Positions 1 through 64,000 of a stretch of DNA of 64,000 nt are shown piece by piece. A program made the translations under genes and the position numbers. Positions within the stretch are counted from its first letter, which is position 1; each line of letters starts with the position of its first letter. The stretch comes from an uncultured Clostridia bacterium (lineage in GTDB: Bacteria > Bacillota > Clostridia > Christensenellales > Aristaeellaceae). The notes under the pieces are model-generated. The model was not told the origin of the DNA and did not search any database. It saw only the letters and a program-made list of their open reading frames with translations. The stretch spans positions 1-64,000 of the forward strand of contig CANRLC010000003.1 of the NCBI GenBank assembly GCA_947631405.1, given 5' to 3'.

Positions 1-12
1 GGGTTTGCTCTT

Positions 13-41
13 ATTATACCTTTTCCCGTCCCTAATTTCTA
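13..41 (-). promoter_or_regulatory. possible promoter reading off the left edge
   Basis: A perfect TATAAT on the minus strand lies at 13-18, with a weak TAGAAA 17 bases upstream at 36-41. Any gene it serves would lie outside the window. The -35 matches poorly, so this is tentative. Confidence 0.3.
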
Positions 42-87
42 CCCCCTCTGTGTCCAGTTTTAGTTTACCACTTCAAACAAGCAGAAA

Positions 88-119
88 GCGGCCCTTCTCC
101 ACGATCGGAGAGGGGCCGC
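88..119 (-). terminator. rho-independent terminator after the TSCPD gene
   Basis: GCGGCCCTTCTCC pairs with GGAGAGGGGCCGC around a six-base loop. Read on the minus strand the stem is followed by TTTCTG, just past the stop codon at 138. Confidence 0.7.
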
Positions 120-137
120 CCCTTTGACTGCGCCCTG

Positions 138-389
138 TCAGTCGGCCTGCATCGCCTGATACTCGGCCAGCGCGCTGGCGAGCTGATCCGGGCAGGACGT
201 GCCGTTGCGGCACTGGATGCCGCGCAGGCGGCGGATGGCCTCCTCCACGGGCATGCCCACGACCAGCGCGGCGACGCCCTGCGTGTTGCCCGCGCAGCCG
301 CCCACGAAGTGGCAGCTCTTGACGATCCCGTTCTCGACCTCGTACTCGATGGCGCGGGAGCAGGTGCCGTGCGTCTTGTAGGTGTTCAT
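138..389 (-). CDS. TSCPD domain protein (TIGR03905 type)
   Basis: This 83-residue protein looks like a stand-alone TSCPD domain, the cysteine-containing domain otherwise found at the C-terminus of B12-dependent ribonucleotide reductases. Visible marks are an N-terminal GTCSRAIEY block, the HFVGGCAGN loop, GMPVEEAIRRLRGIQC and the closing GTSCPDQLA segment. The four conserved cysteines suggest metal or redox chemistry. The length is what stand-alone members usually have. A clear AGGAGGA lies upstream of the start. It is divergent from the propeller gene and ends at a strong hairpin. The biochemical role of the stand-alone family is not established. Confidence 0.85.
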   Translation of the reverse strand: MNTYKTHGTCSRAIEYEVENGIVKSCHFVGGCAGNTQGVAALVVGMPVEEAIRRLRGIQCRNGTSCPDQLASALAEYQAMQAD

Positions 390-557
390 CGGTCTTCCTC
401 CTGATGCGTTCGCCCGCGGGAGCGCGGGCGCTTTGGAATGCTCACGCCCTTATCATTCGACGCCGCTCGCGCGTTTCCTGCCGGCGGCCGCGATTTGGGA
501 CCGTCCCCCGGCCCGGCGCATACGATGCAGCAGCCGGGAAAGGGTGTGTCTTTGGTG

Positions 558-1409
558 ATGGAGCGATTGATCGTCTCCGGCGGGGACGAACTGCGCGAGT
601 ACGCGCTGCCGGGCGCGTCGCCGCTGCGGCGCATCCGGCTGGAGGGTTCCGGTGCGCTGTGCGCGCAGGGGGAGGAGCTGTTCTGCGCCTGCGACTGGGG
701 CGACATGATCTGGCGCATGGACGCGCGGCTGCTCGTGCCCACGGCGCTGTTCGCGGGCGGGCCGGGCATGTGCGATATGGCGATCTCGCCCGACGGCGCG
801 CGCCTCTACGCGCTCTGCGCGGATGCCGACAGCCTGCTCGCCGTCAGCGCGCGATCGGGCGCGCCGCTCATGGTCAACCGCGTGGGCGTCAACCCGCGCG
901 CGCTCGCGCTGGACGAGGACGGCGAGGTGCTGGCCGTCGCGGGCGGGGAATGCGCCAGCGCCGTGCTGCTGTGCGCGCGCACGCTGCGGGTGCTGCGGGA
1001 GATGCCGATGCCGGGGATCGTGTACAGCGTGGCGCTGCGCGGCGGCTGCGTGTACGCGCTCTGCCTCAACGAGGCGCTCGGCTCCACGCTCACCACCGTG
1101 CTCCCCGGCGGCGCGCGCCAGACGCTCCGCCTGCCGGGGATGCCCGGCCTCGTGCAGGGCGGCGCGGGCGGATTGATCGCCGCCACGCACGAGCACCTCT
1201 TTTGCGTGTCGCCGGACGGCACGCGCGTGCTGCGCGAGCGGGACGCCGCCGGGCGCGCGGGGCGCTACATCGAGCGGGAGGACGGCGCGCTGCTTCAGGA
1301 CAGCCTCGGCGAGGCGCTCTTTCTGCGCACGCGCGGCGGGCGCTGGCGGCGCGTCGCCGAGCGCGCGCGCGACGCCGCCGTGCTGGCCGTGCGCGATGGG
1401 GAAGGATAA
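558..1409 (+). CDS. YVTN-like beta-propeller protein
   Basis: About 283 residues of alternating hydrophobic strands that read as propeller blades; blade-like motifs include DMAISPDGARLYAL (near residue 75) and ALALDEDGEVLAVAG (near residue 115). This resembles the YVTN/YncE-type propellers, but no specific ligand can be named. I chose the ATG at 558 because AAAGGG at 539-544 sits upstream and the product begins directly with a first strand; an open frame extends upstream to 438, but those residues look untranslated. A GTG at 555 is equally possible. No signal peptide is seen, so a cytoplasmic location is inferred. Confidence 0.6.
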   Translation: MERLIVSGGDELREYALPGASPLRRIRLEGSGALCAQGEELFCACDWGDMIWRMDARLLVPTALFAGGPGMCDMAISPDGARLYALCADADSLLAVSARSGAPLMVNRVGVNPRALALDEDGEVLAVAGGECASAVLLCARTLRVLREMPMPGIVYSVALRGGCVYALCLNEALGSTLTTVLPGGARQTLRLPGMPGLVQGGAGGLIAATHEHLFCVSPDGTRVLRERDAAGRAGRYIEREDGALLQDSLGEALFLRTRGGRWRRVAERARDAAVLAVRDGEG

Positions 1410-1473
1410 ACGGCCAAAACAGGTATGCGCCCCGCTTATCCGCGAAAGACTAGCCCCGAAAGGGGGAGCGCGC

Positions 1474-2097
1474 ATGGATAGACGAGACGAAGGGCGCGCG
1501 CGGCGCATGCCGCTGCTCACCGCGGCGCTGGCCGCGTCGCTGGCGACGACCGAGGCGCTGCTAGCCGTGGAGGGCGAGTGGAAAAACGCGCTGCCGCTCC
1601 ACCTGTGCGGCCTGTCCGCGCTGGCGGCGCTGGCGGTGGCGCTGGGCGCGCGGGGGTGGGCGCTCGACTTTCTGTGGTATCCCGGCATGCCGGGCGCGCT
1701 GCTGGCGCTGCTCTTTCCCGCGCCCGCGGCGAGCCGGTATCAGGCGCTGCTGGACGCCTCGTATGTCGCCACGCACGCGCTCATCCTCGCCGTGCCGCTG
1801 CGCGCGCTGCGTCTGGGCGCAAGGCCGCGTCCGGGCCGCGCGGCGGACATGCTGCTTCTCATGCAGGGCATGGCGCTCGCGGCGTTTTTCGTCAACCGCG
1901 CGCTGGGTACGGATTACCTCTTTCTCATGGGGCCGCCGCCGGGCACGCCGCTCACGCGCGCCTACGCGCTGGGCTACCCCGCGTATCTGCTCTGCCTGCA
2001 GGCGCTGCTGCTGGCGGCGTGCCTGCTCATGCAGGCCGTCGTGCGGCGACTGAACGCGAAAACTTTGGTTTGTGCAAGCGCGGGGGATGTGCTATAA
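1474..2097 (+). CDS. YwaF/TIGR02206-type membrane protein
   Basis: A 207-residue protein with about six hydrophobic segments. The marks LPLHLCGLSALAAL, LWYPGMPGALLALLFP and DYLFLMGPPPGTPL match the layout of the YwaF (TIGR02206) integral membrane family, related to eukaryotic TMEM164. The function of bacterial members is unknown. The ATG at 1474 follows AAGGGGGAG at 1460-1468, better than an upstream ATG at 1396 that overlaps the propeller gene. The stop codon overlaps the -10 box of the next operon. Confidence 0.7.
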   Translation: MDRRDEGRARRMPLLTAALAASLATTEALLAVEGEWKNALPLHLCGLSALAALAVALGARGWALDFLWYPGMPGALLALLFPAPAASRYQALLDASYVATHALILAVPLRALRLGARPRPGRAADMLLLMQGMALAAFFVNRALGTDYLFLMGPPPGTPLTRAYALGYPAYLLCLQALLLAACLLMQAVVRRLNAKTLVCASAGDVL

Positions 2098-2098
2098 T
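2070..2098 (+). promoter_or_regulatory. sigma-A-type promoter of the yybS-rplI-dnaB operon (distal)
   Basis: TTGTGC (2070-2075), a 17-base spacer, and a perfect TATAAT (2093-2098). It overlaps the stop codon of the preceding gene. Confidence 0.65.
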
Positions 2099-2134
2099 AC
2101 AATCGCGCGAAAATGCGGAATGTTCCAGATGCGA

Positions 2135-2163
2135 TGTACAAATCGAGAAAAACGCGTTATAAT
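2135..2163 (+). promoter_or_regulatory. possible second promoter of the yybS operon
   Basis: TGTACA (2135-2140), 17 bases, TATAAT (2158-2163). The -35 matches four of six positions. It would give a leader of about 80 bases before the yybS start. Confidence 0.45.
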
Positions 2164-2250
2164 AAGCTGAGCGCCCCTTTCCGGGCGCGCGCCGTCATTT
2201 CCTTCGCGCGGCCCTTCCGCGCGCATGTTTGCATCTTCAAGGAGAATATC

Positions 2251-3327
2251 GTGGAAAAGATGACCCTTTCGCCGTTGCGCCTCAAAAACCGCTGGGGGCT
2301 GACCGCGCTGAGCGTGGCGCTTTGCCTGCTGCTCGCGCCGCCGGCCGCCATGTGCATGATGCTGCCGCAGGTTGGCGCGCTCATCCCGGCGATCGCGCTC
2401 ATGTTGCTGGGCTACGTCGGCCCGGTCAGCGCGTGCGCGTGCAGCGCGATCCTCATGGGCGTGTGCGGCGCGGTCTACGGCGGATACGGCGCGATCTTCG
2501 CCGCGCTGCTGATGCTGCCCGTGCTCGCCGCCGCCGTGTTCACCCTGCGGCGCGAGATCGCGTTTTTCCCGAGCGCCGGGCTGTGCGCCGGGGTGCTGTT
2601 CGCCTCGATGGGGGCGATGATGCTCGGCGTGTCGCTGGCGACGGGCAGCGACGTCGTGACCGCGCTGACCGAGGCGCTGCGCGGCGTGTACGAGGGGCTG
2701 GGCGATCTGCTCGACCCGCTGCTCGTGCTCATCGCGCAGGCGGGCGCGCTCGCCCTGCCGGAGGGCGTGAGCCTCGACGCCGTGGCGCAGGGCGCACACC
2801 TGCCGCCGCAGGCGCGGGAGGAGATGCTCTCCTCGATGCTCTATGTGCTCAACGTCGGCCTGCGCTACGAGATGCCGATGCAGATGACCACGGGCGCGAT
2901 GCTCTCGGGCCTGCTGGGGCAGGCGATGCTGCGCCGCGGCTTGCGCAGGCGCGGGGAGCCGGTCGCCTATCCGCCGCTGCGCACATGGATGCTGCCCAAG
3001 GGCTGGGGCCGCGTGCTGGGGATCACCTACGCGGCGCTGTACCTGCTCTCGATGCTGCTGCCCGAGCGCATGGGCGTGATGGCCTACGTCTTCGGCGGGG
3101 TGTTCACCGTCATCTTCGCCGTGCAGGGCGTCGCCGCCGTCTGCTATCTGCTGCACAGCCGCGGGCGCGGCAGGGGATGGCAGGCCGCCGTGTTCGTGCT
3201 CGGCGCGCTGCTGCTGCGCTCCGTCGCCATGTTTGTCGGAATCGCCGATCAGGCGTTCGATTTTACCCATCGCCGCGAGGCGCTCGCCGAGGGGAGCAAT
3301 CCCTACGACCCGCGCGCGCGGATGTGA
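2251..3327 (+). CDS. yybS: YybS-family (DUF2232) membrane protein
   Basis: A 358-residue polytopic membrane protein starting at GTG 2251, six bases after AAGGAG. It has an N-terminal cluster of hydrophobic segments, a polar middle (about residues 140-215), and C-terminal segments including [15 protein letters not shown] and [22 protein letters not shown]2232 proteins stand directly upstream of the L9 gene in many Firmicutes, as here, and this context is the main support for the name. The precise function is unknown; a nutrient-transport-like S-component fold has been suggested for the family. Confidence 0.75.
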
Positions 3328-3352
3328 ACGCAATCCAAGGAGGGACACACGC

Positions 3353-3802
3353 ATGAAAGTGATTCTGCTCAAGGACATCAAGGGCACCGGCAAGAAGGAC
3401 CAGATCATCGAGGCGTCCGACGGCTTCGCCCGCAATTTCCTCTTCCCGAAGGGCCTCGCGCGCGAGGCGACCAACACCAACCTGAACGCCATCCGCAACG
3501 CGCAGTCCGCTCAGAAGCATCGCGAGGACGTCGAGCGGCAGAAGGCGCAGGAGACCGCCGCCAAGCTGGCGGGCAAGGTCGTGCGCGTGGAGGCGCGCGG
3601 CGCAGAGGGCGGCAGGCTCTACGGCTCCGTGACCGCGCAGGAGATCGCCGACGCGCTCAAGGCGCAGTACGGCGTCAGCGTGGAGAAGCGGCGCGTGGAC
3701 AGCCCGAACATCCGCAACGCCGGGGAGTACACGGTGACCGTGTGGCTGCACCCCGGCATCACGGCGGAGATGACCGCGCGCGTCGAGGTCGCCAAGGCGT
3801 AA
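3353..3802 (+). CDS. rplI: 50S ribosomal protein L9
   Basis: The 149-residue protein has the complete L9 architecture: N-terminal [20 protein letters not shown] with the signature [14 protein letters not shown], a long charged connecting helix (about residues 45-75), and a C-terminal domain with [16 protein letters not shown]. It binds 23S rRNA at the base of the L1 stalk. The start follows AAGGAGGG at 3337-3344. It lies between yybS and dnaB with short gaps, the classical order yybS-rplI-dnaB. Confidence 0.98.
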
Positions 3803-3836
3803 GCCGCCAAACGACGCCCCATTCAGGAGGAACGCT

Positions 3837-5174
3837 ATGGACGAGGCCGTTGTGCGCGTGCCGCCCAACAACGCGGACGCCGAAAAGAGCGTGCTCGGCT
3901 GCATGATGCAGGACAGGGACGCGCTCTCCACCGCGCTGGAGCTGCTCGTCGCGGACGATTTTTACATGCCCGCCAACCGGGAGATCTTCGACGCGATGCA
4001 TGTGCTGAGCAATCAGGGCATGCCCGTGGATCTGGTGACGGTGGAGGAGGAGCTTTCCCGCCGGGGCACGCTCGCGGGCGTGGGCGGATTGTCCTATCTG
4101 GTGGAGCTTTCCCAGAGCATGCCCTCGACGGTCAACGCCGGGGCCTATTTGCAGATCGTCGATGAAAAATCCACGCTGCGCCGCCTGATCTCCGCCACGG
4201 GCGACATCGCCGCCGCCTGCTACGCGCAGACGACCCCCGTGCAGGACGTGCTCGCCGCGGCGGAAAAGGCGATCTTCGACATCGTCATGCGCCGGGGCGA
4301 GGGCGCGACGCTGCAGCACATCTCGGACGTTCTGCCCGGCACCTACATGCGCATCGAGAAGCTCACGGAGCTGAAGGGCGCGATCGACGGCGTGCCCACG
4401 GGCTTTGTGGATCTGGACAACCTGCTCACCGGCATGCACGGCGGCGAGCTGATCATCGTAGGCGCGCGCCCGTCGATGGGCAAATCGAGCTTCGGCATGA
4501 ACATCGTGGACTACGCCGCCGCGACCGCCGGGCGCACCGCCGCCGTCTTTTCGCTGGAGATGCCGCGCGATCAGCTCGCGATGCGCCTGCTCTGCGGCGA
4601 CGCGCGCGTGGACATGCAGAGCGTGCGGCGCGGCTCCCTGCGCGACGACGACTGGGTCAAGCTCTCCGCCGCGCTCGGCCCGCTGGCCGCCGCCAACATC
4701 TACATCGACGACACCTCCGGCCTGACGCCCTCGCAGCTGCGCTCGCGCTGCCGCAGGCTCAAGCTGGAGCGTGGCCTCGACCTGATCGTGGTCGATTACT
4801 TGCAGCTGATGAGCGCCGACAGCCACCCCGAAAACCGCCAGCAGGAGGTCAGCGAGATCTCCCGCAGCCTCAAGAGCATCGCCAAGGAGCTGAACGTTCC
4901 GCTGGTCGCGCTGGCGCAGCTCTCGCGCGCGGGCGCGCAGCGCAGCGACAAGCGGCCCATCCTCTCCGACCTGCGCGACTCCGGCGCCATCGAGCAGGAC
5001 GCCGACGTCATCCTGTTCCTGCACCGCGAGGAATACTACGACCCCAACACCGAGGATCGCAACGTCGCCGAGGTGATCGTCGCCAAGCAGCGCAACGGCC
5101 CGCTGGGCACGGTCAAGCTGGCGTGGCTGGGGCAGTATACGCGCTTCGCCAGCCTGCAGCAGGGCGGGGTGTAA
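3837..5174 (+). CDS. dnaB: replicative DNA helicase DnaB
   Basis: The 445-residue hexameric replicative helicase. The N-terminal domain (about residues 1-110) begins with PPNNADAEKSVLGCMM. A linker is followed by the RecA-like motor with Walker A GARPSMGKS at residues 209-217, Walker B LDLIVVDYLQLM, the arginine-rich SDLRDSGAIEQDADVI segment, and the C-terminal KQRNGPLGTVKL. Length and motifs are typical and intact. The start follows AGGAGGA at 3825-3832. topB starts three bases after the stop, so the two are probably co-translated. Confidence 0.98.
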   Translation: MDEAVVRVPPNNADAEKSVLGCMMQDRDALSTALELLVADDFYMPANREIFDAMHVLSNQGMPVDLVTVEEELSRRGTLAGVGGLSYLVELSQSMPSTVNAGAYLQIVDEKSTLRRLISATGDIAAACYAQTTPVQDVLAAAEKAIFDIVMRRGEGATLQHISDVLPGTYMRIEKLTELKGAIDGVPTGFVDLDNLLTGMHGGELIIVGARPSMGKSSFGMNIVDYAAATAGRTAAVFSLEMPRDQLAMRLLCGDARVDMQSVRRGSLRDDDWVKLSAALGPLAAANIYIDDTSGLTPSQLRSRCRRLKLERGLDLIVVDYLQLMSADSHPENRQQEVSEISRSLKSIAKELNVPLVALAQLSRAGAQRSDKRPILSDLRDSGAIEQDADVILFLHREEYYDPNTEDRNVAEVIVAKQRNGPLGTVKLAWLGQYTRFASLQQGGV

Positions 5175-5177
5175 CGC

Positions 5178-7286
5178 ATGCACACGCTGATCGTCGCGGA
5201 AAAGCCGTCCGTCGCGCGGGACATCGCCCGGGTGGTCGGCGCGAAGGAGCGGGGCGACGGGTGCCTGCTGGGCGGCGGCTACGTCGTCAGCTGGGCGCTC
5301 GGGCATCTGGTGACGCTCAAGGAGCCGCAGGAGCTGGACGAGCGCTACGCCCGCTGGCGCGCCGAGGATCTGCCCATCCTGCCCGCGCAGATGCAGACCA
5401 AGGTCATCCCCAAGACGCGCAAGCAGTTCACCGTTTTGAAGCGCCTGATGAACGACAAGGAGACGGAGAGCATCGTCTGCGCGACCGACTCCGGCCGCGA
5501 GGGCGAACTGATCTTCCGCTATATCTACGAGCAGGCGGGCTGCCGCAAGCAGGTGCGCCGCCTGTGGATCTCGTCCATGACGGACGAGGCCATCCGCGCG
5601 GGGTTCGAGAGCCTCGCGCCGTCCTCGCGCTACGACGCGCTCTACCGCAGCGCGCGCTGCCGCGCCGACGCCGATTGGCTGATCGGCATGAACGCGACGC
5701 GCGCGTTCACGCTGCGCTACGGCGTGCTGCTGAGCGTCGGCCGCGTGCAGACGCCGACGCTCTCCATGCTGGTGAAGCGGCGGCGCGAGATCGACGCCTT
5801 CACGCCGCAGACGTACTACACCGTGCGCGCGGACTTTGGAGACTACAAGGGCGTCTACATCGACGCAAAGGGCGAGCGGCGCGTACAGGACGAGGCCGCG
5901 GCCCGCGCCATCGCCGCGCGCGTCAGGGGACAAGAGGGCCGCGTCGTCGAGGCGACGCGCGAGCGCAAGAGCGAGCGAGCGCCCCAGCTGTACGACCTGA
6001 CCACCCTCCAGCGCGAGGCGAACGCCCAGCTCGGCTTCACGGCCAAGCGCACGCTCGCGCTGGCGCAGAAGCTCTACGAGGAGCGCAAGCTGCTCACCTA
6101 CCCGCGCACGGACAGCCGCTATCTCTCCCACGACATGGTGGGCAAGGTGAAGCAGGCGCTCGCCGCCTACGAGGGCGAATTGGCCGAGGTGGGGCGGCAG
6201 GCGCTCGCCTTCGGCGTCAAGCCGACGCGGCGCGTGTTCGACGACGCCAAGCTGACCGACCACCACGCGATCATCCCCACGGGCAGGCGCGCGGCGGGCA
6301 TGGCGCTCGCGGCGGACGAGCGCGCCCTCTACGAGATGGTCGCGCGCAGGCTGGCGGCGGCGTTTTATCCCGACTTTGAATACGACGCGCTGCGCGTGGT
6401 GACCGCCGTGGGCGAGGATCGCTTCGCGAGCGCCGGGCGCAGCGTCGCGCAGGAGGGCTGGAGGGCCGCCGAGCGGCGCGCGCAGGCCGAGCGTAAAAAG
6501 GCTGAGGACGACGAGACGCAGCCGCTGCCGCCGCTCGCGCCGGGCGACGCGCGCGCCTGCGCCCGGGCCGAGGTAAAGCGCGAGCAAACCAAGCCGCCGC
6601 GCGAGCACAACGACGCGTCGCTCTTGCGGGAGATGGAGCGCGCCGGGCGGCAGATCGAGGACGAGGCGCTGCGCGACTGCGCGCTGGGCACGCCCGCGAC
6701 GCGCGCGGCGATCATCGAGCGGCTGATCGAGGTCGGCTACGCGAAGCGCTCGGGCAAGAGCCTGATCGCCACGCCCAAGGGCGTACATTTGATCGACGCC
6801 GTGCCGCCGGAGATCGCCTCCCCGGAGATCACGGGCCGCTGGGAGCGCGCCTTGGAGGAGATCGCGCGCGGCGGCGAGGGCGAGGCGCGCTTTCGCGAGG
6901 GCATCGCGCGGATGGCCGCGTTCCTCGTCGAGCGCGCGCACACCGCGCCGGACGTCCCCTTCGAGCCGGAGGCGCGCAAGGGCCGCGCGGGCAAGCCGCG
7001 CGTCAAGCCGCTCGATCTCCCGTGCCCGCTGTGCGGACAGGGCCGGGTGGCGGAAAACAGCAAGTCGTTTTACTGCACGCGCTTTCGCGAGGGGTGCGCG
7101 TTCACCCTGTGGAAGGACGCGCTCGTGCGCGGGGGCGGGCCGCCGCTCACCGCGAAGCTGGTGACGCTCTGCCTGCAAAAGGGCGACGTGCGCGGCTCCA
7201 CGGGCGTGGTGCGCTACGCGCAGGGGCGCGTGTCGTTTGAAAAGAATCCCGCCGCGGCGGATCGCCGGGCGGATGAAAGGTCGTGA
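5178..7286 (+). CDS. topB: DNA topoisomerase III
   Basis: A 702-residue type IA topoisomerase that relaxes and decatenates single-strand-containing DNA. The Toprim domain opens with MHTLIVAEKPSVARDIA (Glu8) and carries TDSGREGE at residues 103-110. The catalytic tyrosine is Tyr308 in LLTYPRTDSRYLS. Near the C-terminus a CPLCGQG...FYCTRFREGC element resembles the zinc-finger/DUF3945-like tail common in clostridial TopB. The length fits the family. An atypical insertion of charged residues (about 435-475) interrupts the gate region. The gene is tightly linked to dnaB and to a membrane protein four bases downstream. Confidence 0.95.
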   Translation: MHTLIVAEKPSVARDIARVVGAKERGDGCLLGGGYVVSWALGHLVTLKEPQELDERYARWRAEDLPILPAQMQTKVIPKTRKQFTVLKRLMNDKETESIVCATDSGREGELIFRYIYEQAGCRKQVRRLWISSMTDEAIRAGFESLAPSSRYDALYRSARCRADADWLIGMNATRAFTLRYGVLLSVGRVQTPTLSMLVKRRREIDAFTPQTYYTVRADFGDYKGVYIDAKGERRVQDEAAARAIAARVRGQEGRVVEATRERKSERAPQLYDLTTLQREANAQLGFTAKRTLALAQKLYEERKLLTYPRTDSRYLSHDMVGKVKQALAAYEGELAEVGRQALAFGVKPTRRVFDDAKLTDHHAIIPTGRRAAGMALAADERALYEMVARRLAAAFYPDFEYDALRVVTAVGEDRFASAGRSVAQEGWRAAERRAQAERKKAEDDETQPLPPLAPGDARACARAEVKREQTKPPREHNDASLLREMERAGRQIEDEALRDCALGTPATRAAIIERLIEVGYAKRSGKSLIATPKGVHLIDAVPPEIASPEITGRWERALEEIARGGEGEARFREGIARMAAFLVERAHTAPDVPFEPEARKGRAGKPRVKPLDLPCPLCGQGRVAENSKSFYCTRFREGCAFTLWKDALVRGGGPPLTAKLVTLCLQKGDVRGSTGVVRYAQGRVSFEKNPAAADRRADERS

Positions 7287-7290
7287 CCGG

Positions 7291-7770
7291 ATGCTTTACG
7301 CCGAAACGGACATCCTGCAAAACAAGGCGCGCATGAAGCGCGAGGCGCGCCGCGCGGCGCTGCTGGCGCTGCCCATGCTGGCGCTGGCCATAGCGGGCTT
7401 TCTCATCCGCTCGCAGCCGCTGTGTCTGGCGGGTGCGCTGCTGTGCGGCGGCGTCCTCATCTTCTTAGGCGATCTGCGCGTCGCGCCGCTGTGGCGCTAC
7501 GGCAAGTTCCTGCGGGAGATCACGGGCGGGCTTTCCCACAAGACCGCCGGGACGCTCGTGCGGCTGGGCGAGGAGCCGGTCTTCGAGGACGGCGTGTGGA
7601 TGCGCGAGTGCATCCTCAACATCTACGAGGATCAATCCGAGGAGGGCGAACGCCGCTTTCTGCTCGACTGCGCGAAGACCCTGCCGGACGGCCTGCTCGG
7701 GCGCGACGTGGCGCTGACCAGCCACGGCAACGCCGTGCTGGGCGTCGAGCCGCTGGGGAGCGCGTCGTGA
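7291..7770 (+). CDS. small membrane protein of unknown function
   Basis: About 159 residues. Two adjacent hydrophobic segments (roughly residues 22-60) are followed by a soluble, strand-rich C-terminal half with GTLVRLGEEPVFEDGVWMRECILNIYED. I do not recognise a family. The start at 7291 lies four bases after the topB stop; an in-frame ATG at 7273 would overlap topB. The gene downstream starts inside its stop codon, so the pair is translationally coupled. A role in the cell envelope is possible but not shown. Confidence 0.6.
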   Translation: MLYAETDILQNKARMKREARRAALLALPMLALAIAGFLIRSQPLCLAGALLCGGVLIFLGDLRVAPLWRYGKFLREITGGLSHKTAGTLVRLGEEPVFEDGVWMRECILNIYEDQSEEGERRFLLDCAKTLPDGLLGRDVALTSHGNAVLGVEPLGSAS

Positions 7771-9107
7771 GCGTCTGGGAGCGCGCGTGGGGCGCGCTGG
7801 CGCGGCTCTACGACAAGGGGCGCGTGCGCGCGCTGCTGTTTGCCGGGCTGCTCCTGCTCATCGGCGCGACGATGCTTTTGCTCAACCTGCACACGCCTCT
7901 GCAGATGGACGACTACGATTACCGCATCAGCTGGGCGACGGGGGAAAGCGTACACGGACTGGCGGATGTGATCGCCTCGCAGGCGGCGCATTACCGGCTC
8001 TGGGGCGGGCGCAGCGTCGTCCACGCGATCGCGCAGCTCTTTTTGCAGGCGGACAAGCGCGTCTTCGACGTCTTCAACACGCTGGCGTACTTGGCGCTGC
8101 TGCTGGAGATCTACGCGCTTTGCAAGCGGCCCGGCAGGCGCTTTTGCTTTTCGCTGCTGCTGGCGGCGCACGCGGCGCTGTTCTTCCTCGTGCCGTTCTT
8201 CGGGACGGCGTTTTTGTGGCTGACGGGCGCGTGCAACTACCTCTGGGGCACGGCGCTGGCGCTGCTGCCGCTGCTGCTGCTCCGGCGCGGGCGCGCATGG
8301 CCGCCGCTGGCGTTTCTGTGCGGCCTGATCGCGGGCTGGACGAACGAAAACACCGCGCCGGCCGTGCTGGCGCTGGTCGCGCTGCGCGTCTTTGCGGACG
8401 CGCGCAAGGGCGAAAAACCGCGCGCGTGGCGTCTTGCGCTGCTCGCCGGGCAGGCGACCGGCATCGCGCTGATGCTGCTGGCCCCGGGCAACTTTGCGCG
8501 GGCCTCCGGCTACGCGGCGGAGGGATCGCCGGCGGCGGAGCTTCTTGCGCGCCTGCTGCGCGCCGCCGCCTACGGCGTCGTCTATCTGGGGCTGCTCGCC
8601 GTCGCCGCGCTGCTGCTCTCGGGCCTGCTGCGCGAGGCGGACTTTGACGCCCGGCGCGCCCGGGCGCTCTGGCTGTTTGCCGGGGCGGCGATCGCCTCCG
8701 CGGCGATGATCGCCTCGCCCGTGTTGTCCGACCGCTCCTACACCGGGGCGTTCGCCCTCGCGCTGGCCGGGGCGCTCACGCTGCTTTCCGACTTCGAGGC
8801 CTCCGCGACGTCGATGGCCCCGGCGCGGATGGCGGCGCTGCCGCTGGCCGTCTGCCTGATGCTCTACGGCGGCTACGGCGCGCTGCGCGACGTGACCGCG
8901 CACGAGGATGCGTGGAACGCGCAGCTCGCGCGCGCCGAGGCGGCGATCATCAGCGGGGAGGACGAGGCGACGCTTTCCAGCGTCCCGTCCCATTCGCGCT
9001 TTACGATGGACATCGCGCTGAGCGATGACCCGGCGCTCTGGCCCAACGCCGCGCTCTCCCGCGCGCTGGGGATCGCCGTGCGCGGGGAAGGCGCGATCGC
9101 GCCGTAA
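7767..9107 (+). CDS. polytopic membrane protein, DUF6056/DUF3329-like (GT-C-type)
   Basis: A 446-residue protein with about eleven hydrophobic segments. After the first segment come an acidic motif, LQMDDYDYRISW, and a YRLWGGRSVVHAI motif, the pattern seen in DUF6056/DUF3329 proteins and in GT-C glycosyltransferases, where the acidic residues in the first outer loop are catalytic. A lipid-linked sugar substrate is an inference from that resemblance. The GTG at 7767 overlaps the preceding stop (GTGA) and follows GGGGAG, which decides the start; an open frame upstream is not used. The last 60 residues look soluble. Confidence 0.6.
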   Translation: MSVWERAWGALARLYDKGRVRALLFAGLLLLIGATMLLLNLHTPLQMDDYDYRISWATGESVHGLADVIASQAAHYRLWGGRSVVHAIAQLFLQADKRVFDVFNTLAYLALLLEIYALCKRPGRRFCFSLLLAAHAALFFLVPFFGTAFLWLTGACNYLWGTALALLPLLLLRRGRAWPPLAFLCGLIAGWTNENTAPAVLALVALRVFADARKGEKPRAWRLALLAGQATGIALMLLAPGNFARASGYAAEGSPAAELLARLLRAAAYGVVYLGLLAVAALLLSGLLREADFDARRARALWLFAGAAIASAAMIASPVLSDRSYTGAFALALAGALTLLSDFEASATSMAPARMAALPLAVCLMLYGGYGALRDVTAHEDAWNAQLARAEAAIISGEDEATLSSVPSHSRFTMDIALSDDPALWPNAALSRALGIAVRGEGAIAP

Positions 9108-9140
9108 AATTCGCGCGCGGCCGCCGATCGGCGCGATTTT
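9106..9140 (+). terminator. probable terminator of the dnaB-topB operon
   Basis: AAAATTCGCGC and GCGCGATTTT form an imperfect stem around a GC-rich loop, ending in TTTT just before the next promoter. Confidence 0.45.
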
Positions 9141-9143
9141 GCC

Positions 9144-9172
9144 TTGACAATTTGCGCAAGGTTCACTATAAT
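9144..9172 (+). promoter_or_regulatory. consensus sigma-A promoter of the foldase gene
   Basis: Perfect TTGACA (9144-9149), 17-base spacer, perfect TATAAT (9167-9172). This predicts strong housekeeping expression of the following lipoprotein. Confidence 0.9.
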
Positions 9173-9216
9173 GAAGCGGTATGTTGCCATCTTTGGCCGA
9201 AAGGATGTAAAGAACG

Positions 9217-10764
9217 ATGAAAAAGGGCTTCGCGCTGCTCGTCATGCTGCTGGCGCTGCTGCTGCTCGCCAGCGGCTGCAATCTGGTCGGTTATGACGAG
9301 GCGCTCGATAACGCGCAGGTGGTCGCCACCGTCAACGGCACGGACGTGACCAAGGCGGAATGGCTCGTCTACCGCGACTATATGGCCAACTATTACCAGC
9401 AGTATTATCAGCAGACCTACGGCGTGAACCTGCCGCTGGACGACGAGACCCTCGCCAACTACGGCGACTCCGCGCTGGAGGAGATGATCGAGTCCATCGT
9501 GCTGGAGGACAAGGCCGAGGAGCTGGGCTTCCTGCCGCTGAGCGACGAGGAGGCCGCCGACGCCGAGGCCCATGCCGACTCGATGGTCGATCTCTACAAG
9601 CAGCTCGTGCGCTATCAGGACTTCCCCGGCATCGAGACGGTGGAGGAGGAGTACGCCCGCCTGACCGCGACGCCGGACGAGGCGAGCGAGGCGACGCCGG
9701 ACGAGGCGTCCGAAGCCACGCCGGACGAAGCGACGCCGGATGAGGCGACGCCCGCCGAGCCGCAGCCCACGCCGACCATCGCGCCGGAGGATCTGACCGC
9801 CACCATCACCGACGCCGAGCTGGACGCGATGATCACCGAGCGCATGGAGGCCTACGGCTACACGCGCGACTACTTCATCCAGTCCGAGACGATGGACGTG
9901 CAGAACGACAAGCTGCGCGAGTACGCCATCGCCGACGTGTCGGTGAGCGACGACGAGGTGCGCGCCAAGTTCGACAGCCTCGTGGAGTCCCAGAAGACCA
10001 GCTACGACGCGACCCCGACGCTCTACGCCACGGCCGTGAACAACGGAAGCGACGTGTACTACGCGCCGGAGGGCTATCGCGGCGTGAAGAACCTGCTCAT
10101 CGGCCTCGAGGACGACGATCAGGATGCGCTCAATGAGCTAAACAGCACGCTTACCACCGCGCAGAGCATGCTCACCAGCGTGCAGGGCCAGCTCGACGAC
10201 CTCGACGCGGAGGACACCTCCGAGTACGACGAGGAAGCGCTCGCCGCCTATCAGGAGCAGAAGGACGCGCTGACCGAGCAGAAGGCCGAAGCCGAGGCGA
10301 CGATCGCCGACACGCAGAAGCAGATCGATGAGACGACCGAGGCGGCGTTCGCCAAGGTGCTGCCGCAGGCCGAGGAGGCGCTCGCCAAGGCGCAGGCCGG
10401 GGAAGACTTTGACGCGCTGATCGAAACCTACGGCGACGACTCCGGCATGAGAAGCGAGCCGGCCAAGACGCAGGGCTACCTGATCTGCGACGGCCTGTCG
10501 CTCTATGTGCCCGAGTTCCAAGACGCCGCGATGGCGCTTGAAAACGTGGGAGACATCTCCGATCTGGTGAAGACCGACTACGGCTACCACATCCTCAAGT
10601 ATGAGATGGACATCCCGTCCGGCGCGGTCGAGTACACCGACGAGATCGCCGAGGATCTGAAGGGCGACATGCTCACCGAGGCGCAGGACGCTGCCTATGA
10701 GGCCGCCGTCACCCAGTGGGTCTCCGAGGCGGATGTGAAGACCTATCCCAAGCGGATGAAGTAA
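9217..10764 (+). CDS. PrsA/SurA-like peptidyl-prolyl isomerase lipoprotein
   Basis: A 515-residue lipoprotein with a signal peptide ending in the lipobox LLASGC (Cys21), so it is anchored on the outer face of the membrane. A SurA-N-like helical region (about residues 30-230) is interrupted at 150-185 by an acidic low-complexity run of TPDEASEA-type units. A coiled-coil stretch (about 305-370) precedes a parvulin domain with EEALAKAQAGEDFDALIETYGDDSGM and the closing DLVKTDYGYHILKYE. Such proteins help secreted proteins fold after translocation. The coiled coil inside the chaperone and the TPDEA linker are unusual insertions. It is transcribed alone between a consensus promoter and a strong terminator. 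Confidence 0.85.
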   Translation: MKKGFALLVMLLALLLLASGCNLVGYDEALDNAQVVATVNGTDVTKAEWLVYRDYMANYYQQYYQQTYGVNLPLDDETLANYGDSALEEMIESIVLEDKAEELGFLPLSDEEAADAEAHADSMVDLYKQLVRYQDFPGIETVEEEYARLTATPDEASEATPDEASEATPDEATPDEATPAEPQPTPTIAPEDLTATITDAELDAMITERMEAYGYTRDYFIQSETMDVQNDKLREYAIADVSVSDDEVRAKFDSLVESQKTSYDATPTLYATAVNNGSDVYYAPEGYRGVKNLLIGLEDDDQDALNELNSTLTTAQSMLTSVQGQLDDLDAEDTSEYDEEALAAYQEQKDALTEQKAEAEATIADTQKQIDETTEAAFAKVLPQAEEALAKAQAGEDFDALIETYGDDSGMRSEPAKTQGYLICDGLSLYVPEFQDAAMALENVGDISDLVKTDYGYHILKYEMDIPSGAVEYTDEIAEDLKGDMLTEAQDAAYEAAVTQWVSEADVKTYPKRMK

Positions 10765-10781
10765 AAACCAAAACACGCGAC

Positions 10782-10817
10782 GCGGGCCGCTCTCCAGACG
10801 GAGGGCGGCCCGCTTTT
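10782..10817 (+). terminator. rho-independent terminator of the foldase gene
   Basis: GCGGGCCGC (10782-10790) pairs with GCGGCCCGC (10805-10813), the stem extended by CTCC/GGAG, followed by TTTT. Confidence 0.9.
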
Positions 10818-10872
10818 GACTGCCGCGGCTTGCGCCTTGCAAAAATTTTTTCACAAATTTCCAAAAAGCGTA

Positions 10873-10898
10873 GAAAACCCCGCCCTTTCTCTCGTCTA
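10873..10898 (+). promoter_or_regulatory. possible ECF-type promoter of sigma/anti-sigma pair 1
   Basis: GAAAAC at 10873-10878 and CGTCTA at 10893-10898 resemble the AAC/CGTC boxes of ECF sigma promoters, with a spacing (14 bases between boxes) slightly short of usual. The identical arrangement precedes pair 2, so autoregulation is plausible. No sigma-A promoter is seen here. Confidence 0.4.
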
Positions 10899-11652
10899 AA
10901 TCTATGGAGGGCCAAATTTGGAAAGAAGGTGAGCCGCACTTGGACGCGAACAAAGGGCAAGACGGCGAGCGCGAGCGGGCGGTTACCGCGCTCGTCGAGC
11001 GATACCAGACGGGGCTGCGGCGCGTGTGCTACGCCATCCTGAAGGATGAAGAGGCCGCAAACGACGCCGTGCAGGAGACGTTTCTCAAGGCGTACCGGGC
11101 GATGGATTCCCTCCGCGGGGAGGGCAGCGAGAAAGCGTGGCTGACGCGCATCGCCGTCAACACCTGCCGCGACATGCGCCGCACGGCGTGGTTTCGCCGC
11201 GTCGACCGCCGCGTGGAGATCGAGGACTTGCCGCTGGCGAGCGAAGCGCCCAGCGAGGAAAACGCCGAACTGGCGCTCGCCATCCTGCGCTTGCCGCGAA
11301 AGCTGCGGGAGGCGGTGCTCCTTTATTACTACCAAGATTTGACCCTGCGGGAGACGGCGCAGGCGCTGGGCGTCTCGACGGCCACCGCGTCAAAGCGGAT
11401 TCGCAGCGCGCACGCGCGGCTTCGCGACCTGCTGGAAGGGAGGGATTCTCGTGAATAAGCGCCAAGACGCAGAAAAGATCCGGCGCGCACTCGACGCGTC
11501 CCTCTCCGGCCTGCAGGACGATCCGTGGCTCGCGCAGCGCGTCGTTGCCGCGGCGAAAGGAGAAAAGAAAGTGAAAAAGAAGATTTCTGTCGGTTTGGCC
11601 GTCGCGCTCGTCCTCGCGATGCTCGCGGCGACGGCGCTCGCCGTGGGGATGA
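10874..11652 (+). repeat. duplicated block, copy 1 (of sigma/anti-sigma region)
   Basis: This block aligns without gaps to 13236-14014 at a constant offset of 2362 bases. It covers the putative promoter, the whole sigma gene and the first 66 codons of the anti-sigma gene. Similarity falls off abruptly after the transmembrane segment. Confidence 0.9.
10940..11458 (+). CDS. ECF RNA polymerase sigma factor, copy 1
   Basis: About 172 residues with both ECF regions. Region 2 is ALVERYQTGLRRVCYAILKD and EAANDAVQETFLKAYRAM; region 4 is LPRKLREAVLLYYYQDLTLR and ETAQALGVSTATASKRIRSA. It directs RNA polymerase to a stress or envelope regulon. I prefer the TTG at 10940, seven bases after AAGAAGGTGAG, over an ATG at 10904 that has no ribosome site and lies only a few bases from the CGTCTA box. 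The stop overlaps the next gene by eight bases. About 94% identical to the copy at 13302-13820. Confidence 0.9.
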   Translation: MDANKGQDGERERAVTALVERYQTGLRRVCYAILKDEEAANDAVQETFLKAYRAMDSLRGEGSEKAWLTRIAVNTCRDMRRTAWFRRVDRRVEIEDLPLASEAPSEENAELALAILRLPRKLREAVLLYYYQDLTLRETAQALGVSTATASKRIRSAHARLRDLLEGRDSRE

Positions 11653-13055
11653 TGAACTACTTCTCCGGCTTTGCAAAGCTGGAGAACGAGTATGGCGAGT
11701 ACGAGCAGTGGCCGGGCAGCGCGAAGGTACAGCTTGTCGAGCTGATGCTGGAATGTGGCATGCTGAATGACGAAGATACGCCGCAGTGGACGGACGATCT
11801 GACGGGCGAGGCAAAGGAGGCCGCCGCCGAAGAGATTCTCGGCGCTTATTTCGATGGCATGATTTATGTGGACACTTATAACGCGATGGTTCGCGTCCTC
11901 GGCCCCATTGAGCAGTGGACGGATGAACAGCGCGTGATGTACACGGAATTGCTGGAGAAGTATGGCAAATTAACCGATAGCTGGCCTGTGTTCCAGCTTC
12001 CGGGCAAGGACGATTTGACCCGTGAACAGGCCGTGGAGCGGGCAAAGGAAGCGCTGCTGAACGTTTTCTCTTTGGACGCGGAGTATCTCGACAGCCTGCC
12101 TGTAGATGCGCTTTTCCGTGCTGAAATAAATGAGTTTGGCCTGCCCGAAGACGAGCCTTTCTGGACTGTCGAGATTGGCTACGGCGATACTGGACACTGG
12201 GTACACATGAAGCGCAATGGCGAAATCGTCGCTTTGTCTGTGCCGGGCAGCTCCTATGTCTACTGGGGAGAAGACATTCTTGATCGCGCCAAGATTGTGG
12301 AACCGGACGAACATGATGCGACCCGTGAGGAAGCGATTGCGAACGCTCGTCATTCTCTGACGGAGGTCATGAACCTGTCCTCCGATGATGTGGACGCGAT
12401 GACTGCCACAGCGCAATTCTTCTATCACGAGCGCTATGCGCACGGAAATGAACCCATATGGCTTGTAAACTGGAGCCGTGACGGTGAAATCCTTTATCGC
12501 GTACTGCTTGGCTATGACGGCAGTCCCATCGATGTGGAGCCGTCCGGCAAGCAATTCGACGTGACGAACCGCACGGAACTCACCCTCGGCGATCTGTGGC
12601 GCGAACAGTGCGAAGGCTTCGGTTTCAACGCTGCTCTGGACGACCGCGCGGGCGGATTCTATTATTGGTGGTCGCTAGAGGATAAGGCGCGCTTGTACGA
12701 AGTGATGGCGCCGATCGTTGCGGAATATGCAGCGACGCACCCTTACCTGAGCGAGAATGAACCCTACTGGCAGTGGACAAGAAACGTCAGCAGCATTCCC
12801 GCAAACAATGCAATCTCTCAGGAAGCTGCATTTTCAACCGCTATGGAAGCCATGACGGAGATCGTGGGGGAACGCCCCGATATTTCTCAGGTGGGCGTGT
12901 TCTATTACACGACGAAGTCGGAAAGGCCCGAATGGCGTTTCGCATACCGTTTAGCGGGCGTTGCCATCGACGCAAACAGCGGCGATATTCTCTTTCAGAA
13001 GGAATTCTCGCAGTCGTATGACATTGGTGATTTCTTGGCTGAAATCATTCCATAA
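11451..13055 (+). CDS. putative membrane anti-sigma factor with PepSY-like outer domain, copy 1
   Basis: A 534-residue protein starting at GTG 11451 inside the sigma gene, the usual coupling of ECF sigma and anti-sigma factors. Residues 1-45 are cytoplasmic (DASLSGLQDDPWLAQRVVAA, then a lysine-rich patch); residues 46-67 form one membrane segment; the remaining 465 residues should lie outside. The outer part holds repeated units of the form DLTREQAVERAKEALLNVF ... EPFWTVEIGY and ATREEAIANARHSLTEVM ... EPIWLVNWS, which look PepSY-like. The anti-sigma role is inferred from position and topology; no zinc motif is present. Base composition is less GC-rich than its neighbours from about 11.8 kb onward. 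Confidence 0.7.
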   Translation: MNKRQDAEKIRRALDASLSGLQDDPWLAQRVVAAAKGEKKVKKKISVGLAVALVLAMLAATALAVGMMNYFSGFAKLENEYGEYEQWPGSAKVQLVELMLECGMLNDEDTPQWTDDLTGEAKEAAAEEILGAYFDGMIYVDTYNAMVRVLGPIEQWTDEQRVMYTELLEKYGKLTDSWPVFQLPGKDDLTREQAVERAKEALLNVFSLDAEYLDSLPVDALFRAEINEFGLPEDEPFWTVEIGYGDTGHWVHMKRNGEIVALSVPGSSYVYWGEDILDRAKIVEPDEHDATREEAIANARHSLTEVMNLSSDDVDAMTATAQFFYHERYAHGNEPIWLVNWSRDGEILYRVLLGYDGSPIDVEPSGKQFDVTNRTELTLGDLWREQCEGFGFNAALDDRAGGFYYWWSLEDKARLYEVMAPIVAEYAATHPYLSENEPYWQWTRNVSSIPANNAISQEAAFSTAMEAMTEIVGERPDISQVGVFYYTTKSERPEWRFAYRLAGVAIDANSGDILFQKEFSQSYDIGDFLAEIIP

Positions 13056-13104
13056 AAGAGGCGAGGGCGCTGTGTGCTATCACAGTCTGTCAAAGACCTG
13101 ACGC

Positions 13105-13200
13105 CGTCCATCGGCCTCGTTCGCCCAAGCATGACCTGCGCCAGCCTCATTCGGAGATGGAAGCGGCCACCGGCTGCCCGCCAGCCCAAAATGAACCGCA
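13105..13200. repeat. family C repeat, single copy
   Basis: A solitary copy of the 94-base unit that is tandem at 15.5-15.8 kb. Shared text includes TCGGCCTCGTTCGCCCAAGC, ATGACCTGCGCCAGCCTC and GATGGAAGCGGCCACCGG. It fills most of the gap between the first anti-sigma gene and the second sigma promoter. Confidence 0.85.
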
Positions 13201-13234
13201 GTTTTTTCCCCGAAAGTTTTCCCCCCAAAACCGT

Positions 13235-13260
13235 AAAAACCCCGCCCTTTCTCTCGTCTA
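13235..13260 (+). promoter_or_regulatory. possible ECF-type promoter of sigma/anti-sigma pair 2
   Basis: AAAAAC (13235-13240) and CGTCTA (13255-13260), embedded in the same conserved leader as pair 1. Confidence 0.4.
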
Positions 13261-14014
13261 AATCTATGGAGGGCCAAATTTGGAAAGAAGGTGAGCCGCA
13301 CTTGGACGCGAACAAAGGGCAAGACGGCGGGCGCGAGCGGGCGTTTACCGCGCTCGTCGAGCGATACCAGACGGGGCTGCGGCGCGTGTGCTACGCCATC
13401 CTGAAAGATGAAGAAGCTGCAAACGACGCCGTGCAGGAGACGTTTCTCAAGGCGTACCGCGCGATGGATTCCCTCCGCGAGGAGGACAGCGAGAAAGCGT
13501 GGCTGACGCGCATCGCCGTCAACACCTGCCGCGACATGCGCCGCTCGGCGTGGTTCCGCCGCGTCGACCGCCGCGTGACGATCGAGGACTTGCCGCTGGC
13601 GAGCGACGCGCCCAGCGAGGAAAACGCCGAACTGGCGCTCGCCATCCTGCGCTTGCCGCGAAAGCTGCGGGAGGCGGTGCTCCTTTACTACTACCAAGAT
13701 TTGACCCTGCGGGAGACGGCGCAGGCGCTAGGCGTCTCGACGGGCACCGCGTCGAAGCGGATTCGCAGCGCGCACGCGCGGCTGCGCGACCTGCTGGAAG
13801 GGAGGGGTTTCTGTGAATAAGCGCCAAGACGTCGAAAGAATCCGGCGCGCGCTCGACGCGTCCCTCTCCGGCCTGCAGGACGATCCGTGGCTCGCGCAGC
13901 GCGTCGTCGCCGCGGCGAAAGGAGAAAAGAAAGTGAAAAAGAAGATTTCTGTCGGTTTGGCCGTCGCGCTCGTCCTCGCGATACTCGCGGCGACGGCGCT
14001 CGCCGTGGGGATGA
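13236..14014 (+). repeat. duplicated block, copy 2 (of sigma/anti-sigma region)
   Basis: Ungapped counterpart of 10874-11652. The two copies are direct repeats and could recombine to delete or convert one unit. Confidence 0.9.
13302..13820 (+). CDS. ECF RNA polymerase sigma factor, copy 2
   Basis: About 172 residues; same domains and the same TTG start with its AAGAAGGTGAG site as copy 1. Differences are scattered and mostly mild (for example FTAL for VTAL, REED for RGEG, RRS for RRT, VTIED for VEIED, STGTAS for STATAS), and none touches the helix-turn-helix core. The two sigma factors therefore probably read the same or very similar promoters. The stop overlaps the anti-sigma start by eight bases exactly as in copy 1. 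Confidence 0.9.
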   Translation: MDANKGQDGGRERAFTALVERYQTGLRRVCYAILKDEEAANDAVQETFLKAYRAMDSLREEDSEKAWLTRIAVNTCRDMRRSAWFRRVDRRVTIEDLPLASDAPSEENAELALAILRLPRKLREAVLLYYYQDLTLRETAQALGVSTGTASKRIRSAHARLRDLLEGRGFCE

Positions 14015-15423
14015 CCCGATACTTTTCCAGCTTTGCGGCTTTGGAAAACACCTACGGCGAGTACGAACAGTGGCCGGGGAGCGCGAAGGTCGAATTGGTT
14101 CAGACCATGCGCGAGAGCGAGCTGCTTTCGCAAGCGCAGGCTAAAGGATGGGACAAGGCGCAATCTGAGCGCGAAAAGGAAAAACTTGCCGAGCAGATTC
14201 TTGGAGATTACTTTGAGCGCTTAGTGAATGTGGACACCTATAACGTGATGCTTCAGCAGTTGGGGCAATTCGAGGATTGGCCGCAGGAAGAAAAGGCGCT
14301 GTACAGCTCCCTGCTGATCGAGTACGGCGTACAGAAGGACGATTGGCCGGTCTACCTGATGCCGGAGCAGGGCGATATGCAGCAGGACGAGGCGATACAG
14401 GCGGCGAGGGAAATCCTGTGCGAAAAGTTTATGGCGAATGAGCGGATTAAGGCCGCAAACGCGCGCGCGACGTTTCTTCAAAACGCCATGGAATACGGGG
14501 AGGCCCCGGTCTGGATTGTGGAATTGACCGAACCGAATCTGTTCTCCGGCGCGTACCGGGTCATTCTGGAGAGAAGCGGCGAGGTGCGGAGCTACGACGC
14601 GCCGGGCACGCTGCCCTATACCGCGGGCAAGGAGGAGGATATTCCGGCGGATGCGGAGATCGTGCAGCCCGGCGAATACGACCTGTCCTACGAGGAGATC
14701 GAGCGGATCGCGTGGGACAGCATACGGGAGATTGGGGACTTTGAAACGCGGATGCAGCGGATGACGCTCGACGCGGTATTCCTCTATGACGAGCGCTATA
14801 ACGATGGATGCGAACCGGTTTGGCTGGTCAGCTTCAAGGAAAACGGGGCGCAGGTGTACCGGATGCTCTTTGGTTACGACGGCGCGTATATCGACGGCGC
14901 ATTTGAAGGGTGCGAGTTTGAAAGGACGGCGCGGGATGACTGGGAGATCGACGCCAAATTTGATTTGGATTTTGCCTACTACACCGTGGAAGAGAAGGCC
15001 GCGTTCACGCAAAAGTGGAAGCCGTTGGTGGACGCCTATTGCCAGAGCCATCCCTACTATCCGAATTATAACAGCTTCTGGTATAAGGCTACGCGGCAGG
15101 TTTACGGGGTGCCGGGCGACGGGGACATCTCGCAGGAGGAGGCGACGCGCATCGCGAAGGAGGCCCTTATGGAGGAGGGACTGAGAGAGGAGACCATGGA
15201 TGACCGAAGGATTGCGTATACCTTTGACGTGACCGATCCCGAACAGCCCATCTGGAAACTCATGCTGTATCCGGTTCCGTTCGAGGCGCGGGACGACGCA
15301 TCGCCCGTTTCAGACCATTACAGCTATCAGGTCATCATCGACGGCGAGACCGGGAGCGTGCTGCACATCTACTGCAATTCGGATATGAGTCCGGACAGAA
15401 AGATCACAATATTCAACATGTGA
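13813..15423 (+). CDS. putative membrane anti-sigma factor with PepSY-like outer domain, copy 2
   Basis: A 536-residue paralogue of the 11451-13055 product. The first 66 residues differ at only about four positions, and the juxtamembrane YGEYEQWPGSAKV is kept. The outer domain is clearly divergent, although it keeps the same plan (MPEQGDMQQDEAIQAAREIL; YDLSYEEIERIAWDSIREI; EPVWLVSFKE; a final SQEEATRIAKEAL unit and DGETGSVLHIY). This suggests one sigma-binding module attached to two different sensors. It ends just before a strong terminator. Function inferred from context. Confidence 0.7.
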   Translation: MNKRQDVERIRRALDASLSGLQDDPWLAQRVVAAAKGEKKVKKKISVGLAVALVLAILAATALAVGMTRYFSSFAALENTYGEYEQWPGSAKVELVQTMRESELLSQAQAKGWDKAQSEREKEKLAEQILGDYFERLVNVDTYNVMLQQLGQFEDWPQEEKALYSSLLIEYGVQKDDWPVYLMPEQGDMQQDEAIQAAREILCEKFMANERIKAANARATFLQNAMEYGEAPVWIVELTEPNLFSGAYRVILERSGEVRSYDAPGTLPYTAGKEEDIPADAEIVQPGEYDLSYEEIERIAWDSIREIGDFETRMQRMTLDAVFLYDERYNDGCEPVWLVSFKENGAQVYRMLFGYDGAYIDGAFEGCEFERTARDDWEIDAKFDLDFAYYTVEEKAAFTQKWKPLVDAYCQSHPYYPNYNSFWYKATRQVYGVPGDGDISQEEATRIAKEALMEEGLREETMDDRRIAYTFDVTDPEQPIWKLMLYPVPFEARDDASPVSDHYSYQVIIDGETGSVLHIYCNSDMSPDRKITIFNM

Positions 15424-15431
15424 TGACGAAG

Positions 15432-15460
15432 GCGTCCCCCAAAAAAGGCGGGGACGCTTT
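15432..15460 (+). terminator. rho-independent terminator of pair 2
   Basis: GCGTCCCC (15432-15439) and GGGGACGC (15450-15457) form a stem followed by TTT, starting nine bases after the stop codon. Confidence 0.8.
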
Positions 15461-15467
15461 CGCCGCC

Positions 15468-15840
15468 CGTCGGCCTCATTCGCCTAAGTATGACCCGCTC
15501 CAACCTCATTCGGAGTTGGCGGCGGCCACCGGCCGCCTAGCGCAAAGGTTTAACCTCAGACCGTCGGCCTCGTTCGCCCAAGCATGACCCGCTCCAACCT
15601 CATTCGGAGTTGGCGGCGGCCACCGGCCGCCTGGCGCAAAAGATTAACCGCAGACCGTCGGCCTCGTTCGCCCAAGCATGACCTGCGCCAGCCTCATTCG
15701 GAGATGGAAGCGGCCACCGGCCACCCGGCGCAAAGGTTTAACCTCAAACCGTCGGCCTCGTCCGCTCGAGCTGGCATAGCAAACGACTTGTTCGGAGATG
15801 GAAGCGGCCACTGGCCGCGCCGCCCGCCAGCACGTTTGGA
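15468..15840. repeat. family C tandem repeat, 94-base period
   Basis: Three units begin with CGTCGGCCTC at 15468, 15562 and 15656, exactly 94 bases apart; a fourth, degenerate unit starts at 15750. Each unit holds CTCATTCGGAGWTGG and the small palindrome GCGGCCACCGGCCGC. There are no unique spacers, so this is not a CRISPR array. No gene is visible in 15424-15877, where this repeat and the terminator make up nearly everything. Confidence 0.9.
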
Positions 15841-15877
15841 GGGAGTGGCGCATAGGATAGCGCGAGGAGGGATGCGC

Positions 15878-16024
15878 ATGGGATGGTGCGGCGGCAAGCG
15901 GCTCGCAGGCGCGCTGCTGGCGCTGGCGGGGATATTGCTGGTGTTCCTTTGCCTGCCCATGCAGTTCTTTTTGATCGTGCTGGGCATCGCGCTCGCCGCG
16001 GCGGGACTGCTGCTGCTCAGGTGA
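15878..16024 (+). CDS. small two-helix membrane protein
   Basis: A 48-residue peptide, almost entirely two hydrophobic segments: AGALLALAGILLVFLCLP and FFLIVLGIALAAAGLLLL, preceded by a short basic head. AGGAGG at 15865-15870 is seven bases before the ATG at 15878 (an ATG at 15872 is too close). I recognise no family. Its position immediately before spoVM suggests, but does not show, a sporulation or membrane role. Confidence 0.65.
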   Translation: MGWCGGKRLAGALLALAGILLVFLCLPMQFFLIVLGIALAAAGLLLLR

Positions 16025-16047
16025 CGGAAGGGGGCGAAAGGGTGAGC

Positions 16048-16125
16048 GTGCGAATGATCTGCATCCGCGCGCCGCGCTTTGTGCGCGCGCTGCTGCGGCT
16101 TTTCAGCGGAGGAAAGGCGGAATAG
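16048..16125 (+). CDS. spoVM: SpoVM, spore-coat-anchoring membrane peptide
   Basis: A 25-residue amphipathic peptide beginning MRMICIRAPRF from GTG 16048. It aligns position for position with Bacillus SpoVM (26 residues), including the helix-bending proline at position 9 followed by a basic residue and Phe11, and an amphipathic helix ending in a charged tail. SpoVM recognises the convex forespore membrane and anchors SpoIVA. GAAAGGG lies just upstream; a GTG at 16042 and an ATG at 16054 are alternatives. Adjacency to rpmB, asp23 and fakA matches the Bacillus neighbourhood and strongly supports the call. It implies that the organism forms endospores. Confidence 0.85.
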   Translation: MRMICIRAPRFVRALLRLFSGGKAE

Positions 16126-16130
16126 GCAAA

Positions 16131-16159
16131 AAAGAAGGGGGGAGATAAACCCCTTCTTT
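16131..16159. terminator. bidirectional terminator between spoVM and rpmB
   Basis: AAAGAAGGGG pairs perfectly with CCCCTTCTTT around a nine-base loop. On the minus strand it ends in a run of seven T. It begins six bases after the spoVM stop. Confidence 0.75.
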
Positions 16160-16311
16160 CTGCTTCACACCTTTGGGGATGCGGGGCGCTGCCCCGCCGC
16201 CCCGCTTAGGGGCTTTCCGATCGCCCCTAAGAACCCTTCGGTGCCACAACCTTTTAAGGTTAAATCGCTTTAGAGAATTATGCAAGATTGCGAGAAGGTT
16301 TTTGACAAACC
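16160..16311 (-). repeat. family A element, copy A1 (reverse orientation)
   Basis: The core (16172-16255) is the reverse complement of the double-hairpin core at 19.1 and 24.3 kb, including AACCCTTCGG and TTAGGGGCTTTCCGATCG. One end reads GGTTTTTGACAAACC (16297-16311), a diverged form of the family's inverted terminal motif. This is the most diverged copy. Confidence 0.75.
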
Positions 16312-16348
16312 GCAAAATCCCTCCATTATTATGTCCGACAAGATAAAG

Positions 16349-16377
16349 CAAAAGCGGCGGAAATCCCGCCGCTTTGA
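16349..16377 (-). terminator. rho-independent terminator of rpmB
   Basis: AAAGCGGCGG (16351-16360) pairs with CCGCCGCTTT (16366-16375). On the minus strand a T-rich tail follows. Confidence 0.8.
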
Positions 16378-16395
16378 GCTTTTCTTGACCGGGTC

Positions 16396-16587
16396 TTACA
16401 GCGCGCGCTCCACCTTGCCGCTGCGCAGGCAGCGGGTGCAGACGTTCATATGGCGAACGGAGCCGCCGACGTTGACGCGAACGCGCTGGGTGTTCGGCAG
16501 CCAAACGCGATTGGTCTTGCGGTTGGAGTGGCTGACGTTGTGGCCGCTCATGGCGCCCTTTCCGCAGACCTCACAGATCTTTCCCAT
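16396..16587 (-). CDS. rpmB: 50S ribosomal protein L28
   Basis: A 63-residue protein beginning [20 protein letters not shown], with the conserved [12 protein letters not shown] block and a C-terminal [14 protein letters not shown]. The two CxxC pairs mark the zinc-binding form of L28. The second of two adjacent ATG codons is chosen because it stands seven bases after AAAGGAGGTG. It is divergent from asp23 and has its own promoter and terminator. Confidence 0.97.
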
Positions 16588-16629
16588 CATCACACCTCCT
16601 TTTGGTGCGCAAACAGTCATAACACGATG

Positions 16630-16658
16630 ATTGTAGCACTTTTAAGCCCGAAAGGCAA
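16630..16658 (-). promoter_or_regulatory. promoter of rpmB
   Basis: On the minus strand TTGCCT (16653-16658), a 17-base spacer and TACAAT (16630-16635). Confidence 0.7.
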
Positions 16659-16727
16659 GCGTTTTTGAAATTTTATCCCGAAATTCTTTGGAAGGAAAAC
16701 CCGCCGCGGGCTTTTTTTCCGGAATCC

Positions 16728-16756
16728 TTGTAAAAAACGCCGATTTCCTGTATACT
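16728..16756 (+). promoter_or_regulatory. promoter of the asp23-fakA operon
   Basis: TTGTAA (16728-16733), 17 bases, TATACT (16751-16756), about 55 bases before the asp23 start. Confidence 0.7.
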
Positions 16757-16813
16757 GTATGTCGATCCATCGAGTTTTCGGGCCGCGAGGCCCTGCGCAA
16801 GGAGGATTTGTTC

Positions 16814-17164
16814 ATGGAATGCAAAATCAAGAACGATCTGGGTCAGATCACCATCAGCGAGGACGTCCTGCTCAAGGTTGCGGGCTACGCGGCGCTGGAG
16901 TGCTACGGCATCGTGGCGATGTCCAGCAAGCGCGCGAAGGACGGCTTTGTCGAGTGGCTGGGCCGCGAGAATCTCACCAAGGGCGTGCAGATCAACGTCA
17001 CGAACGACGGCATCGACATCGACCTGTTCATCATCGTCGAGTACGGCATCTCCATCGTTGAGGTCTGCAACATCATCAAGTCGCAGGTCTGCTACAAGAT
17101 CGAAAACATGGCCGGCGCCAAGGTGCGCAAGGTGAATATCTCGGTCGAAGGCATCCGCGTGTGA
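16814..17164 (+). CDS. Asp23/Gls24 family protein (YloU-like)
   Basis: A 116-residue protein with LGQITISEDVLLKVAGYAAL and ECYGIVAMSS at the N-terminus, the central INVTNDGIDIDLFIIVEYG, and the closing VRKVNISVEGIRV. This is the complete Asp23/Gls24 fold. Family members attach to membranes or respond to envelope and alkaline stress; the YloU-type member always accompanies fakA. GGAGGA precedes the ATG. It is the first gene of the operon with fakA. Confidence 0.93.
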   Translation: MECKIKNDLGQITISEDVLLKVAGYAALECYGIVAMSSKRAKDGFVEWLGRENLTKGVQINVTNDGIDIDLFIIVEYGISIVEVCNIIKSQVCYKIENMAGAKVRKVNISVEGIRV

Positions 17165-17186
17165 TGCCGTCTGGGAGGCGAATGAT

Positions 17187-18878
17187 TTGTCACAGAAAAC
17201 GATAGACGGGCTGCTTTTGAAGGAAATGCTCATCGCGGGCGCGGGCCTGCTGGAAAACAACCGCGAGGCCATCGACGCGCTCAACGTGTTCCCCGTGCCC
17301 GACGGCGATACGGGCACCAATATGTCCCTGACCATGAAGTCCACCGTCCGCGAGATCGCCGCGCAGGATCTGCCCGACGCGTCCCGGCTGGCCGACCTCG
17401 CCGCGCGCGGGGCGCTCAAGGGCGCGCGCGGAAACTCCGGCGTCATCCTCTCGCAGATTCTGCGCGGCTTCGCGCGCGGCATCGAGGGCAGCGCCGAGAT
17501 CGACGCGGCGCTCTTTGCGAAGGGCCTGCGCTCCGGCGCGGAGACCGCCTACAAGGCCGTGATGAAGCCCAAGGAGGGCACCATCCTCACCGTCATCCGC
17601 GTGATCGCCGAGGACTCCGCGCGCTATGTCCAGAAGAACCCCGACAACCTGCCGGGGCTGCTGGATAAGGTCATCCGCAGCGGCGAAAAGATCCTCGAAA
17701 AGACGCCGGATATGCTGCCCGCGCTCAAGCAGGCGGGTGTGGTCGATTCGGGCGGGCAGGGTCTGCTCACCGTGCTCAAGGGCTGGCGCGCCGCGTTCAA
17801 CGGCGAAAAGATCGAGGAGACCGCCGTCGCCGTCGGGGACGCCGCGTCCTTCGAGTTCGAGGACGACCACGACGCGCTAGAGGAGATCAGGTTCAAGTAT
17901 TGCACCGAGTTCATCATCCAAGAGATGAACCCGGGCGTCACGCAGGACGACGTGAACCGCTTCCGCACGCGGCTGACCCGCATCGGCGACTGCGTGGTCG
18001 TCGTCGGCGACTTCTCTCTGGTCAAGGTGCATGTACACACCAACGACCCCGGCAAGGCGCTGCAATACGCCTGCGAGCTGGGCGAGCTGGTCAACCTCAA
18101 GATCGACAACATGGCCGAGGAGCGCCGCGAGCGCCAGCGCATGGCGGAGGCCGCCAAGCGCGACGCAGAGCAGGCCGAGGCCGCGCCGCAGGACGGCGGC
18201 GACGCCCCGCAGGCGGAGGAGAAGCGCTACGGCATGGTCGCCGTGTCGCTGGGCGAGGGATTCTCCGGCATCTTCAGCGACCTCGGCGTCGATCACATCG
18301 TCGAGGGCGGGCAGACGATGAACCCCAGCATCGAGGACATTCTGGGCGCGGTGGACGCCGTGGGCGCGAAGACCGTCTTCGTGCTGCCCAACAACTCCAA
18401 CGTCATCCTCGCCGCGTCGCAGGCGGCGGAGCTGTCCGACCGCGAGGTGATCGTGCTGCCGACCAAGAACGTGGCGATGGGCATCGGCGCGGTGATCGCC
18501 TTCAACCCCGAGGCCGACGCGCAGGAGAACCGCGAGGCGATGACGCAGGCGGCCGAGCAGGTCAAGACCGGACAGATCACCTTCGCCGTGCGCGACACCG
18601 TCTTCGAGGACAAGGAGATCAAGGAAGGCGACATCATCGGCATCCACAACGGCCGCATCGAGGAGATCGGGCAGGACATCCACGACATCGCGCTGGAGCT
18701 GGCCCGCCACGTCGTGGAGGACGGCGATTCGCTGATTACCGTCTACTACGGCGAGGAGACGAAGGAGGAGGACGCAAGGCGTCTGGGCGACGAGCTGGCC
18801 GAGATGTTCTCCGACCTCGACGTCGAGGTGCAGTACGGCGGCCAGCCGCTCTACTACTACCTGATCGCCACCGAGTGA
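17187..18878 (+). CDS. fakA: fatty acid kinase, FakA/YloV family
   Basis: A 563-residue DhaL-type kinase. The N-terminal domain holds ALNVFPVPDGDTGTNMSLTM, whose aspartates chelate the magnesium ions that hold ATP, and GARGNSGVILSQILRGFA. A central domain and a C-terminal DegV-fold-like half (from about residue 345, GMVAVSLGEGFSGIF) complete the family architecture. It phosphorylates exogenous fatty acids held by a FakB protein; no fakB is seen here. The start is TTG 17187, eight bases after GGGAGG. A hydrophilic glutamate/alanine-rich link lies near residues 315-345. Confidence 0.92.
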   Translation: MSQKTIDGLLLKEMLIAGAGLLENNREAIDALNVFPVPDGDTGTNMSLTMKSTVREIAAQDLPDASRLADLAARGALKGARGNSGVILSQILRGFARGIEGSAEIDAALFAKGLRSGAETAYKAVMKPKEGTILTVIRVIAEDSARYVQKNPDNLPGLLDKVIRSGEKILEKTPDMLPALKQAGVVDSGGQGLLTVLKGWRAAFNGEKIEETAVAVGDAASFEFEDDHDALEEIRFKYCTEFIIQEMNPGVTQDDVNRFRTRLTRIGDCVVVVGDFSLVKVHVHTNDPGKALQYACELGELVNLKIDNMAEERRERQRMAEAAKRDAEQAEAAPQDGGDAPQAEEKRYGMVAVSLGEGFSGIFSDLGVDHIVEGGQTMNPSIEDILGAVDAVGAKTVFVLPNNSNVILAASQAAELSDREVIVLPTKNVAMGIGAVIAFNPEADAQENREAMTQAAEQVKTGQITFAVRDTVFEDKEIKEGDIIGIHNGRIEEIGQDIHDIALELARHVVEDGDSLITVYYGEETKEEDARRLGDELAEMFSDLDVEVQYGGQPLYYYLIATE

Positions 18879-18885
18879 CGCGCTG

Positions 18886-18924
18886 CGCCGCGCCGCGGGA
18901 CGCGCTCCCGCCGCGCGGCGTTTT
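18886..18924 (+). terminator. rho-independent terminator of asp23-fakA
   Basis: CGCCGCGCCGCGGGA (18886-18900) pairs with TCCCGCCGCGCGGCG (18906-18920) with two mismatches, followed by TTTT. This separates fakA from recG although the gene order is conserved. Confidence 0.8.
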
Positions 18925-18941
18925 AGCGCGTATTTGAATGG

Positions 18942-18978
18942 AAAAGGCAACCCCAAAACTGAGCGGCCGTGGGCCGCG
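18942..18978. repeat. direct repeat flanking element A2 (left copy)
   Basis: A 37-base sequence (AAAAGGCAACCCCAAAACTG and following hairpin GCGGCC/GGCCGC) recurs at 19210-19246 with three mismatches. The right copy runs into the ribosome site of recG. Element A2 lies between them. Confidence 0.85.
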
Positions 18979-19000
18979 CGGGCAGACAAAGAAGAAGCCT

Positions 19001-19184
19001 TCAGCTTGTCAAAAAAGTCATTGTACTATCTAGCGTAATCCTTAAAAGCTTTTACAACCATCAAAGTTTGGGGGCCGAAGGGTTCCTAGGGGCGACCGGA
19101 AAGCCCCTAGGTGGGGCGGCGGGGCAAAGCCCCGCACTCCTCGGAAGCTTGAAGGCAGTGAAATGGGGTTTTTCGACAGACTGA
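19001..19184 (+). repeat. family A element, copy A2
   Basis: A 184-base element. Its left end is TCAGCTTGTCAAAAAA (19001-19016) and its right end the inverted TTTTTCGACAGACTGA (19169-19184). The core from 19066 has GGGCCGAAGGGTTCCTAGGG and two hairpins, CCTAGGGGC/GCCCCTAGG and GGGGC/GCCCC. No open frame of note. The 376-base gap 18879-19255 is made of the fakA terminator, the direct repeats, this element and a hairpin. Confidence 0.85.
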
Positions 19185-19186
19185 GC

Positions 19187-19214
19187 CTTTTCTCCCCCGG
19201 AGGGGGGAGAAAAG
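19187..19214. terminator. perfect hairpin before recG
   Basis: CTTTTCTCCCCC pairs with GGGGGAGAAAAG around a four-base loop. On the minus strand it is followed by no long T run; on the plus strand it abuts the recG leader. It may be part of the inserted element. Confidence 0.5.
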
Positions 19215-19246
19215 ACGACCCCAAAACTGAGCGGCCATGGGCCGCG
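19210..19246. repeat. direct repeat flanking element A2 (right copy)
   Basis: Right-hand counterpart of 18942-18978; includes the GCGGCC/GGCCGC hairpin and ends next to the GGGAGGA ribosome site of recG. Confidence 0.85.
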
Positions 19247-19255
19247 GGAGGACGC

Positions 19256-21253
19256 ATGCGCAGCTTAAGCGAGATCAAGGGCTTCGGCCCGGCGCGCCTC
19301 GCCGCACTGGCGAAGCGGGGCGTGGAGACGTCGCTCGATCTCGTCGAGCGCCTGCCCACGGGCTACCGCGACACGACGCGCCCGCTCTCGCCCGCGCAGA
19401 TGACCGAGGGCGTGACCGCCTGCTTCGAGGGCTACGTCGTGGGCAAGCCCGTGCTGCACCGCGCGCGCGGCATGCAGTGGGTCAGCGCGACGGTCGGCGA
19501 CGAGTGCGGCCGGGTGCGCTGCATGTGGTTCAACCAGCCGTGGATGAAGGATCGCCTCTTCGATACGCAGCACGTCACGCTCTACGGCACGGCGGTGCGC
19601 AAGAAGACGGGCGTGTTCGTCGTCAATCCCGCGCAGGAGGAGCCGGGGCACATCGCGCCGATCTACGCGAGCGTGCCGGGCGTGGGGCAAAAGCCGCTGC
19701 GCGACGCGGTCGAATTACTGCTCTCTGAATACGACGAGCCGGATCCGCTGCCCGGGGCGCTGCGCGCGCGCTGGGGCCTCATGGATCGCCGCGAGGCGCT
19801 TTATCAGGCGCATTTCCCGCAGGACATGGACAGGCTCGCGCGCGCCAAGGACGCGCTGGCCTTTGAGGAGCTGCTGCTGTTTCAGGCGGCGGTCGCGGGC
19901 GCGGCGGGGGAGCGGCGCGAAGCGAAGCCGCTCGCCATCGAGGACGCGTGGATCGACGACTTCCTGCGCGCGCTGCCCTACGAGCCGACGCGTGCGCAGC
20001 GCCGCGCCATCGACGAGGTGGCGACGGACATGCGCCGCCCGCGCGCGATGGCGCGCATGGTGCAGGGCGACGTCGGCTGCGGCAAGACGGCGATCGCGCT
20101 GTGCGCGCTCTACCTCTGCGCGCGCGCGGGCGGTCAGGGCGCGCTGATGGCCCCGACGGAGATTCTGGCCACGCAGCATCTGCAGAGCGCCGTGGAGCTG
20201 CTCGCGCCGCTGGGCGTCACCTGCGGCCTCGTCACCGGGCGCATGAGCGCGGCGGAGCGCAGGCGCGCCCGCGAGGCCATCGCAAGCGGCGAGTGGCAGG
20301 TGGTGATCGGCACGCACGCGCTGATCTCCGAGGGCGTCGAGTTCGCCGATCTGCGGCTGGCGATCACGGACGAGCAGCACCGCTTTGGCGTGCGCCAGCG
20401 CACCCGCTTGGAGGACATGGGCGCCGCGCCGCATGTGCTGGTGATGAGCGCCACGCCCATCCCGCGCACGCTCTCGCTGGTGCTCTACGGCGATCTGGAC
20501 ATCTCCGCCGTGGACGAGATGCCGCCGGGCCGCACGCCCGTCGCCACGCGCATCGTGCCGGAGGAAAAGCGCGAGGGGCTTTACGGCTTCCTGCGCGCAC
20601 AGGCCGCGCAGGGCGCGCAGGCCTACGTCGTCTGCCCGCTGGTCGGCGGCGAGGACGATTTGGGCGGCGAGACGCGCAGCGCCACCGAGGTCTGCCGCGA
20701 GCTGACGCGCGCGCTCGCGCCGCTTCGCGTCGCGCTGGCGCACGGGCGCATGGGAAAGGCCGAGAAGGAGGAGACGCTCGGCAAATTCTACGCCGGGGAG
20801 ATCGACGTGCTGGTCGCCACGACGGTGATCGAGGTGGGCGTCAACGTGCCCAACGCCTCGGTGATGGTGATCGAGGGCGCGGAGCGCTTCGGGCTGGCGC
20901 AGCTGCACCAGCTGCGCGGGCGCGTGGGGCGCGGCAAGCGCGAGAGCTGGTGCTTCCTCATGGCCGAGCCGAACGAGCGCCTGCGCACGCTCGCGGCGAC
21001 CTCGGACGGCTTCGCCATCGCGCAGAAGGATCTCGAATTGCGCGGCGCGGGCGAGTTCTTTGGCACGCGCCAGCACGGCGAGCCGCAGCTGCCCGCCGTG
21101 ATGCTCTCCGGCGACGGGCGTCTGCTCGCACGCGCGCGCGACGCGTTCCTCGAATTGGAGCGCGAGCCGGAGCTGGCGGGGGAGCGGCTGGCCGTACACC
21201 GCGCCGCCGCCGCGCGCTTTGACCGCAGCAGAGCACTCTTTGGCAGAAACTGA
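19256..21253 (+). CDS. recG: ATP-dependent DNA helicase RecG
   Basis: A 665-residue branched-DNA helicase that reverses forks and processes Holliday junctions. The N-terminal wedge domain (about 1-230) has an OB-fold. The motor carries QGDVGCGKTAIAL (Walker A), MAPTEILATQH (Ia), ITDEQHRFGVRQR (II, DEQH), MSATPIPRTL (III), TTVIEVGVNVPNASVMVIE (V) and HQLRGRVGRGKRESWCF (VI). The TRG region RGAGEFFGTRQHGEPQLP is intact. I chose ATG 19256 after GGGAGGA; the open frame continues upstream through the family A element, but that part (FFDRLSLFSPGGG) is repeat sequence, not protein. A promoter for recG was not found; the insertion may have displaced it. Confidence 0.96.
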   Translation: MRSLSEIKGFGPARLAALAKRGVETSLDLVERLPTGYRDTTRPLSPAQMTEGVTACFEGYVVGKPVLHRARGMQWVSATVGDECGRVRCMWFNQPWMKDRLFDTQHVTLYGTAVRKKTGVFVVNPAQEEPGHIAPIYASVPGVGQKPLRDAVELLLSEYDEPDPLPGALRARWGLMDRREALYQAHFPQDMDRLARAKDALAFEELLLFQAAVAGAAGERREAKPLAIEDAWIDDFLRALPYEPTRAQRRAIDEVATDMRRPRAMARMVQGDVGCGKTAIALCALYLCARAGGQGALMAPTEILATQHLQSAVELLAPLGVTCGLVTGRMSAAERRRAREAIASGEWQVVIGTHALISEGVEFADLRLAITDEQHRFGVRQRTRLEDMGAAPHVLVMSATPIPRTLSLVLYGDLDISAVDEMPPGRTPVATRIVPEEKREGLYGFLRAQAAQGAQAYVVCPLVGGEDDLGGETRSATEVCRELTRALAPLRVALAHGRMGKAEKEETLGKFYAGEIDVLVATTVIEVGVNVPNASVMVIEGAERFGLAQLHQLRGRVGRGKRESWCFLMAEPNERLRTLAATSDGFAIAQKDLELRGAGEFFGTRQHGEPQLPAVMLSGDGRLLARARDAFLELEREPELAGERLAVHRAAAARFDRSRALFGRN

Positions 21254-21392
21254 CGCAAGCGGCGGCAGGTCTCCCGCGCGACCGGCATAAACCGCCGCGC
21301 ATGCGGGCAGATTGTGACGGACGCTTCGTCCCAAATCGCGCGCGTTTGCGCGCCCGAAGGCGAAAAAAAGTGCGTCCGTGCGCAGAAAACGA

Positions 21393-21421
21393 TTGCCAAA
21401 TGAAGGAAAGTGAAGTATAAT
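21393..21421 (+). promoter_or_regulatory. promoter of ppdK
   Basis: TTGCCA (21393-21398), 17 bases, TATAAT (21416-21421). The rest of the gap 21254-21519 shows nothing recognisable. Confidence 0.75.
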
Positions 21422-21519
21422 AAGGTCTGTGCGGCCTTCGGGCCGTTCGCTGTCGCCATTCTCCCGGCCGCGCTCGCGCGGGCGGGGATCAAATCAAGAC
21501 TCAAGGAGGAACCAGCAGC

Positions 21520-24159
<2,640 letters not shown>

Positions 24160-24183
24160 GCCACAACTGCACAGTCTCTATAC

Positions 24184-24209
24184 GAGGGCGCGGCGCGAGC
24201 CGCGCCCTC
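24184..24209 (+). terminator. hairpin terminator of ppdK, interrupted by element A3
   Basis: GAGGGCGCGGC pairs with GCCGCGCCCTC around a four-base loop. No T run follows directly; the family A element starts at the end of the stem, and GAGGGCGCGGCG followed by TTTTTT reappears at 24402-24419 on the far side. Confidence 0.7.
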
Positions 24210-24403
24210 AGTCTGTCAAAAAACCTCATTTCTGTCAAATTTAGAGTTTTTGTATTCTCGAAACAAGCAACAAACCTACATAGTTTGGGGGCCGAAGGGT
24301 TCCTAGGGGCGACCGGAAAGCCCCTAGGCGGGGCGGTGGGGCAGCGCCCCACATCTCCGAAAGTGGGAGTTAATGCAGAACTGGGCTTTTTTGACAAGCT
24401 GAG
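24208..24403 (+). repeat. family A element, copy A3
   Basis: A 196-base element with inverted ends TCAGTCTGTCAAAAAA (24208-24223) and TTTTTTGACAAGCTGA (24388-24403). The core repeats the A2 core almost exactly (GGGCCGAAGGGTTCCTAGGG). It lies inside or next to the ppdK terminator, and GAGGGCGCGGCG is present on both sides. The 442-base gap 24160-24601 also holds the promoter of the next gene; 24420-24460 shows nothing. Confidence 0.88.
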
Positions 24404-24461
24404 GGCGCGGCGTTTTTTGAGTCCAGTTCTGCATTTTTCAATGACCCCGCGAAATAGCGCT

Positions 24462-24489
24462 TTGTAATCGCGCCGATCTGTGCTATAAT
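24462..24489 (+). promoter_or_regulatory. promoter of the 24.6 kb membrane protein gene
   Basis: TTGTAA (24462-24467), 16 bases, TATAAT (24484-24489), followed by a GC-rich leader of about 110 bases. Confidence 0.65.
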
Positions 24490-24601
24490 AAAAGGCGGCG
24501 GCTCCCCGCAAGGAAGCGAAGGGGCCGCGTTACGACCGCTCATCTGGCGCGCTCGCGCCTCATGCCGCGCTTGCGGCCCATGTCATTCAGGAGGCGATCC
24601 C

Positions 24602-25747
24602 GTGAGATCCAACAGGCCCAGCTATGCCTCGACGCCCGCCGGGTCGGCCAAGGCGCTCTCGCAGAAGCCGAGACCACGTCGTTCCCGCAGGGAATGGAAC
24701 CAGATCCTTTTGATGGTCTTTTTCCTCGCGCTGCCCGTGCTGGGGCTGCTGGCGATCTTCTTTCAGCCAATGCGTTGGCTGTTCTTGCTCTGCGCCGTCG
24801 CGGCGATCGCCGCGATGTGGACGAAGAGCGCGTTTTTGCTGCCCGGACGGCTCATCCTGTCCGCCGCCTACGGGCTGATGCTGATCTTCACGCTGGTGAC
24901 GGCGCTGGGCAACAGATCGCACAAGCCCTCGACGCCGCGGCAGCCCGTCTTTTCGCCCGCCGCGCAGACGACGCCGCTGGCGACCCCGATGTTTTCCGCC
25001 AGCACCATGGGCACCAACGTGCCGGAGGGGTATTACGACACGCCCGACCCGGCCGCGGGCCTGAATATCACGCTCCTCATCGACGACGAGACGCCCGCGC
25101 CGGAGCAGGACGCGGACACGCCGTATGTGCCGGGGGAAAAGAGCGGCTCGGAGATCGCGCTGGAAAACTTCATGGAGCGCTGGCGCCGCGGCATCATCGC
25201 GGACATGGTGGAATACACCGCGCCGAGCTGGCGCGCCGCGCAGCAGGACAGCGCCCAGCGCGACGCCGCGCAGCAGCAGCTCTTCTGGAAATTCGCCAAC
25301 AAGCCGCTCTCCGACTGGCGGCAGATGTCCGCGCCGACGGGCACGGAATCCAGCAACGCGCGCACGATCACCGTGCAGGCGGACATCAGCTACTACGACG
25401 GCGAGATTCGCACCTACGAATACGAGGCGATCACGCTGTGCGAGAACAGCCAGTGGTATGTGGATCCCGACTCGCTCTCCAGCGGCATCCTCAAGGAGGC
25501 CGCCACGCCGACGCCCGATCCCAACATGACGCCGACGCCCACCCCGGAGCCGACGCCCACGCCGACGCCCGGCCCGAAGACCAAGCTCTACTACAACAAG
25601 GACGGCGGCAAGCGCTACCACATCGACCCCAACTGCTACACGGTGGACAAGAGCTATCTGCCGCTGGCCAGCTTCACCTACGGCGATCTGGACAAGCATC
25701 CCAAGCTCGTGCCGTGCGAGGCGTGCGGCGCGCCCGCAAGGCCGTAG
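24602..25747 (+). CDS. membrane-anchored protein with Thr-Pro linker, unknown function
   Basis: A 381-residue protein from GTG 24602, seven bases after AGGAGG. A basic cytoplasmic head (about 1-32) precedes three hydrophobic segments to residue 100. The extracellular part has a globular region (about 175-300, with FMERWRRGIIADMVEYT and ISYYDGEIRTYEYEAITLCE), a TPTP-rich linker (about 302-325) and a C-terminal unit with TKLYYNKDGGKRYHIDPNCY and VPCEACG. This last unit resembles the small cysteine/histidine-containing tail often found on clostridial secreted proteins and nucleases. No enzyme motif is evident. It looks like an envelope protein; the exact role is unknown. Confidence 0.6.
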   Translation: MRSNRPSYASTPAGSAKALSQKPRPRRSRREWNQILLMVFFLALPVLGLLAIFFQPMRWLFLLCAVAAIAAMWTKSAFLLPGRLILSAAYGLMLIFTLVTALGNRSHKPSTPRQPVFSPAAQTTPLATPMFSASTMGTNVPEGYYDTPDPAAGLNITLLIDDETPAPEQDADTPYVPGEKSGSEIALENFMERWRRGIIADMVEYTAPSWRAAQQDSAQRDAAQQQLFWKFANKPLSDWRQMSAPTGTESSNARTITVQADISYYDGEIRTYEYEAITLCENSQWYVDPDSLSSGILKEAATPTPDPNMTPTPTPEPTPTPTPGPKTKLYYNKDGGKRYHIDPNCYTVDKSYLPLASFTYGDLDKHPKLVPCEACGAPARP

Positions 25748-25774
25748 CGGGAAGGGTAAAAGAATGCCATAAGC

Positions 25775-25812
25775 AAAACCGCCGGGACGCGATGAAAGCG
25801 ACCCGGCGGCTT
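25775..25812. terminator. bidirectional terminator between convergent genes
   Basis: CCGCCGGG (25779-25786) pairs with CCCGGCGG (25802-25809), flanked by AAAA on one side and CTTTG on the other. Confidence 0.65.
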
Positions 25813-25852
25813 TGCGTGTATCAAAGTTTTTCCCCAAATGGGCAGCATCGCT

Positions 25853-26125
25853 TCACCGCCGGATGGAAAAGAGGAACATCTCGTAGGCGTCGTCGAAGCA
25901 CTCGTAGGGCAGGGGATTGCCGCCGTTGGTGGACTTCATCTGCTGGCAGGCGAGCGCGTCGCCCTCGCCGAGCACGTCCGCCTCGGTGAGCGCAAAGCCG
26001 TTTTCCCGCGCCAGCGCACAGAAGGCGGAAAGCGGCTCGCTTGCGCGCTGCGTGGCGAGAAGCGCCTCGCGAAACGCCTCGTCTTGAAGGGCGCGCGCCC
26101 GCATCGCGCGCATCGCGTCGTTCAT
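25853..26125 (-). CDS. Nif11-like small protein
   Basis: A 90-residue protein whose first 50 residues follow the Nif11 pattern: an acidic helix with LQDEAFREALLATQR, then EPLSAFCALARENGFALTEADV. Nif11 domains occur in cyanobacterial proteins and as leader peptides of natural-product precursors. Here the tail (CQQMKSTNGGNPLPYECFDD) contains two cysteines and a GG but is not an obvious core peptide. Its ATG overlaps the stop of the thioesterase gene (ATGA), so the two are translationally coupled. No modification enzyme or peptide exporter is nearby, so a precursor role is unproven. The family call rests on pattern only. Confidence 0.5.
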   Translation of the reverse strand: MNDAMRAMRARALQDEAFREALLATQRASEPLSAFCALARENGFALTEADVLGEGDALACQQMKSTNGGNPLPYECFDDAYEMFLFSIRR

Positions 26126-26889
26126 GCCTCCGCCTCCGCACGCAGCGCGCCGCCCGCGACGAAGTGCTTTTCCCCCTCGGCGGAAAGCACGCGGAAGGTG
26201 AAGGCGTCGCCCTCCCGCGCGAGCGCAAGCGTCAAGGGAACCTCGCCGCGAATCTCCCGCTCGTATCCGGCGGTCAGCTCGCACAGCGACCGCTCGCGCA
26301 GCGCCGCCGCGCCTAGCGCGTCGCACAGCCACGCGATATAGCGCGTGTTGTTGACGTGCCCGTTCACGTCGAAATCGCTGTACGCGCTCGTGCGGGCGAA
26401 GCGCTCCTCGTTCGCGCCCGGCGCGGGCAGCCGCAGCGGCAGATCGATGGGTTCAGCCAGGTCGCTGTTGTCCGGGAAGGAGAGCGCCGCCTTCGCCGGG
26501 GGCACCACGCGGCGATCCGCCTCGCTCAGCAGCACCCAAAGCCCGCCCGCCTGCGCCAGCGGCGTGCCGTCCTCCAGGGTAAAGGTGTGAAAGCGCGGGA
26601 AGAAAAAGCGGTTCACCGTGCCCGGCCACGTCGTGTGGACGACCCGATCGTCCTTGCCCGGCGCACGCTCGATGCGCACATGAATGCGCGAGAGCACGAA
26701 GAACAGCCCGCGCGCGCGCAGCGCCTCGTAGCCGAAGCCCAGCGCCTGCGCGTGGTGCTCGCCGCCCTCCTGCATGGCGGCGAAGAGCGCGTCCGGGCGC
26801 ATGCGGCCCGTCAGGTCGCAGTCGGTCGGGCGCACGCAAAAGGTCTCCTTGTGGATCCGCTCTACGGATCCCGTCTCATGTCGTTCCAT
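26122..26889 (-). CDS. acyl-ACP thioesterase
   Basis: A 255-residue double-hotdog protein of the FatA/FatB type. The first hotdog starts with KETFCVRPTDCDLTGRMRPDALF and AMQEGGEHHAQALG; the second carries the family's catalytic loop SDFDVNGHVNNTRYIAWLCDAL (about residues 170-191). It should release free fatty acids from acyl carrier protein; clostridial members are common. The start at 26889 stands seven bases after AGGAGG. It has its own minus-strand promoter and is coupled to the Nif11-like gene, an unusual partner. Confidence 0.88.
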   Translation of the reverse strand: MERHETGSVERIHKETFCVRPTDCDLTGRMRPDALFAAMQEGGEHHAQALGFGYEALRARGLFFVLSRIHVRIERAPGKDDRVVHTTWPGTVNRFFFPRFHTFTLEDGTPLAQAGGLWVLLSEADRRVVPPAKAALSFPDNSDLAEPIDLPLRLPAPGANEERFARTSAYSDFDVNGHVNNTRYIAWLCDALGAAALRERSLCELTAGYEREIRGEVPLTLALAREGDAFTFRVLSAEGEKHFVAGGALRAEAEA

Positions 26890-26914
26890 CAAAACGCCTC
26901 CTGTATTCGGACAA

Positions 26915-26943
26915 AGCATAGCACAATTCGCCTTCCTTGACAA
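26915..26943 (-). promoter_or_regulatory. promoter of the thioesterase operon
   Basis: On the minus strand TTGTCA (26938-26943), 17 bases, TATGCT (26915-26920). Its -35 box overlaps the -35 box of the opposite promoter. Confidence 0.7.
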
Positions 26944-26965
26944 GCGGGGCGGGATGGATTACAAT
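26937..26965 (+). promoter_or_regulatory. promoter of the giant secreted protein
   Basis: Perfect TTGACA (26937-26942), 17 bases, TACAAT (26960-26965), about 80 bases before the GTG start. Confidence 0.8.
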
Positions 26966-27044
26966 GGGGAAGGCCCGCTCAGGCGGGACGGTTTTGTATG
27001 GCGTCCGGCCTTTGGGGCCGTTTTGCGTGTGTCGGAGGAAAAAC

Positions 27045-30000
27045 GTGAAAAAGACTGCGATCAAGATAGCGGCGCTGCTCTGCGCGTGCGCCGCGCTGCT
27101 GGCGAACGCGGGCGCGCTGGCGCAGGAATGGCGTCTGGGCGACCTCATCTACGTCCCCGCGATCTCCTCGCCGGGGAGCGCCGGGGCCGTCTCACTGACC
27201 GTGGAGGGGCTGTCCCTCGGCGCGGACGAGGACGAGCCGCAATCCGTCTCGCCTTTGGCGGGCGCGGAGTTCGGCGTGTACGTCTATGCCAGCGACGGCC
27301 GGCTGGTGCGCTGGGCCAACCCGCTCTTCCCGAGCGAGCCGATGCGCATCCGCACGGGCGAGGGCGAGACGCTCTTCACGCTGCCCAAGGACACGGAGTT
27401 CTATCTGAAACAGGAGAGCGCGCCGCAGGGTTATCTCTTTGACCCGGACGCGCTCATTCCCGTGCAGGGCGACGCGATCGCCGTGCGCAACGCGACGCCG
27501 GGCGAGCTGCTCGTGCTGGCGCAGGACGAGCTGGGCATGCCGCTGCCCGGCGTGACGCTTTCCATCACCTGCCCGGACGGCGAGGAGATTTCCGCCGTTA
27601 CCGACGAGCGCGGAGAGGCCGCGATCGCCTGCGACGCGGGCGGCGCGTATGCCGTGCGGGAGGAAAGCTGCCCGCAGGGCGTGTTTGCCGCGCTCTCGGC
27701 GGGCGTCAAGGACGCGCGGGGCGTGGCCTCGCAGGCGCTTTCGGGCGGCGACGCTCTGGCGCAGGCCGAGGTGGCCCTCGCCACGCGCGCGCGCGTGACG
27801 TTCACGCATCCCGCCGCGGGCACCGTGTCGCTGCACGCGACGCTCGCGCACATCGGCGACGACGCCGAGATCGCGCAGGAGCCGCTGCCGGGCGTGACGC
27901 TGCGCCTCGCCGATGAGGCCGGGACGGCCGTCGTATCCGGCGAGGACGGGCGCGCGACGCTGACGCTGCTCTCCGGCACATATGACTTTACCGCCGAATA
28001 CGCGGGCGATGAGGACGCGCTGCTCCCGGTGACGGCGGGGCAGATCGTCGTATACGCGGGCGAGGATACGCCCGTGGAGCTGACGGCGGCGCAGCACACA
28101 GGCCGCGTCGCCGTGCAGGCGCAGACCGCGCGCGCCGTCGTGGGCGGCGGCGTGACGCTGAAAGGCGAGGACGGCGCAACCTACGGCCCCTACGCGTTCG
28201 ACGCGGACGGGCTGGCGGTTTCGCAGCCGCTCGCGCCGGGCAACTACCGCATCGCGCGCATCGACGCGCCGCAGGAGATGGAGGCCGGCGAAGCCTCGGC
28301 GCAGGGCCAGAGCGCGCAGGACGCGACGGCGCTCACGCTCGCCGTGAGCGCGGGCGAGGTCGCGCGCGTTTCGGTGAACATGCTCACATGGGAAACGCAG
28401 GCGCTTTCGCTGTTTGCGCTGCGCTTAGGCGACGAGGCGCAGGCGGTCTACGAGCCGATCGCGCGCGCGATGACGCTGGAGATCGTGAACGCGCAGGGCG
28501 AGACCGTGGGCGAAGTGACCGCTGAGGACGGCGTCGCGACGATCGGCGTGGTCAGCGGCGAGTACGCGCTGCGCATGCCGCAGCGCGAGGCGCAGGCGCT
28601 GGGTGTGTGCGAGACCTCGCGTTCGTTCGCCGTGCCCGGTGGCGATGAGAGCGCCGTCTTCCCCGAGAACGCGGCGCGCCTGACGCTGTGCGGCGTGGAC
28701 GACCTCGGCGCGGCGGTCGGCGGGGCCGTCTACCGCGTCACGGACGGCGCGGGCCGCACGCTCACCGTGTACGCCGACGAGGACGGCGTGGCGGTGACGC
28801 CGCCGCTGGCCCCCGGCGAGATCGACGTGACCTGCGAGCAAAGCCCCGAGGGGCATGACGTCTGCGAGCCGGAGGCGCTGTGGCTCGACGCGGGCGTGGC
28901 GTCCGGCGTGGAGCTTTCCCACCCGCGTTACGGCGAGGCGGAGCTGTTCGTGCTGCGCCGCGGGCTTGACGAGCGCGGCGAGGAGACGCGCGCGCCGATC
29001 GCGGGCGTTCCCGTGCGCGTCTACCGCGTGCTGGACGGCGGCGAGGGCATGGAGGACACGGGAGTTCAGCTCACGACCGACGAGAACGGCCGCGCCGTCG
29101 CGCGCCTGCCGCAGGGCGAGTACGTCGCGCAGGCGGACGTATCGGCGGCGACGCCCGGCGCGCTCGCGCCGCAGGCGCTGCGCTTTACCACGGAAAACAT
29201 GACGCGCGTGTCCGGCGAGATGCTCTGCCCGGACGCGCTGGGCGGCGTGCGCGCGCGGCTGATCGGCGGCGAACTGACCGACGAGCAGACGGCGCAGGTG
29301 CGCTTTGAGCTGTCCGGCCCGGACGGCTCGGCCGCAGAGCTGACCCCGCAGGACGGCGCGTTCTACGCGGGCGGCCTCGCGGCGGGGACGTATGTGCTGC
29401 GCCAGACGCAGATTCCGCAGGGATACACGCTCGCCGCCGAGCGGACCGTCGCCGTCTCCGGCGGCGCGGTCACCGAGGTCGAGGTGCCGCTGGAGGAGTA
29501 TGCGATCCTCACGGTGGGCAAGACGGGCCTGACCTTTAACGACGATCTTCAGGCGTTCGCCGTGCCGCTCTCCGGCGAGTACGGCGTCTACACGCTGCAG
29601 GGCGGCGAACTGCGCCCGTATCCCAGCGAGGGCGCGCAGGCGACCGTCTGGGCGAACGTGACGCTGGAGACGGGCAAGAGTGCGAGCGTCAAGCTGCCCG
29701 CGTCCGTCGAGGGCACGACCTACTATCTGCGGGAGATCGGCGGGGCGGAGGGCTTCACCGTGGACGCCGAGGCGCACGAGGTGACGCTCCGCGCCGGGGA
29801 TAGCGTACACATCGACTGCGCCGTCTCCAGCGACCGCGGCTTCTTCAGCCTCACGCAGGCGGACGCGCTGGGCGAGGCCGTCGCGGGCGGCCGCTTTGAG
29901 CTGATCGACGCGCAGGGCGATACGGCGCTGTCCTTCACGCTGACGGGCGAGGCCTACCGCAACGAGATGGCGCTGCCCGTGGGGACGTACACGCTGCGCC

Positions 30001-33000
30001 AGACGGGCGCGGCCGAGGGCTGTGCGCTGAGCGCGCAGCCGGAGCTTGAGATCGAGATTTTGCCGTACCTGTCGCAGGGCGGCACCGTGACCGAGGTCGC
30101 GATGCCCTGCGCGCGCATCCCGCAGGACGCCGCGCTCTCGCTGATGGGCGAGATGTACGCGGCGCGCGAGACGGGCCTGACGATGGTGACCGTGGACGGC
30201 GGCGCGCTCGCGCGCGGCGAGACGCTCCGCGTGCCGCAGATGACCGTCGAGGTCGAGGCCGAGGGCGGCGTGCGCACGGACATCGGCAGCGTCGTGCTCT
30301 CCGGCGCGACGGACGCCGAGGGGCGCGCCTACGCGGCCCGCATCGAATACTGCCTGCGCGCGGGCGGCTGGCAGCCGTCGGACGCGCGGATGACCGGCGC
30401 GCTGACCGCTCCGACCGCCGTCAGCCTTGCCGACGTCGCCGAGGACATCTCCGCCGTGCGCGTCACCTATGTGGACGCGCAGACGGGACTTGAGCAGGCC
30501 GGGGACGGCTTCATGCCGGGCCAGACGTCGCTCAACGTGCGCGTGGGCGCGCAGGAAGGCGCGCGCGTCGAGGCGCGCGCCCGCATCGCGGGCGAGTTCG
30601 CCTACAAGACGGAGCTATCGGGCGAGACGCAGCGCATGGCGCGCGCACAGGAGACGGCGCTCGCCTTCGACGCCGAGGGCGACGGCGCGTTTGAGACCCT
30701 GCTGCCCGGGCGCGACGGGCGCATCGGCGGCGTGGCGTGGCTCGACGAGGACGCCGACGGCCTGATGGACGCGGACGAAAGCGCGCGCTACGCGGGTCTG
30801 ACCGTGTTGCTGCTTGGCGAGGACGGTGCGGCGGTGGAGACCGTGCGCACCGACGCGCAGGGACGCTATGCCTTTGACGCGCTGCCGGGCGGCGCGTACA
30901 CGGTCGCCTTCGATCAGGGCGACAGGGTCGTCTTCACGCAGGGCGAGGGATACACCGAGCACATCGTCAGCGGCGTGCGCAGCGCGCGCGACGGCGCGAG
31001 CGCGCCCATCCGCATCGACGCGGATCATACCGACGCGCTGGTGAACGCGGGCTGCATCGAGGCGGCGAGCGTCTCCGGGCGCGTGATCGAGCGAACCGCC
31101 GAGGGCGAGCATGGCTACGCGGCGCTCAACGCCGAGCTGCTCCCGCTCACGGGCGGCGCGGACGCCGAACCCGCCGTGGCCCGCACGGACGCCGACGGCG
31201 CCTTCCGCTTTGCGCGCCTGCTGCCGGGACGCTACCGCCTCACGCTCGCGCTGCCGGAGGACACGCTCTGCGGCGAGGCGGAGGACGGGCGCATCGTGCG
31301 CGAGATCGAGGTCGCGCAGGGCGACGAGGCGACTTTAAGCGACGTGACGGTGCAGCGCGCCGCCGGCGTTCGCGGCTTCGTGTACATCGACGACGACGGC
31401 GACGGCGCGATCGCCGAACCGGCCGCGCCGCTGGCGAACGCCGAGGTGACGCTATTGCGCGCCGAGGACGGCCACACCGATCCCGTCGCAAAAACGCGCA
31501 CCGGGGCGGACGGCGCATACGCCTTCGGCGGACTGACCGAGGGAACCTACAGCGTGCTCTTCGCGCTGCCGGAGGGCTGGGCGTTCACGCGCTTCGGCGC
31601 GGATTCGCTGGTCGCCGCGGCGGCGGGAACGACGGGGAGCACGGACAACTTCGATCTGGCCATCGGACAGGCGGCGGAAGACGTGAATGCGGGCGCGGCC
31701 ATCCCGGCCCAGCTCGCGGTGGGCGTGTTCATGGATACGCAGCGCGACGGCACATACAACGGAAACGAATCCATGCTGCCCGGCGTGGGCATCGACCTGA
31801 TCGCGCTGCAGGGCGGCGGGGAAACCGTGGTCGCCAGCGCCGAGACGGACGAGAGCGGCGCGGTGATCTTCGCACTGGTCAGCCCGGGCGAGTACCGCAT
31901 CGGCTACCGCATGCCCGGCGCGTGGCGCTCCACCGTACAGGCGGAGCCGGGCGAGGATCCCGTCAGCTTCGTGCCGCAGAGCGCCGAAAGCGCGGGCGAG
32001 AGCGCGGCTTTCACGCTCTCGATGGGCCAAAACGGCGTGCGCTACATGATCGGCGCGATGCTGACCGGGTCGGTCTCCGGCGCGGTGTATGATGACGACA
32101 ACGGCGACGCCCGCTGGGACGAGACCGAGGACGCCTGCGCGGGCGTCAATATCGAGCTGATCGACGCGGAGGGGACGACCGTCGCCTCCCGCACGTCCGA
32201 CGACGACGGCCGCTACGAGTTTGACGGCGTCGCGCCGGGCCGCTACCGCGTGCGCTTCACCGGGCCGGACGGCAGCGCGTTTGCCGCCACCGAGCGCAGC
32301 TTGGCGCGCGGCGCGGTGCAGCAGAGCGACATCCACGTCTCCGAGACGCGGACGTTCTCCGTCTCCGGCGGGGAGAGTCTCGACACCGTAGACGCGGGCG
32401 TGGTGCGCCTGTGCAGCGTCATGGGCGCGGTGTTTGAGGATCTCGACGCCGACGGCCAGTGGGACGACAACGAGAGCGGCCTGTCCGGCGCGAGCGTCCA
32501 CCTGATGAACGGCGCGGGGCGCACGCTGCTCGCCAGCGCCGAGACCAACGAGCTGGGCGAGTTTGCCTTCGTGGGGCAGCTCCCCGGCGACTATGTGCTG
32601 CGCGTGGACGCGCCGGAGGGCTATGTGCTCTCCGCGGCCTCGCAGGACAGCGCGATCCCCTTGGATACCGTGTATGAGCGGCGTGCCTATACCGCCGCGT
32701 TTACGCTCGCGGGCGGCGCGCGCGTGGAGGGCGTCGCCTGCGGCGCGTTCCGGCAGGGCCTCATCGCCGGGCGCGTGTGGCAGGACGTCGATTACGACGG
32801 CTGGATGGAGGACGGCGAGGACGGCCTGCGCGAGGCCGAGGTCGCGCTGCTGGACGCGCGCGGGCAGGAGATCGCCGCGCAGCGCACGGGCCGCAGCGGA
32901 TCGTTCTCCTTTGAGGCGCTCTCGCCGGGCGAATACGGCCTGCGCGTGGAGCTGCCCGAGGGCTACGTCTACACCGCGGGCGGCGCAGGTTCGCGCGCGC

Positions 33001-34820
33001 CGCGGCAGGACGAGCCGACAGCGACGCTGCGCCTCGGATTGCTCGAGATGGGCGGGCGGATGGACGACGTGAACGTCGGCGCGCTGACGCCCGCGAAGAT
33101 CTCCGGCGTGGCGTGGCTCGACGAGGACGACGACGGCCGCAGGCAGTCGGGCGACGAGGCCGTCGCCGGGGTGCGCGTGACGCTGACGCAGCACACCGGA
33201 AGCGACGCCGGGCGTGTGATGGAGACGGTGACCGACGCGGAGGGCATCTACCGCTTCGAGGGCGTCATGCCGGGCGACGCGCAGCTCACCTTTGAGCTTA
33301 CGGACGGACAGGCGTTTGCAAAGCGCGTCGAGGGGACGCGGCGCGTGAGCGTCGCGCCGCAGGCGGACGCGATCATCGCGCAGAGCGACGCGTTTGCCGT
33401 GACCGCCGGGGCGGACATCGGCCCCTTGGACGTCGGCGTGGTCGGCGTGGGCACGGTTTCCGGCGCGATCTTTGCCGACGCGAAGTACGACGGCGAGTGG
33501 GGGAGCGGGGAAGCCGGCGTCGTCGGGGCGACGGTGTCGCTGCTGCGGCAGGATGGAAGCGTCGCCGCGCAGGCGGATACCGACGAGACGGGCGCGTTTG
33601 CCATCGGCTTCGTGCGCGTGGGGACGTACACCGTGCAGGTGGAATTGCCGGACGGCATGATCTTCACCCGCGCGGGCGACAGCCTGCTCTCCGATCTGGA
33701 CGTCTCTTCGGCGCAGACGGAGGAGTTCCGTCTGGCGATGGGCGAGGGGCGCGAGGGCATGATCTTCGGCGCGATCGCGCCCGCGAGCGCCGTGGGCCGC
33801 GTGACGCTGGATGCGAACGAGGACGGCGTGCCGGACGCGGCGGAGGCCGGACTGCCCGGCGCGGTCGTGACTGCGCTGCAAGGCGGCACCGTCGTCGCCA
33901 CCGCGCGCACGGACGAACAGGGCGCGTATGCGCTGACCACGCTGCGCCCGGGCGTCACCCGTGTGCGCGTGACGCTGCCGGAGGACGCGCTGTTCTCCCC
34001 GGGCGTGCCGCTGACGCTGGCGCACGCCGACGCGCAGGAGGGCGAGACCGCCGCCTTCACGCTGGAGATGGGCGAGACGGCGCAGCAGCCGCCCGTCGCC
34101 GCCGTGCGGGCCGCCCAAATCGCGGGCCGCGTGTGGCGTGACGAGGACGCCGACGGCGCGATGGGCGCGCAGGAGGGCGCGCTTGCGGGCGCGAGCGTAT
34201 CGCTGCTGCGCCTGACGGACGGCGGGGAACCGGAGACGGTCGCCGACGCGCAGCCGGATGCGGACGGCTACTACGTTTTCCCGCTGCTGCGAAGCGGCGT
34301 CTACGCGGTGCGCGCGACGCTGCCGGAGGGCTGGCTCTTCGCCGACTGTCTGGACGCGGAGGGCGGCTCCCGCATCCCGGTCGTGCCGGGCAGCGTGGGC
34401 GACACGGAGCCGATCGCGCTGGCGATGGGCCAGACGGTGGAAAACGTACATGTCGGCGGCATCCTGCCGGGGCGGCTGGGCGACACCGTGTGGCTCGACG
34501 ACGACGGCGACGGCTTGCAGGATTACAAGGAGCCGCTTGTTCCGGGCGTCTCCCTGACGCTGCTGCGCGTGCTCCCCGACGGCTCGACCGAGGCGGCGGA
34601 GACGGCCGTCAGCGACGAATACGGCTACTATCACTTTGACGCGCTGCGCCCGGGCCGCTACATCCTGCGGCTGGACGACGACAGGCCGCTCGCGCGCCGC
34701 GTGGGCGACCCGCTGGGCGAGATCGACAGCGACCTCGACCCTGAGAGCGCGCGCAGCGACGTGATCGCGCTGCGCTCCGGGCAGACGCGCCTCGACGTGG
34801 ACGTTGGGTTGCTCGAGTGA
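27045..34820 (+). CDS. giant secreted repeat protein (prealbumin-like and SdrD-B-like domains)
   Basis: A 2591-residue secreted protein from GTG 27045 after GGAGGA, with signal peptide VKKTAIKIAALLCACAALLA. Residues up to about 1220 are a series of SpaA/Cna-B-like prealbumin units (PLAGAEFGVYVYASDGRLVR; APQGYLFDPDAL; QIPQGYTLAAERTVAVSGG). From about residue 1225 come eleven SdrD-B-like repeats of 110-120 residues, each opening with a calcium-loop motif such as GVAWLDEDADGLMDADES, GRVWQDVDYDGWMEDGED or DTVWLDDDGDGLQDYKEP and ending with a YxFxGLxPGxYxL strand pair. There is no LPXTG motif or C-terminal membrane anchor, so how it is held at the surface is unclear. It ends cleanly at a terminator. 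A surface adhesin or stalk is the likely role. Confidence 0.82.
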   Translation: MKKTAIKIAALLCACAALLANAGALAQEWRLGDLIYVPAISSPGSAGAVSLTVEGLSLGADEDEPQSVSPLAGAEFGVYVYASDGRLVRWANPLFPSEPMRIRTGEGETLFTLPKDTEFYLKQESAPQGYLFDPDALIPVQGDAIAVRNATPGELLVLAQDELGMPLPGVTLSITCPDGEEISAVTDERGEAAIACDAGGAYAVREESCPQGVFAALSAGVKDARGVASQALSGGDALAQAEVALATRARVTFTHPAAGTVSLHATLAHIGDDAEIAQEPLPGVTLRLADEAGTAVVSGEDGRATLTLLSGTYDFTAEYAGDEDALLPVTAGQIVVYAGEDTPVELTAAQHTGRVAVQAQTARAVVGGGVTLKGEDGATYGPYAFDADGLAVSQPLAPGNYRIARIDAPQEMEAGEASAQGQSAQDATALTLAVSAGEVARVSVNMLTWETQALSLFALRLGDEAQAVYEPIARAMTLEIVNAQGETVGEVTAEDGVATIGVVSGEYALRMPQREAQALGVCETSRSFAVPGGDESAVFPENAARLTLCGVDDLGAAVGGAVYRVTDGAGRTLTVYADEDGVAVTPPLAPGEIDVTCEQSPEGHDVCEPEALWLDAGVASGVELSHPRYGEAELFVLRRGLDERGEETRAPIAGVPVRVYRVLDGGEGMEDTGVQLTTDENGRAVARLPQGEYVAQADVSAATPGALAPQALRFTTENMTRVSGEMLCPDALGGVRARLIGGELTDEQTAQVRFELSGPDGSAAELTPQDGAFYAGGLAAGTYVLRQTQIPQGYTLAAERTVAVSGGAVTEVEVPLEEYAILTVGKTGLTFNDDLQAFAVPLSGEYGVYTLQGGELRPYPSEGAQATVWANVTLETGKSASVKLPASVEGTTYYLREIGGAEGFTVDAEAHEVTLRAGDSVHIDCAVSSDRGFFSLTQADALGEAVAGGRFELIDAQGDTALSFTLTGEAYRNEMALPVGTYTLRQTGAAEGCALSAQPELEIEILPYLSQGGTVTEVAMPCARIPQDAALSLMGEMYAARETGLTMVTVDGGALARGETLRVPQMTVEVEAEGGVRTDIGSVVLSGATDAEGRAYAARIEYCLRAGGWQPSDARMTGALTAPTAVSLADVAEDISAVRVTYVDAQTGLEQAGDGFMPGQTSLNVRVGAQEGARVEARARIAGEFAYKTELSGETQRMARAQETALAFDAEGDGAFETLLPGRDGRIGGVAWLDEDADGLMDADESARYAGLTVLLLGEDGAAVETVRTDAQGRYAFDALPGGAYTVAFDQGDRVVFTQGEGYTEHIVSGVRSARDGASAPIRIDADHTDALVNAGCIEAASVSGRVIERTAEGEHGYAALNAELLPLTGGADAEPAVARTDADGAFRFARLLPGRYRLTLALPEDTLCGEAEDGRIVREIEVAQGDEATLSDVTVQRAAGVRGFVYIDDDGDGAIAEPAAPLANAEVTLLRAEDGHTDPVAKTRTGADGAYAFGGLTEGTYSVLFALPEGWAFTRFGADSLVAAAAGTTGSTDNFDLAIGQAAEDVNAGAAIPAQLAVGVFMDTQRDGTYNGNESMLPGVGIDLIALQGGGETVVASAETDESGAVIFALVSPGEYRIGYRMPGAWRSTVQAEPGEDPVSFVPQSAESAGESAAFTLSMGQNGVRYMIGAMLTGSVSGAVYDDDNGDARWDETEDACAGVNIELIDAEGTTVASRTSDDDGRYEFDGVAPGRYRVRFTGPDGSAFAATERSLARGAVQQSDIHVSETRTFSVSGGESLDTVDAGVVRLCSVMGAVFEDLDADGQWDDNESGLSGASVHLMNGAGRTLLASAETNELGEFAFVGQLPGDYVLRVDAPEGYVLSAASQDSAIPLDTVYERRAYTAAFTLAGGARVEGVACGAFRQGLIAGRVWQDVDYDGWMEDGEDGLREAEVALLDARGQEIAAQRTGRSGSFSFEALSPGEYGLRVELPEGYVYTAGGAGSRAPRQDEPTATLRLGLLEMGGRMDDVNVGALTPAKISGVAWLDEDDDGRRQSGDEAVAGVRVTLTQHTGSDAGRVMETVTDAEGIYRFEGVMPGDAQLTFELTDGQAFAKRVEGTRRVSVAPQADAIIAQSDAFAVTAGADIGPLDVGVVGVGTVSGAIFADAKYDGEWGSGEAGVVGATVSLLRQDGSVAAQADTDETGAFAIGFVRVGTYTVQVELPDGMIFTRAGDSLLSDLDVSSAQTEEFRLAMGEGREGMIFGAIAPASAVGRVTLDANEDGVPDAAEAGLPGAVVTALQGGTVVATARTDEQGAYALTTLRPGVTRVRVTLPEDALFSPGVPLTLAHADAQEGETAAFTLEMGETAQQPPVAAVRAAQIAGRVWRDEDADGAMGAQEGALAGASVSLLRLTDGGEPETVADAQPDADGYYVFPLLRSGVYAVRATLPEGWLFADCLDAEGGSRIPVVPGSVGDTEPIALAMGQTVENVHVGGILPGRLGDTVWLDDDGDGLQDYKEPLVPGVSLTLLRVLPDGSTEAAETAVSDEYGYYHFDALRPGRYILRLDDDRPLARRVGDPLGEIDSDLDPESARSDVIALRSGQTRLDVDVGLLE

Positions 34821-34837
34821 TCTGGGACATAGAAAAG

Positions 34838-34876
34838 CGCCGCCCCTTCTCCCGCGAGGAAGAAGGGGCGGCGTTT
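34838..34876. terminator. terminator after the giant protein
   Basis: CGCCGCCCCTTCT (34838-34850) pairs perfectly with AGAAGGGGCGGCG (34861-34873), followed by TTT; on the minus strand it is followed by CTTTTCT. Confidence 0.85.
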
Positions 34877-34937
34877 CGCATATGCTGTCATCGGGTTACG
34901 CTGCGCGAGCATAAGCGGAATAACGCGACTTCTCAAG

Positions 34938-35078
34938 ATGAACCCGCCCGGGATCGCTTCGCTTCCGGGCTACCTTTTGCAATCGCTTCGCGATTGAGGT
35001 GACGTTGGGGCTACCGCCCCAAACCCTGTCTGGGGACATTGTCCCCAGACCCCTACATGTGCTTCGCACCGCATGAAA
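34938..35078 (-). repeat. family B element, copy B1 (reverse orientation)
   Basis: Reverse complement of the elements at 48.4 and 51.0 kb. It contains the four hairpins GTCTGGGGA/TCCCCAGAC, TTGGGGC/GCCCCAA, AATCGC/GCGATT and CCCGG/CCGGG in order. It sits just downstream of the mrp stop codon, between convergent genes. Confidence 0.9.
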
Positions 35079-35083
35079 GCGCC

Positions 35084-35968
35084 TTATTTCAGCCCAACCT
35101 GCCCGGCGACGGCTGCGGCGGCGTCCATGAGCGCCTCGCTTTGCAGGCGCTCGATCTGTCCCGCGTCGCAGAGCGCGGCGGCGGACGGGTCGAGCGGCAG
35201 CTGCGCCAGCACGGGCAGGCTCAGCCTTTGCGCCTCCTGCGCGACGTGCGACGCGCCGAAAAGCTCGACGCGTTTTCCGCAGTCGGGGCACAGCGCGTAG
35301 GCCATGTTCTCCACCAGCCCCAGCACGGGGATGTTCATCATCGAGGCCATGTTCACGGCCTTGCGCACGATCATCCCGACGAGGTCCTGCGGCGTCGAGA
35401 CGACGACCACGCCGCTCACGGGCAGGCTCTGGAATACGGTCAGCGGCACGTCGCCCGTTCCCGGCGGCATGTCGATGAGCATCACGTCCAGTTCGCTCCA
35501 CGCGACGTCCTCCCAGAATTGCTTGACCGCGCCCGCGATCACCGGCCCGCGCCAGACCACCGGCGCGTCGTCGCTCTCCAGAAGCAGGTTGATGGACATC
35601 AGCTCGATGCCGCTCTCGGTCTGGGCGGGGAAGATGGATTCGCCGTCGCCCATCGCCTTCTCGCGCACGCCGAACATCCGGGGCACGGACGGCCCGGTGA
35701 TGTCCGCGTCCAGCACGCCCACGCGCAGGCCCATGCGCCGCAGCATCACCGCCAGCGCGCCGCAGACGAAGGACTTGCCCACGCCGCCCTTGCCGCTGAC
35801 CACGCCGATCACCTTGCCCACCTTCGGCGCGGGCTTTTGCGGCTGCTGGGCCGCATTCGGGTTCTTCGCGCAGCCCGCGCAGGCGCTCTTGGTGCCGCAC
35901 TCGCTGGGCGCGCAGCCCTCCGGCGCGGCGTCGCGCTTATCAAATGCATTCGTGTTTTCCGCTGCCAT
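35084..35968 (-). CDS. Mrp/NBP35-type P-loop ATPase, iron-sulfur carrier
   Basis: A 294-residue ParA-like ATPase of the Mrp/ApbC group, which carries or inserts iron-sulfur clusters. The deviant Walker A VVSGKGGVGKS lies near residue 55, then VLDADITGPSVPRMFG, the DMPPGTGDVPLTV switch, and ENMAYALCPDCGKRVELFG, whose CxxC bridges the cluster in the dimer. A cysteine-rich N-terminal extension (GCAPSECGTKSACAGC) recalls NBP35 and may hold a second cluster. The start at 35968 follows AGGAG. It stands alone between a repeat element and a divergent gene. Confidence 0.93.
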   Translation of the reverse strand: MAAENTNAFDKRDAAPEGCAPSECGTKSACAGCAKNPNAAQQPQKPAPKVGKVIGVVSGKGGVGKSFVCGALAVMLRRMGLRVGVLDADITGPSVPRMFGVREKAMGDGESIFPAQTESGIELMSINLLLESDDAPVVWRGPVIAGAVKQFWEDVAWSELDVMLIDMPPGTGDVPLTVFQSLPVSGVVVVSTPQDLVGMIVRKAVNMASMMNIPVLGLVENMAYALCPDCGKRVELFGASHVAQEAQRLSLPVLAQLPLDPSAAALCDAGQIERLQSEALMDAAAAVAGQVGLK

Positions 35969-35980
35969 GAAAATTTCTCC

Positions 35981-36009
35981 TTTCGGGCGGGCGCGAACTC
36001 TGCTATAAT
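35981..36009 (+). promoter_or_regulatory. possible promoter of the 36.1 kb operon
   Basis: A perfect TATAAT (36004-36009) with a poor -35 (TTTCGG at 35981-35986) 17 bases upstream. Confidence 0.4.
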
Positions 36010-36096
36010 GGAGTGGGCGCGCTCGCGTCGATTCTTCCTTATGATACCATGGATCGGCCAAAATGCAAGCCCCATCGCCCTCAAAGGAGGCCGCCT

Positions 36097-37239
36097 ATGA
36101 AGAAGTTTGCCGCGCTGGCGCTGTGCCTGTCGCTCCTGCCCGCCGCCGCGCTCGCCTACGACGCCGAGACCGCCGCGGCGTGGCTGGACGCGTTCGCCGG
36201 GCAGCTCGCCTCGCTCCCCGCGCTCAACGATCCGCTGGAGACCGCCGACCCCGCGCGGCCCGGAGAGTACCTGATCGAGTACGCGTTCGGCACGGTGCAA
36301 TCGGCGTCCCCGTCCGCGCCGAAGGCGGAGGAGATCGCGCAGATCGACATCTCGACCGCGCAGGTGACGGACTGCCGGGGCGTGCGCGTGGGCATGGGGC
36401 TGGAGAGCGCCTTGGACGGCGCGGCGCTGCCCGAGACCGCGCAGAGCACGCTGATCGTGCTGGACACGCAGGACGCGGGCCTCGGCTGGAGCTGGGCTTA
36501 TGTGAACGACGCGGGCGTGTACGGCGTCGAATACGTCGCCTACGGCGGCGAGGGCGCCGACCTGCGCGAATACACGCTCACCTACCTGATCGGCGAGGCG
36601 GGCGGCATCGAGGGCATCCGCGTGCGCATGACGCAGGCCACGCAGGCGCAGGCGGAGGAGGGCATGCGCACCGCCGAGGAGATCGCCCGGCGGCAGACCG
36701 GAGAGGCGCTCGCGCTCGCCAACGACGAGGCCCCCTTGCAAGAGGATGATCTGCGCGTGCTCGGCGCGGCGCTGGGCGACCCGGTCGCCGGGTTCGTCGC
36801 GGCGCTGGGCGAGCCGGTCGAGGTGCAGGTGCTGCCGGGGGCGGCGGGGCGCATCCTGCTCTACGAGGGCGCGGCGCTGACGTTGCGCTTCGACGAGCAG
36901 ACGGGCGAGGAGCGCGTGATGAGCGTGAGCGTCAGCGGCACGGGCCTGAGCGGCCCGCGCGGCGTGACCGTCGGCGAGGGCGTGCGCGAGGCCGCTGCGC
37001 GCTTCCGCTGCGACGCGGACGTGGGCGCGCTGGGCGGCGCGCTCTACCTGCTGGGCGAGGCCGGGGACGAGCCGCCCTACGGCGAGGCGGTCGCGCAGGG
37101 CGACGGCACGCTGGCGCTGCGCTACGCCTGCCTGACCGGGCGGGGCGAGACGGCGCTGCTGGAGATCGGCGCGAAGGACGGCGAGGTCGCCTACTGGCAG
37201 ATGCACTTTGCGCCGGAGGAGGCGCAGGACGATGGCTGA
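36097..37239 (+). CDS. secreted protein of unknown function
   Basis: A 380-residue protein with a clear signal peptide (MKKFAALALCLSLLPAAALA, cleavage after AYA-like site). No lipobox or anchor. Repeated units of the form GVRVGMGLESALDGAALPE, LGAALGDPVAGFVAALGEPV and GVTVGEGVREAAARFRCD look like a module in which a start-up threshold phrase recurs, as in secreted clostridial proteins with DUF4309/BLIP-like repeats. I cannot assign a family. AAAGGAGG lies before the ATG. mnmM starts inside its last codons, so both are cotranscribed. Confidence 0.6.
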   Translation: MKKFAALALCLSLLPAAALAYDAETAAAWLDAFAGQLASLPALNDPLETADPARPGEYLIEYAFGTVQSASPSAPKAEEIAQIDISTAQVTDCRGVRVGMGLESALDGAALPETAQSTLIVLDTQDAGLGWSWAYVNDAGVYGVEYVAYGGEGADLREYTLTYLIGEAGGIEGIRVRMTQATQAQAEEGMRTAEEIARRQTGEALALANDEAPLQEDDLRVLGAALGDPVAGFVAALGEPVEVQVLPGAAGRILLYEGAALTLRFDEQTGEERVMSVSVSGTGLSGPRGVTVGEGVREAAARFRCDADVGALGGALYLLGEAGDEPPYGEAVAQGDGTLALRYACLTGRGETALLEIGAKDGEVAYWQMHFAPEEAQDDG

Positions 37240-37813
37240 GGAGCGCCTGACGCTTCGAAGCGCGCGCTTTCTGGCCGCCGACCTGCTTTCCCGCGCGCTC
37301 CGGCCCGGAGATGTCGCCGTGGACGCGACGATGGGCAACGGGCACGACACGCTGGCGCTGGCGCGGCTGGTGGGCGAGGCGGGGCATGTGTACGCCTTCG
37401 ACGTGCAGCGGGCGGCGCTCGACGCCACGCGCGCGCGGCTTGAAGAGGCCAACCTGCTCTCCCGCGCGACGCTGATCCTCGCGGGGCACGAGACGATGGG
37501 GGAGCGCGTCCCGGCGCAGCCGCAGGCGGTCTGCTTCAATCTCGGCTGGCTGCCGGGCGCGCCGCACGGCGTCACCACGCGCTGCGAGACGACGCTTGCC
37601 GCCGTGCGCGCGGCGTGCGAGCTGCTCGCGCCCGGCGGGCTGCTCACCGTGTGCGTCTATCCCGGACACGAGGAGGGGCGGCGCGAACTGGAAGCGCTGG
37701 AGGCGTTCGCCCGCGCGCTGCCGCCGCAGCGCTTCAACGCCCTGTGGCATCGCTTTATCAACGCCGCGCCCGGCGCGCCGCAGCTGCTGGCGGCGCAGAA
37801 GAGCGCATCGTAG
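37232..37813 (+). CDS. mnmM: tRNA 5-aminomethyl-2-thiouridine methyltransferase MnmM (YtqB)
   Basis: A 193-residue SAM-dependent methyltransferase of the YtqB family, which in Bacillus makes the last methylation of mnm5s2U34 in tRNA. Motif I is VAVDATMGNGHDTLALARLV, motif II YAFDVQRAALDATRARL, and the family signature CFNLGWLPGAPHGVTT follows, then LTVCVYPGHEEGRREL. The length is typical. It overlaps the preceding gene by eight bases. Its pathway partner mnmG lies at 61.1-63.0 kb of the same window. Confidence 0.88.
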   Translation: MAEERLTLRSARFLAADLLSRALRPGDVAVDATMGNGHDTLALARLVGEAGHVYAFDVQRAALDATRARLEEANLLSRATLILAGHETMGERVPAQPQAVCFNLGWLPGAPHGVTTRCETTLAAVRAACELLAPGGLLTVCVYPGHEEGRRELEALEAFARALPPQRFNALWHRFINAAPGAPQLLAAQKSAS

Positions 37814-37816
37814 CGC

Positions 37817-37855
37817 AAAGGTCTTCCCGCCCTCGATAGGCTGGAAGACCTTTTT
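37817..37855 (+). terminator. rho-independent terminator of mnmM
   Basis: AAAGGTCTTCC (37817-37827) pairs with GGAAGACCTTT (37843-37853), followed by TT and a T-rich stretch. Confidence 0.85.
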
Positions 37856-37874
37856 GACAGTCGGCGGCGGCTTA

Positions 37875-37888
37875 AAACTGTACAGTTT
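37875..37888. promoter_or_regulatory. perfect 14-base palindrome, possible operator
   Basis: AAACTGTACAGTTT is a perfect palindrome about 150 bases before the decarboxylase operon. A dimeric repressor or activator could bind it. No clear promoter was found beside it. Confidence 0.4.
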
Positions 37889-38035
37889 GCCGTTTTTTCG
37901 CTTTTTGCGCCCGGCGGGAAGGAAAAGCTAGGGTGTGCGTGGAATTTACGAAAACGGGTAACTTTGTCTCTGACGCGCGCGAGGGCCGGCCCCTTGGCGC
38001 GCGCGGAACCATACGACTACGGAGGCGATAGAGGA

Positions 38036-39499
38036 ATGAGCACCCTTCAGGATCTCGATCAGGTCCTCTCGCGCAAGCAGGACATCTTGAATAAGAGTCA
38101 GGCGGGCGGCGGGAAAAGCAAGCAGGGCAGCAAGCTCTCCGCGCGCGACCGCGTGACGCGGCTGCTGGACGAGGGCAGCTTCGTGGAGCAGGGCATGCTC
38201 GCCTGCGACGCGGGCGTCGTGACCGGCTGCGGCACGGTGGACGGCAGGCCCGTGATCGTGTTCGCGCAGGACTTTTCCGTCATGCACGGCGCGATCGGCG
38301 CGGCGCAGGGCAAGAAGATCGTGCGCGCGCTGGAGCAGGCCCGCAAGACCGGCATGCCCGTGGTGGCGATGTGCGACAGCAACGGCGCGCGCGTGGGCGA
38401 GGGCGCCGCGGCGCTGGAGGCCTACTCGGATGTGTTGACGCATCTGGCGCGCCTGAGCGGCGTCGTGCCGACGATCGCGCTGGTGCTCGGGCCGTGCGTG
38501 GGCACGGCGGCGATGCTTTCCCAGCTGTGCGACCTGACGCTTCTCGCCGCGCCGGAGGGCGCGCTCTTGGAGGCGGGGCCGCAGGTTCTCTCCTCGGCGA
38601 TGGGCAAGAGCCTGACCGCGCAGGAGCTGGGCGGCGGCAAGGCCGCCGTGGAGAGCGGCGCGGCGCACTTTGCCTGCGCGAGCGAGGAGGAAGCGCTGGC
38701 GCTGAGCCGCACGCTGCTGGGCATGCTGCCCGCCAACAATCTGGAGGACGCGCCCTTCGGGGTCGAGGCGGACGCGGATCGCCTGTGCCCCGGCCTTAGC
38801 GCCGGGATGGACGGCCGCGCGGCCATCGAGGCGATGGCCGACCCGGGCAGCGTCGTGGAGCTGGGCAAGGGCTACACCGGGGCCGTCACCGCGCTGGGGC
38901 GCATGGCCGGGCGCACCGTCGCCTTCGCCTACACCGGCACGGGCGACACCTGCGACAAGCGCATGAACAAGATCGCGCGCTTCGTCCGCTTCGCCGATTG
39001 CTATAACATCCCGGTGATCTCGCTCGTGGACTCCACGGGTCTGGAGATTTTTGACACCGTAAAGCGCCAGATGAGCGTCGTCAAGGCCGCCTCCGCGCTG
39101 GTCTACGCCTACAGCGAGGCCACGACCGTGAAGGTGACGCTGGTCATCGGCCACGCCGTGGGCGCGGCGTATGTGGCGATGGGCGGCAGCGCCAACGCCG
39201 ACGCCGTCCTCGCGTGGCCCGGCGCGGTCATCAGCCCCTTGACGGGCGAGGCCGCCATTCAGGTGCTCTGCCCGGAGAAGATTCGCGAGAGCACGGGCGA
39301 CGCCGTCGCTGCGCGCGCCGAGCTGGCCGCCCAGTACGAGGCGGAGGTTGCCGACGGCGTGAACGCTGCGGCGCAGGGCCTCGTGGACGACGTGATCGAT
39401 CCCGCCGAGACCCGCAAGCGGGTCGTTGCCGCGCTGGAGATGCTCTCCGGCAAGCGCGATTCCAACCCGCCCAAGAAGCACGGCAATCTGCCGCTGTAA
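38036..39499 (+). CDS. divergent biotin-dependent carboxyltransferase (MmdA/PccB-like)
   Basis: A 487-residue two-domain crotonase-fold carboxyltransferase. The N half has LSARDRVTRLLDEGSFVE and IVFAQDFSVMHGAIGAAQGK; the C half has YNIPVISLVDSTGLE and AYSEATTVKVTLVIGHAVGA. In ordinary acyl-CoA carboxylases the motifs are SGGARIQEG, GPCAGGA and YGGAY; here they read SNGARVGEG, GPCVGTA and VGAAY, so the acyl-CoA site is altered and the substrate is uncertain (methylmalonyl-CoA is the nearest guess). It heads the operon carrying gamma, biotin carrier, beta and OadA subunits. The ATG at 38036 follows GGAGGCGATAGAGGA. Confidence 0.75.
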   Translation: MSTLQDLDQVLSRKQDILNKSQAGGGKSKQGSKLSARDRVTRLLDEGSFVEQGMLACDAGVVTGCGTVDGRPVIVFAQDFSVMHGAIGAAQGKKIVRALEQARKTGMPVVAMCDSNGARVGEGAAALEAYSDVLTHLARLSGVVPTIALVLGPCVGTAAMLSQLCDLTLLAAPEGALLEAGPQVLSSAMGKSLTAQELGGGKAAVESGAAHFACASEEEALALSRTLLGMLPANNLEDAPFGVEADADRLCPGLSAGMDGRAAIEAMADPGSVVELGKGYTGAVTALGRMAGRTVAFAYTGTGDTCDKRMNKIARFVRFADCYNIPVISLVDSTGLEIFDTVKRQMSVVKAASALVYAYSEATTVKVTLVIGHAVGAAYVAMGGSANADAVLAWPGAVISPLTGEAAIQVLCPEKIRESTGDAVAARAELAAQYEAEVADGVNAAAQGLVDDVIDPAETRKRVVAALEMLSGKRDSNPPKKHGNLPL

Positions 39500-39514
39500 G
39501 CAGGAGGCAAGCCG

Positions 39515-39901
39515 ATGTTAGCGATTTTTCAGTACGGCCTTTCCGTGGCCGTCGTCGGCATCGCGACGGTGTTCGTGGGCCTCGTCATCCTGATCGGGCT
39601 GATCAAGCTGCTCGAGCTGGCGATGGGCGCGCTCACGAAGAAGCCCGCGCCGAAGCCCGCCGCGCCCGCGCCCGCGCCCAAACCCGCGAGCGCCCCGGCC
39701 CCGGCCGCGCCGGCGCCCGCGCCCGAACCCGAAGAGGAGGAGGACGACGCGGTGATCGCCGCGATCGCCGCCGCCGTGGCCTGCGCACTGCAGGCCGCGG
39801 GGCAGGATCCCGCCGCCTACGCGATCAGCTCCGTGCGCCGCAGAGGCACCAGCGCATGGGGCCGCGCGGGCCGCGAGGAGCAGGTATACAGCAGAATGTG
39901 A
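39515..39901 (+). CDS. sodium-pump decarboxylase gamma subunit (OadG/MmdD family)
   Basis: A 128-residue protein: one N-terminal membrane helix (GLSVAVVGIATVFVGLVILI), an Ala/Pro/Lys-rich flexible linker (about 43-75), an acidic stretch, then AAIAAAVACALQA and the C-terminal block ISSVRRRGTSAWGRAGREEQ shared by gamma/delta subunits. It assembles and anchors the decarboxylase on the beta subunit. CAGGAGG precedes the ATG, 13 bases after the upstream stop. Confidence 0.87.
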   Translation: MLAIFQYGLSVAVVGIATVFVGLVILIGLIKLLELAMGALTKKPAPKPAAPAPAPKPASAPAPAAPAPAPEPEEEEDDAVIAAIAAAVACALQAAGQDPAAYAISSVRRRGTSAWGRAGREEQVYSRM

Positions 39902-39957
39902 CGGGGCGCACGCGTCCCCAAAGAACAGATCGAGAAAAAAGCTAGGAGGTCGTTTCC

Positions 39958-40323
39958 ATGCGTCAGTTTGTCATCACCGTGAACGGCGTCGCCTATGACG
40001 TCGCCGTGGAGGAAGTCGCCGCGGGCGCCGCGCCCGCCGCTCCCGTCGCCCCCGCCCCCAAGGCCGCGCCGAAGCCCGCGCCCAAGCCCGCCGCCGCCAA
40101 GCCCGTCGCGGGCGAGCAGATCTCCGCGCCGATGCCCGGCAACATCGTGGACGTCAAGGTCAAGGCCGGGGACGCCGTCAAGAAGGGCGACGTGCTGGTC
40201 GTGCTCGAGGCGATGAAGATGGAGAACGAGATCATGGCCCCGCGCGACGCCAAGGTCGCGCAGGTGCTCGCCGCGAAGGGTTCCGCCGTCAACACGGGCG
40301 ACGCGCTGGTCGTACTCGAGTGA
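39958..40323 (+). CDS. biotin carrier subunit (biotin/lipoyl attachment protein)
   Basis: A 121-residue biotin carrier. An N-terminal strand (MRQFVITVNGVAYDVAVEEV) and an Ala/Pro/Lys linker lead to the biotinyl domain with ISAPMPGNIVDVKVKAGD and the attachment motif EAMKMENE, biotinylated on Lys87. It carries carboxybiotin from the carboxyltransferase to the membrane pump. Preceded by AGGAGG at a good distance. Because OadA downstream has no biotin domain, this single carrier must serve any carboxyltransferase of the complex. Confidence 0.95.
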   Translation: MRQFVITVNGVAYDVAVEEVAAGAAPAAPVAPAPKAAPKPAPKPAAAKPVAGEQISAPMPGNIVDVKVKAGDAVKKGDVLVVLEAMKMENEIMAPRDAKVAQVLAAKGSAVNTGDALVVLE

Positions 40324-40342
40324 CAAAGAGGGGTAAAGCGCT

Positions 40343-41794
40343 GTGAAAAAGATTCTTGGTGTGGCCCTCGGTCTGGCGCTCTGCCTGTCGCTGGCGTGCG
40401 CCTGCGCCGAGGAGATCGCCTCGCCGTCCACGGAGGTTGGCCCCGTCGTCATCGCCGGGGAGGACGTCCGGCAGGCCATGGAACCGGCGGATATGGTTCC
40501 CGGCTATGTGGACGAGGAGGCCGAGGCCGTCGCGGGCACCGTGGAGCAGGCGATGGCCGACTTCAGCATCGGCGGCACCGTGATGGGTCTGGTGCGCGAC
40601 TCCGGCGTCTACGCGCTCTTTACCGGGCACTGGAAAAACGGCGTCATGATCCTGATCTCGTTTGTGCTGTTGTATCTGGCGATCGTCAAGCAGTTTGAGC
40701 CGCTGCTGCTCATGCCCATCGCCTTTGGCATGCTGCTGACCAACCTGCCTCTGGCGGGCATCATGGACGAGCCGATCTACGAGATCATCTCCAACCCGAT
40801 GTACCACGGCAAGGCCGGCATTCCGATTTTGACCTCGGACGGCGTGCTGATCGGCTATCAGTACGTCAAGCAGAACGGCGGCCTGCTCTACTACCTGTAT
40901 CAGGGCGTCAAGCTCGGCATCTTCCCGCCGCTGATCTTCATGGGCGTCGGCGCGATGACCGATTTCGCCCCGCTGATCGCCAACCCGAAGAGCCTGCTGC
41001 TCGGCGCAGCCGCGCAGCTGGGCATCTTCCTTGCGTTCATTCTGGCGCTGGCCCTCGGCTTTACGCCCGCGGAGGCCGGCTCCATCGGCATCATCGGCGG
41101 CGCGGACGGCCCGACCGCCATCTACGTCACCACGAAGCTCGCGCCCGGCCTGCTCGGCCCGATCGCCATCGCCGCGTACTCGTACATGGCGCTGGTGCCG
41201 GTCATTCAGCCGCCGATCATGAAGGCGCTCACCAGCAAGAAGGATCGCCAGATCGTGATGGGTCAGCTTCGCCCGGTCTCCAAGACCGAGAAGATCATCT
41301 TCCCGATCGTCGTCACCGTGCTCGTCTCCCTGATGCTCCCCAGCGCCGCGCCGCTGATCGGCTCGCTGATGCTGGGCAACCTGTTCAAGGAGTCCATGGT
41401 CGCCGACCGCCTGTCGAAGACCGCGCAGAACGAGCTGATGAACATCGTCACCATCTTCCTCGGCGTCACCGTCGGCGCGACCGCCAAGGCCGAGACCTTC
41501 CTGCAGGCGCGCACGATCGCGATCATCGCCATGGGCATCATCGCCTTTGGCGGCGGCACCGCGGGCGGCGTGCTGCTGGGCAACCTGATGTGCAAGTTCT
41601 CCGGCGGCAAGATCAATCCGCTGATCGGCTCCGCGGGCGTCTCCGCCGTGCCGATGGCCGCGCGCGTCTCCCAGAAGGTCGGACAGGCCGAGAACCCCAG
41701 CAACTTCCTGCTCATGCACGCCATGGGTCCGAATGTCGCGGGCGTGATCGGCTCCGCCGTGGCCGCGGGCGTGTTCATCTCCATGTTCGGTTGA
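40343..41794 (+). CDS. oadB: sodium-pumping decarboxylase beta subunit (OadB family) with N-terminal extension
   Basis: A 483-residue membrane decarboxylase that couples breakdown of carboxybiotin to sodium export. The core has PPLIFMGVGAMTDFAPLIANP, GSIGIIGGADGPTAIYVT (the conserved aspartate-containing segment) and the C-terminal GPNVAGVIGSAVAAGVF. Start is GTG 40343. Unusually, a signal-peptide-like segment (LGVALGLALCLSLACACA) and about 60 polar residues (EEIASPSTEVGP...) precede the usual first helices; most OadB proteins lack this. Spacing to neighbours is short, supporting one operon. Confidence 0.92.
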   Translation: MKKILGVALGLALCLSLACACAEEIASPSTEVGPVVIAGEDVRQAMEPADMVPGYVDEEAEAVAGTVEQAMADFSIGGTVMGLVRDSGVYALFTGHWKNGVMILISFVLLYLAIVKQFEPLLLMPIAFGMLLTNLPLAGIMDEPIYEIISNPMYHGKAGIPILTSDGVLIGYQYVKQNGGLLYYLYQGVKLGIFPPLIFMGVGAMTDFAPLIANPKSLLLGAAAQLGIFLAFILALALGFTPAEAGSIGIIGGADGPTAIYVTTKLAPGLLGPIAIAAYSYMALVPVIQPPIMKALTSKKDRQIVMGQLRPVSKTEKIIFPIVVTVLVSLMLPSAAPLIGSLMLGNLFKESMVADRLSKTAQNELMNIVTIFLGVTVGATAKAETFLQARTIAIIAMGIIAFGGGTAGGVLLGNLMCKFSGGKINPLIGSAGVSAVPMAARVSQKVGQAENPSNFLLMHAMGPNVAGVIGSAVAAGVFISMFG

Positions 41795-41834
41795 GCCGGA
41801 CACGCGTTCCCATTTTGACAAGGAGGAAACCAGC

Positions 41835-43232
41835 ATGGGCAAGGTTCTCATCACCGATACCATCCTGCGCGACGCGCACCAGTCGCAGGCCGCGACCCGC
41901 ATGCGGCTGGACGAGATGCTCCCCGTCGCCGACAAGCTCGACAAGATCGGCTATTACTCTCTGGAGTGCTGGGGCGGCGCGACGTTCGACGCCTGCATGC
42001 GCTTCCTGAACGAAGACCCGTGGGAGCGCCTGCGCGCGCTGCGCAAGGCGATGCCCAACACCAAGCTGCAAATGCTGCTGCGCGGGCAGAATCTGCTCGG
42101 CTACAAGCACTACGCCGACGACGTGGTCGACGCCTTCGTGAAGAAGGCGATCGAGAACGGCATCGACATCATCCGCATCTTCGACGCGCTCAACGACCTG
42201 CGCAACATGGAGCAGGCCGTCAAGAGCTGCAAGAAGTACGGCGGCACGGCCGAGATCGCCATCAGCTACACGATCAGCCCCGTCCACACGGAGGAGTACT
42301 TCGTGCAGCTCGCCAAGGACATCGAGCAGATGGGCGCGGACACGCTGTGCATCAAAGACATGGCCAACCTGCTGCTGCCCTACGACGCCTACAGCCTCGT
42401 CAAGAAGCTGAAGGAGAGCGTCAAGATCCCGATCCACCTGCACACGCACAACACGGCGGGCACCGGCATGATGACCATCCTCAAGGCCATCGAGGCGGGC
42501 TGCGACATCGTCGATACCGCGCTCTCCCCGCTGGCCAGCGGCACGTCTCAGCCTGCGACGGAGTCCCTGTGCGCCGCGCTGCGCGGCACCGAGTACGACC
42601 CGGAGCTGGACATGGATCTGATGAACGAGTGCGCCGTCCACTTCCGCAAGGTCGCCGACAGGCTCACCGCCGACGGCTGGCGCGACACGAGCAAGGTGCT
42701 CAGCGTGGACGCGAACACGCTCAAGTATCAGGTGCCGGGCGGCATGCTCTCCAACATGATCGGCCAGCTCAAGCAGTTCAACGCGATGGACAAATACTAC
42801 GACGTGCTCAGCGAGATCCCGCGCGTGCGCGAGGACTTCGGCTATCCGCCGCTGGTCACGCCGACCAGCCAGATCGTCGGCACGCAGGCTGTGATGAACG
42901 TGCTCTTCGGCCGCTACAAGACCTGCCCGAACGAATCGAAGGGCCTCATGCGCGGCGAGTACGGCAAGCTGCCCGCGCCGGTGAACGAGGAGGTTCGCAA
43001 GATCGTCATCGGCGACGACGAGGTCATCACCTGCCGTCCCGCCGACCGCATCCCGCCGGAGATGGACAAATACCGCGAGGAGATTCGCGAGTATTACGAG
43101 CAGGAGGAGGATGTGCTCTCCTACGCGCTGTTCCCGAAGGTCGCGCCGAAGTTCTTCGAGTACCGCCGGGCGCAGAAGCTCAAGCTCGACAGCACGATGC
43201 TCGACCGCGAGGAGAAGACCGTTCCGGTCTGA
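41835..43232 (+). CDS. oadA: oxaloacetate decarboxylase alpha / pyruvate carboxylase subunit B (carboxyltransferase)
   Basis: A 465-residue HMGL-like TIM-barrel carboxyltransferase starting MGKVLITDTILRDAHQS. Metal and substrate motifs include the DTILRDAHQS loop, LECWGGATFDACMRFL, the carbamylated-lysine segment GADTLCIKDMANLL and HLHTHNTAGTG. The C-terminal PYC-OADA domain with PGGMLSNMIGQLKQF is complete, but the biotin domain found at the end of many OadA proteins is missing; the separate carrier at 39958 replaces it. AAGGAGGAAACC precedes the ATG. Confidence 0.93.
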   Translation: MGKVLITDTILRDAHQSQAATRMRLDEMLPVADKLDKIGYYSLECWGGATFDACMRFLNEDPWERLRALRKAMPNTKLQMLLRGQNLLGYKHYADDVVDAFVKKAIENGIDIIRIFDALNDLRNMEQAVKSCKKYGGTAEIAISYTISPVHTEEYFVQLAKDIEQMGADTLCIKDMANLLLPYDAYSLVKKLKESVKIPIHLHTHNTAGTGMMTILKAIEAGCDIVDTALSPLASGTSQPATESLCAALRGTEYDPELDMDLMNECAVHFRKVADRLTADGWRDTSKVLSVDANTLKYQVPGGMLSNMIGQLKQFNAMDKYYDVLSEIPRVREDFGYPPLVTPTSQIVGTQAVMNVLFGRYKTCPNESKGLMRGEYGKLPAPVNEEVRKIVIGDDEVITCRPADRIPPEMDKYREEIREYYEQEEDVLSYALFPKVAPKFFEYRRAQKLKLDSTMLDREEKTVPV

Positions 43233-43250
43233 TCGGGCGAACGGAATACC

Positions 43251-43283
43251 AAAGGGGCGCTCCCGCGCGGGGAGCGCCCCTTT
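43251..43283 (+). terminator. terminator of the decarboxylase operon
   Basis: AAAGGGGCGCTCC pairs perfectly with GGAGCGCCCCTTT around a seven-base loop; 19 bases after the oadA stop. It may also serve the convergent yigZ. Confidence 0.9.
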
Positions 43284-43299
43284 CTCATATCCTCTGCGC

Positions 43300-43947
<648 letters not shown>

Positions 43948-43948
43948 G

Positions 43949-45181
43949 CTATTTGAGCAGCACGCGGTGGAACTTCTTCTTGCCGCTGCGCAGCATCAAT
44001 CCCTCCGCGCCGAACTGGTCTTCGGTGATGGTCGCGTTCACGTTCGCGATCTTGGTTTCGTTCACGCTCACGCCGCCGCCCTCGATCAGCCGCCGCGCGG
44101 CCGAGTTGGACGGCGCGAGGCCCGTCAAGGAGAGCAGCGTGGTCACGCGCGCGTCGCGGGCGAGATCCTCGCGCGTGATCTCGGTGGTGGGGATGGAGCC
44201 GCCGAGCGCCGCGCCGCCGAAGAGGGACGCGGCGGCCTCCTGCGCCTTTTGCGCCTCCTCCTCGCCGTGGACGAGCTTGGTGACCTCGAAGGCGAGCGTC
44301 TTCTTGGCCTCGTTGATCTCGCTGCCCTCCAGCGCGCCCAGACGGTTCACCTCGTCCATCGGCAGGAAGGTGAGCAGTGCGAGGCACTTGCGCACGTCCT
44401 TGTCGTCCACGTTGCGCCAGTACTGGTAGAAGTCGTAGGGCGAGGTCTTCGCCGCGTCCAGCCAGAGCGCCCCGGCCTCGGTCTTGCCCATCTTGCGGCC
44501 GTCGTGCGTGAGCAGCAGCTGGAAGGTGCAGGCGAAGGCGCTCTCGCGCTCCTTGCGGCGGATGAGATCCGCGCCGCCGAGCATGTTGCTCCACTGGTCG
44601 TTGCCGCCCATCTGCAGGCGGCAGCCCTCGCGACGGAACAATTCAAGGAAGTCGTAGGATTGCATGAGCATGTAGGTGAACTCGAGGAAGGACAGGCCGT
44701 TCTCCGTCGCCATGCGGGCCTTATAGCACTCCGCCGTGAGCATCTTGTTGACGGAGAACATGGAGCCGATGTCCCGCATGAAGTCGATGAAGTTCAGCGA
44801 GCGCAGCCAGTCGGCGTTGTTGGCGATGATCGCCTTGCCCTCCGAGAAGTCGAGGAAGCGCTCCATCTGCTTCTTGATGTGCGCCACGTTGCTGTCGATG
44901 GTCTCCACGCTCATCATCCGGCGCATGTCCGTCTTGCCGGAGGGATCGCCGATCATCGCGGTGCCGCCGCCCATCAGCGCGATGGGGCGGTGCCCGGCGC
45001 GCTGCATGTGCGCCATCGCCATGATCGGGATGTAGTGCCCGATGTGCAGCGAATCCGCCGTCGGGTCGAAGCCGACGTAGAACGTCGTCGGCTGCTTGAG
45101 CTGCTCGTAAAGCTCGTCCTCGAAGGTCGTCTGCGCGATGAAGCCGCGCTCCTTGAGCAGGTCGAGGATGTGCTGTGCCAT
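43949..45181 (-). CDS. tyrS: tyrosyl-tRNA synthetase
   Basis: A 410-residue class I synthetase charging tRNA-Tyr. [20 protein letters not shown] contains the HIGH-type motif; [19 protein letters not shown] and the KMSKS-equivalent DGRKMGKTE follow. A C-terminal S4 RNA-binding domain (about 345-410) holds [18 protein letters not shown]. It matches the TyrRS group lacking a large N-terminal insertion. The ATG at 45181 follows GGAGGA. Expression is controlled by the T-box leader upstream. Confidence 0.97.
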
Positions 45182-45242
45182 AGGTGTTTCCTCCCATCGG
45201 GTCGCGTCCGCTCCCGTGCGGCGCGGGGGAAGCGGGAGCGAA

Positions 45243-45510
45243 CAAAAACGCCTTCCCTCGCGGGGAAGGCGTGCGTCACGCGGTACCACTTCCGTTTAGG
45301 ACGCCATTGCTGACGCCCCCTTGCCGCCCGACGCGCGAAGATCGCGATACGGGCCTGCGCTGTATCCGGCGCACCGGCGGCCGCCTACTGGCTTACGCGT
45401 TCGGAGCCGCGCTCGGGGAGGTATTCGGCGCGTCCCTCGCCGCCGCCTCGCACCGACCGGCGGCTCTCTGGGGCGAAAAAACGCGCGTACTTGTTCCCTT
45501 CATCGCTTCA
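45243..45510 (-). promoter_or_regulatory. T-box riboswitch leader of tyrS
   Basis: The minus-strand leader holds the T-box core AAGTGGTACCGCG (45279-45291) followed by a terminator ACGCCTTCCC/GGGGAAGGCGT with TTTTT (45243-45272). In the long GC-rich Stem I a GAATAC sequence places a TAC (Tyr) specifier at 45421-45423, agreeing with the downstream synthetase. Uncharged tRNA-Tyr would stabilise the antiterminator and turn tyrS-yigZ on. The leader is unusually GC-rich. It explains most of the 458-base gap 45182-45639. Confidence 0.88.
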
Positions 45511-45516
45511 CGCGCT

Positions 45517-45545
45517 ATTATAGGGCTTCTGCGCGCGTTTGTCAA
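45517..45545 (-). promoter_or_regulatory. promoter of T-box-tyrS
   Basis: On the minus strand perfect TTGACA (45540-45545), 17 bases, perfect TATAAT (45517-45522). Confidence 0.9.
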
Positions 45546-45560
45546 GGGGCGCGGCGGGGC

Positions 45561-45589
45561 TTGCGAAAAGGCGATAAAAGCGTTACAAT
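45561..45589 (+). promoter_or_regulatory. promoter of trmL
   Basis: TTGCGA (45561-45566), 17 bases, TACAAT (45584-45589), divergent from the tyrS promoter 15 bases away. Confidence 0.7.
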
Positions 45590-45639
45590 AGAGGCGATAG
45601 GGGCGCGGTGAAGCGATGCGCCCCACTGGGAGGGGCCGC

Positions 45640-46158
45640 ATGCTGCACGTCGTATTGGTCGAGCCGGAGATCCCGCAGAACACGGGCAACATCGCCCGCA
45701 CCTGCGCGGCGACGGGGAGCGCGCTGCATCTGGTGAAGCCGCTGGGCTTCAGCCTCGAGAGCAAGTATTTGAAGCGCGCGGGCCTCGATTACTGGCCGAT
45801 GGTTCGGCTGACGCTGCACGAGGATCTTTCGCAGCTGCTTCGGGAATACCCCGACGCGCCGTTTTTCTACGCCAGCACCAAGGCCCCGCGCGGCTACGCC
45901 GAGGTCGCCTATCCGCAGGACGCCTTTCTGGTCTTTGGCAAGGAATCGCGCGGGCTGCCGGAAAACCTGCTTAAGCGGGTGTACGACCGCTGCGTGCGCA
46001 TCCCGATGAGGGAAGAGGCGCGCAGCCTGAACCTGTCCAACTCCGTGGCGATCGTCGTCTACGAGGCGCTGCGCCAGCGCGGCTTTGAGGGATTGCTTTC
46101 TCAGGGCGCGCTCACGGGCCGGGACGAGGAACCCGGCGCGTGGATGGATTACCTGTAA
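45640..46158 (+). CDS. trmL: tRNA (cytidine/uridine-34-2'-O)-methyltransferase TrmL
   Basis: A 172-residue SPOUT methyltransferase that ribose-methylates the wobble base of tRNA-Leu. It opens MLHVVLVEPEIPQNTGNIAR, with TCAATGSALHLVKPLGF next, then LVFGKESRGLPENLL and the knot residues IPMREEARSLNLSNSVAIVV. The length is that of the minimal TrmL/YibK form. GGGAGG at 45628-45633 and ATG 45640 set the start; an in-frame ATG at 45616 lacks a ribosome site. Confidence 0.93.
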   Translation: MLHVVLVEPEIPQNTGNIARTCAATGSALHLVKPLGFSLESKYLKRAGLDYWPMVRLTLHEDLSQLLREYPDAPFFYASTKAPRGYAEVAYPQDAFLVFGKESRGLPENLLKRVYDRCVRIPMREEARSLNLSNSVAIVVYEALRQRGFEGLLSQGALTGRDEEPGAWMDYL

Positions 46159-46257
46159 TACGCGGCGCGCCGCACCGCGTCTTTACCGACCGAAACGAAG
46201 CCTTTGCGTGGCTGGAGGGCCTGACGCCCGCCGCGCTGTGAGGAGGAGGAGACCCGC

Positions 46258-46473
46258 ATGAAGAAGAAGCAAAAGAGCCGCATCGGCTACCGCGTGGCCG
46301 CGGGCGTCATGGACGTATTCGGCGCGGCGGCGGCGGCGCTGGCGATCGTCGTGCTGATGCTGATGCTGGGCAGCCTCGTCTCGTGGCTGCGGCAGGACTT
46401 GGCGGTGACGTTCGCCGACCTGAGCGACAACATCACGGGCGCGGTGCTCGTCACCGAGCCGCAGGGCCGGTAA
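46258..46473 (+). CDS. small single-pass membrane protein
   Basis: A 71-residue protein with a lysine-rich head ([12 protein letters not shown]), one hydrophobic segment (about 20-43, [20 protein letters not shown]) and a polar tail ([20 protein letters not shown]). The ribosome site GAGGAGGAGGA is strong. No known family. It precedes a uracil-DNA glycosylase gene by 14 bases and is likely in the same transcript. In the 99 bases before it a short frame without start codon (RVFTDRNEAFAWLEGL) resembles a gene remnant. Confidence 0.6.
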
Positions 46474-46487
46474 AGGGGGACGGGCGC

Positions 46488-47108
46488 ATGAGGGCGTCGT
46501 GGCCGGAGCTGGAGGCGCAGATCGCCGCGTGCTCGCGGTGCAGGCTGTCGCAGACGCGCACGCACACGGTGCTGGGCGAGGGCGACCCGCACGCCGCGCT
46601 GATGTTCGTGGGCGAAGGCCCCGGCCAGCAGGAGGATCGCACGGGCCGTCCGTTCGTCGGCCCCGCGGGGCAGCTGCTGGACAGGATGCTCGCGGCGATT
46701 GCGCTCACGCGCGAGCAAGTGTACATCTGCAACGTGGTCAAGTGCCGCCCGCCGAACAACCGCGTGCCGGAGGCGGACGAGCGCGAGGCCTGCATGGGCT
46801 ACCTGCGAGCGCAGACAGCGCTGGTGCAGCCGAAGGTGATCGTCTGCCTCGGCTCGACCCCGGCGCGGGCGCTGCTGGGCGACGATGTGCGCATCACGCG
46901 CGACCGTGGCTTGTGGCATCTGCGGCGCGGCGTGTGGTTTTTGGCCACGTTCCACCCGGCGGCGCTGCTGCGCGACGAGGCCAAAAAGCGCCCCGCGTGG
47001 GAGGATTTTCAGGCGATACGGGACAAACTACTGGAGCTTCGCGCGCATCCCGCGCTCGCGCAGGACGCGCCGCAGGCGGATCAGACGGGCTTCATCCCGA
47101 TCTCGTAG
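46488..47108 (+). CDS. uracil-DNA glycosylase, family 4 (Fe-S type)
   Basis: A 206-residue glycosylase that removes uracil from DNA. It carries [20 protein letters not shown] with [13 protein letters not shown] (water-activating and uracil-binding motifs) and [13 protein letters not shown] with the C-terminal histidine motif. The cluster cysteines are visible as CSRCR near residue 15 and [10 protein letters not shown] near residue 86, spaced as in family 4 enzymes. A C-terminal tail of about 30 residues is extra. The ATG at 46488 follows AAAGGGGGA. Followed at once by a cysteine-free paralogue. Confidence 0.92.
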
Positions 47109-47126
47109 CGGTCTGGAGGGCGGAAG

Positions 47127-47711
47127 ATGGAAAGGTATCGGAGAGAGCTGCGCGCGTTTGTGGCGAGCGTGCTGCCGGGGCGGGAGAGCGCGCTGGTCTT
47201 CGGCGAGGGGCCGAAGGGCGCGCGGCTGATGCTCGTGGGCGAGGCGCCCGGCGAGCAGGAGACGCTGCTCGGCCGCCCGTTCGTCGGCCCGGCGGGGAAA
47301 AACCTCGATCGCTTTTTGGAGATCGCGGGCCTGCGCCGCGAGGAGATCTACATCACCAACGCGGTCAAGCTGCGCCCGACCAAGGTGGGCAAAAGCGGCC
47401 GCGTGAGCAACCGCCCGCCCACGCGCGAGGAGATCGAGCTGTTCAGGCCGTGGCTGCTGCGCGAGATCGAATGGATCGCGCCGGGGATGATCGCCACGCT
47501 GGGCAACGTGCCGCTGCGCGCGCTGCTGGGCGCGGGCAAGACCATCGGCCAGACGCACGGGCAGCTGCTGCATCCCGAGGGCATCCCCGCGCCGCTCACG
47601 CCGCTCTACCACCCGGCGAGCCTCATCTACAACCGCGCGCTGGAGGGCGTCTACGAGCAGGACGTCCTCGCGCTGGCGCGGCGGCTGGGCAAGGGACAGG
47701 CCGCGCGTTGA
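47127..47711 (+). CDS. uracil-DNA glycosylase-like protein lacking all cysteines
   Basis: A 194-residue paralogue of the preceding enzyme. It keeps GARLMLVGEAPGEQETLLGR and PFVGPAGKNLDRFL, YITNAVKLRPTKVGKSGR in place of the Cys-bearing segment, and TPLYHPASLIYN as the C-terminal motif. The protein contains no cysteine, so it cannot carry the 4Fe-4S cluster of family 4. Clostridia have such cluster-free relatives. Activity on uracil is not guaranteed. It starts 18 bases after its neighbour and shares its transcript. Confidence 0.85.
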   Translation: MERYRRELRAFVASVLPGRESALVFGEGPKGARLMLVGEAPGEQETLLGRPFVGPAGKNLDRFLEIAGLRREEIYITNAVKLRPTKVGKSGRVSNRPPTREEIELFRPWLLREIEWIAPGMIATLGNVPLRALLGAGKTIGQTHGQLLHPEGIPAPLTPLYHPASLIYNRALEGVYEQDVLALARRLGKGQAAR

Positions 47712-47817
47712 TCGCCCGCCGCTGCGGTTTGGTGCGCGCAAATGTATCTTTGAAGCAAAAGCGCTTTCCCGAAGCGAACGCCTGTGATAGACTGAGCCGG
47801 AAGGGAAGGGGTAAACC

Positions 47818-48309
47818 ATGCTAGAATTTCTGATCGCCAACCTGCCGATGCTGCTCTGCCTGCTGCTGGGCACGGGGCTGATCGTCGCCGAGGTGTTCCT
47901 GCCCGGCTTCGGCCTGCCCGGCATCACGGGCATCGCGCTGATCGGCGTGGGCATCGTCCTCGCAGGGGTACACTTCGGCGCTCTGGTCGCCGTGGGCATC
48001 CTGCTCGTGCTCATCGCGCTTCTGACCGTGCTGATCTCGTGGGTGCTGCGCTCCGCCGCCAAGGGCAGCGTGGGCCGCTCCGAGCTGTTCCTGCGCGAGA
48101 AGGACGCGCTGGGCGACGCGGAGGACATGCGCGCGCTGGTGGGCCGCAGGGGCCGCACGCTCAGCGTGCTGCGCCCGTCCGGCATCGGCGATTTCGACGG
48201 GGTGCGCCTCAACGTCGTGACGCAGGGCGACTTCATCGAGAAGGATCGCGACGTCGAGATCGTGGACGCGCAGGGCGCGCGCATCGTCGTGCGCGAAATC
48301 ATCGACTGA
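47818..48309 (+). CDS. NfeD family membrane protein
   Basis: A 163-residue protein of the short NfeD type. Three to four hydrophobic segments (PMLLCLLLGTGLIVAEVF; FGLPGITGIALIGVGIVLAG; LVAVGILLVLIALLTVLISW) are followed by an OB-fold domain (about 100-163) with ALVGRRGRTLSVLRPSG, GVRLNVVTQGDFIEKDRDVEIVD. NfeD proteins work with flotillins in membrane organisation, and floA follows 233 bases downstream. The gap between them is occupied by a family B element. Confidence 0.9.
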   Translation: MLEFLIANLPMLLCLLLGTGLIVAEVFLPGFGLPGITGIALIGVGIVLAGVHFGALVAVGILLVLIALLTVLISWVLRSAAKGSVGRSELFLREKDALGDAEDMRALVGRRGRTLSVLRPSGIGDFDGVRLNVVTQGDFIEKDRDVEIVDAQGARIVVREIID

Positions 48310-48336
48310 TACTTTTCTCAGATAAAACCATCATAT

Positions 48337-48470
48337 GGTGCGAAACACAGGATGGGGTCTGGGGACAATGTCCCCAGACAGGGTTTGGGGCGGTAGCCCC
48401 AACGTACCCCAATCGCGAAGCGATTGCCAAAGGTAGCCCGGAAGCGAAGCGATCCCGGGCGGGTTCACTA
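48337..48470 (+). repeat. family B element, copy B2
   Basis: Starts near GGTGCGAAACACAGG and runs GGGGTCTGGGGACAATGTCC, GGTTTGGGGCGGTAGCCCC, AATCGCGAAGCGATTG, AGCCCGGAAGCGAAGCGATC to CCCGGGCGGGTTCA. It lies between nfeD and floA on the same strand, so it would be transcribed as four hairpins within the operon if there is read-through. Confidence 0.92.
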
Positions 48471-48542
48471 CGAAAATCTTTTGATTTGTGAATAGTATGA
48501 ATCATCCGGGCGTCTAGCCCGTAATTACAGGAGGGAAACAAA

Positions 48543-49520
48543 ATGGTTGAAGGCATCGTGCTCGTCGTCGTCATCCTCATCGCCGTCATCGTGTTTTTGA
48601 GCTTTGTGCCGCTGGGGCTGTGGGTGTCCGCGCTCGCCTCCGGCGTACACGTCCCCATGTTCACGCTGCTGGGCATGCGCATCCGCCGCGTCGCCCCGGC
48701 GAAGATCGTCATCCCGCTCATCAAGGCCGAGAAGGCCGGGCTGCGCATGGAGATCAGCAAGATGGAGGCGCACTATCTGGCGGGCGGCAATCTCGACCGC
48801 GTCGTCACCGCGCTCATCACCGCGCGCGGCGCGAACATCCAGCTCGGCTTCGCCGAGGCCTGCGCGATTGACCTCGCCGGGCGCGACGTATTGCAGGCCG
48901 TGCAGATGAGCGTCAACCCCAAGGTCATCGAGACGCCCGTCGTCGCCGCCATCGCCAAGGACGGCATCGAGCTGCGCGCCAAGGCGCGCGTCACCGTCCG
49001 CGCGAACATCGAGCGCCTCGTCGGCGGCGCGGGTGAGGAGACCATCGTCGCCCGCGTGGGCGAGGGCATCGTCACCACCGTCGGCTCCGCCGAGACGCAC
49101 AAGGCCGTGCTCGAGAACCCCGACCTCATCAGCCGCACGGTGCTCAACAAGGGCCTCGACGCCGGCACGGCGTTTGAGATCCTCTCCATCGACATCGCGG
49201 ATGTGGACGTCGGCCGCAACGTCGGCGCGCAGCTGCAGATGGATCAGGCCGAGGCCGACCGCCGCATTGCGCAGGCCAAGGCGGAGGAGCGCCGCGCGAT
49301 GGCCGTCGCCCGCGAGCAGGAGATGAAGGCCGCCGCGCAGGAGCAGCGCGCCAAGGTCATCGAGGCCGAGGCCGAGGTGCCCAAGGCGATGGCGTCCGCG
49401 CTGCGCGAGGGCAAGCTCGGCGTGATGGACTACTACCAGATGAAGAACACCATTGCCGATACGTCGATGCGCGAGTCCATCGCCTCCATCGGCGGGGATA
49501 CGCAGATCAAGAAGAAGTAA
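48543..49520 (+). CDS. floA: flotillin-like protein FloA
   Basis: A 325-residue flotillin organising functional membrane microdomains. One N-terminal hydrophobic segment ([19 protein letters not shown]) is followed by a SPFH/band-7-like domain ([60 protein letters not shown]) and a C-terminal coiled coil rich in [19 protein letters not shown]. Length and layout match Bacillus YqfA/FloA. AGGAGGGAAAC precedes the ATG. Confidence 0.95.
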
Positions 49521-49551
49521 GATCGCGAAGGATCAAGGGAGGTGAAGCCGC

Positions 49552-50133
49552 GTGGATTTCGTCATCATCCTCGTCCTGTTCTACCTCTACGCGGTCGTCT
49601 TTTCCGCCGCGAGCCGCAAGAAGCGCGAGAAGCGCAAGGCGCGCCGCGAGGAGAGACGCTCTGCCCGGCGGACGGCCGTGAACATGCCGCCGCAGGCCTT
49701 CGCCGCCAAGGAACCCGCGCAGGGCGAAGCGACGCCCGCCCCGGCACACGCGCATGAGGCGGGCGAGGGCGAGGATCCCTGCCACGAGGGCATGCTGCGT
49801 CCCGCGCGGCCCAGCGTGTTCGCGCGAGAGGCGACGCCCTCCCAGCTCGCCGCGGCGGGCGAAGGGGAGGATCCCTGCCACGAGGGCGGGATGCGCCCTG
49901 CCCGACCCGGCGTGTACGCGCGGGAGGCGACGCCCTCCCAATTCGCCGCGGCGGGCGAGGGGGAAGATCCCTGCCACGCGTTCGCCCCGCCGCCGGACGA
50001 ACTGGACATCGGCGCCCCGCAGGACGAGCCGCTGAGCGATGAGGCGCGCGCGCTGCTCTCGGGCGTCATCCTCTCCGAGGTGCTCACAAGCCCGCGCGAG
50101 CGCATCCTGCGCCGCAGGCTGGGGATGAGGTGA
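49552..50133 (+). CDS. membrane-anchored EGEDPCH-repeat protein, unknown function
   Basis: A 193-residue protein from GTG 49552 after AGGGAGGTG. One N-terminal hydrophobic segment (VIILVLFYLYAVVFSA) precedes a strongly basic region (KKREKRKARREERR), which puts the rest in the cytoplasm. Two perfect 32-residue repeats (96 bases each, from 49762 and 49858) plus the beginning of a third carry GEGEDPCHEG, with M-RPARP-V-AREATPSQ between. A final helix has EARALLSGVILSEVLTSPRERILRRR. The Cys-His pairs could bind metal, but this is not shown. It follows floA by 31 bases and probably acts with it. Confidence 0.6.
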   Translation: MDFVIILVLFYLYAVVFSAASRKKREKRKARREERRSARRTAVNMPPQAFAAKEPAQGEATPAPAHAHEAGEGEDPCHEGMLRPARPSVFAREATPSQLAAAGEGEDPCHEGGMRPARPGVYAREATPSQFAAAGEGEDPCHAFAPPPDELDIGAPQDEPLSDEARALLSGVILSEVLTSPRERILRRRLGMR

Positions 50134-50137
50134 TCGC

Positions 50138-50902
50138 ATGGCGGAGCAGGCGGACATCCGCGTGGCGATCGCGGACGACGAGGAGGGCATGCGCCTCATC
50201 CTGCGCAAGCTGATCGAGGGTGAGGAAGGGTTCACGCTCTGCGGCGAGGCGAAGGACGGGCGGGAGCTGCTCGCCCTCGCGGCGGAAAAGCGGCCGCAGG
50301 TCTGCATATTGGATGTGGAGATGCCGGGCCTGTCGGGCCTTGAGTGCGCCCGGCTGCTGCAAGATACCGACCCGCAGACCGTGCTCGTCTTCGCCACCGC
50401 GCACGAGGGCTATATGGCCGAGGCGTTCGAGGTGTACGCGTTCGACTACTGGGTCAAGCCCTTCAAGATCGACCGCGCGAAGCAGACGCTGGGGCGCATC
50501 CGTCAGGCGCTGCGCCGCGAGCTGCCCGCGCAGCCGCGCAGGGCCGCGGAGAACCGCGCCGCGCGCGGCGCTTCGGGCCGCATCATGCTGCGCCACCGCG
50601 AGGGCGTTCACTTCGTCAGCCAGCAGGACATCCTGCTGGTGCAGCGGGAAAACCGCGCGACCGTGCTCTACGCCAAGGGCGGCAGGCGCTTTGAGACGAG
50701 CGAGCCGCTGGGCGAGGTGGAGGCGCGGCTCGACAAGCGGCTGTTCTTCCGCTGCCACAAGTCCTACATCGTGAACCTGAACGCGGTGGACAGCATCACG
50801 CCCTACGGCCGCTGGACCTACGTCGTCCACCTGACCGGCACCGATCAGGACGCGCTCATCACGCACGATAAGTACGAGGAGCTGGAGCGGATGTTCTCCT
50901 GA
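50138..50902 (+). CDS. LytTR-family response regulator
   Basis: A 254-residue two-domain regulator. The receiver domain (1-120) has the acidic pair Asp13/Asp14, the phosphorylated Asp59 in VCILDVEMPGLSG, Thr87 and Lys107 in YWVKPF. The LytTR DNA-binding domain (about 150-254) has GVHFVSQQDILLVQRENRAT, FFRCHKSYIVNLNAVDSI. Regulators of this kind control extracellular polysaccharide, bacteriocin or cell-wall genes. It starts four bases after the preceding stop. The kinase at 53766 may be its partner. Confidence 0.92.
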   Translation: MAEQADIRVAIADDEEGMRLILRKLIEGEEGFTLCGEAKDGRELLALAAEKRPQVCILDVEMPGLSGLECARLLQDTDPQTVLVFATAHEGYMAEAFEVYAFDYWVKPFKIDRAKQTLGRIRQALRRELPAQPRRAAENRAARGASGRIMLRHREGVHFVSQQDILLVQRENRATVLYAKGGRRFETSEPLGEVEARLDKRLFFRCHKSYIVNLNAVDSITPYGRWTYVVHLTGTDQDALITHDKYEELERMFS

Positions 50903-50953
50903 TGGCGCAGCTCCAAAAGCGCGAGACAAAGCGAAACGGCGTTTTGCCAGAGC

Positions 50954-50994
50954 GAAGCGGCGACCGCATCCCCACCGGGAGCGGCCGCCGCCTT
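50954..50994. repeat. direct repeat left of element B3
   Basis: A 41-base sequence from GAAGCGGCGACCGCATCCCC to CCGCCGCCTT, which folds as an imperfect terminator-like hairpin. It recurs at 51166-51206 with one mismatch. Confidence 0.85.
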
Positions 50995-51002
50995 ATATCT
51001 TT

Positions 51003-51140
51003 GGTGCGAAGTACGGGGTGGGGTCTGGGGACAATGTCCCCAGACAGGGTTTGGGGCGGTAGCCCCAACGTAACCTCAATCGCGAAGCGATTGCCAAAAG
51101 TAGCCCGGAAGCGAAGCGATCCCGGGCAGGTTCACCATGA
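51003..51140 (+). repeat. family B element, copy B3
   Basis: The same four-hairpin unit as B2, beginning GGTGCGAAGTACGGGG and ending CCCGGGCAGGTTCACC. It lies between the two 41-base direct repeats, as if inserted in a terminator-like hairpin that was then duplicated. The 386-base gap 50903-51288 is filled by these repeats and about 80 AT-rich bases (51207-51288) with nothing recognised. Confidence 0.92.
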
Positions 51141-51165
51141 ATATGATTTGATTTGAGAAAAGCAT

Positions 51166-51206
51166 GAAGCGGCGACCGCATCCCCGCCGGGAGCGGCCGC
51201 CGCCTT
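51166..51206. repeat. direct repeat right of element B3
   Basis: Counterpart of 50954-50994. It is also the likely hairpin terminator of the convergent flavoprotein gene. Confidence 0.85.
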
Positions 51207-51288
51207 TGCGCTGCGCCGAAAAAATGGAAAAATTTTCAAAAATGCGGATGATTTTCCCGCCTTTGCGCGTCTATGGAAGTAGGCGCGC

Positions 51289-51936
51289 TCAGCGGATGAA
51301 GTTGGTCGTCTTGCGCTCGGCCTCCGGCTCGGGCGGGAGCAGGCCGTGCTCGCGGGCGAGGGCGAAGCTCTTGACCATGTAGGCCATGTAGCGGCCCAAG
51401 GTGCGCATGATCTGCAATCCCTCTTCGTCCTGCAACACCTGCTCGGGCGTGTTGCCATGCACCATCGGCCAATACTGGCTGGGCGCGATGGGCATGCCGC
51501 TGATGGCGAAATACTTCTGCAGCTGGTCGAGCGCCGCCGTCGTGCCCGCGCGCCGCGCGCTGACCACCGCCGCGCCGACCTTGTTGGCGAACACGGCGCG
51601 GCCGCCCGCGTAGAACATCCTGTCCATGAAGGAGGTGACGCTTCCGGAGGCGGACGCGTAATGCACCGGGGAGCCGATCACCAGCCCCTGACAGCCCTCG
51701 GCGAGATCGAGCGCCTCGTCCACGCGGTCGTCGCGGAAGACGCAGCGGTGCTTGCCCTGCCGCGCGCAGCCGCCGCAGCCGATGCAGCCGCGCACAGGGC
51801 CGTTGCCCACATGCAGGATGTGCGTGCCGACGCCCTCGGCCTCCAAAGCGCCCGCGACCTCGCGCAGGGCGGTGTAGGTGCAGCCGTGCTCGTGCGGGCT
51901 GCCGTTGATGAGAAGAATCTTCAGGTTGTCTGCCAT
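51289..51936 (-). CDS. flavodoxin-like NAD(P)H-dependent FMN oxidoreductase
   Basis: A 215-residue flavodoxin-fold protein. The FMN phosphate loop is LLINGSPHEHGCTYTAL near the N-terminus; the LVIGSPVHYASASGSVTSFMDR segment and the AAVVSARRAGTTAALDQLQ loop follow. A GCIGCGGCARQGKHRC cysteine cluster (about 52-67), typical of the clostridial iron-sulfur flavoprotein-like group, could hold a metal cluster. The C-terminal half resembles NADPH-dependent FMN reductases. I chose ATG 51936, which stands seven bases after AGGAGG; ATG 51942 is too near. Confidence 0.85.
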   Translation of the reverse strand: MADNLKILLINGSPHEHGCTYTALREVAGALEAEGVGTHILHVGNGPVRGCIGCGGCARQGKHRCVFRDDRVDEALDLAEGCQGLVIGSPVHYASASGSVTSFMDRMFYAGGRAVFANKVGAAVVSARRAGTTAALDQLQKYFAISGMPIAPSQYWPMVHGNTPEQVLQDEEGLQIMRTLGRYMAYMVKSFALAREHGLLPPEPEAERKTTNFIR

Positions 51937-52058
51937 GGTCATGCCTCCTGTGCCGCGACGGGCGCGGCGAGATCGTGCGTTTATTCCTATGCGGCGGGCG
52001 ACGCGGGGAAGCACGCCGCGGGTGGATCGGCCTTAAGCCTTATGGGAAAGGCGCGGTT

Positions 52059-52310
52059 TTATTGTTCCCCGACGGGCACGCTGTCCTCGTAGAGACAGTC
52101 CGGGCAGATGTCCTGTCCCTCCGGCCATTCGATCGACAATCCCGCGATGCGCACGCTGCGAAAGAGCTTCGGATCGCGCAGACGCCCATACCAGCTGCCG
52201 CATAGATACGGCTTTACATCGAACATTCTGCACTCTCCCGTATCAAACGTGACGCGGAGCATGTAGTTTTCTTCCGGCGTCACGGCTACGGCGCGCGGTC
52301 TGATCCCCAT
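52059..52310 (-). CDS. DUF2442 protein
   Basis: An 83-residue protein, MGIRPRAVAVTPEENYMLRV at the start, CRMFDVKPYLCGSWYGRLRD in the middle, and SIEWPEGQDICPDCLY at the end, matching DUF2442. The family often stands beside DUF4160 and is considered a possible component of a toxin-antitoxin-like pair, as found here, 13 bases downstream of a broken DUF4160 gene. AAAGGAGG precedes the start. Function not demonstrated. Confidence 0.85.
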   Translation of the reverse strand: MGIRPRAVAVTPEENYMLRVTFDTGECRMFDVKPYLCGSWYGRLRDPKLFRSVRIAGLSIEWPEGQDICPDCLYEDSVPVGEQ

Positions 52311-52323
52311 GCAAACGCCTCCT

Positions 52324-52588
52324 TTACCTGAGCGGGTCGATGCGAAAATGCGCTTCGCCATTTTCGAGAAGACGCCAGTCTGCTTCCAGATCTTCCCGAT
52401 GGATGCGCATCCACACCTTCACCATCTCCAATCGGTCGGGCTTGATCTTCCCGGTGATCACCTCGCCGTCGCGCGATGACGACCTCTTCTCCCTGATACT
52501 CCGCATGAATGTGCGGCTTGTGATGCCGTGCGTCCTTTTCAGGATACATGCGAATGATGACCCCGAAAAACAGGCTCAATACTGGCAT
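52324..52588 (-). pseudogene. DUF4160 gene with frameshift
   Basis: The first frame gives MPVLSLFFGVIIRMYPEKDA and HHKPHIHAEYQGEEVVIA; the expected continuation, DGEVITGKIKPDRLEMVKVW and REDLEADWRLLENGEAHF, is in another frame. The shift lies near 52471-52476 at GCGCGA, where loss of one GC pair from a GCGCGC run would explain it. GGAGGA stands before the start. Either the gene is inactive here or the base calls are wrong. If intact it would pair with DUF2442. Confidence 0.8.
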
Positions 52589-52733
52589 CCGTTCATTCCT
52601 CCCATCCCGTCCCTTGGCTCGCCGAACCCCGGCGGCCCCGCTTCTCCTCCCATTATACCCCCAAACGACGCCCGCGCGCAAGGCGCGAGGGTGAACGCCG
52701 CGTCAACTTTTTGTGAAAAATGGGGAAACGGCT

Positions 52734-52761
52734 TGAAGGGCGGCGGCAAATCCTGTATAAT
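52734..52761 (+). promoter_or_regulatory. promoter of the nucleotidyltransferase gene
   Basis: TTGAAG (52734-52739), 16 bases, TATAAT (52756-52761), about 30 bases before the start codon. Confidence 0.7.
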
Positions 52762-52793
52762 ATCGGCAAGAAAGATTGGGGAGGAGATCGACT

Positions 52794-53699
52794 ATGGGCG
52801 CAACGCTTCTGATTATGGCCGCGGGCATGGGTTCGCGCTACGGTGGGGATAAGCAGGTGGACGGGCTTGGCCCGAACGGCGAGATTCTGATGGAGTACTC
52901 CATCCACGACGCCGTGCGCGCGGGGTTCGACCAGATCGTCTTCGTCATCAAGCCCGGCATGCGGGAGGCTGTCGCCTCGATCTGCGGCGACCGCATCGCT
53001 CAGCACACGCGCGTGGACTACGCCTATCAGGACTTTTCCAGCGTGCCTTCCTTTTACAGCATCCCGAAGGAGCGCACCAAGCCCTTCGGCACCGTTCACG
53101 CCGTGCTGGTCGCAAAGGACGCGATTGCGCAGCCCTTCGCCGTCATCAACGCGGACGATTACTACGGCGTCTCCGCGTTTAAGACGATCTACGACAAGCT
53201 GCAGACGCTGGCCCCCGAGGGCGAGGCGACCATGGTTGGCTACCAGCTGCGCAACACCGTCTCCAAGAACGGCACCGTCTCGCGCGGCGTGTGCAAGGCC
53301 GAGGACGGCATGCTGCAAAAGGTCGTGGAGACGCTCAAGATCAAGCTTTTCCCGGACGGCGCGATCCGCGACGTCGCCGAGGGCGAGCCGGGCGTGACGC
53401 TCGACCCGCTGGCCCCCGTGAGCATGAACTTCTGGGGCTTCACCCCGTGGATCTTCGGGGAACTGGAGCGCTACTTTGACGCTTTCCTGCGCGGCCTCGC
53501 GCCCGACGCGATCAAGGCGGAATGCCTTCTGCCCGTGTTCGTGGACGAGATGATGCGCGCGGGCAAGCTGCGCGTGCCGATGCTGACCACGGACGCGACG
53601 TGGTTCGGCGTCACCTACAAGGAGGACAAGCCCGGCGTGCAGGCCGCCCTGCGCGCGCTGCACGAGAGCGGCGTCTATCCGCCCTCTCTGCACGCCTGA
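52794..53699 (+). CDS. sugar-phosphate nucleotidyltransferase (NTP transferase family)
   Basis: A 301-residue nucleotidyltransferase. The N-terminal LLIMAAGMGSRYGGDKQVDG is the nucleotide-binding loop; VFVIKPGMREAVASICG and AVINADDYYGVSAF (metal-binding aspartates) follow. It probably forms NDP-sugars for envelope polysaccharides; the exact sugar cannot be told. TGAGGAG-type ribosome site GGAGGAG stands before the ATG. It ends at a strong terminator before the kinase gene. Confidence 0.85.
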   Translation: MGATLLIMAAGMGSRYGGDKQVDGLGPNGEILMEYSIHDAVRAGFDQIVFVIKPGMREAVASICGDRIAQHTRVDYAYQDFSSVPSFYSIPKERTKPFGTVHAVLVAKDAIAQPFAVINADDYYGVSAFKTIYDKLQTLAPEGEATMVGYQLRNTVSKNGTVSRGVCKAEDGMLQKVVETLKIKLFPDGAIRDVAEGEPGVTLDPLAPVSMNFWGFTPWIFGELERYFDAFLRGLAPDAIKAECLLPVFVDEMMRAGKLRVPMLTTDATWFGVTYKEDKPGVQAALRALHESGVYPPSLHA

Positions 53700-53715
53700 C
53701 GCCGGCAACCCTTGG

Positions 53716-53748
53716 CCCGCGCGGCGAAAGAGCGTCCGCGCGGGTTTG
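53716..53748 (+). terminator. terminator between nucleotidyltransferase and kinase
   Basis: CCCGCGCG (53716-53723) pairs with CGCGCGGG (53737-53744), followed by TTTG. It sits only 18 bases before the kinase start, so it could limit read-through into the kinase. Confidence 0.7.
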
Positions 53749-53765
53749 CCTTATTCGGAGGAACG

Positions 53766-54740
53766 ATGAAGACCGAACGCATCGGCAGGATGCTTTCTGA
53801 CAAGGTGCGCGGCGGCGTCAAACTGGCGAAGGCGGCGCACATCGCCATCGCCGTAAACCTCTTGGAGATCGCTGCGGGCGTGGCGATGGTGATCCTCGTC
53901 AACCGCCTGCTCGGCGCTGGGGTGGAGGAGACCATCGCCCGGATGACGTCGCTGCTGTGCCTGACCATCGTGGGCTGGGGCGCGGCGACCGACATCGGCG
54001 CGGCGCTCACCAGCCTGCGCATGGTGCGCCGCACCGAGGAGCTGGAGGAGGCCTATCGCCAGCTGGAGAGCTTAAACCGCGAGATGCGCGCCCAGCGGCA
54101 CGACTTTCTCAACCACCTGCAGGTCGTCTACAGCCTGATCGAGATGCAGGAGCCGGGCGAGGCCCTCGGTTACATCGACAAGCTTTACGGCGACATGCAG
54201 CGCGTGAGCGGCATGCTGCGCACCGCCTGCCCCGCCGTGAACGCGCTGCTGCAAGCCAAGCTGGCCGAGGCCGAGCAGCGCGGGGCCGAGATGCGGCTCT
54301 CCATCGGCGCCAAGTGGGACGACGAAAGCCTGCCCGCGTGGGAGCTTTGCCGCGTGCTCGCCAACCTGATCGACAACGCGTTGGACGCCGCGACCGCCGC
54401 GCCGCCGCAGGGCGGCAAGCCGACCGTGGAGGTCGTGCTGGGGGAGGATCTGCGCAGCTGGTTCTTCTCCGTGCGCAACAACGGCCCCGCCATCCCCAAG
54501 GACGTGGAGCGGCGCGTCTTTGAGCCGGGCTTCACCACCAAGAAGAACGGGCAGGGCATGGGGCTGTTCATCGTCGGGCGGACGGTGAGCGAGATGGGCG
54601 GCAAAATCTCGCTGGAAAGCCGCGACGGCGACACCGTGTTTTCCGGGTTTATTCCCAGAAAGCGCCTGCAGCTGGGCGAGCAGACGCCCGAAAAGGGCGA
54701 GGAGTTACAAAAAATCGACAAATCGGGCGAAGAAATGTGA
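53766..54740 (+). CDS. sensor histidine kinase, Spo0B/GHKL type
   Basis: A 324-residue kinase. Two hydrophobic segments (about 24-48 and 60-85) are followed by a coiled-coil link and the Spo0B-type H-box QRHDFLNHLQVVYSLIEM with His112. The GHKL ATPase part has N-box LCRVLANLIDNALDAA, G1 SVRNNGPAIP, and G2 GQGMGLFIVGRTVSEMGG. There is no extracellular sensor domain to speak of. GGAGGA precedes the start. The LytTR regulator at 50138 is the nearest possible partner. Confidence 0.88.
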   Translation: MKTERIGRMLSDKVRGGVKLAKAAHIAIAVNLLEIAAGVAMVILVNRLLGAGVEETIARMTSLLCLTIVGWGAATDIGAALTSLRMVRRTEELEEAYRQLESLNREMRAQRHDFLNHLQVVYSLIEMQEPGEALGYIDKLYGDMQRVSGMLRTACPAVNALLQAKLAEAEQRGAEMRLSIGAKWDDESLPAWELCRVLANLIDNALDAATAAPPQGGKPTVEVVLGEDLRSWFFSVRNNGPAIPKDVERRVFEPGFTTKKNGQGMGLFIVGRTVSEMGGKISLESRDGDTVFSGFIPRKRLQLGEQTPEKGEELQKIDKSGEEM

Positions 54741-54749
54741 ATTATGCTG

Positions 54750-54778
54750 TTGACAAATTAACAGTTTTGTAATAGAAT
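54750..54778 (+). promoter_or_regulatory. promoter of the peptidoglycan-binding protein gene
   Basis: TTGACA (54750-54755), 17 bases, TAGAAT (54773-54778). The -35 box lies in an imperfect palindrome CTGTT...AACAG (54747-54764), a possible operator. The 115-base GC-rich leader that follows shows no riboswitch I can name. Confidence 0.7.
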
Positions 54779-54893
54779 TGTCGCAAGGTACGGTGAAGAA
54801 GGCCCTAGTCCGCGCATTTTTGGCGCGGCGAGGCCGGTATTCCAGTCGTCCCGCGCAGCCGCGCCGGGACACCGAAAGAGGGGAACAAGAGGT

Positions 54894-57788
54894 ATGAAGA
54901 AGATCATGACAAGGCTGGCCGCGCTGACGCTGCTCTGCGTGCTGGCGATGATCGTCGTCGCGCCGTCCGCGAGCGCCGCCAGCTACAGCAAGGTGTACGG
55001 CGCCACGCTCGATCGCGTGCGCGTGCGCGCGTCCGCATCGACGAGCGCGACCATCATCGACAACATCATCAAGGGTGGCTGCGTGTACATCACCTCGTCC
55101 AAGACGAGCGGCAGCACCGTGTTCGTGGAGGTCAAGTATCGCAACAGCGACGGCGACACCTCCACCGGCTGGGTCTGCCAGAGCAGCGGAAGCTCGAAGT
55201 ATGTCGAGATTCTCAGCGCCAAGCAGGCCGAGAGCAAGTTCGGCGTGAAGGACGGCGCGCTGCCCAGCAAGCGCGTGGGCACGTTCAGCGCCAGCCAGCG
55301 CAAGAGCGGCTCCGGCTCCGGCTCCGGCAGCGGCGGCGCGTCCTCCGATACGGTCAAGGACGTGCAGACCAAGCTCAAGGCGCTGGGCTACTACTCCGCC
55401 GAGATCACGGGCAACGTGGGCGCGAAGACCGAGACCGCGATCAAGAAATTCCAGAAGGATAACGGCCTGACCGCCGACGGCGTGATCGGCCCCAAGACGC
55501 TGGGCAAGCTCGACGCCGTCTACGCGTCGAAGGGCGGCTCCTCGTCCTCCGGCGGCTCCTCCGGCGGCACGATCAAGCTGGGCAGCTCCGGCAGCAACGT
55601 GACCAAGCTCCAGCAGGATCTGAAGGAGCTGGGCTTCTATGCCGCCGAGATCACCGGCAACGTGGGCGCCAAGACCGAGGCGGCCATCAAGGCCTTCCAG
55701 AAGAAGCATAACCTCTCTGCCGATGGCGTCGCCGGGCCGGACACGCTTGCGGCGATCTCCGCCGCGCTGCGCGGCACCACCACCTCCACCGGCAGCACCA
55801 CCATCCTGCGCAAGGGCAGCCAGGGGAGCCGCGTCTCCCAGCTGCAGCAGGATCTGAAGACGCTGGGCTTCTATTCCGCCGAGATCACCGGCAACATCGG
55901 CAGCAAGACCGAGGCCGCGATCATGGCGTTCCAGCGCAAGAACGGGCTGACCGCCGACGGCATCGCCGGGCCGGACACGCTCGACGCCATCGCCGCGAAG
56001 GTGGGCAAGTCCTCCGGCGGCTCCGGCAGCTCCTCCAGCAGCGGGCTTCGCCTTGAATCGACGGGCAGCGCCGTCAGCGCGCTGCAGCAGAACCTGACCA
56101 CGCTGGGCTACTACTACGGCGACATCACGGGCCACTACGGCAGCATGACCGAGGCGGCCGTGCGCAAGTTCCAAAAGGCACGCGGGCTGACCGCCGACGG
56201 CATCGCCGGAAGCACGACCCTCGACGCGATCACCAGCGCGCTGCGCGCGAGCGGCGCGACCGTCGCGGGCGGCAGCTCCTCCTCCGGCGTGGGCACCTCG
56301 CTGCGCGAGGGCGACAGCGGCGCCGCCGTCACCGAGCTGCAGAACATGCTCAAGAAGGTGCTCAACGCCAACGGCAAGCCCTACTATTACGGCGAGGTGA
56401 CGGGCCACTTTGGTTCGCTGACCCGGCAGGCCGTCCGCAAGTTCCAGGACGATCACAACCTCACCGTGGACGGCATCGCGGGCACCCGGACACTGAACCT
56501 GCTGCGCCAGCTTTCGGGCAGCAGCGCCAGCGCGGGCGACAGCTCCAGCTCCGGCACGGTCACCACGACCGATCAATCCTACGGGCGCATCATCAAGGAC
56601 AACGTGTACCTGCGCTCCTCCTACTCCACGACCTCTGCGCCGAAGGCGAGCCTGAGCAAGGGCACGCTGGTGCGCATCTCGCGCACGGTGGCCTCCGGCG
56701 ATTCCCGCTGGTACTACATCAGCGTGACGGTCGGCGACTACGTCTACAAGGGCTACGTCCGCAGCGATATGATGGAGACCCTGACCGCCGAGCAGTACGC
56801 GCAGGCGGGCGGCGACGGCAGCGCGGGCGCGGGCGATCAGGAGACGCTGGGCATCATCCGCGTCACGGGCAGCAGCGTGAAGCTGCGCTACGCGCCGAAC
56901 ACCGACGCCACCGTCGTGGGCTACGCGAACAAGGGCGATACGTTCTACTATGTGGACGTCTCAGGCGGCTGGTATCAGACGCGCAACGGCTACTGGATCA
57001 GCGGCAGCTACGTCGAGGTTCTCAGCGGCAGCGAGGCGGATCAGTACATCGACTCCGACAGCAAGACCTCATATCGCCTCAACGACACCGGCTCGATGGT
57101 CACCTACATCCAGCAGGCGCTGCAATACCTCGGCTACTACACGCGCGAGATCACCGGTCACTTCGGCAGCGGCACGCAGGAGGCCGTCCGGCGCTTCCAG
57201 CGCGACGAGGGCCTCTCCGCCGACGGCGTCGTCGGCCCGGATACGCTGGCCCGCCTGCGCGCGCAGTACTCCGGCGGGAGCACCGCGCAGACCGATTACA
57301 AGGACGTCGCCTACAACATCAACTGGTTCACCTATAAGGAGAGCGTCTTCAACAAGCTGGGCCTCAAGCGGGGCAACGGCAAGAACGGCGAGGTCAAGCT
57401 GACAGACCTGAAGACCGGGCGTTCCTTCAACATCTACGTCCAGTCCACCGGCAACCACGCCGACGTGGAGCCTTCCACGGCGAAGGACACCACGACGATG
57501 TGCGAGATCTTCGGCGTCTCCGACCCGAGCAAGATCAGCTACGTCCGCCGTCCGGCGGTGCTGACCGTGGGCGGTTACCAGTTCGCCTGCGCGATCTACG
57601 GGCAGCCGCACGGCTCGCAGGACATCACGAACAACAACTTCCCGGGCCAGTTCTGCCTGCACTTCCTGCATTCCAAGACGCACGGCACCAATCAGGAGTA
57701 CTCCCTGAACGTCAACGCCGTGAACGACGCGGTGTCGCTCCTCAAGGACAAAAAGGTCAACGTGCTTGAGACCCCGCCCGCGCTCTGA
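54894..57788 (+). CDS. secreted peptidoglycan-binding protein with SH3 domains
   Basis: A 964-residue exported cell-wall protein with signal peptide MKKIMTRLAALTLLCVLAMI. An SH3b-type unit (about 30-105) is followed by five PG-binding-1 units (about 150-205, 230-285, 305-360, 385-440, 470-540), each with a tail like GNVGAKTETAIKKFQKDNGL and TADGVIGPKTL. Then come two SH3 units (about 560-625 and 650-710) and a sixth PG-binding unit (about 725-795), joined by Ser/Gly linkers. The C-terminal 165 residues carry VQSTGNHADVEPSTAKDTTT and PGQFCLHFLHSKTHGTNQE, a conserved clostridial domain whose His/Cys residues could be catalytic. A wall-remodelling role is likely. Confidence 0.85.
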   Translation: MKKIMTRLAALTLLCVLAMIVVAPSASAASYSKVYGATLDRVRVRASASTSATIIDNIIKGGCVYITSSKTSGSTVFVEVKYRNSDGDTSTGWVCQSSGSSKYVEILSAKQAESKFGVKDGALPSKRVGTFSASQRKSGSGSGSGSGGASSDTVKDVQTKLKALGYYSAEITGNVGAKTETAIKKFQKDNGLTADGVIGPKTLGKLDAVYASKGGSSSSGGSSGGTIKLGSSGSNVTKLQQDLKELGFYAAEITGNVGAKTEAAIKAFQKKHNLSADGVAGPDTLAAISAALRGTTTSTGSTTILRKGSQGSRVSQLQQDLKTLGFYSAEITGNIGSKTEAAIMAFQRKNGLTADGIAGPDTLDAIAAKVGKSSGGSGSSSSSGLRLESTGSAVSALQQNLTTLGYYYGDITGHYGSMTEAAVRKFQKARGLTADGIAGSTTLDAITSALRASGATVAGGSSSSGVGTSLREGDSGAAVTELQNMLKKVLNANGKPYYYGEVTGHFGSLTRQAVRKFQDDHNLTVDGIAGTRTLNLLRQLSGSSASAGDSSSSGTVTTTDQSYGRIIKDNVYLRSSYSTTSAPKASLSKGTLVRISRTVASGDSRWYYISVTVGDYVYKGYVRSDMMETLTAEQYAQAGGDGSAGAGDQETLGIIRVTGSSVKLRYAPNTDATVVGYANKGDTFYYVDVSGGWYQTRNGYWISGSYVEVLSGSEADQYIDSDSKTSYRLNDTGSMVTYIQQALQYLGYYTREITGHFGSGTQEAVRRFQRDEGLSADGVVGPDTLARLRAQYSGGSTAQTDYKDVAYNINWFTYKESVFNKLGLKRGNGKNGEVKLTDLKTGRSFNIYVQSTGNHADVEPSTAKDTTTMCEIFGVSDPSKISYVRRPAVLTVGGYQFACAIYGQPHGSQDITNNNFPGQFCLHFLHSKTHGTNQEYSLNVNAVNDAVSLLKDKKVNVLETPPAL

Positions 57789-57824
57789 TCCCTACGACCT
57801 TCTCCGAATCCCCCTCTTATAGCG

Positions 57825-57852
57825 AAAGCGGCGCGCGCAAGCGCGCCGCTTT
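57825..57852 (+). terminator. terminator of the peptidoglycan-binding protein gene
   Basis: AAAGCGGCGCGC pairs perfectly with GCGCGCCGCTTT around GCAA, a stable tetraloop. Confidence 0.85.
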
Positions 57853-57868
57853 CCGCATGCCGCGCGGA

Positions 57869-57897
57869 TTGACAAGCCCGGCGCGGCATGGTAAAAT
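57869..57897 (+). promoter_or_regulatory. promoter of the MBOAT operon
   Basis: Perfect TTGACA (57869-57874), 17 bases, TAAAAT (57892-57897). Confidence 0.8.
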
Positions 57898-57950
57898 CGA
57901 CCGTGAACCGGGCGGCCCAAGGGCCGCCATGAAATACGGAGGGCAAGAGA

Positions 57951-59510
57951 ATGTCCCTGTTCGCGCTCACCGGGTACGGCCTTTGCTGCGCGGCCGTCTA
58001 CCACCTGTTCCCCAAAAAACTGCGCTATCTGGTGCTGCTGGCGGCCAGCTACGGCTTCTACGCCGCAAACGGCCTTGCGGGATTGCCGTTCATCCTCGCG
58101 ACGACGGCTGCGACGTATCTGGCCGCGTTGCGCATCGGCGCGATCGCCGCGAGCCTCAAGGGCCGCTTGCAGGGGGAGGGCGCGCAGCTTACGCGCGAGG
58201 AGAAGCGCCGCCTGCGCGCGCAGGCGAAGAGCCGGCAGCGCGCGTGGCTGATCGCGGCGCTGGCGCTGTGCTTCGGCCTGCTCGCCGTGCTCAAATACGC
58301 GGACGACGTGCTGGGGTGGTTCGGCGGCTCCCCGCTAGGGCTGGTGCTGCCGCTGGGCATCTCGTTTTACACGTTCCAGTCCACCGGCTATCTGATCGAC
58401 GTCTACAACGGCAAGTACCCGCCGGAGCGCCATCCGCTGCGCTACGCGCTGTTCGTGTCGTTCTTCCCCCAGCTGATTCAGGGGCCGATCGGCCGGTACG
58501 ACCAGCTTTCGGAGCAGCTTTCCCAGCCGCACGACTTCGACTGGGACGGCTCCGAGCGCGGCGTGCTGCTGATCCTCTGGGGATTGTTCAAGAAGATGGT
58601 CATCGCCGACCGCGCGCTGCCGCTCGTGGAACAGGTGTTTTCCGCGCCCATGGGCGCCTACGGCGGCGCGGCGGCGCTGGTGGCCGTGCTGTTTTACGCG
58701 GTGCAGCAGTATACGGACTTTTCCGGCGGCATCGATCTGGTCGCGGGCATCGCCGAGCTGTTCGGCATCCGCCTCGCGCCGAACTTCAAGCGGCCGTATT
58801 TCTCGGTCTCGCTGGGCGACTTCTGGCGGCGCTGGCACATCAGCCTCGGCAGCTGGATGCGCGACTATGTGTTCTATCCCTTCGCGCTGACGCGGCCGGT
58901 GACCGCGCTCTCGAAGGCGGTAAAGCGCGTGAGCGCGCCGCTCGCCCGCGCGCTGCCCGCGGTGCTGGGCAACCTGCTCGTGTTCCTGCTGGTCGGCGTG
59001 TGGCACGGGGCCACGGCCAACTACATCGCGTGGGGGCTGTATAACGGCGTGCTGCTGGCGATCTCCGCCGCGCTGGAACCCGCATACAAGGCGTGGAACG
59101 CGAAGCACGCGCGGCTGTCCGCCTCCAAGGGCTTTTATGTGGCGCGTGTGCTGCGCACGTTCGTGATCGTCAACATCGGCTGGTTCTTCGACCGTTGCGC
59201 GCGCGCGGGCGACGCGCTGCGCATGATGGCGAGCGTCGTGACGGATTTCCGCCCGGCGCAGCTTGCGGGCGGCGCGCTTCTCGAGATGGGCGTGTCGGCG
59301 GTGGATCTGCGCGTGCTGGCGGTGGCGGTGGCGGCGCTGTTTGCCGTCTCCGTGCTGCAGGAGCGCGGCGTCGTGCTGAGGGACTGGGTCGTCCGCCGCC
59401 CGATGCTCGTGCGCTGGTTCGTGCTGATCGGCGGTGTGGTATGCGTGCTGCTGCTGGGCGTGTGGGGTTCGGGCTTCAACGAGGCCGCGTTCCTGTATTA
59501 TCAGTTCTGA
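57951..59510 (+). CDS. MBOAT family O-acyltransferase
   Basis: A 519-residue membrane-bound O-acyltransferase with about ten hydrophobic segments, in the DltB/AlgI group. The signature PLGISFYTFQSTGYLIDVYN and FFPQLIQGPIGRYDQL is present, as are YFSVSLGDFWRRWHISLG and the catalytic histidine in VGVWHGATANYIAWG (His352). It should move an acyl group across the membrane onto an extracellular polymer. The SGNH partner starts 19 bases downstream. No D-alanine ligase or carrier (DltA/DltC) is nearby, so acetyl transfer is more likely than D-alanylation. Confidence 0.92.
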   Translation: MSLFALTGYGLCCAAVYHLFPKKLRYLVLLAASYGFYAANGLAGLPFILATTAATYLAALRIGAIAASLKGRLQGEGAQLTREEKRRLRAQAKSRQRAWLIAALALCFGLLAVLKYADDVLGWFGGSPLGLVLPLGISFYTFQSTGYLIDVYNGKYPPERHPLRYALFVSFFPQLIQGPIGRYDQLSEQLSQPHDFDWDGSERGVLLILWGLFKKMVIADRALPLVEQVFSAPMGAYGGAAALVAVLFYAVQQYTDFSGGIDLVAGIAELFGIRLAPNFKRPYFSVSLGDFWRRWHISLGSWMRDYVFYPFALTRPVTALSKAVKRVSAPLARALPAVLGNLLVFLLVGVWHGATANYIAWGLYNGVLLAISAALEPAYKAWNAKHARLSASKGFYVARVLRTFVIVNIGWFFDRCARAGDALRMMASVVTDFRPAQLAGGALLEMGVSAVDLRVLAVAVAALFAVSVLQERGVVLRDWVVRRPMLVRWFVLIGGVVCVLLLGVWGSGFNEAAFLYYQF

Positions 59511-59529
59511 CGCGGCGAGGAGACGAAGG

Positions 59530-61026
59530 ATGAAGAGAAAGCTACGGCGCGTTTTGCGCGGCGCGGCGTTCACGGCGCTGCTGCTGTGCGTGCTCGCGGG
59601 GGTCACGCGTCTGGTGGAGCGCAAGGCGAGCCGCACGCGGATGACGCCCTTTCTGCGCGATGCGGCGCAGTTTGACGTGCTGTTTATCGGCGATAGCCAC
59701 GTCGTCAACGACGTGCTCCCGATGGAGCTTTGGCGCGATTACGGCATCGCCTCCTACAACATCGCCTCCTACGGGAACACGATGGCGGTCTCCTACTGGG
59801 CGATGATGAACGCGCTCGACTACGCGACGCCCAAGCTGATGGTCATCGGCACGATGGACGTGGAACAAAACTACAAGCTCTCCGGCAGCAGCAGCGACGT
59901 ACACACCGCGCTGGACGCGTTCCCGCTGACGCTCACCAAGGCCCGCGCGATCGAGGATCTGATGAACGGCTACGCCGTGGACGACGACGGCAGATACTAC
60001 GCCGACATGAAGGGCGAATACTATTTCACGCTGGGCAAGTATCACAGCCGCTGGAGCGAGTTGACGCCCAACGATTTTCACCCGGCGTTTACGTCGGCCA
60101 AGGGCGGCGAGCTGGCCGTGGGCGTAGCGACGCCGCGCGACTACGAGCTGATCGACGAGGGGCTGCTCATGGGGGAGGACACCGTGGGCTTTGACTACCT
60201 GCGCCGGATGATCGAGGAGTGTCAGCGCCGGGGGATCGACGTGCTGCTGACGAACCTGCCGTACCCGGCGACCGAGACGCAGCAGATGGCCTCCAACGCC
60301 GTGTACTATGTGGCGCAGGATTACGGCGTGGACTACCTCGACTTCGTGTACCTCGATCAGGTGGTCGATTACCGCTGCGACATGTACGATTCGTACTCCC
60401 ATTTGAACGCCTCCGGCGCGCAGAAGGTGACGGATTATCTGGGCCGCTATCTGCGCGACCACTACGACCTGCCCGACCGCCACGAGGACGCGGCCTATCT
60501 CGAGCAATGGAACGCGGACTACGCCGAATATCTGCAGATGAAGCACGACGTGCTGCTGCGCGCGTGGCGCAACCTGAACTCGACGCTGATGCTGCTGCAC
60601 GACGCGGATTACAGCGCGTGCGTGGTGCTGGCGGGGGACTCGCCGCTCTACGCGGACGAGCGGGCGATGCGGCTCCTGCAAAACATCGGCCGATCGCACA
60701 TCTTCGAGGAGGACGGCGCGTCGGCCTGGTCGGACGCGCTGGAGCCGCTCGGCGCGCTTTTTGACGCGGCGGCGGACGGCCTGCCGTACATCGCGCTGAT
60801 CGACCGGGGCGGCGAGCGCATGCGCATCGCCGACCGCGCGGGCGCGGGCGAGGCGTCCATCGAGGCGTCCTTCGGCCGCCTCGCGTTCACGGCGCAGGGC
60901 GGCGCGCTGCGCATCGCCGTGGACGGCGAGGAGATGCTCACCGAGATGCAGCTGGGCGATCAGCGCGCACTGGTGCTCGCCCTTGACAGCGCCACGGGCG
61001 AGGTCGTGGAGGCGCTGGGGTTCTGA
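59530..61026 (+). CDS. SGNH-type acyltransferase partner of the MBOAT protein
   Basis: A 498-residue protein with one N-terminal membrane helix (about 11-28), the rest outside. The SGNH marks are FIGDSHVVND (Ser56), a GN at AYSYGNTMAV-like ASYGNTMAVS, and the D..H pair DSYSHLNASGA (Asp287, His291). Such DltD/AlgX-like proteins complete acyl transfer from the MBOAT partner to the polymer. A C-terminal 120-residue region (from about 375) looks like an extra soluble domain. AGACGAAGGA precedes the ATG. The two genes form an operon. Confidence 0.85.
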   Translation: MKRKLRRVLRGAAFTALLLCVLAGVTRLVERKASRTRMTPFLRDAAQFDVLFIGDSHVVNDVLPMELWRDYGIASYNIASYGNTMAVSYWAMMNALDYATPKLMVIGTMDVEQNYKLSGSSSDVHTALDAFPLTLTKARAIEDLMNGYAVDDDGRYYADMKGEYYFTLGKYHSRWSELTPNDFHPAFTSAKGGELAVGVATPRDYELIDEGLLMGEDTVGFDYLRRMIEECQRRGIDVLLTNLPYPATETQQMASNAVYYVAQDYGVDYLDFVYLDQVVDYRCDMYDSYSHLNASGAQKVTDYLGRYLRDHYDLPDRHEDAAYLEQWNADYAEYLQMKHDVLLRAWRNLNSTLMLLHDADYSACVVLAGDSPLYADERAMRLLQNIGRSHIFEEDGASAWSDALEPLGALFDAAADGLPYIALIDRGGERMRIADRAGAGEASIEASFGRLAFTAQGGALRIAVDGEEMLTEMQLGDQRALVLALDSATGEVVEALGF

Positions 61027-61066
61027 GGGCCGAACGGGAAGACGGCGCATCTGACGAACGCATAGA

Positions 61067-61101
61067 AAGACGTCCCGCCGCGAGTTGCGGCGGGACGTCT
61101 T
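61067..61101. terminator. bidirectional terminator between MBOAT operon and mnmG
   Basis: AAGACGTCCCGCCGC pairs perfectly with GCGGCGGGACGTCTT around a five-base loop, between convergent genes. Confidence 0.9.
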
Positions 61102-61114
61102 AACATCTGCTATT

Positions 61115-63001
61115 TTAGCCTTGCTCTCCTCGCACAGCGCCTTCCCGCCTTCTCTTCTCCAGCCAGACCATCAGCACCGCCACGTCGCCCGGCGACACGC
61201 CGGAGATGCGGCTGGCCTCGCCGAGGGAGCGCGGCTGCTGCGCGGTCAGCTTTTGCCGGGCTTCGATGCGCAGCCCGTCCAGCGTGCCGTAGTCGAAGCC
61301 CTGCGGCAGCAGCGCGTCCTCCGTCCGGCGGAACGCCTCCACATGGCGGCGCTCCTTGTCGATGTAGCCCTCGTAGCGCAGGGAGATCTCCACCTGCTCG
61401 CGCACGTCAGCCGGGAGCGGGGGCATGGACGGGGCTAGGACGCGCAGGTCGTCGTAGCCGACGCCGGGGCGGCGCAGCAGATCGCAAGCGAGCAGCGAGG
61501 CGTCGCTGTCGCCCTGCCCCAGCGAGGAGAGCCACGCGTCGCGCTCGGGCGTCTTCGCAAGCCGCGTGCGCCGCAGGAGCGAGACCGCCTCCTCGATGCG
61601 CGCGCGCTTTTCTCGCAGGCGGCGCAGCCGCTCCGGCGAGGCGAGGCCGATCTCGCAGCCCAGCTCGGTGAGGCGCTGGTCGGCGTTGTCCTGCCGCAGC
61701 AGCAGGCGATACTCACAGCGGCTGGTCATCATGCGGTACGGCTCGTTGGTGCCCTTGGTCGTCAGGTCGTCCACCAGCACGCCGATGTATGCCTGATCGC
61801 GCCCCAGCGTCACGGGCGGCTTGCCCTGTACATGGCGCGCCGCATTGACGCCCGCGATCAGCCCCTGCGCCGCCGCCTCCTCGTAGCCGCTGGTGCCGTT
61901 GATCTGCCCCGCGAAATAGAGGCCCTGCGCGGCGCGGCAGGAGAGGTCGGCGCGCAGCTGCAGCGGGTCGATGCACTCGTATTCGATGGCGTAGGCCAGA
62001 CGCAGCACGCGCGCGCGGCGCAGCCCCGGGATGGTGTGCAGCGCGGCGAGCTGCACGTCCTCCGGCATGGAGGTGGAAAACCCCTGCACATACCACTCCG
62101 GCGTGTCCAGCCCCTCCGGCTCGAGGAAGAGCTGGTGGCGCTCCTTGTCCGCGAAGCGCATGATCTTGTCCTCGATGGAGGGGCAGTAGCGCGCGCCCGT
62201 GCCGTGGATGGCCCCGGTGTACATCGGCGCGCGGTGGATGTTCTCGCGCAGGATGCGGTGCGTCTCCTCGTTCGTGTAGGTGAGGTAGCACTGGGCGCGA
62301 TTGCAAAGCGGCGCGTCCGTGAGGAAGGAAAACGGGGTGACCGGCTCGTCGCCCGGCTGCGGCTCGGTCTCGTCGAAGTCGATGGAGGCGACGTCCACGC
62401 GCGGCGGCGTGCCCGTCTTGAAGCGACGCAGCCGCACGCCCAGCGCGCGCAGCGCGTCCGCCAGATGCGTGGAGGAGAGCAGGCCCTGCGGCCCGCCCGC
62501 CCACGAGCACTCGCCAATGATGATGCGGCTGTCCGCGTACACGCCCGCGCAGATGACCAAAGCCCGGCAAGCGACGCGCGCGCCGGTGGTCGTCTCCACG
62601 CCCGTCACGCGGCCGCCCTCGCAGAGGATGCGCCCGCACTCGCCCTGACGCAGCTGCAGATTCGGCTCCGCGAGCAGCGCGCGCAGCATCCGCCGCTGAT
62701 AGGCGCGCTTGTCCGCCTGCGCCCGCAGCGAATGGACGGCGGGGCCTTTGCCCGTGTTGAGCATGCGCGACTGGATGAACGTGTCGTCGATGGCGCGGCC
62801 CATCTCGCCGCCCAGCGCGTCCACCTCGCGCACGAGCTGCCCCTTGCCCGTGCCGCCGATGGCCGGGTTGCAGGGCATGAGCGCGACCGCGTCAAGGTTG
62901 AGGGTGAGCGCGAGCGTTGTGCAGCCCAAGCGCGCGGCGGCAAGCGCCGCCTCGCAGCCCGCGTGGCCCGCGCCGACCACCACGACGTCAAAGCTTTCCA
63001 T
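61115..63001 (-). CDS. mnmG: tRNA uridine-5-carboxymethylaminomethyl modification protein MnmG (GidA)
   Basis: A 628-residue FAD enzyme that, with MnmE, modifies U34 of several tRNAs. The N-terminal dinucleotide fold is FDVVVVGAGHAGCEAALAAA; CNPAIGGTGKGQLVREVDAL, FKTGTPPRVDVASIDF and GLYFAGQINGTSGYEEAAAQ are family signatures. The C-terminal tRNA-binding helical domain (about 470-628) is present with YEGYIDKERRHVEAF. Length typical. No mnmE is in the window; mnmM at 37.2 kb acts later in the same pathway. It starts 23 bases after the preceding gene. Confidence 0.97.
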   Translation of the reverse strand: MESFDVVVVGAGHAGCEAALAAARLGCTTLALTLNLDAVALMPCNPAIGGTGKGQLVREVDALGGEMGRAIDDTFIQSRMLNTGKGPAVHSLRAQADKRAYQRRMLRALLAEPNLQLRQGECGRILCEGGRVTGVETTTGARVACRALVICAGVYADSRIIIGECSWAGGPQGLLSSTHLADALRALGVRLRRFKTGTPPRVDVASIDFDETEPQPGDEPVTPFSFLTDAPLCNRAQCYLTYTNEETHRILRENIHRAPMYTGAIHGTGARYCPSIEDKIMRFADKERHQLFLEPEGLDTPEWYVQGFSTSMPEDVQLAALHTIPGLRRARVLRLAYAIEYECIDPLQLRADLSCRAAQGLYFAGQINGTSGYEEAAAQGLIAGVNAARHVQGKPPVTLGRDQAYIGVLVDDLTTKGTNEPYRMMTSRCEYRLLLRQDNADQRLTELGCEIGLASPERLRRLREKRARIEEAVSLLRRTRLAKTPERDAWLSSLGQGDSDASLLACDLLRRPGVGYDDLRVLAPSMPPLPADVREQVEISLRYEGYIDKERRHVEAFRRTEDALLPQGFDYGTLDGLRIEARQKLTAQQPRSLGEASRISGVSPGDVAVLMVWLEKRRREGAVRGEQG

Positions 63002-63024
63002 CGGTCATCGTCTCCAACCGTTCG

Positions 63025-64000
63025 TCAATGCGCCCAGAGTTCCACGCCGCGCAGCAGCTCCAGCTCGCGGATGTCGCGCGCGTCGGTAAACGCCGAGCGC
63101 GAGAGCAGCGCGCCCGTGCGCCAGTACAGCGGCAGATAGGGCAGATCCTGCGAAAACATCGTCTGGATGTCGCGCATCGTCTCGCCGTAGGCCTCCTGCG
63201 AGAGGCAGTCGCTGCTGCGCAGCTTCACGAGCAGGTCGTTCATCGCGTTGGAGCGGTAGCGCGTGTAGTTGCAGCTCGCCGTCGAGGTGAGGGTAAAGCC
63301 GGGGTCGGGGCAGACGTCGAAATTAAACGCCGCCAAGACGAGATAGTAGTCGCCGCTGCGCAGCTTTTCCAGCACGTTCTCGCGCGACCACGTCTGCACG
63401 GAGACGGGGATGCCGACCGCCTCCAGCTGCTCCCTGATGCGGTTGGCGGCGTTCGTGCGCACGGTGGAGCCGGGTTCGTCGTAGACCAGCAGGCGCATCG
63501 TCTTCATCGCCTCGCCGCCCTTGTAGCGCTTGCCGTCGTCCGCCAGCTGCCAGCCCGCCTGCTCGAGGAGCGCCTCGGCCATCAGCGGGTCGTAAGGATC
63601 CTCGATCGTCGATTCGTTGGAGAGCCATGTGCCCGCGGGCACCGGCGTGTAGGCCACCGTCGCCATCCCCTGATAGATCGAGGAGATCAGGTCGGATCGG
63701 TTGATCGCGTAGGAGATCGCCGAGCGCACGAGGTTCTGCCCGTTGTCGTCGCTCTTGAAGATCGTCTGCGCGCGGTTGACGAGCAGCACCTCGAGCTGGC
63801 GCGTGCGCGCGGTGAGCGAGTAGGAATTGAGCGAGCCGGAGTAGCGCGAGGCGTTGATCGAGCGGGACATCGCGACGTCCACGTTTTGCAGATCGAACGC
63901 GGTGAGCGCCTGCTCGGCGTTTTCAAACAGGCTCGCGCGGATGTTGCGCACCTGCGGCGTGCGCTGCCACCACGACGTATTCGCCGTCAGCCAGATCGCG
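63025..64000 (-). CDS. peptide/oligopeptide ABC transporter substrate-binding protein (family 5), partial
   Basis: The C-terminal 325 residues of a family 5 solute-binding protein; the N-terminus lies beyond the right edge, and the frame stays open to base 64000 (LTANTSWW just before the first visible ATG at 63951). Marks are VRSAISYAINRSDLISSIYQ, PVPAGTWLSNESTIEDPYDP and MAEALLEQAGWQLADDGKRY, then LRSGDYYLVLAAFNFDVCPD and QDLPYLPLYWRTGALL. The gene probably shares a transcript with mnmG. The partner permeases are not visible. Confidence 0.9.
   Translation of the reverse strand, partial: AIWLTANTSWWQRTPQVRNIRASLFENAEQALTAFDLQNVDVAMSRSINASRYSGSLNSYSLTARTRQLEVLLVNRAQTIFKSDDNGQNLVRSAISYAINRSDLISSIYQGMATVAYTPVPAGTWLSNESTIEDPYDPLMAEALLEQAGWQLADDGKRYKGGEAMKTMRLLVYDEPGSTVRTNAANRIREQLEAVGIPVSVQTWSRENVLEKLRSGDYYLVLAAFNFDVCPDPGFTLTSTASCNYTRYRSNAMNDLLVKLRSSDCLSQEAYGETMRDIQTMFSQDLPYLPLYWRTGALLSRSAFTDARDIRELELLRGVELWAH

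Follow-up and report, generated by a model that had tools for sequence, protein, structure and literature searches.

A membrane-anchored protein with EGEDPCH repeats encoded directly after floA in an uncultured Clostridia bacterium

The floA locus and the architecture of X

The window analyzed here—the whole stretch of DNA, 64,000 nucleotides in length—contains an apparent operon around a flotillin gene on the forward (+) strand. The nfeD gene (47818..48309, +), located 5′ of floA, encodes the NfeD membrane domain and a C-terminal partner-binding domain (PF01957, E 7e-11; PF24961, E 2e-7). It is followed by floA (48543..49520, +), whose product is the flotillin-like protein FloA of 325 aa (PF12127, E 3e-159; NCBIfam equivalog NF010186). 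Directly 3′ of floA and on the same strand, 31 nt from its stop codon, lies the floA-partner gene that we call X (49552..50133, +; 193 aa), as delineated by its open reading frame and its orthologues. X begins with a GTG start at 49552, preceded by the ribosome-binding site GGGAGGTG (49537..49544, +). After a gap of 4 nt, a LytTR response regulator (50138..50902, +; PF00072, E 2e-22; PF04397, E 2e-19) forms the final gene of the apparent operon, and this regulator stays 3′ of X in most orthologous loci of the genus. The GC content here is ~70%; a promoter and terminator scan found no sigma-70 site and a terminator count at chance level.

The surroundings bear several further features. Two uracil-DNA-glycosylase-family genes (46434–47108 and 47127–47711; PF03167, E 1e-38 and 4e-32), adjacent to one another, are positioned 5′ of nfeD. 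A dispersed repeat of 121–131 bp flanks floA–X–LytTR (48345–48475, +, and 51013–51141, +) and recurs at 34939–35061 on the minus strand. With a predicted RNA fold of −59.8 kcal/mol (z −3.8), it forms several stable hairpins, and at least 40 copies with 91–100% identity occur in the genome—40 of 148 candidates were scored. It resembles REP or MITE elements. Further away, 15467–15818 holds a tandem array with a 94-bp unit, 3.2–3.7 copies, and 85–90% matches.

In the X protein, an N-terminal transmembrane helix (residues 2–21; 49555..49614, +) is apparent from the sequence, and the AlphaFold2 model extends this helix over residues 2–43, with a block pLDDT of 94–88 at the start. It leads into a Lys/Arg-rich stretch (residues 22–41; 49615–49674, +). 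By the positive-inside rule, a basic stretch after a transmembrane helix marks the cytoplasmic side. Hence, the following arm is predicted to reside in the cytoplasm. Over most of residues 41–160, the model is of low confidence (mean pLDDT ~49–63). A disordered middle with EG motifs, which characterizes the family described below, appears in X as this low-confidence region together with three copies of EGEDPCH. Confidence rises again at residues 161–190 (block pLDDT 84–90), where a helix (163–178), a Pro break, and a second helix (181–190) form the family-defining C-terminal box (50038..50121, +). A family HMM, trained with X included, matches residues 168–182 with E 1e-4; in the genome scan, the match is weak and in place (E 0.0046). 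These data support the description of X as a membrane-anchored, mostly disordered protein of the flotillin operon. The membrane anchor next to flotillin that the initial annotation had read from this DNA is thus found in both its parts—an N-terminal helix in X and floA adjacent upstream.

The EG-motif arm and its repeats

The arm of X carries two repeat units of 96 bp with EGEDPCH at the start of each (49765..49860 and 49861..49956, +), followed by a partial third unit, of which the motif remains (49957..49977, +). The three motifs (49765–49785, 49861–49881, and 49957–49977) recur with an exact period of 96 bases, and in the longer form GEGEDPCH is present three times. TRF delineates the array at 49758–49978 with a period of 96, 2.3 copies, 87% matches, and a score of 337. 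Both the repeats and the exact DNA period proposed in the initial annotation are hence real. Its claim that the copies are recent holds only in part. The partial third copy, matching in 26 of 28 bases, is private to this species among the close orthologues sampled. Units 1 and 2 agree in only 82 of 96 bases; they differ in 13 codons, 8 synonymously and 5 nonsynonymously, with the motif residues unchanged. Moreover, motifs spaced by 31–33 residues are also found in nine orthologues with two copies, so that the first repeat pair predates the species of the window, being ancestral to several species, and a recent duplication is ruled out for it. In another genus of the family, locus L088 encodes three EG[IT]DPCH motifs that are 23 residues apart, and this array is an independent expansion. 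In the genome to which the window belongs, no gene other than X has the motif pattern, and a class-wise sample of 244 further Clostridia genomes lacks it altogether.

Among the window's own genome and its relatives, orthologues with both motif and C-terminal box are present in 23 of the 60 genomes searched, the own genome included. By their contig names, the carriers comprise Christensenella sp., Candidatus Ventricola, and other uncultured Clostridia, with animal guts as a frequent source. All 24 floA-positive genomes sampled in the genus encode a C/H-containing form, two of them, beyond the 23 above, with the forms QGEEPCH and EGTCDHQH; the remaining five sampled genomes of the genus, 75–82% complete, have neither floA nor X. 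In 19 aligned orthologues with 24–38% identity to X, the invariant columns are E, G, D, C, and H in the motif together with L and P in the C-terminal box, which leaves EGxDxCH as the invariant part of the X linker. Around these residues the motif varies, as in EGEDTCH, EGKDPCH, QGVDPCH, and EGYDPCH. A survey of floA loci, proposed beforehand as a check on whether the motif is absent in all relatives, thus finds it retained, and the alignment supports the view that EGEDPCH is under constraint rather than a product of linker drift.

Across the wider family, the common feature is EG and not the Cys–His pair; most relatives bear EG repeats without Cys, or neither. In 111 nonredundant linkers, the EG dipeptide occurs 154 times with 64 expected, whereas GE occurs 82 times with 64 expected. 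Also enriched are [SA]xEG (65 vs. 12 expected), EGx(0–4)C (33 vs. 2.1), and CH (22 vs. 2.2). An EG motif is found in 67 of the 111 linkers, 44 being expected, and since many X members lack it, the EG arm motif is not universal. In a set of 152 nonredundant linkers, Cys is located almost solely at positions +2, +3, and +5 relative to the Glu of EG. Two or more C/H within 12 residues after EG occur in 37 of these linkers, where 4.2 are expected and 500 shuffles reach 10 at most, and a His-only version in 9 of 152 against 2.4. The clearest Cys/His forms are those of the window's order—EGEDPCH, EGCxEHYD, EGxxLHxPGFHGE, and EGTCDHQH—and EG repeats without Cys are encoded elsewhere, for example in L245, L248, and L259. 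Six further loci show differing Cys/His forms after EG (L034, L049, L111, L157, L161, and L165; among them EGICDEHPEHS, EGCDEHYD, and EGCEEHYYE). Such differing forms in the X proteins of other Clostridia suggest repeated rewriting of one motif.

Repeat expansion itself is a recurrent trait of these genes. Strong tandem repeats (score of at least 100) are present in 12 of 171 X genes and in none of 171 floA genes, and the expansions arose independently in L088, L110, L112, L180, L224, and others. Tandem repeats of low score were discarded as a signal since floA has them too (23 vs. 11 at a score of at least 60).

A family recognized by its C-terminal box

Inspection of whichever gene comes next to floA, in place of a similarity search, revealed X as one form of a much wider family. 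The box HMM was grown from X orthologues, and X genes were picked by position and box, taking the first possible start codon; statements on lineages rest on kinship labels. The family consensus of the box, LxxGIIxSEILxxPKxxR, ends 1–34 residues from the C terminus, and the rows of its alignment retain E (98%), L (91%), and P (94%). Of 182 distinct Clostridia floA loci, this HMM finds 151 with a box protein—one per locus—3′ of floA. As these 151 include hits from iterative training, it is not the E-values but the controls that carry the claim: none of 715 opposite-strand ORFs and none of 755 shuffled proteins match. Reading the other 31 loci by eye adds 20 divergent boxes and brings the total to ~171 of 182. 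A neighboring X is clearly absent at ~10 of the Clostridia floA loci, three of which (L198, L211, and L220) have LytTR directly after floA. At the phylum level, a box protein is encoded at 42 of 49 further floA loci, including two genomes of 6.8–7.3 Mb; L275 and L267 are examples of phylum members with the box after floA. Apart from the box, the family is variable. A transmembrane helix is found in 136 of 171 X proteins, some members being without it, and the smallest members of 61–66 aa comprise little beyond the box, which is helical also in the model of a 61-aa member.

The linkage to floA does not depend on gene position alone. A 52-row box alignment was searched in 291 Clostridia genomes, whose floA status was taken from an independent PF12127 search. 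Matches below 1e-4 are present in 77 genomes, all 77 floA-positive, and in 0 of the ~201 floA-negative genomes (Fisher p 3e-57, ignoring phylogeny). Most of these matches adjoin floA; in G129 and G229, however, X lies on another contig than floA, with both in the genome. Hence, the association with floA extends beyond adjacency, although a contig break could explain G229. This strict co-occurrence lends support to the earlier reading of X as a possible scaffold that is coupled to floA.

X matches no model of Pfam-A or NCBIfam above the curated cut-offs. With E 0.2–0.5 for Pfam DUF92, Conotoxin, YxzE, and AP-5 and E 0.16 for NCBIfam PP0621_fam, the sub-threshold candidates stay well under their cut-offs and mostly involve the hydrophobic/basic N terminus. 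Other X members tested against both libraries are likewise without a match, save for a collagen match just above the cut-off in L245 that is due to Gly-rich EG repeats. A PDB search with family and box profiles gave nothing credible, the best match being Hook3 (E 0.5). Class-wide matches of the full-length profile to long proteins—for example, at six places in one genome (G048), with 1,600–1,900 aa—cover the N-terminal half only and were rejected. X therefore belongs to a little-known family that is absent from the Pfam-A and NCBIfam models and may be annotated under another name. The family libraries miss it because everything but the box diverges too fast; the box, in turn, provides a handle for finding its members.

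Possible roles of X at the flotillin complex

Recent flotillin work takes FloA and NfeD as a functional pair (PMC11222466). Our data suggest an overlooked third partner of flotillin, one with a flexible arm that evolves fast by multiplying short motifs. Similar to NfeD, X is a small membrane protein that is encoded with floA and would direct its predicted cytoplasmic part toward FloA (for NfeD, PMC11222466). Unlike NfeD, it is mostly disordered and has no PF24961 or PF01957 match; its gene is on the opposite side of floA, and the two proteins occur together. In Bacillus subtilis, the floA operon yqeZ–yqfA/floA–yqfB is sigma-W regulated, and sublancin resistance has been reported for it (PMC3498285, PMC8144471). 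Its yqfB is, like X, the gene directly after floA in an nfeD–floA operon (PMC3498285), a likeness of gene position, and YqfB may or may not be of the same family. For B. subtilis YqfB, no function was found in open-access PMC papers. The amidohydrolase YqfB of Escherichia coli shares only the name with it.

Another parallel, in architecture, is given by PacL of Actinobacteria (DUF1490), which combines a transmembrane anchor, cytoplasmic repeats, a disordered region, and a short metal-binding motif (PMC9374683). X resembles it in anchor, cytoplasmic repeats, disorder, short motif, and operon linkage, and PacL forms membrane foci (PMC9374683). There are differences, though: a Pfam-A search up to E 1 finds no DUF1490 (PF07371) in X, its motif sits in the middle of the protein whereas that of PacL is C-terminal, and its neighbors are NfeD, FloA, and LytTR whereas PacL1 pairs with a metal-exporting P-ATPase. 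Furthermore, PacL1 foci are flotillin-independent, whereas X is linked to floA.

We propose, with a probability of roughly 60%, that X is a lineage-specific third protein of the flotillin operon, with a membrane tether, an arm of EG motifs, and a C-terminal box that docks most likely on FloA. According to sequence and model, the N-terminal helix would anchor X in the membrane and leave the rest in the cytoplasm. The long disordered arm would display the EG motifs, here EG-x-D-P-C-H three times, and the helix–Pro–helix box would dock the protein, with co-occurrence pointing to FloA as the most likely site. In this way, FloA clusters might gain many copies of a weak motif, by which a client or ligand is recruited or retained at the membrane microdomain—in analogy to other tethers with short linear motifs. 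Tandem duplication would rapidly alter how many motifs there are and which form they take, with the docking box left in place. A plausible setting for the arm is given by NfeD-bound FloA oligomers, which hold unfolded client proteins (PMC11222466). In the lineage of the window, each motif contributes a Cys–His pair, and clustered on a FloA oligomer these pairs might, speculatively, bind a transition metal jointly or sense thiol state. Both the binding of the box to FloA and the multivalent recruitment by the arm are inferred from sequence patterns, and a metal or redox role in the Cys/His lineages is speculative.

How much weight the Cys–His pairs deserve is the first point on which the evidence divides. 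Within a FloA cluster, Cys–His pairs contributed by several arms could jointly coordinate Zn or a different transition metal, or else make redox-sensitive links. Assembly would then be under their control, and X would be a metal- or thiol-dependent scaffold, as the initial annotation had suggested. This idea, which we entertain tentatively, draws on the invariant C and H of the motif among aligned orthologues, on the focusing of linker Cys at +2, +3, and +5 with at least two C/H in 37 rather than 4.2 linkers, on the His-only forms that replace Cys forms in relatives (9 vs. 2.4), and on the precedent of PacL1, a scaffold that likewise has a membrane anchor and operon linkage and that carries a metal-binding motif (PMC9374683). 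Yet the majority of the family has EG motifs without Cys/His or none at all, the His-only enrichment is modest, and no metal transporter gene is seen beside X. The single-motif members L020 and L021 bear just one motif Cys–His pair, too few ligands per molecule; hence, any metal site would need several X molecules, which a FloA cluster could supply. Drift lies at the other extreme: the arm would be the low-complexity linker of a minor membrane protein, its motif kept by descent and repeat slippage. Fast linker evolution, tandem repeats by slippage, and the GC content of ~70% would fit. However, no other part of the linker is as conserved as the motif, with overall identity at 24–38%, the enrichment is directional—EG, not GE—and the independent expansions in other lineages again contain EG, which makes drift scarcely credible.

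The docking partner is the second such point, as adjacency and co-occurrence also fit docking to NfeD or another flotillin-linked protein. NfeD lies 5′ of floA in 149 of 159 checkable loci, and co-occurrence can hence not separate the two; moreover, NfeD of Staphylococcus aureus binds the coiled-coil region of FloA (PMC11222466). Against a box that docks on NfeD—or on a flotillin-associated protease or chaperone—instead of FloA, X is kept at 6 of the 10 loci that were checked and in which no adjacent NfeD was detected, though NfeD may be elsewhere or truncated in these; we consider this docking unlikely. Even less probable, and indeed very unlikely, is X as a membrane signaling adaptor that feeds the LytTR response regulator and is no flotillin partner. 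At most loci of the genus the regulator gene comes after X, and at 55 of 182 Clostridia loci it is no more than 2.3 kb downstream of floA. However, ~119 X genes have no nearby LytTR, whereas nearly all X genes have floA, and L198, L211, and L220 have LytTR without X.

If X is the FloA-docked tether that we favor, it would be a natural candidate for client choice by membrane microdomains, as it occurs only with floA and combines one docking helix with a multivalent arm that is constantly rewritten. A bolder generalization, which we regard as rather doubtful, is that Firmicute flotillin complexes possess an obligate third component, a FloA-docked tethered arm whose repeated motifs set recruitment, and that the Cys/His ligands of one order make the cluster metal- or redox-responsive. 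In Bacillus-type strains, the gene directly after floA gives access to the partner model. Independent of X, the presence of LytTR near floA in 55 of 182 Clostridia loci constitutes a recurrent flotillin–regulator linkage of its own.
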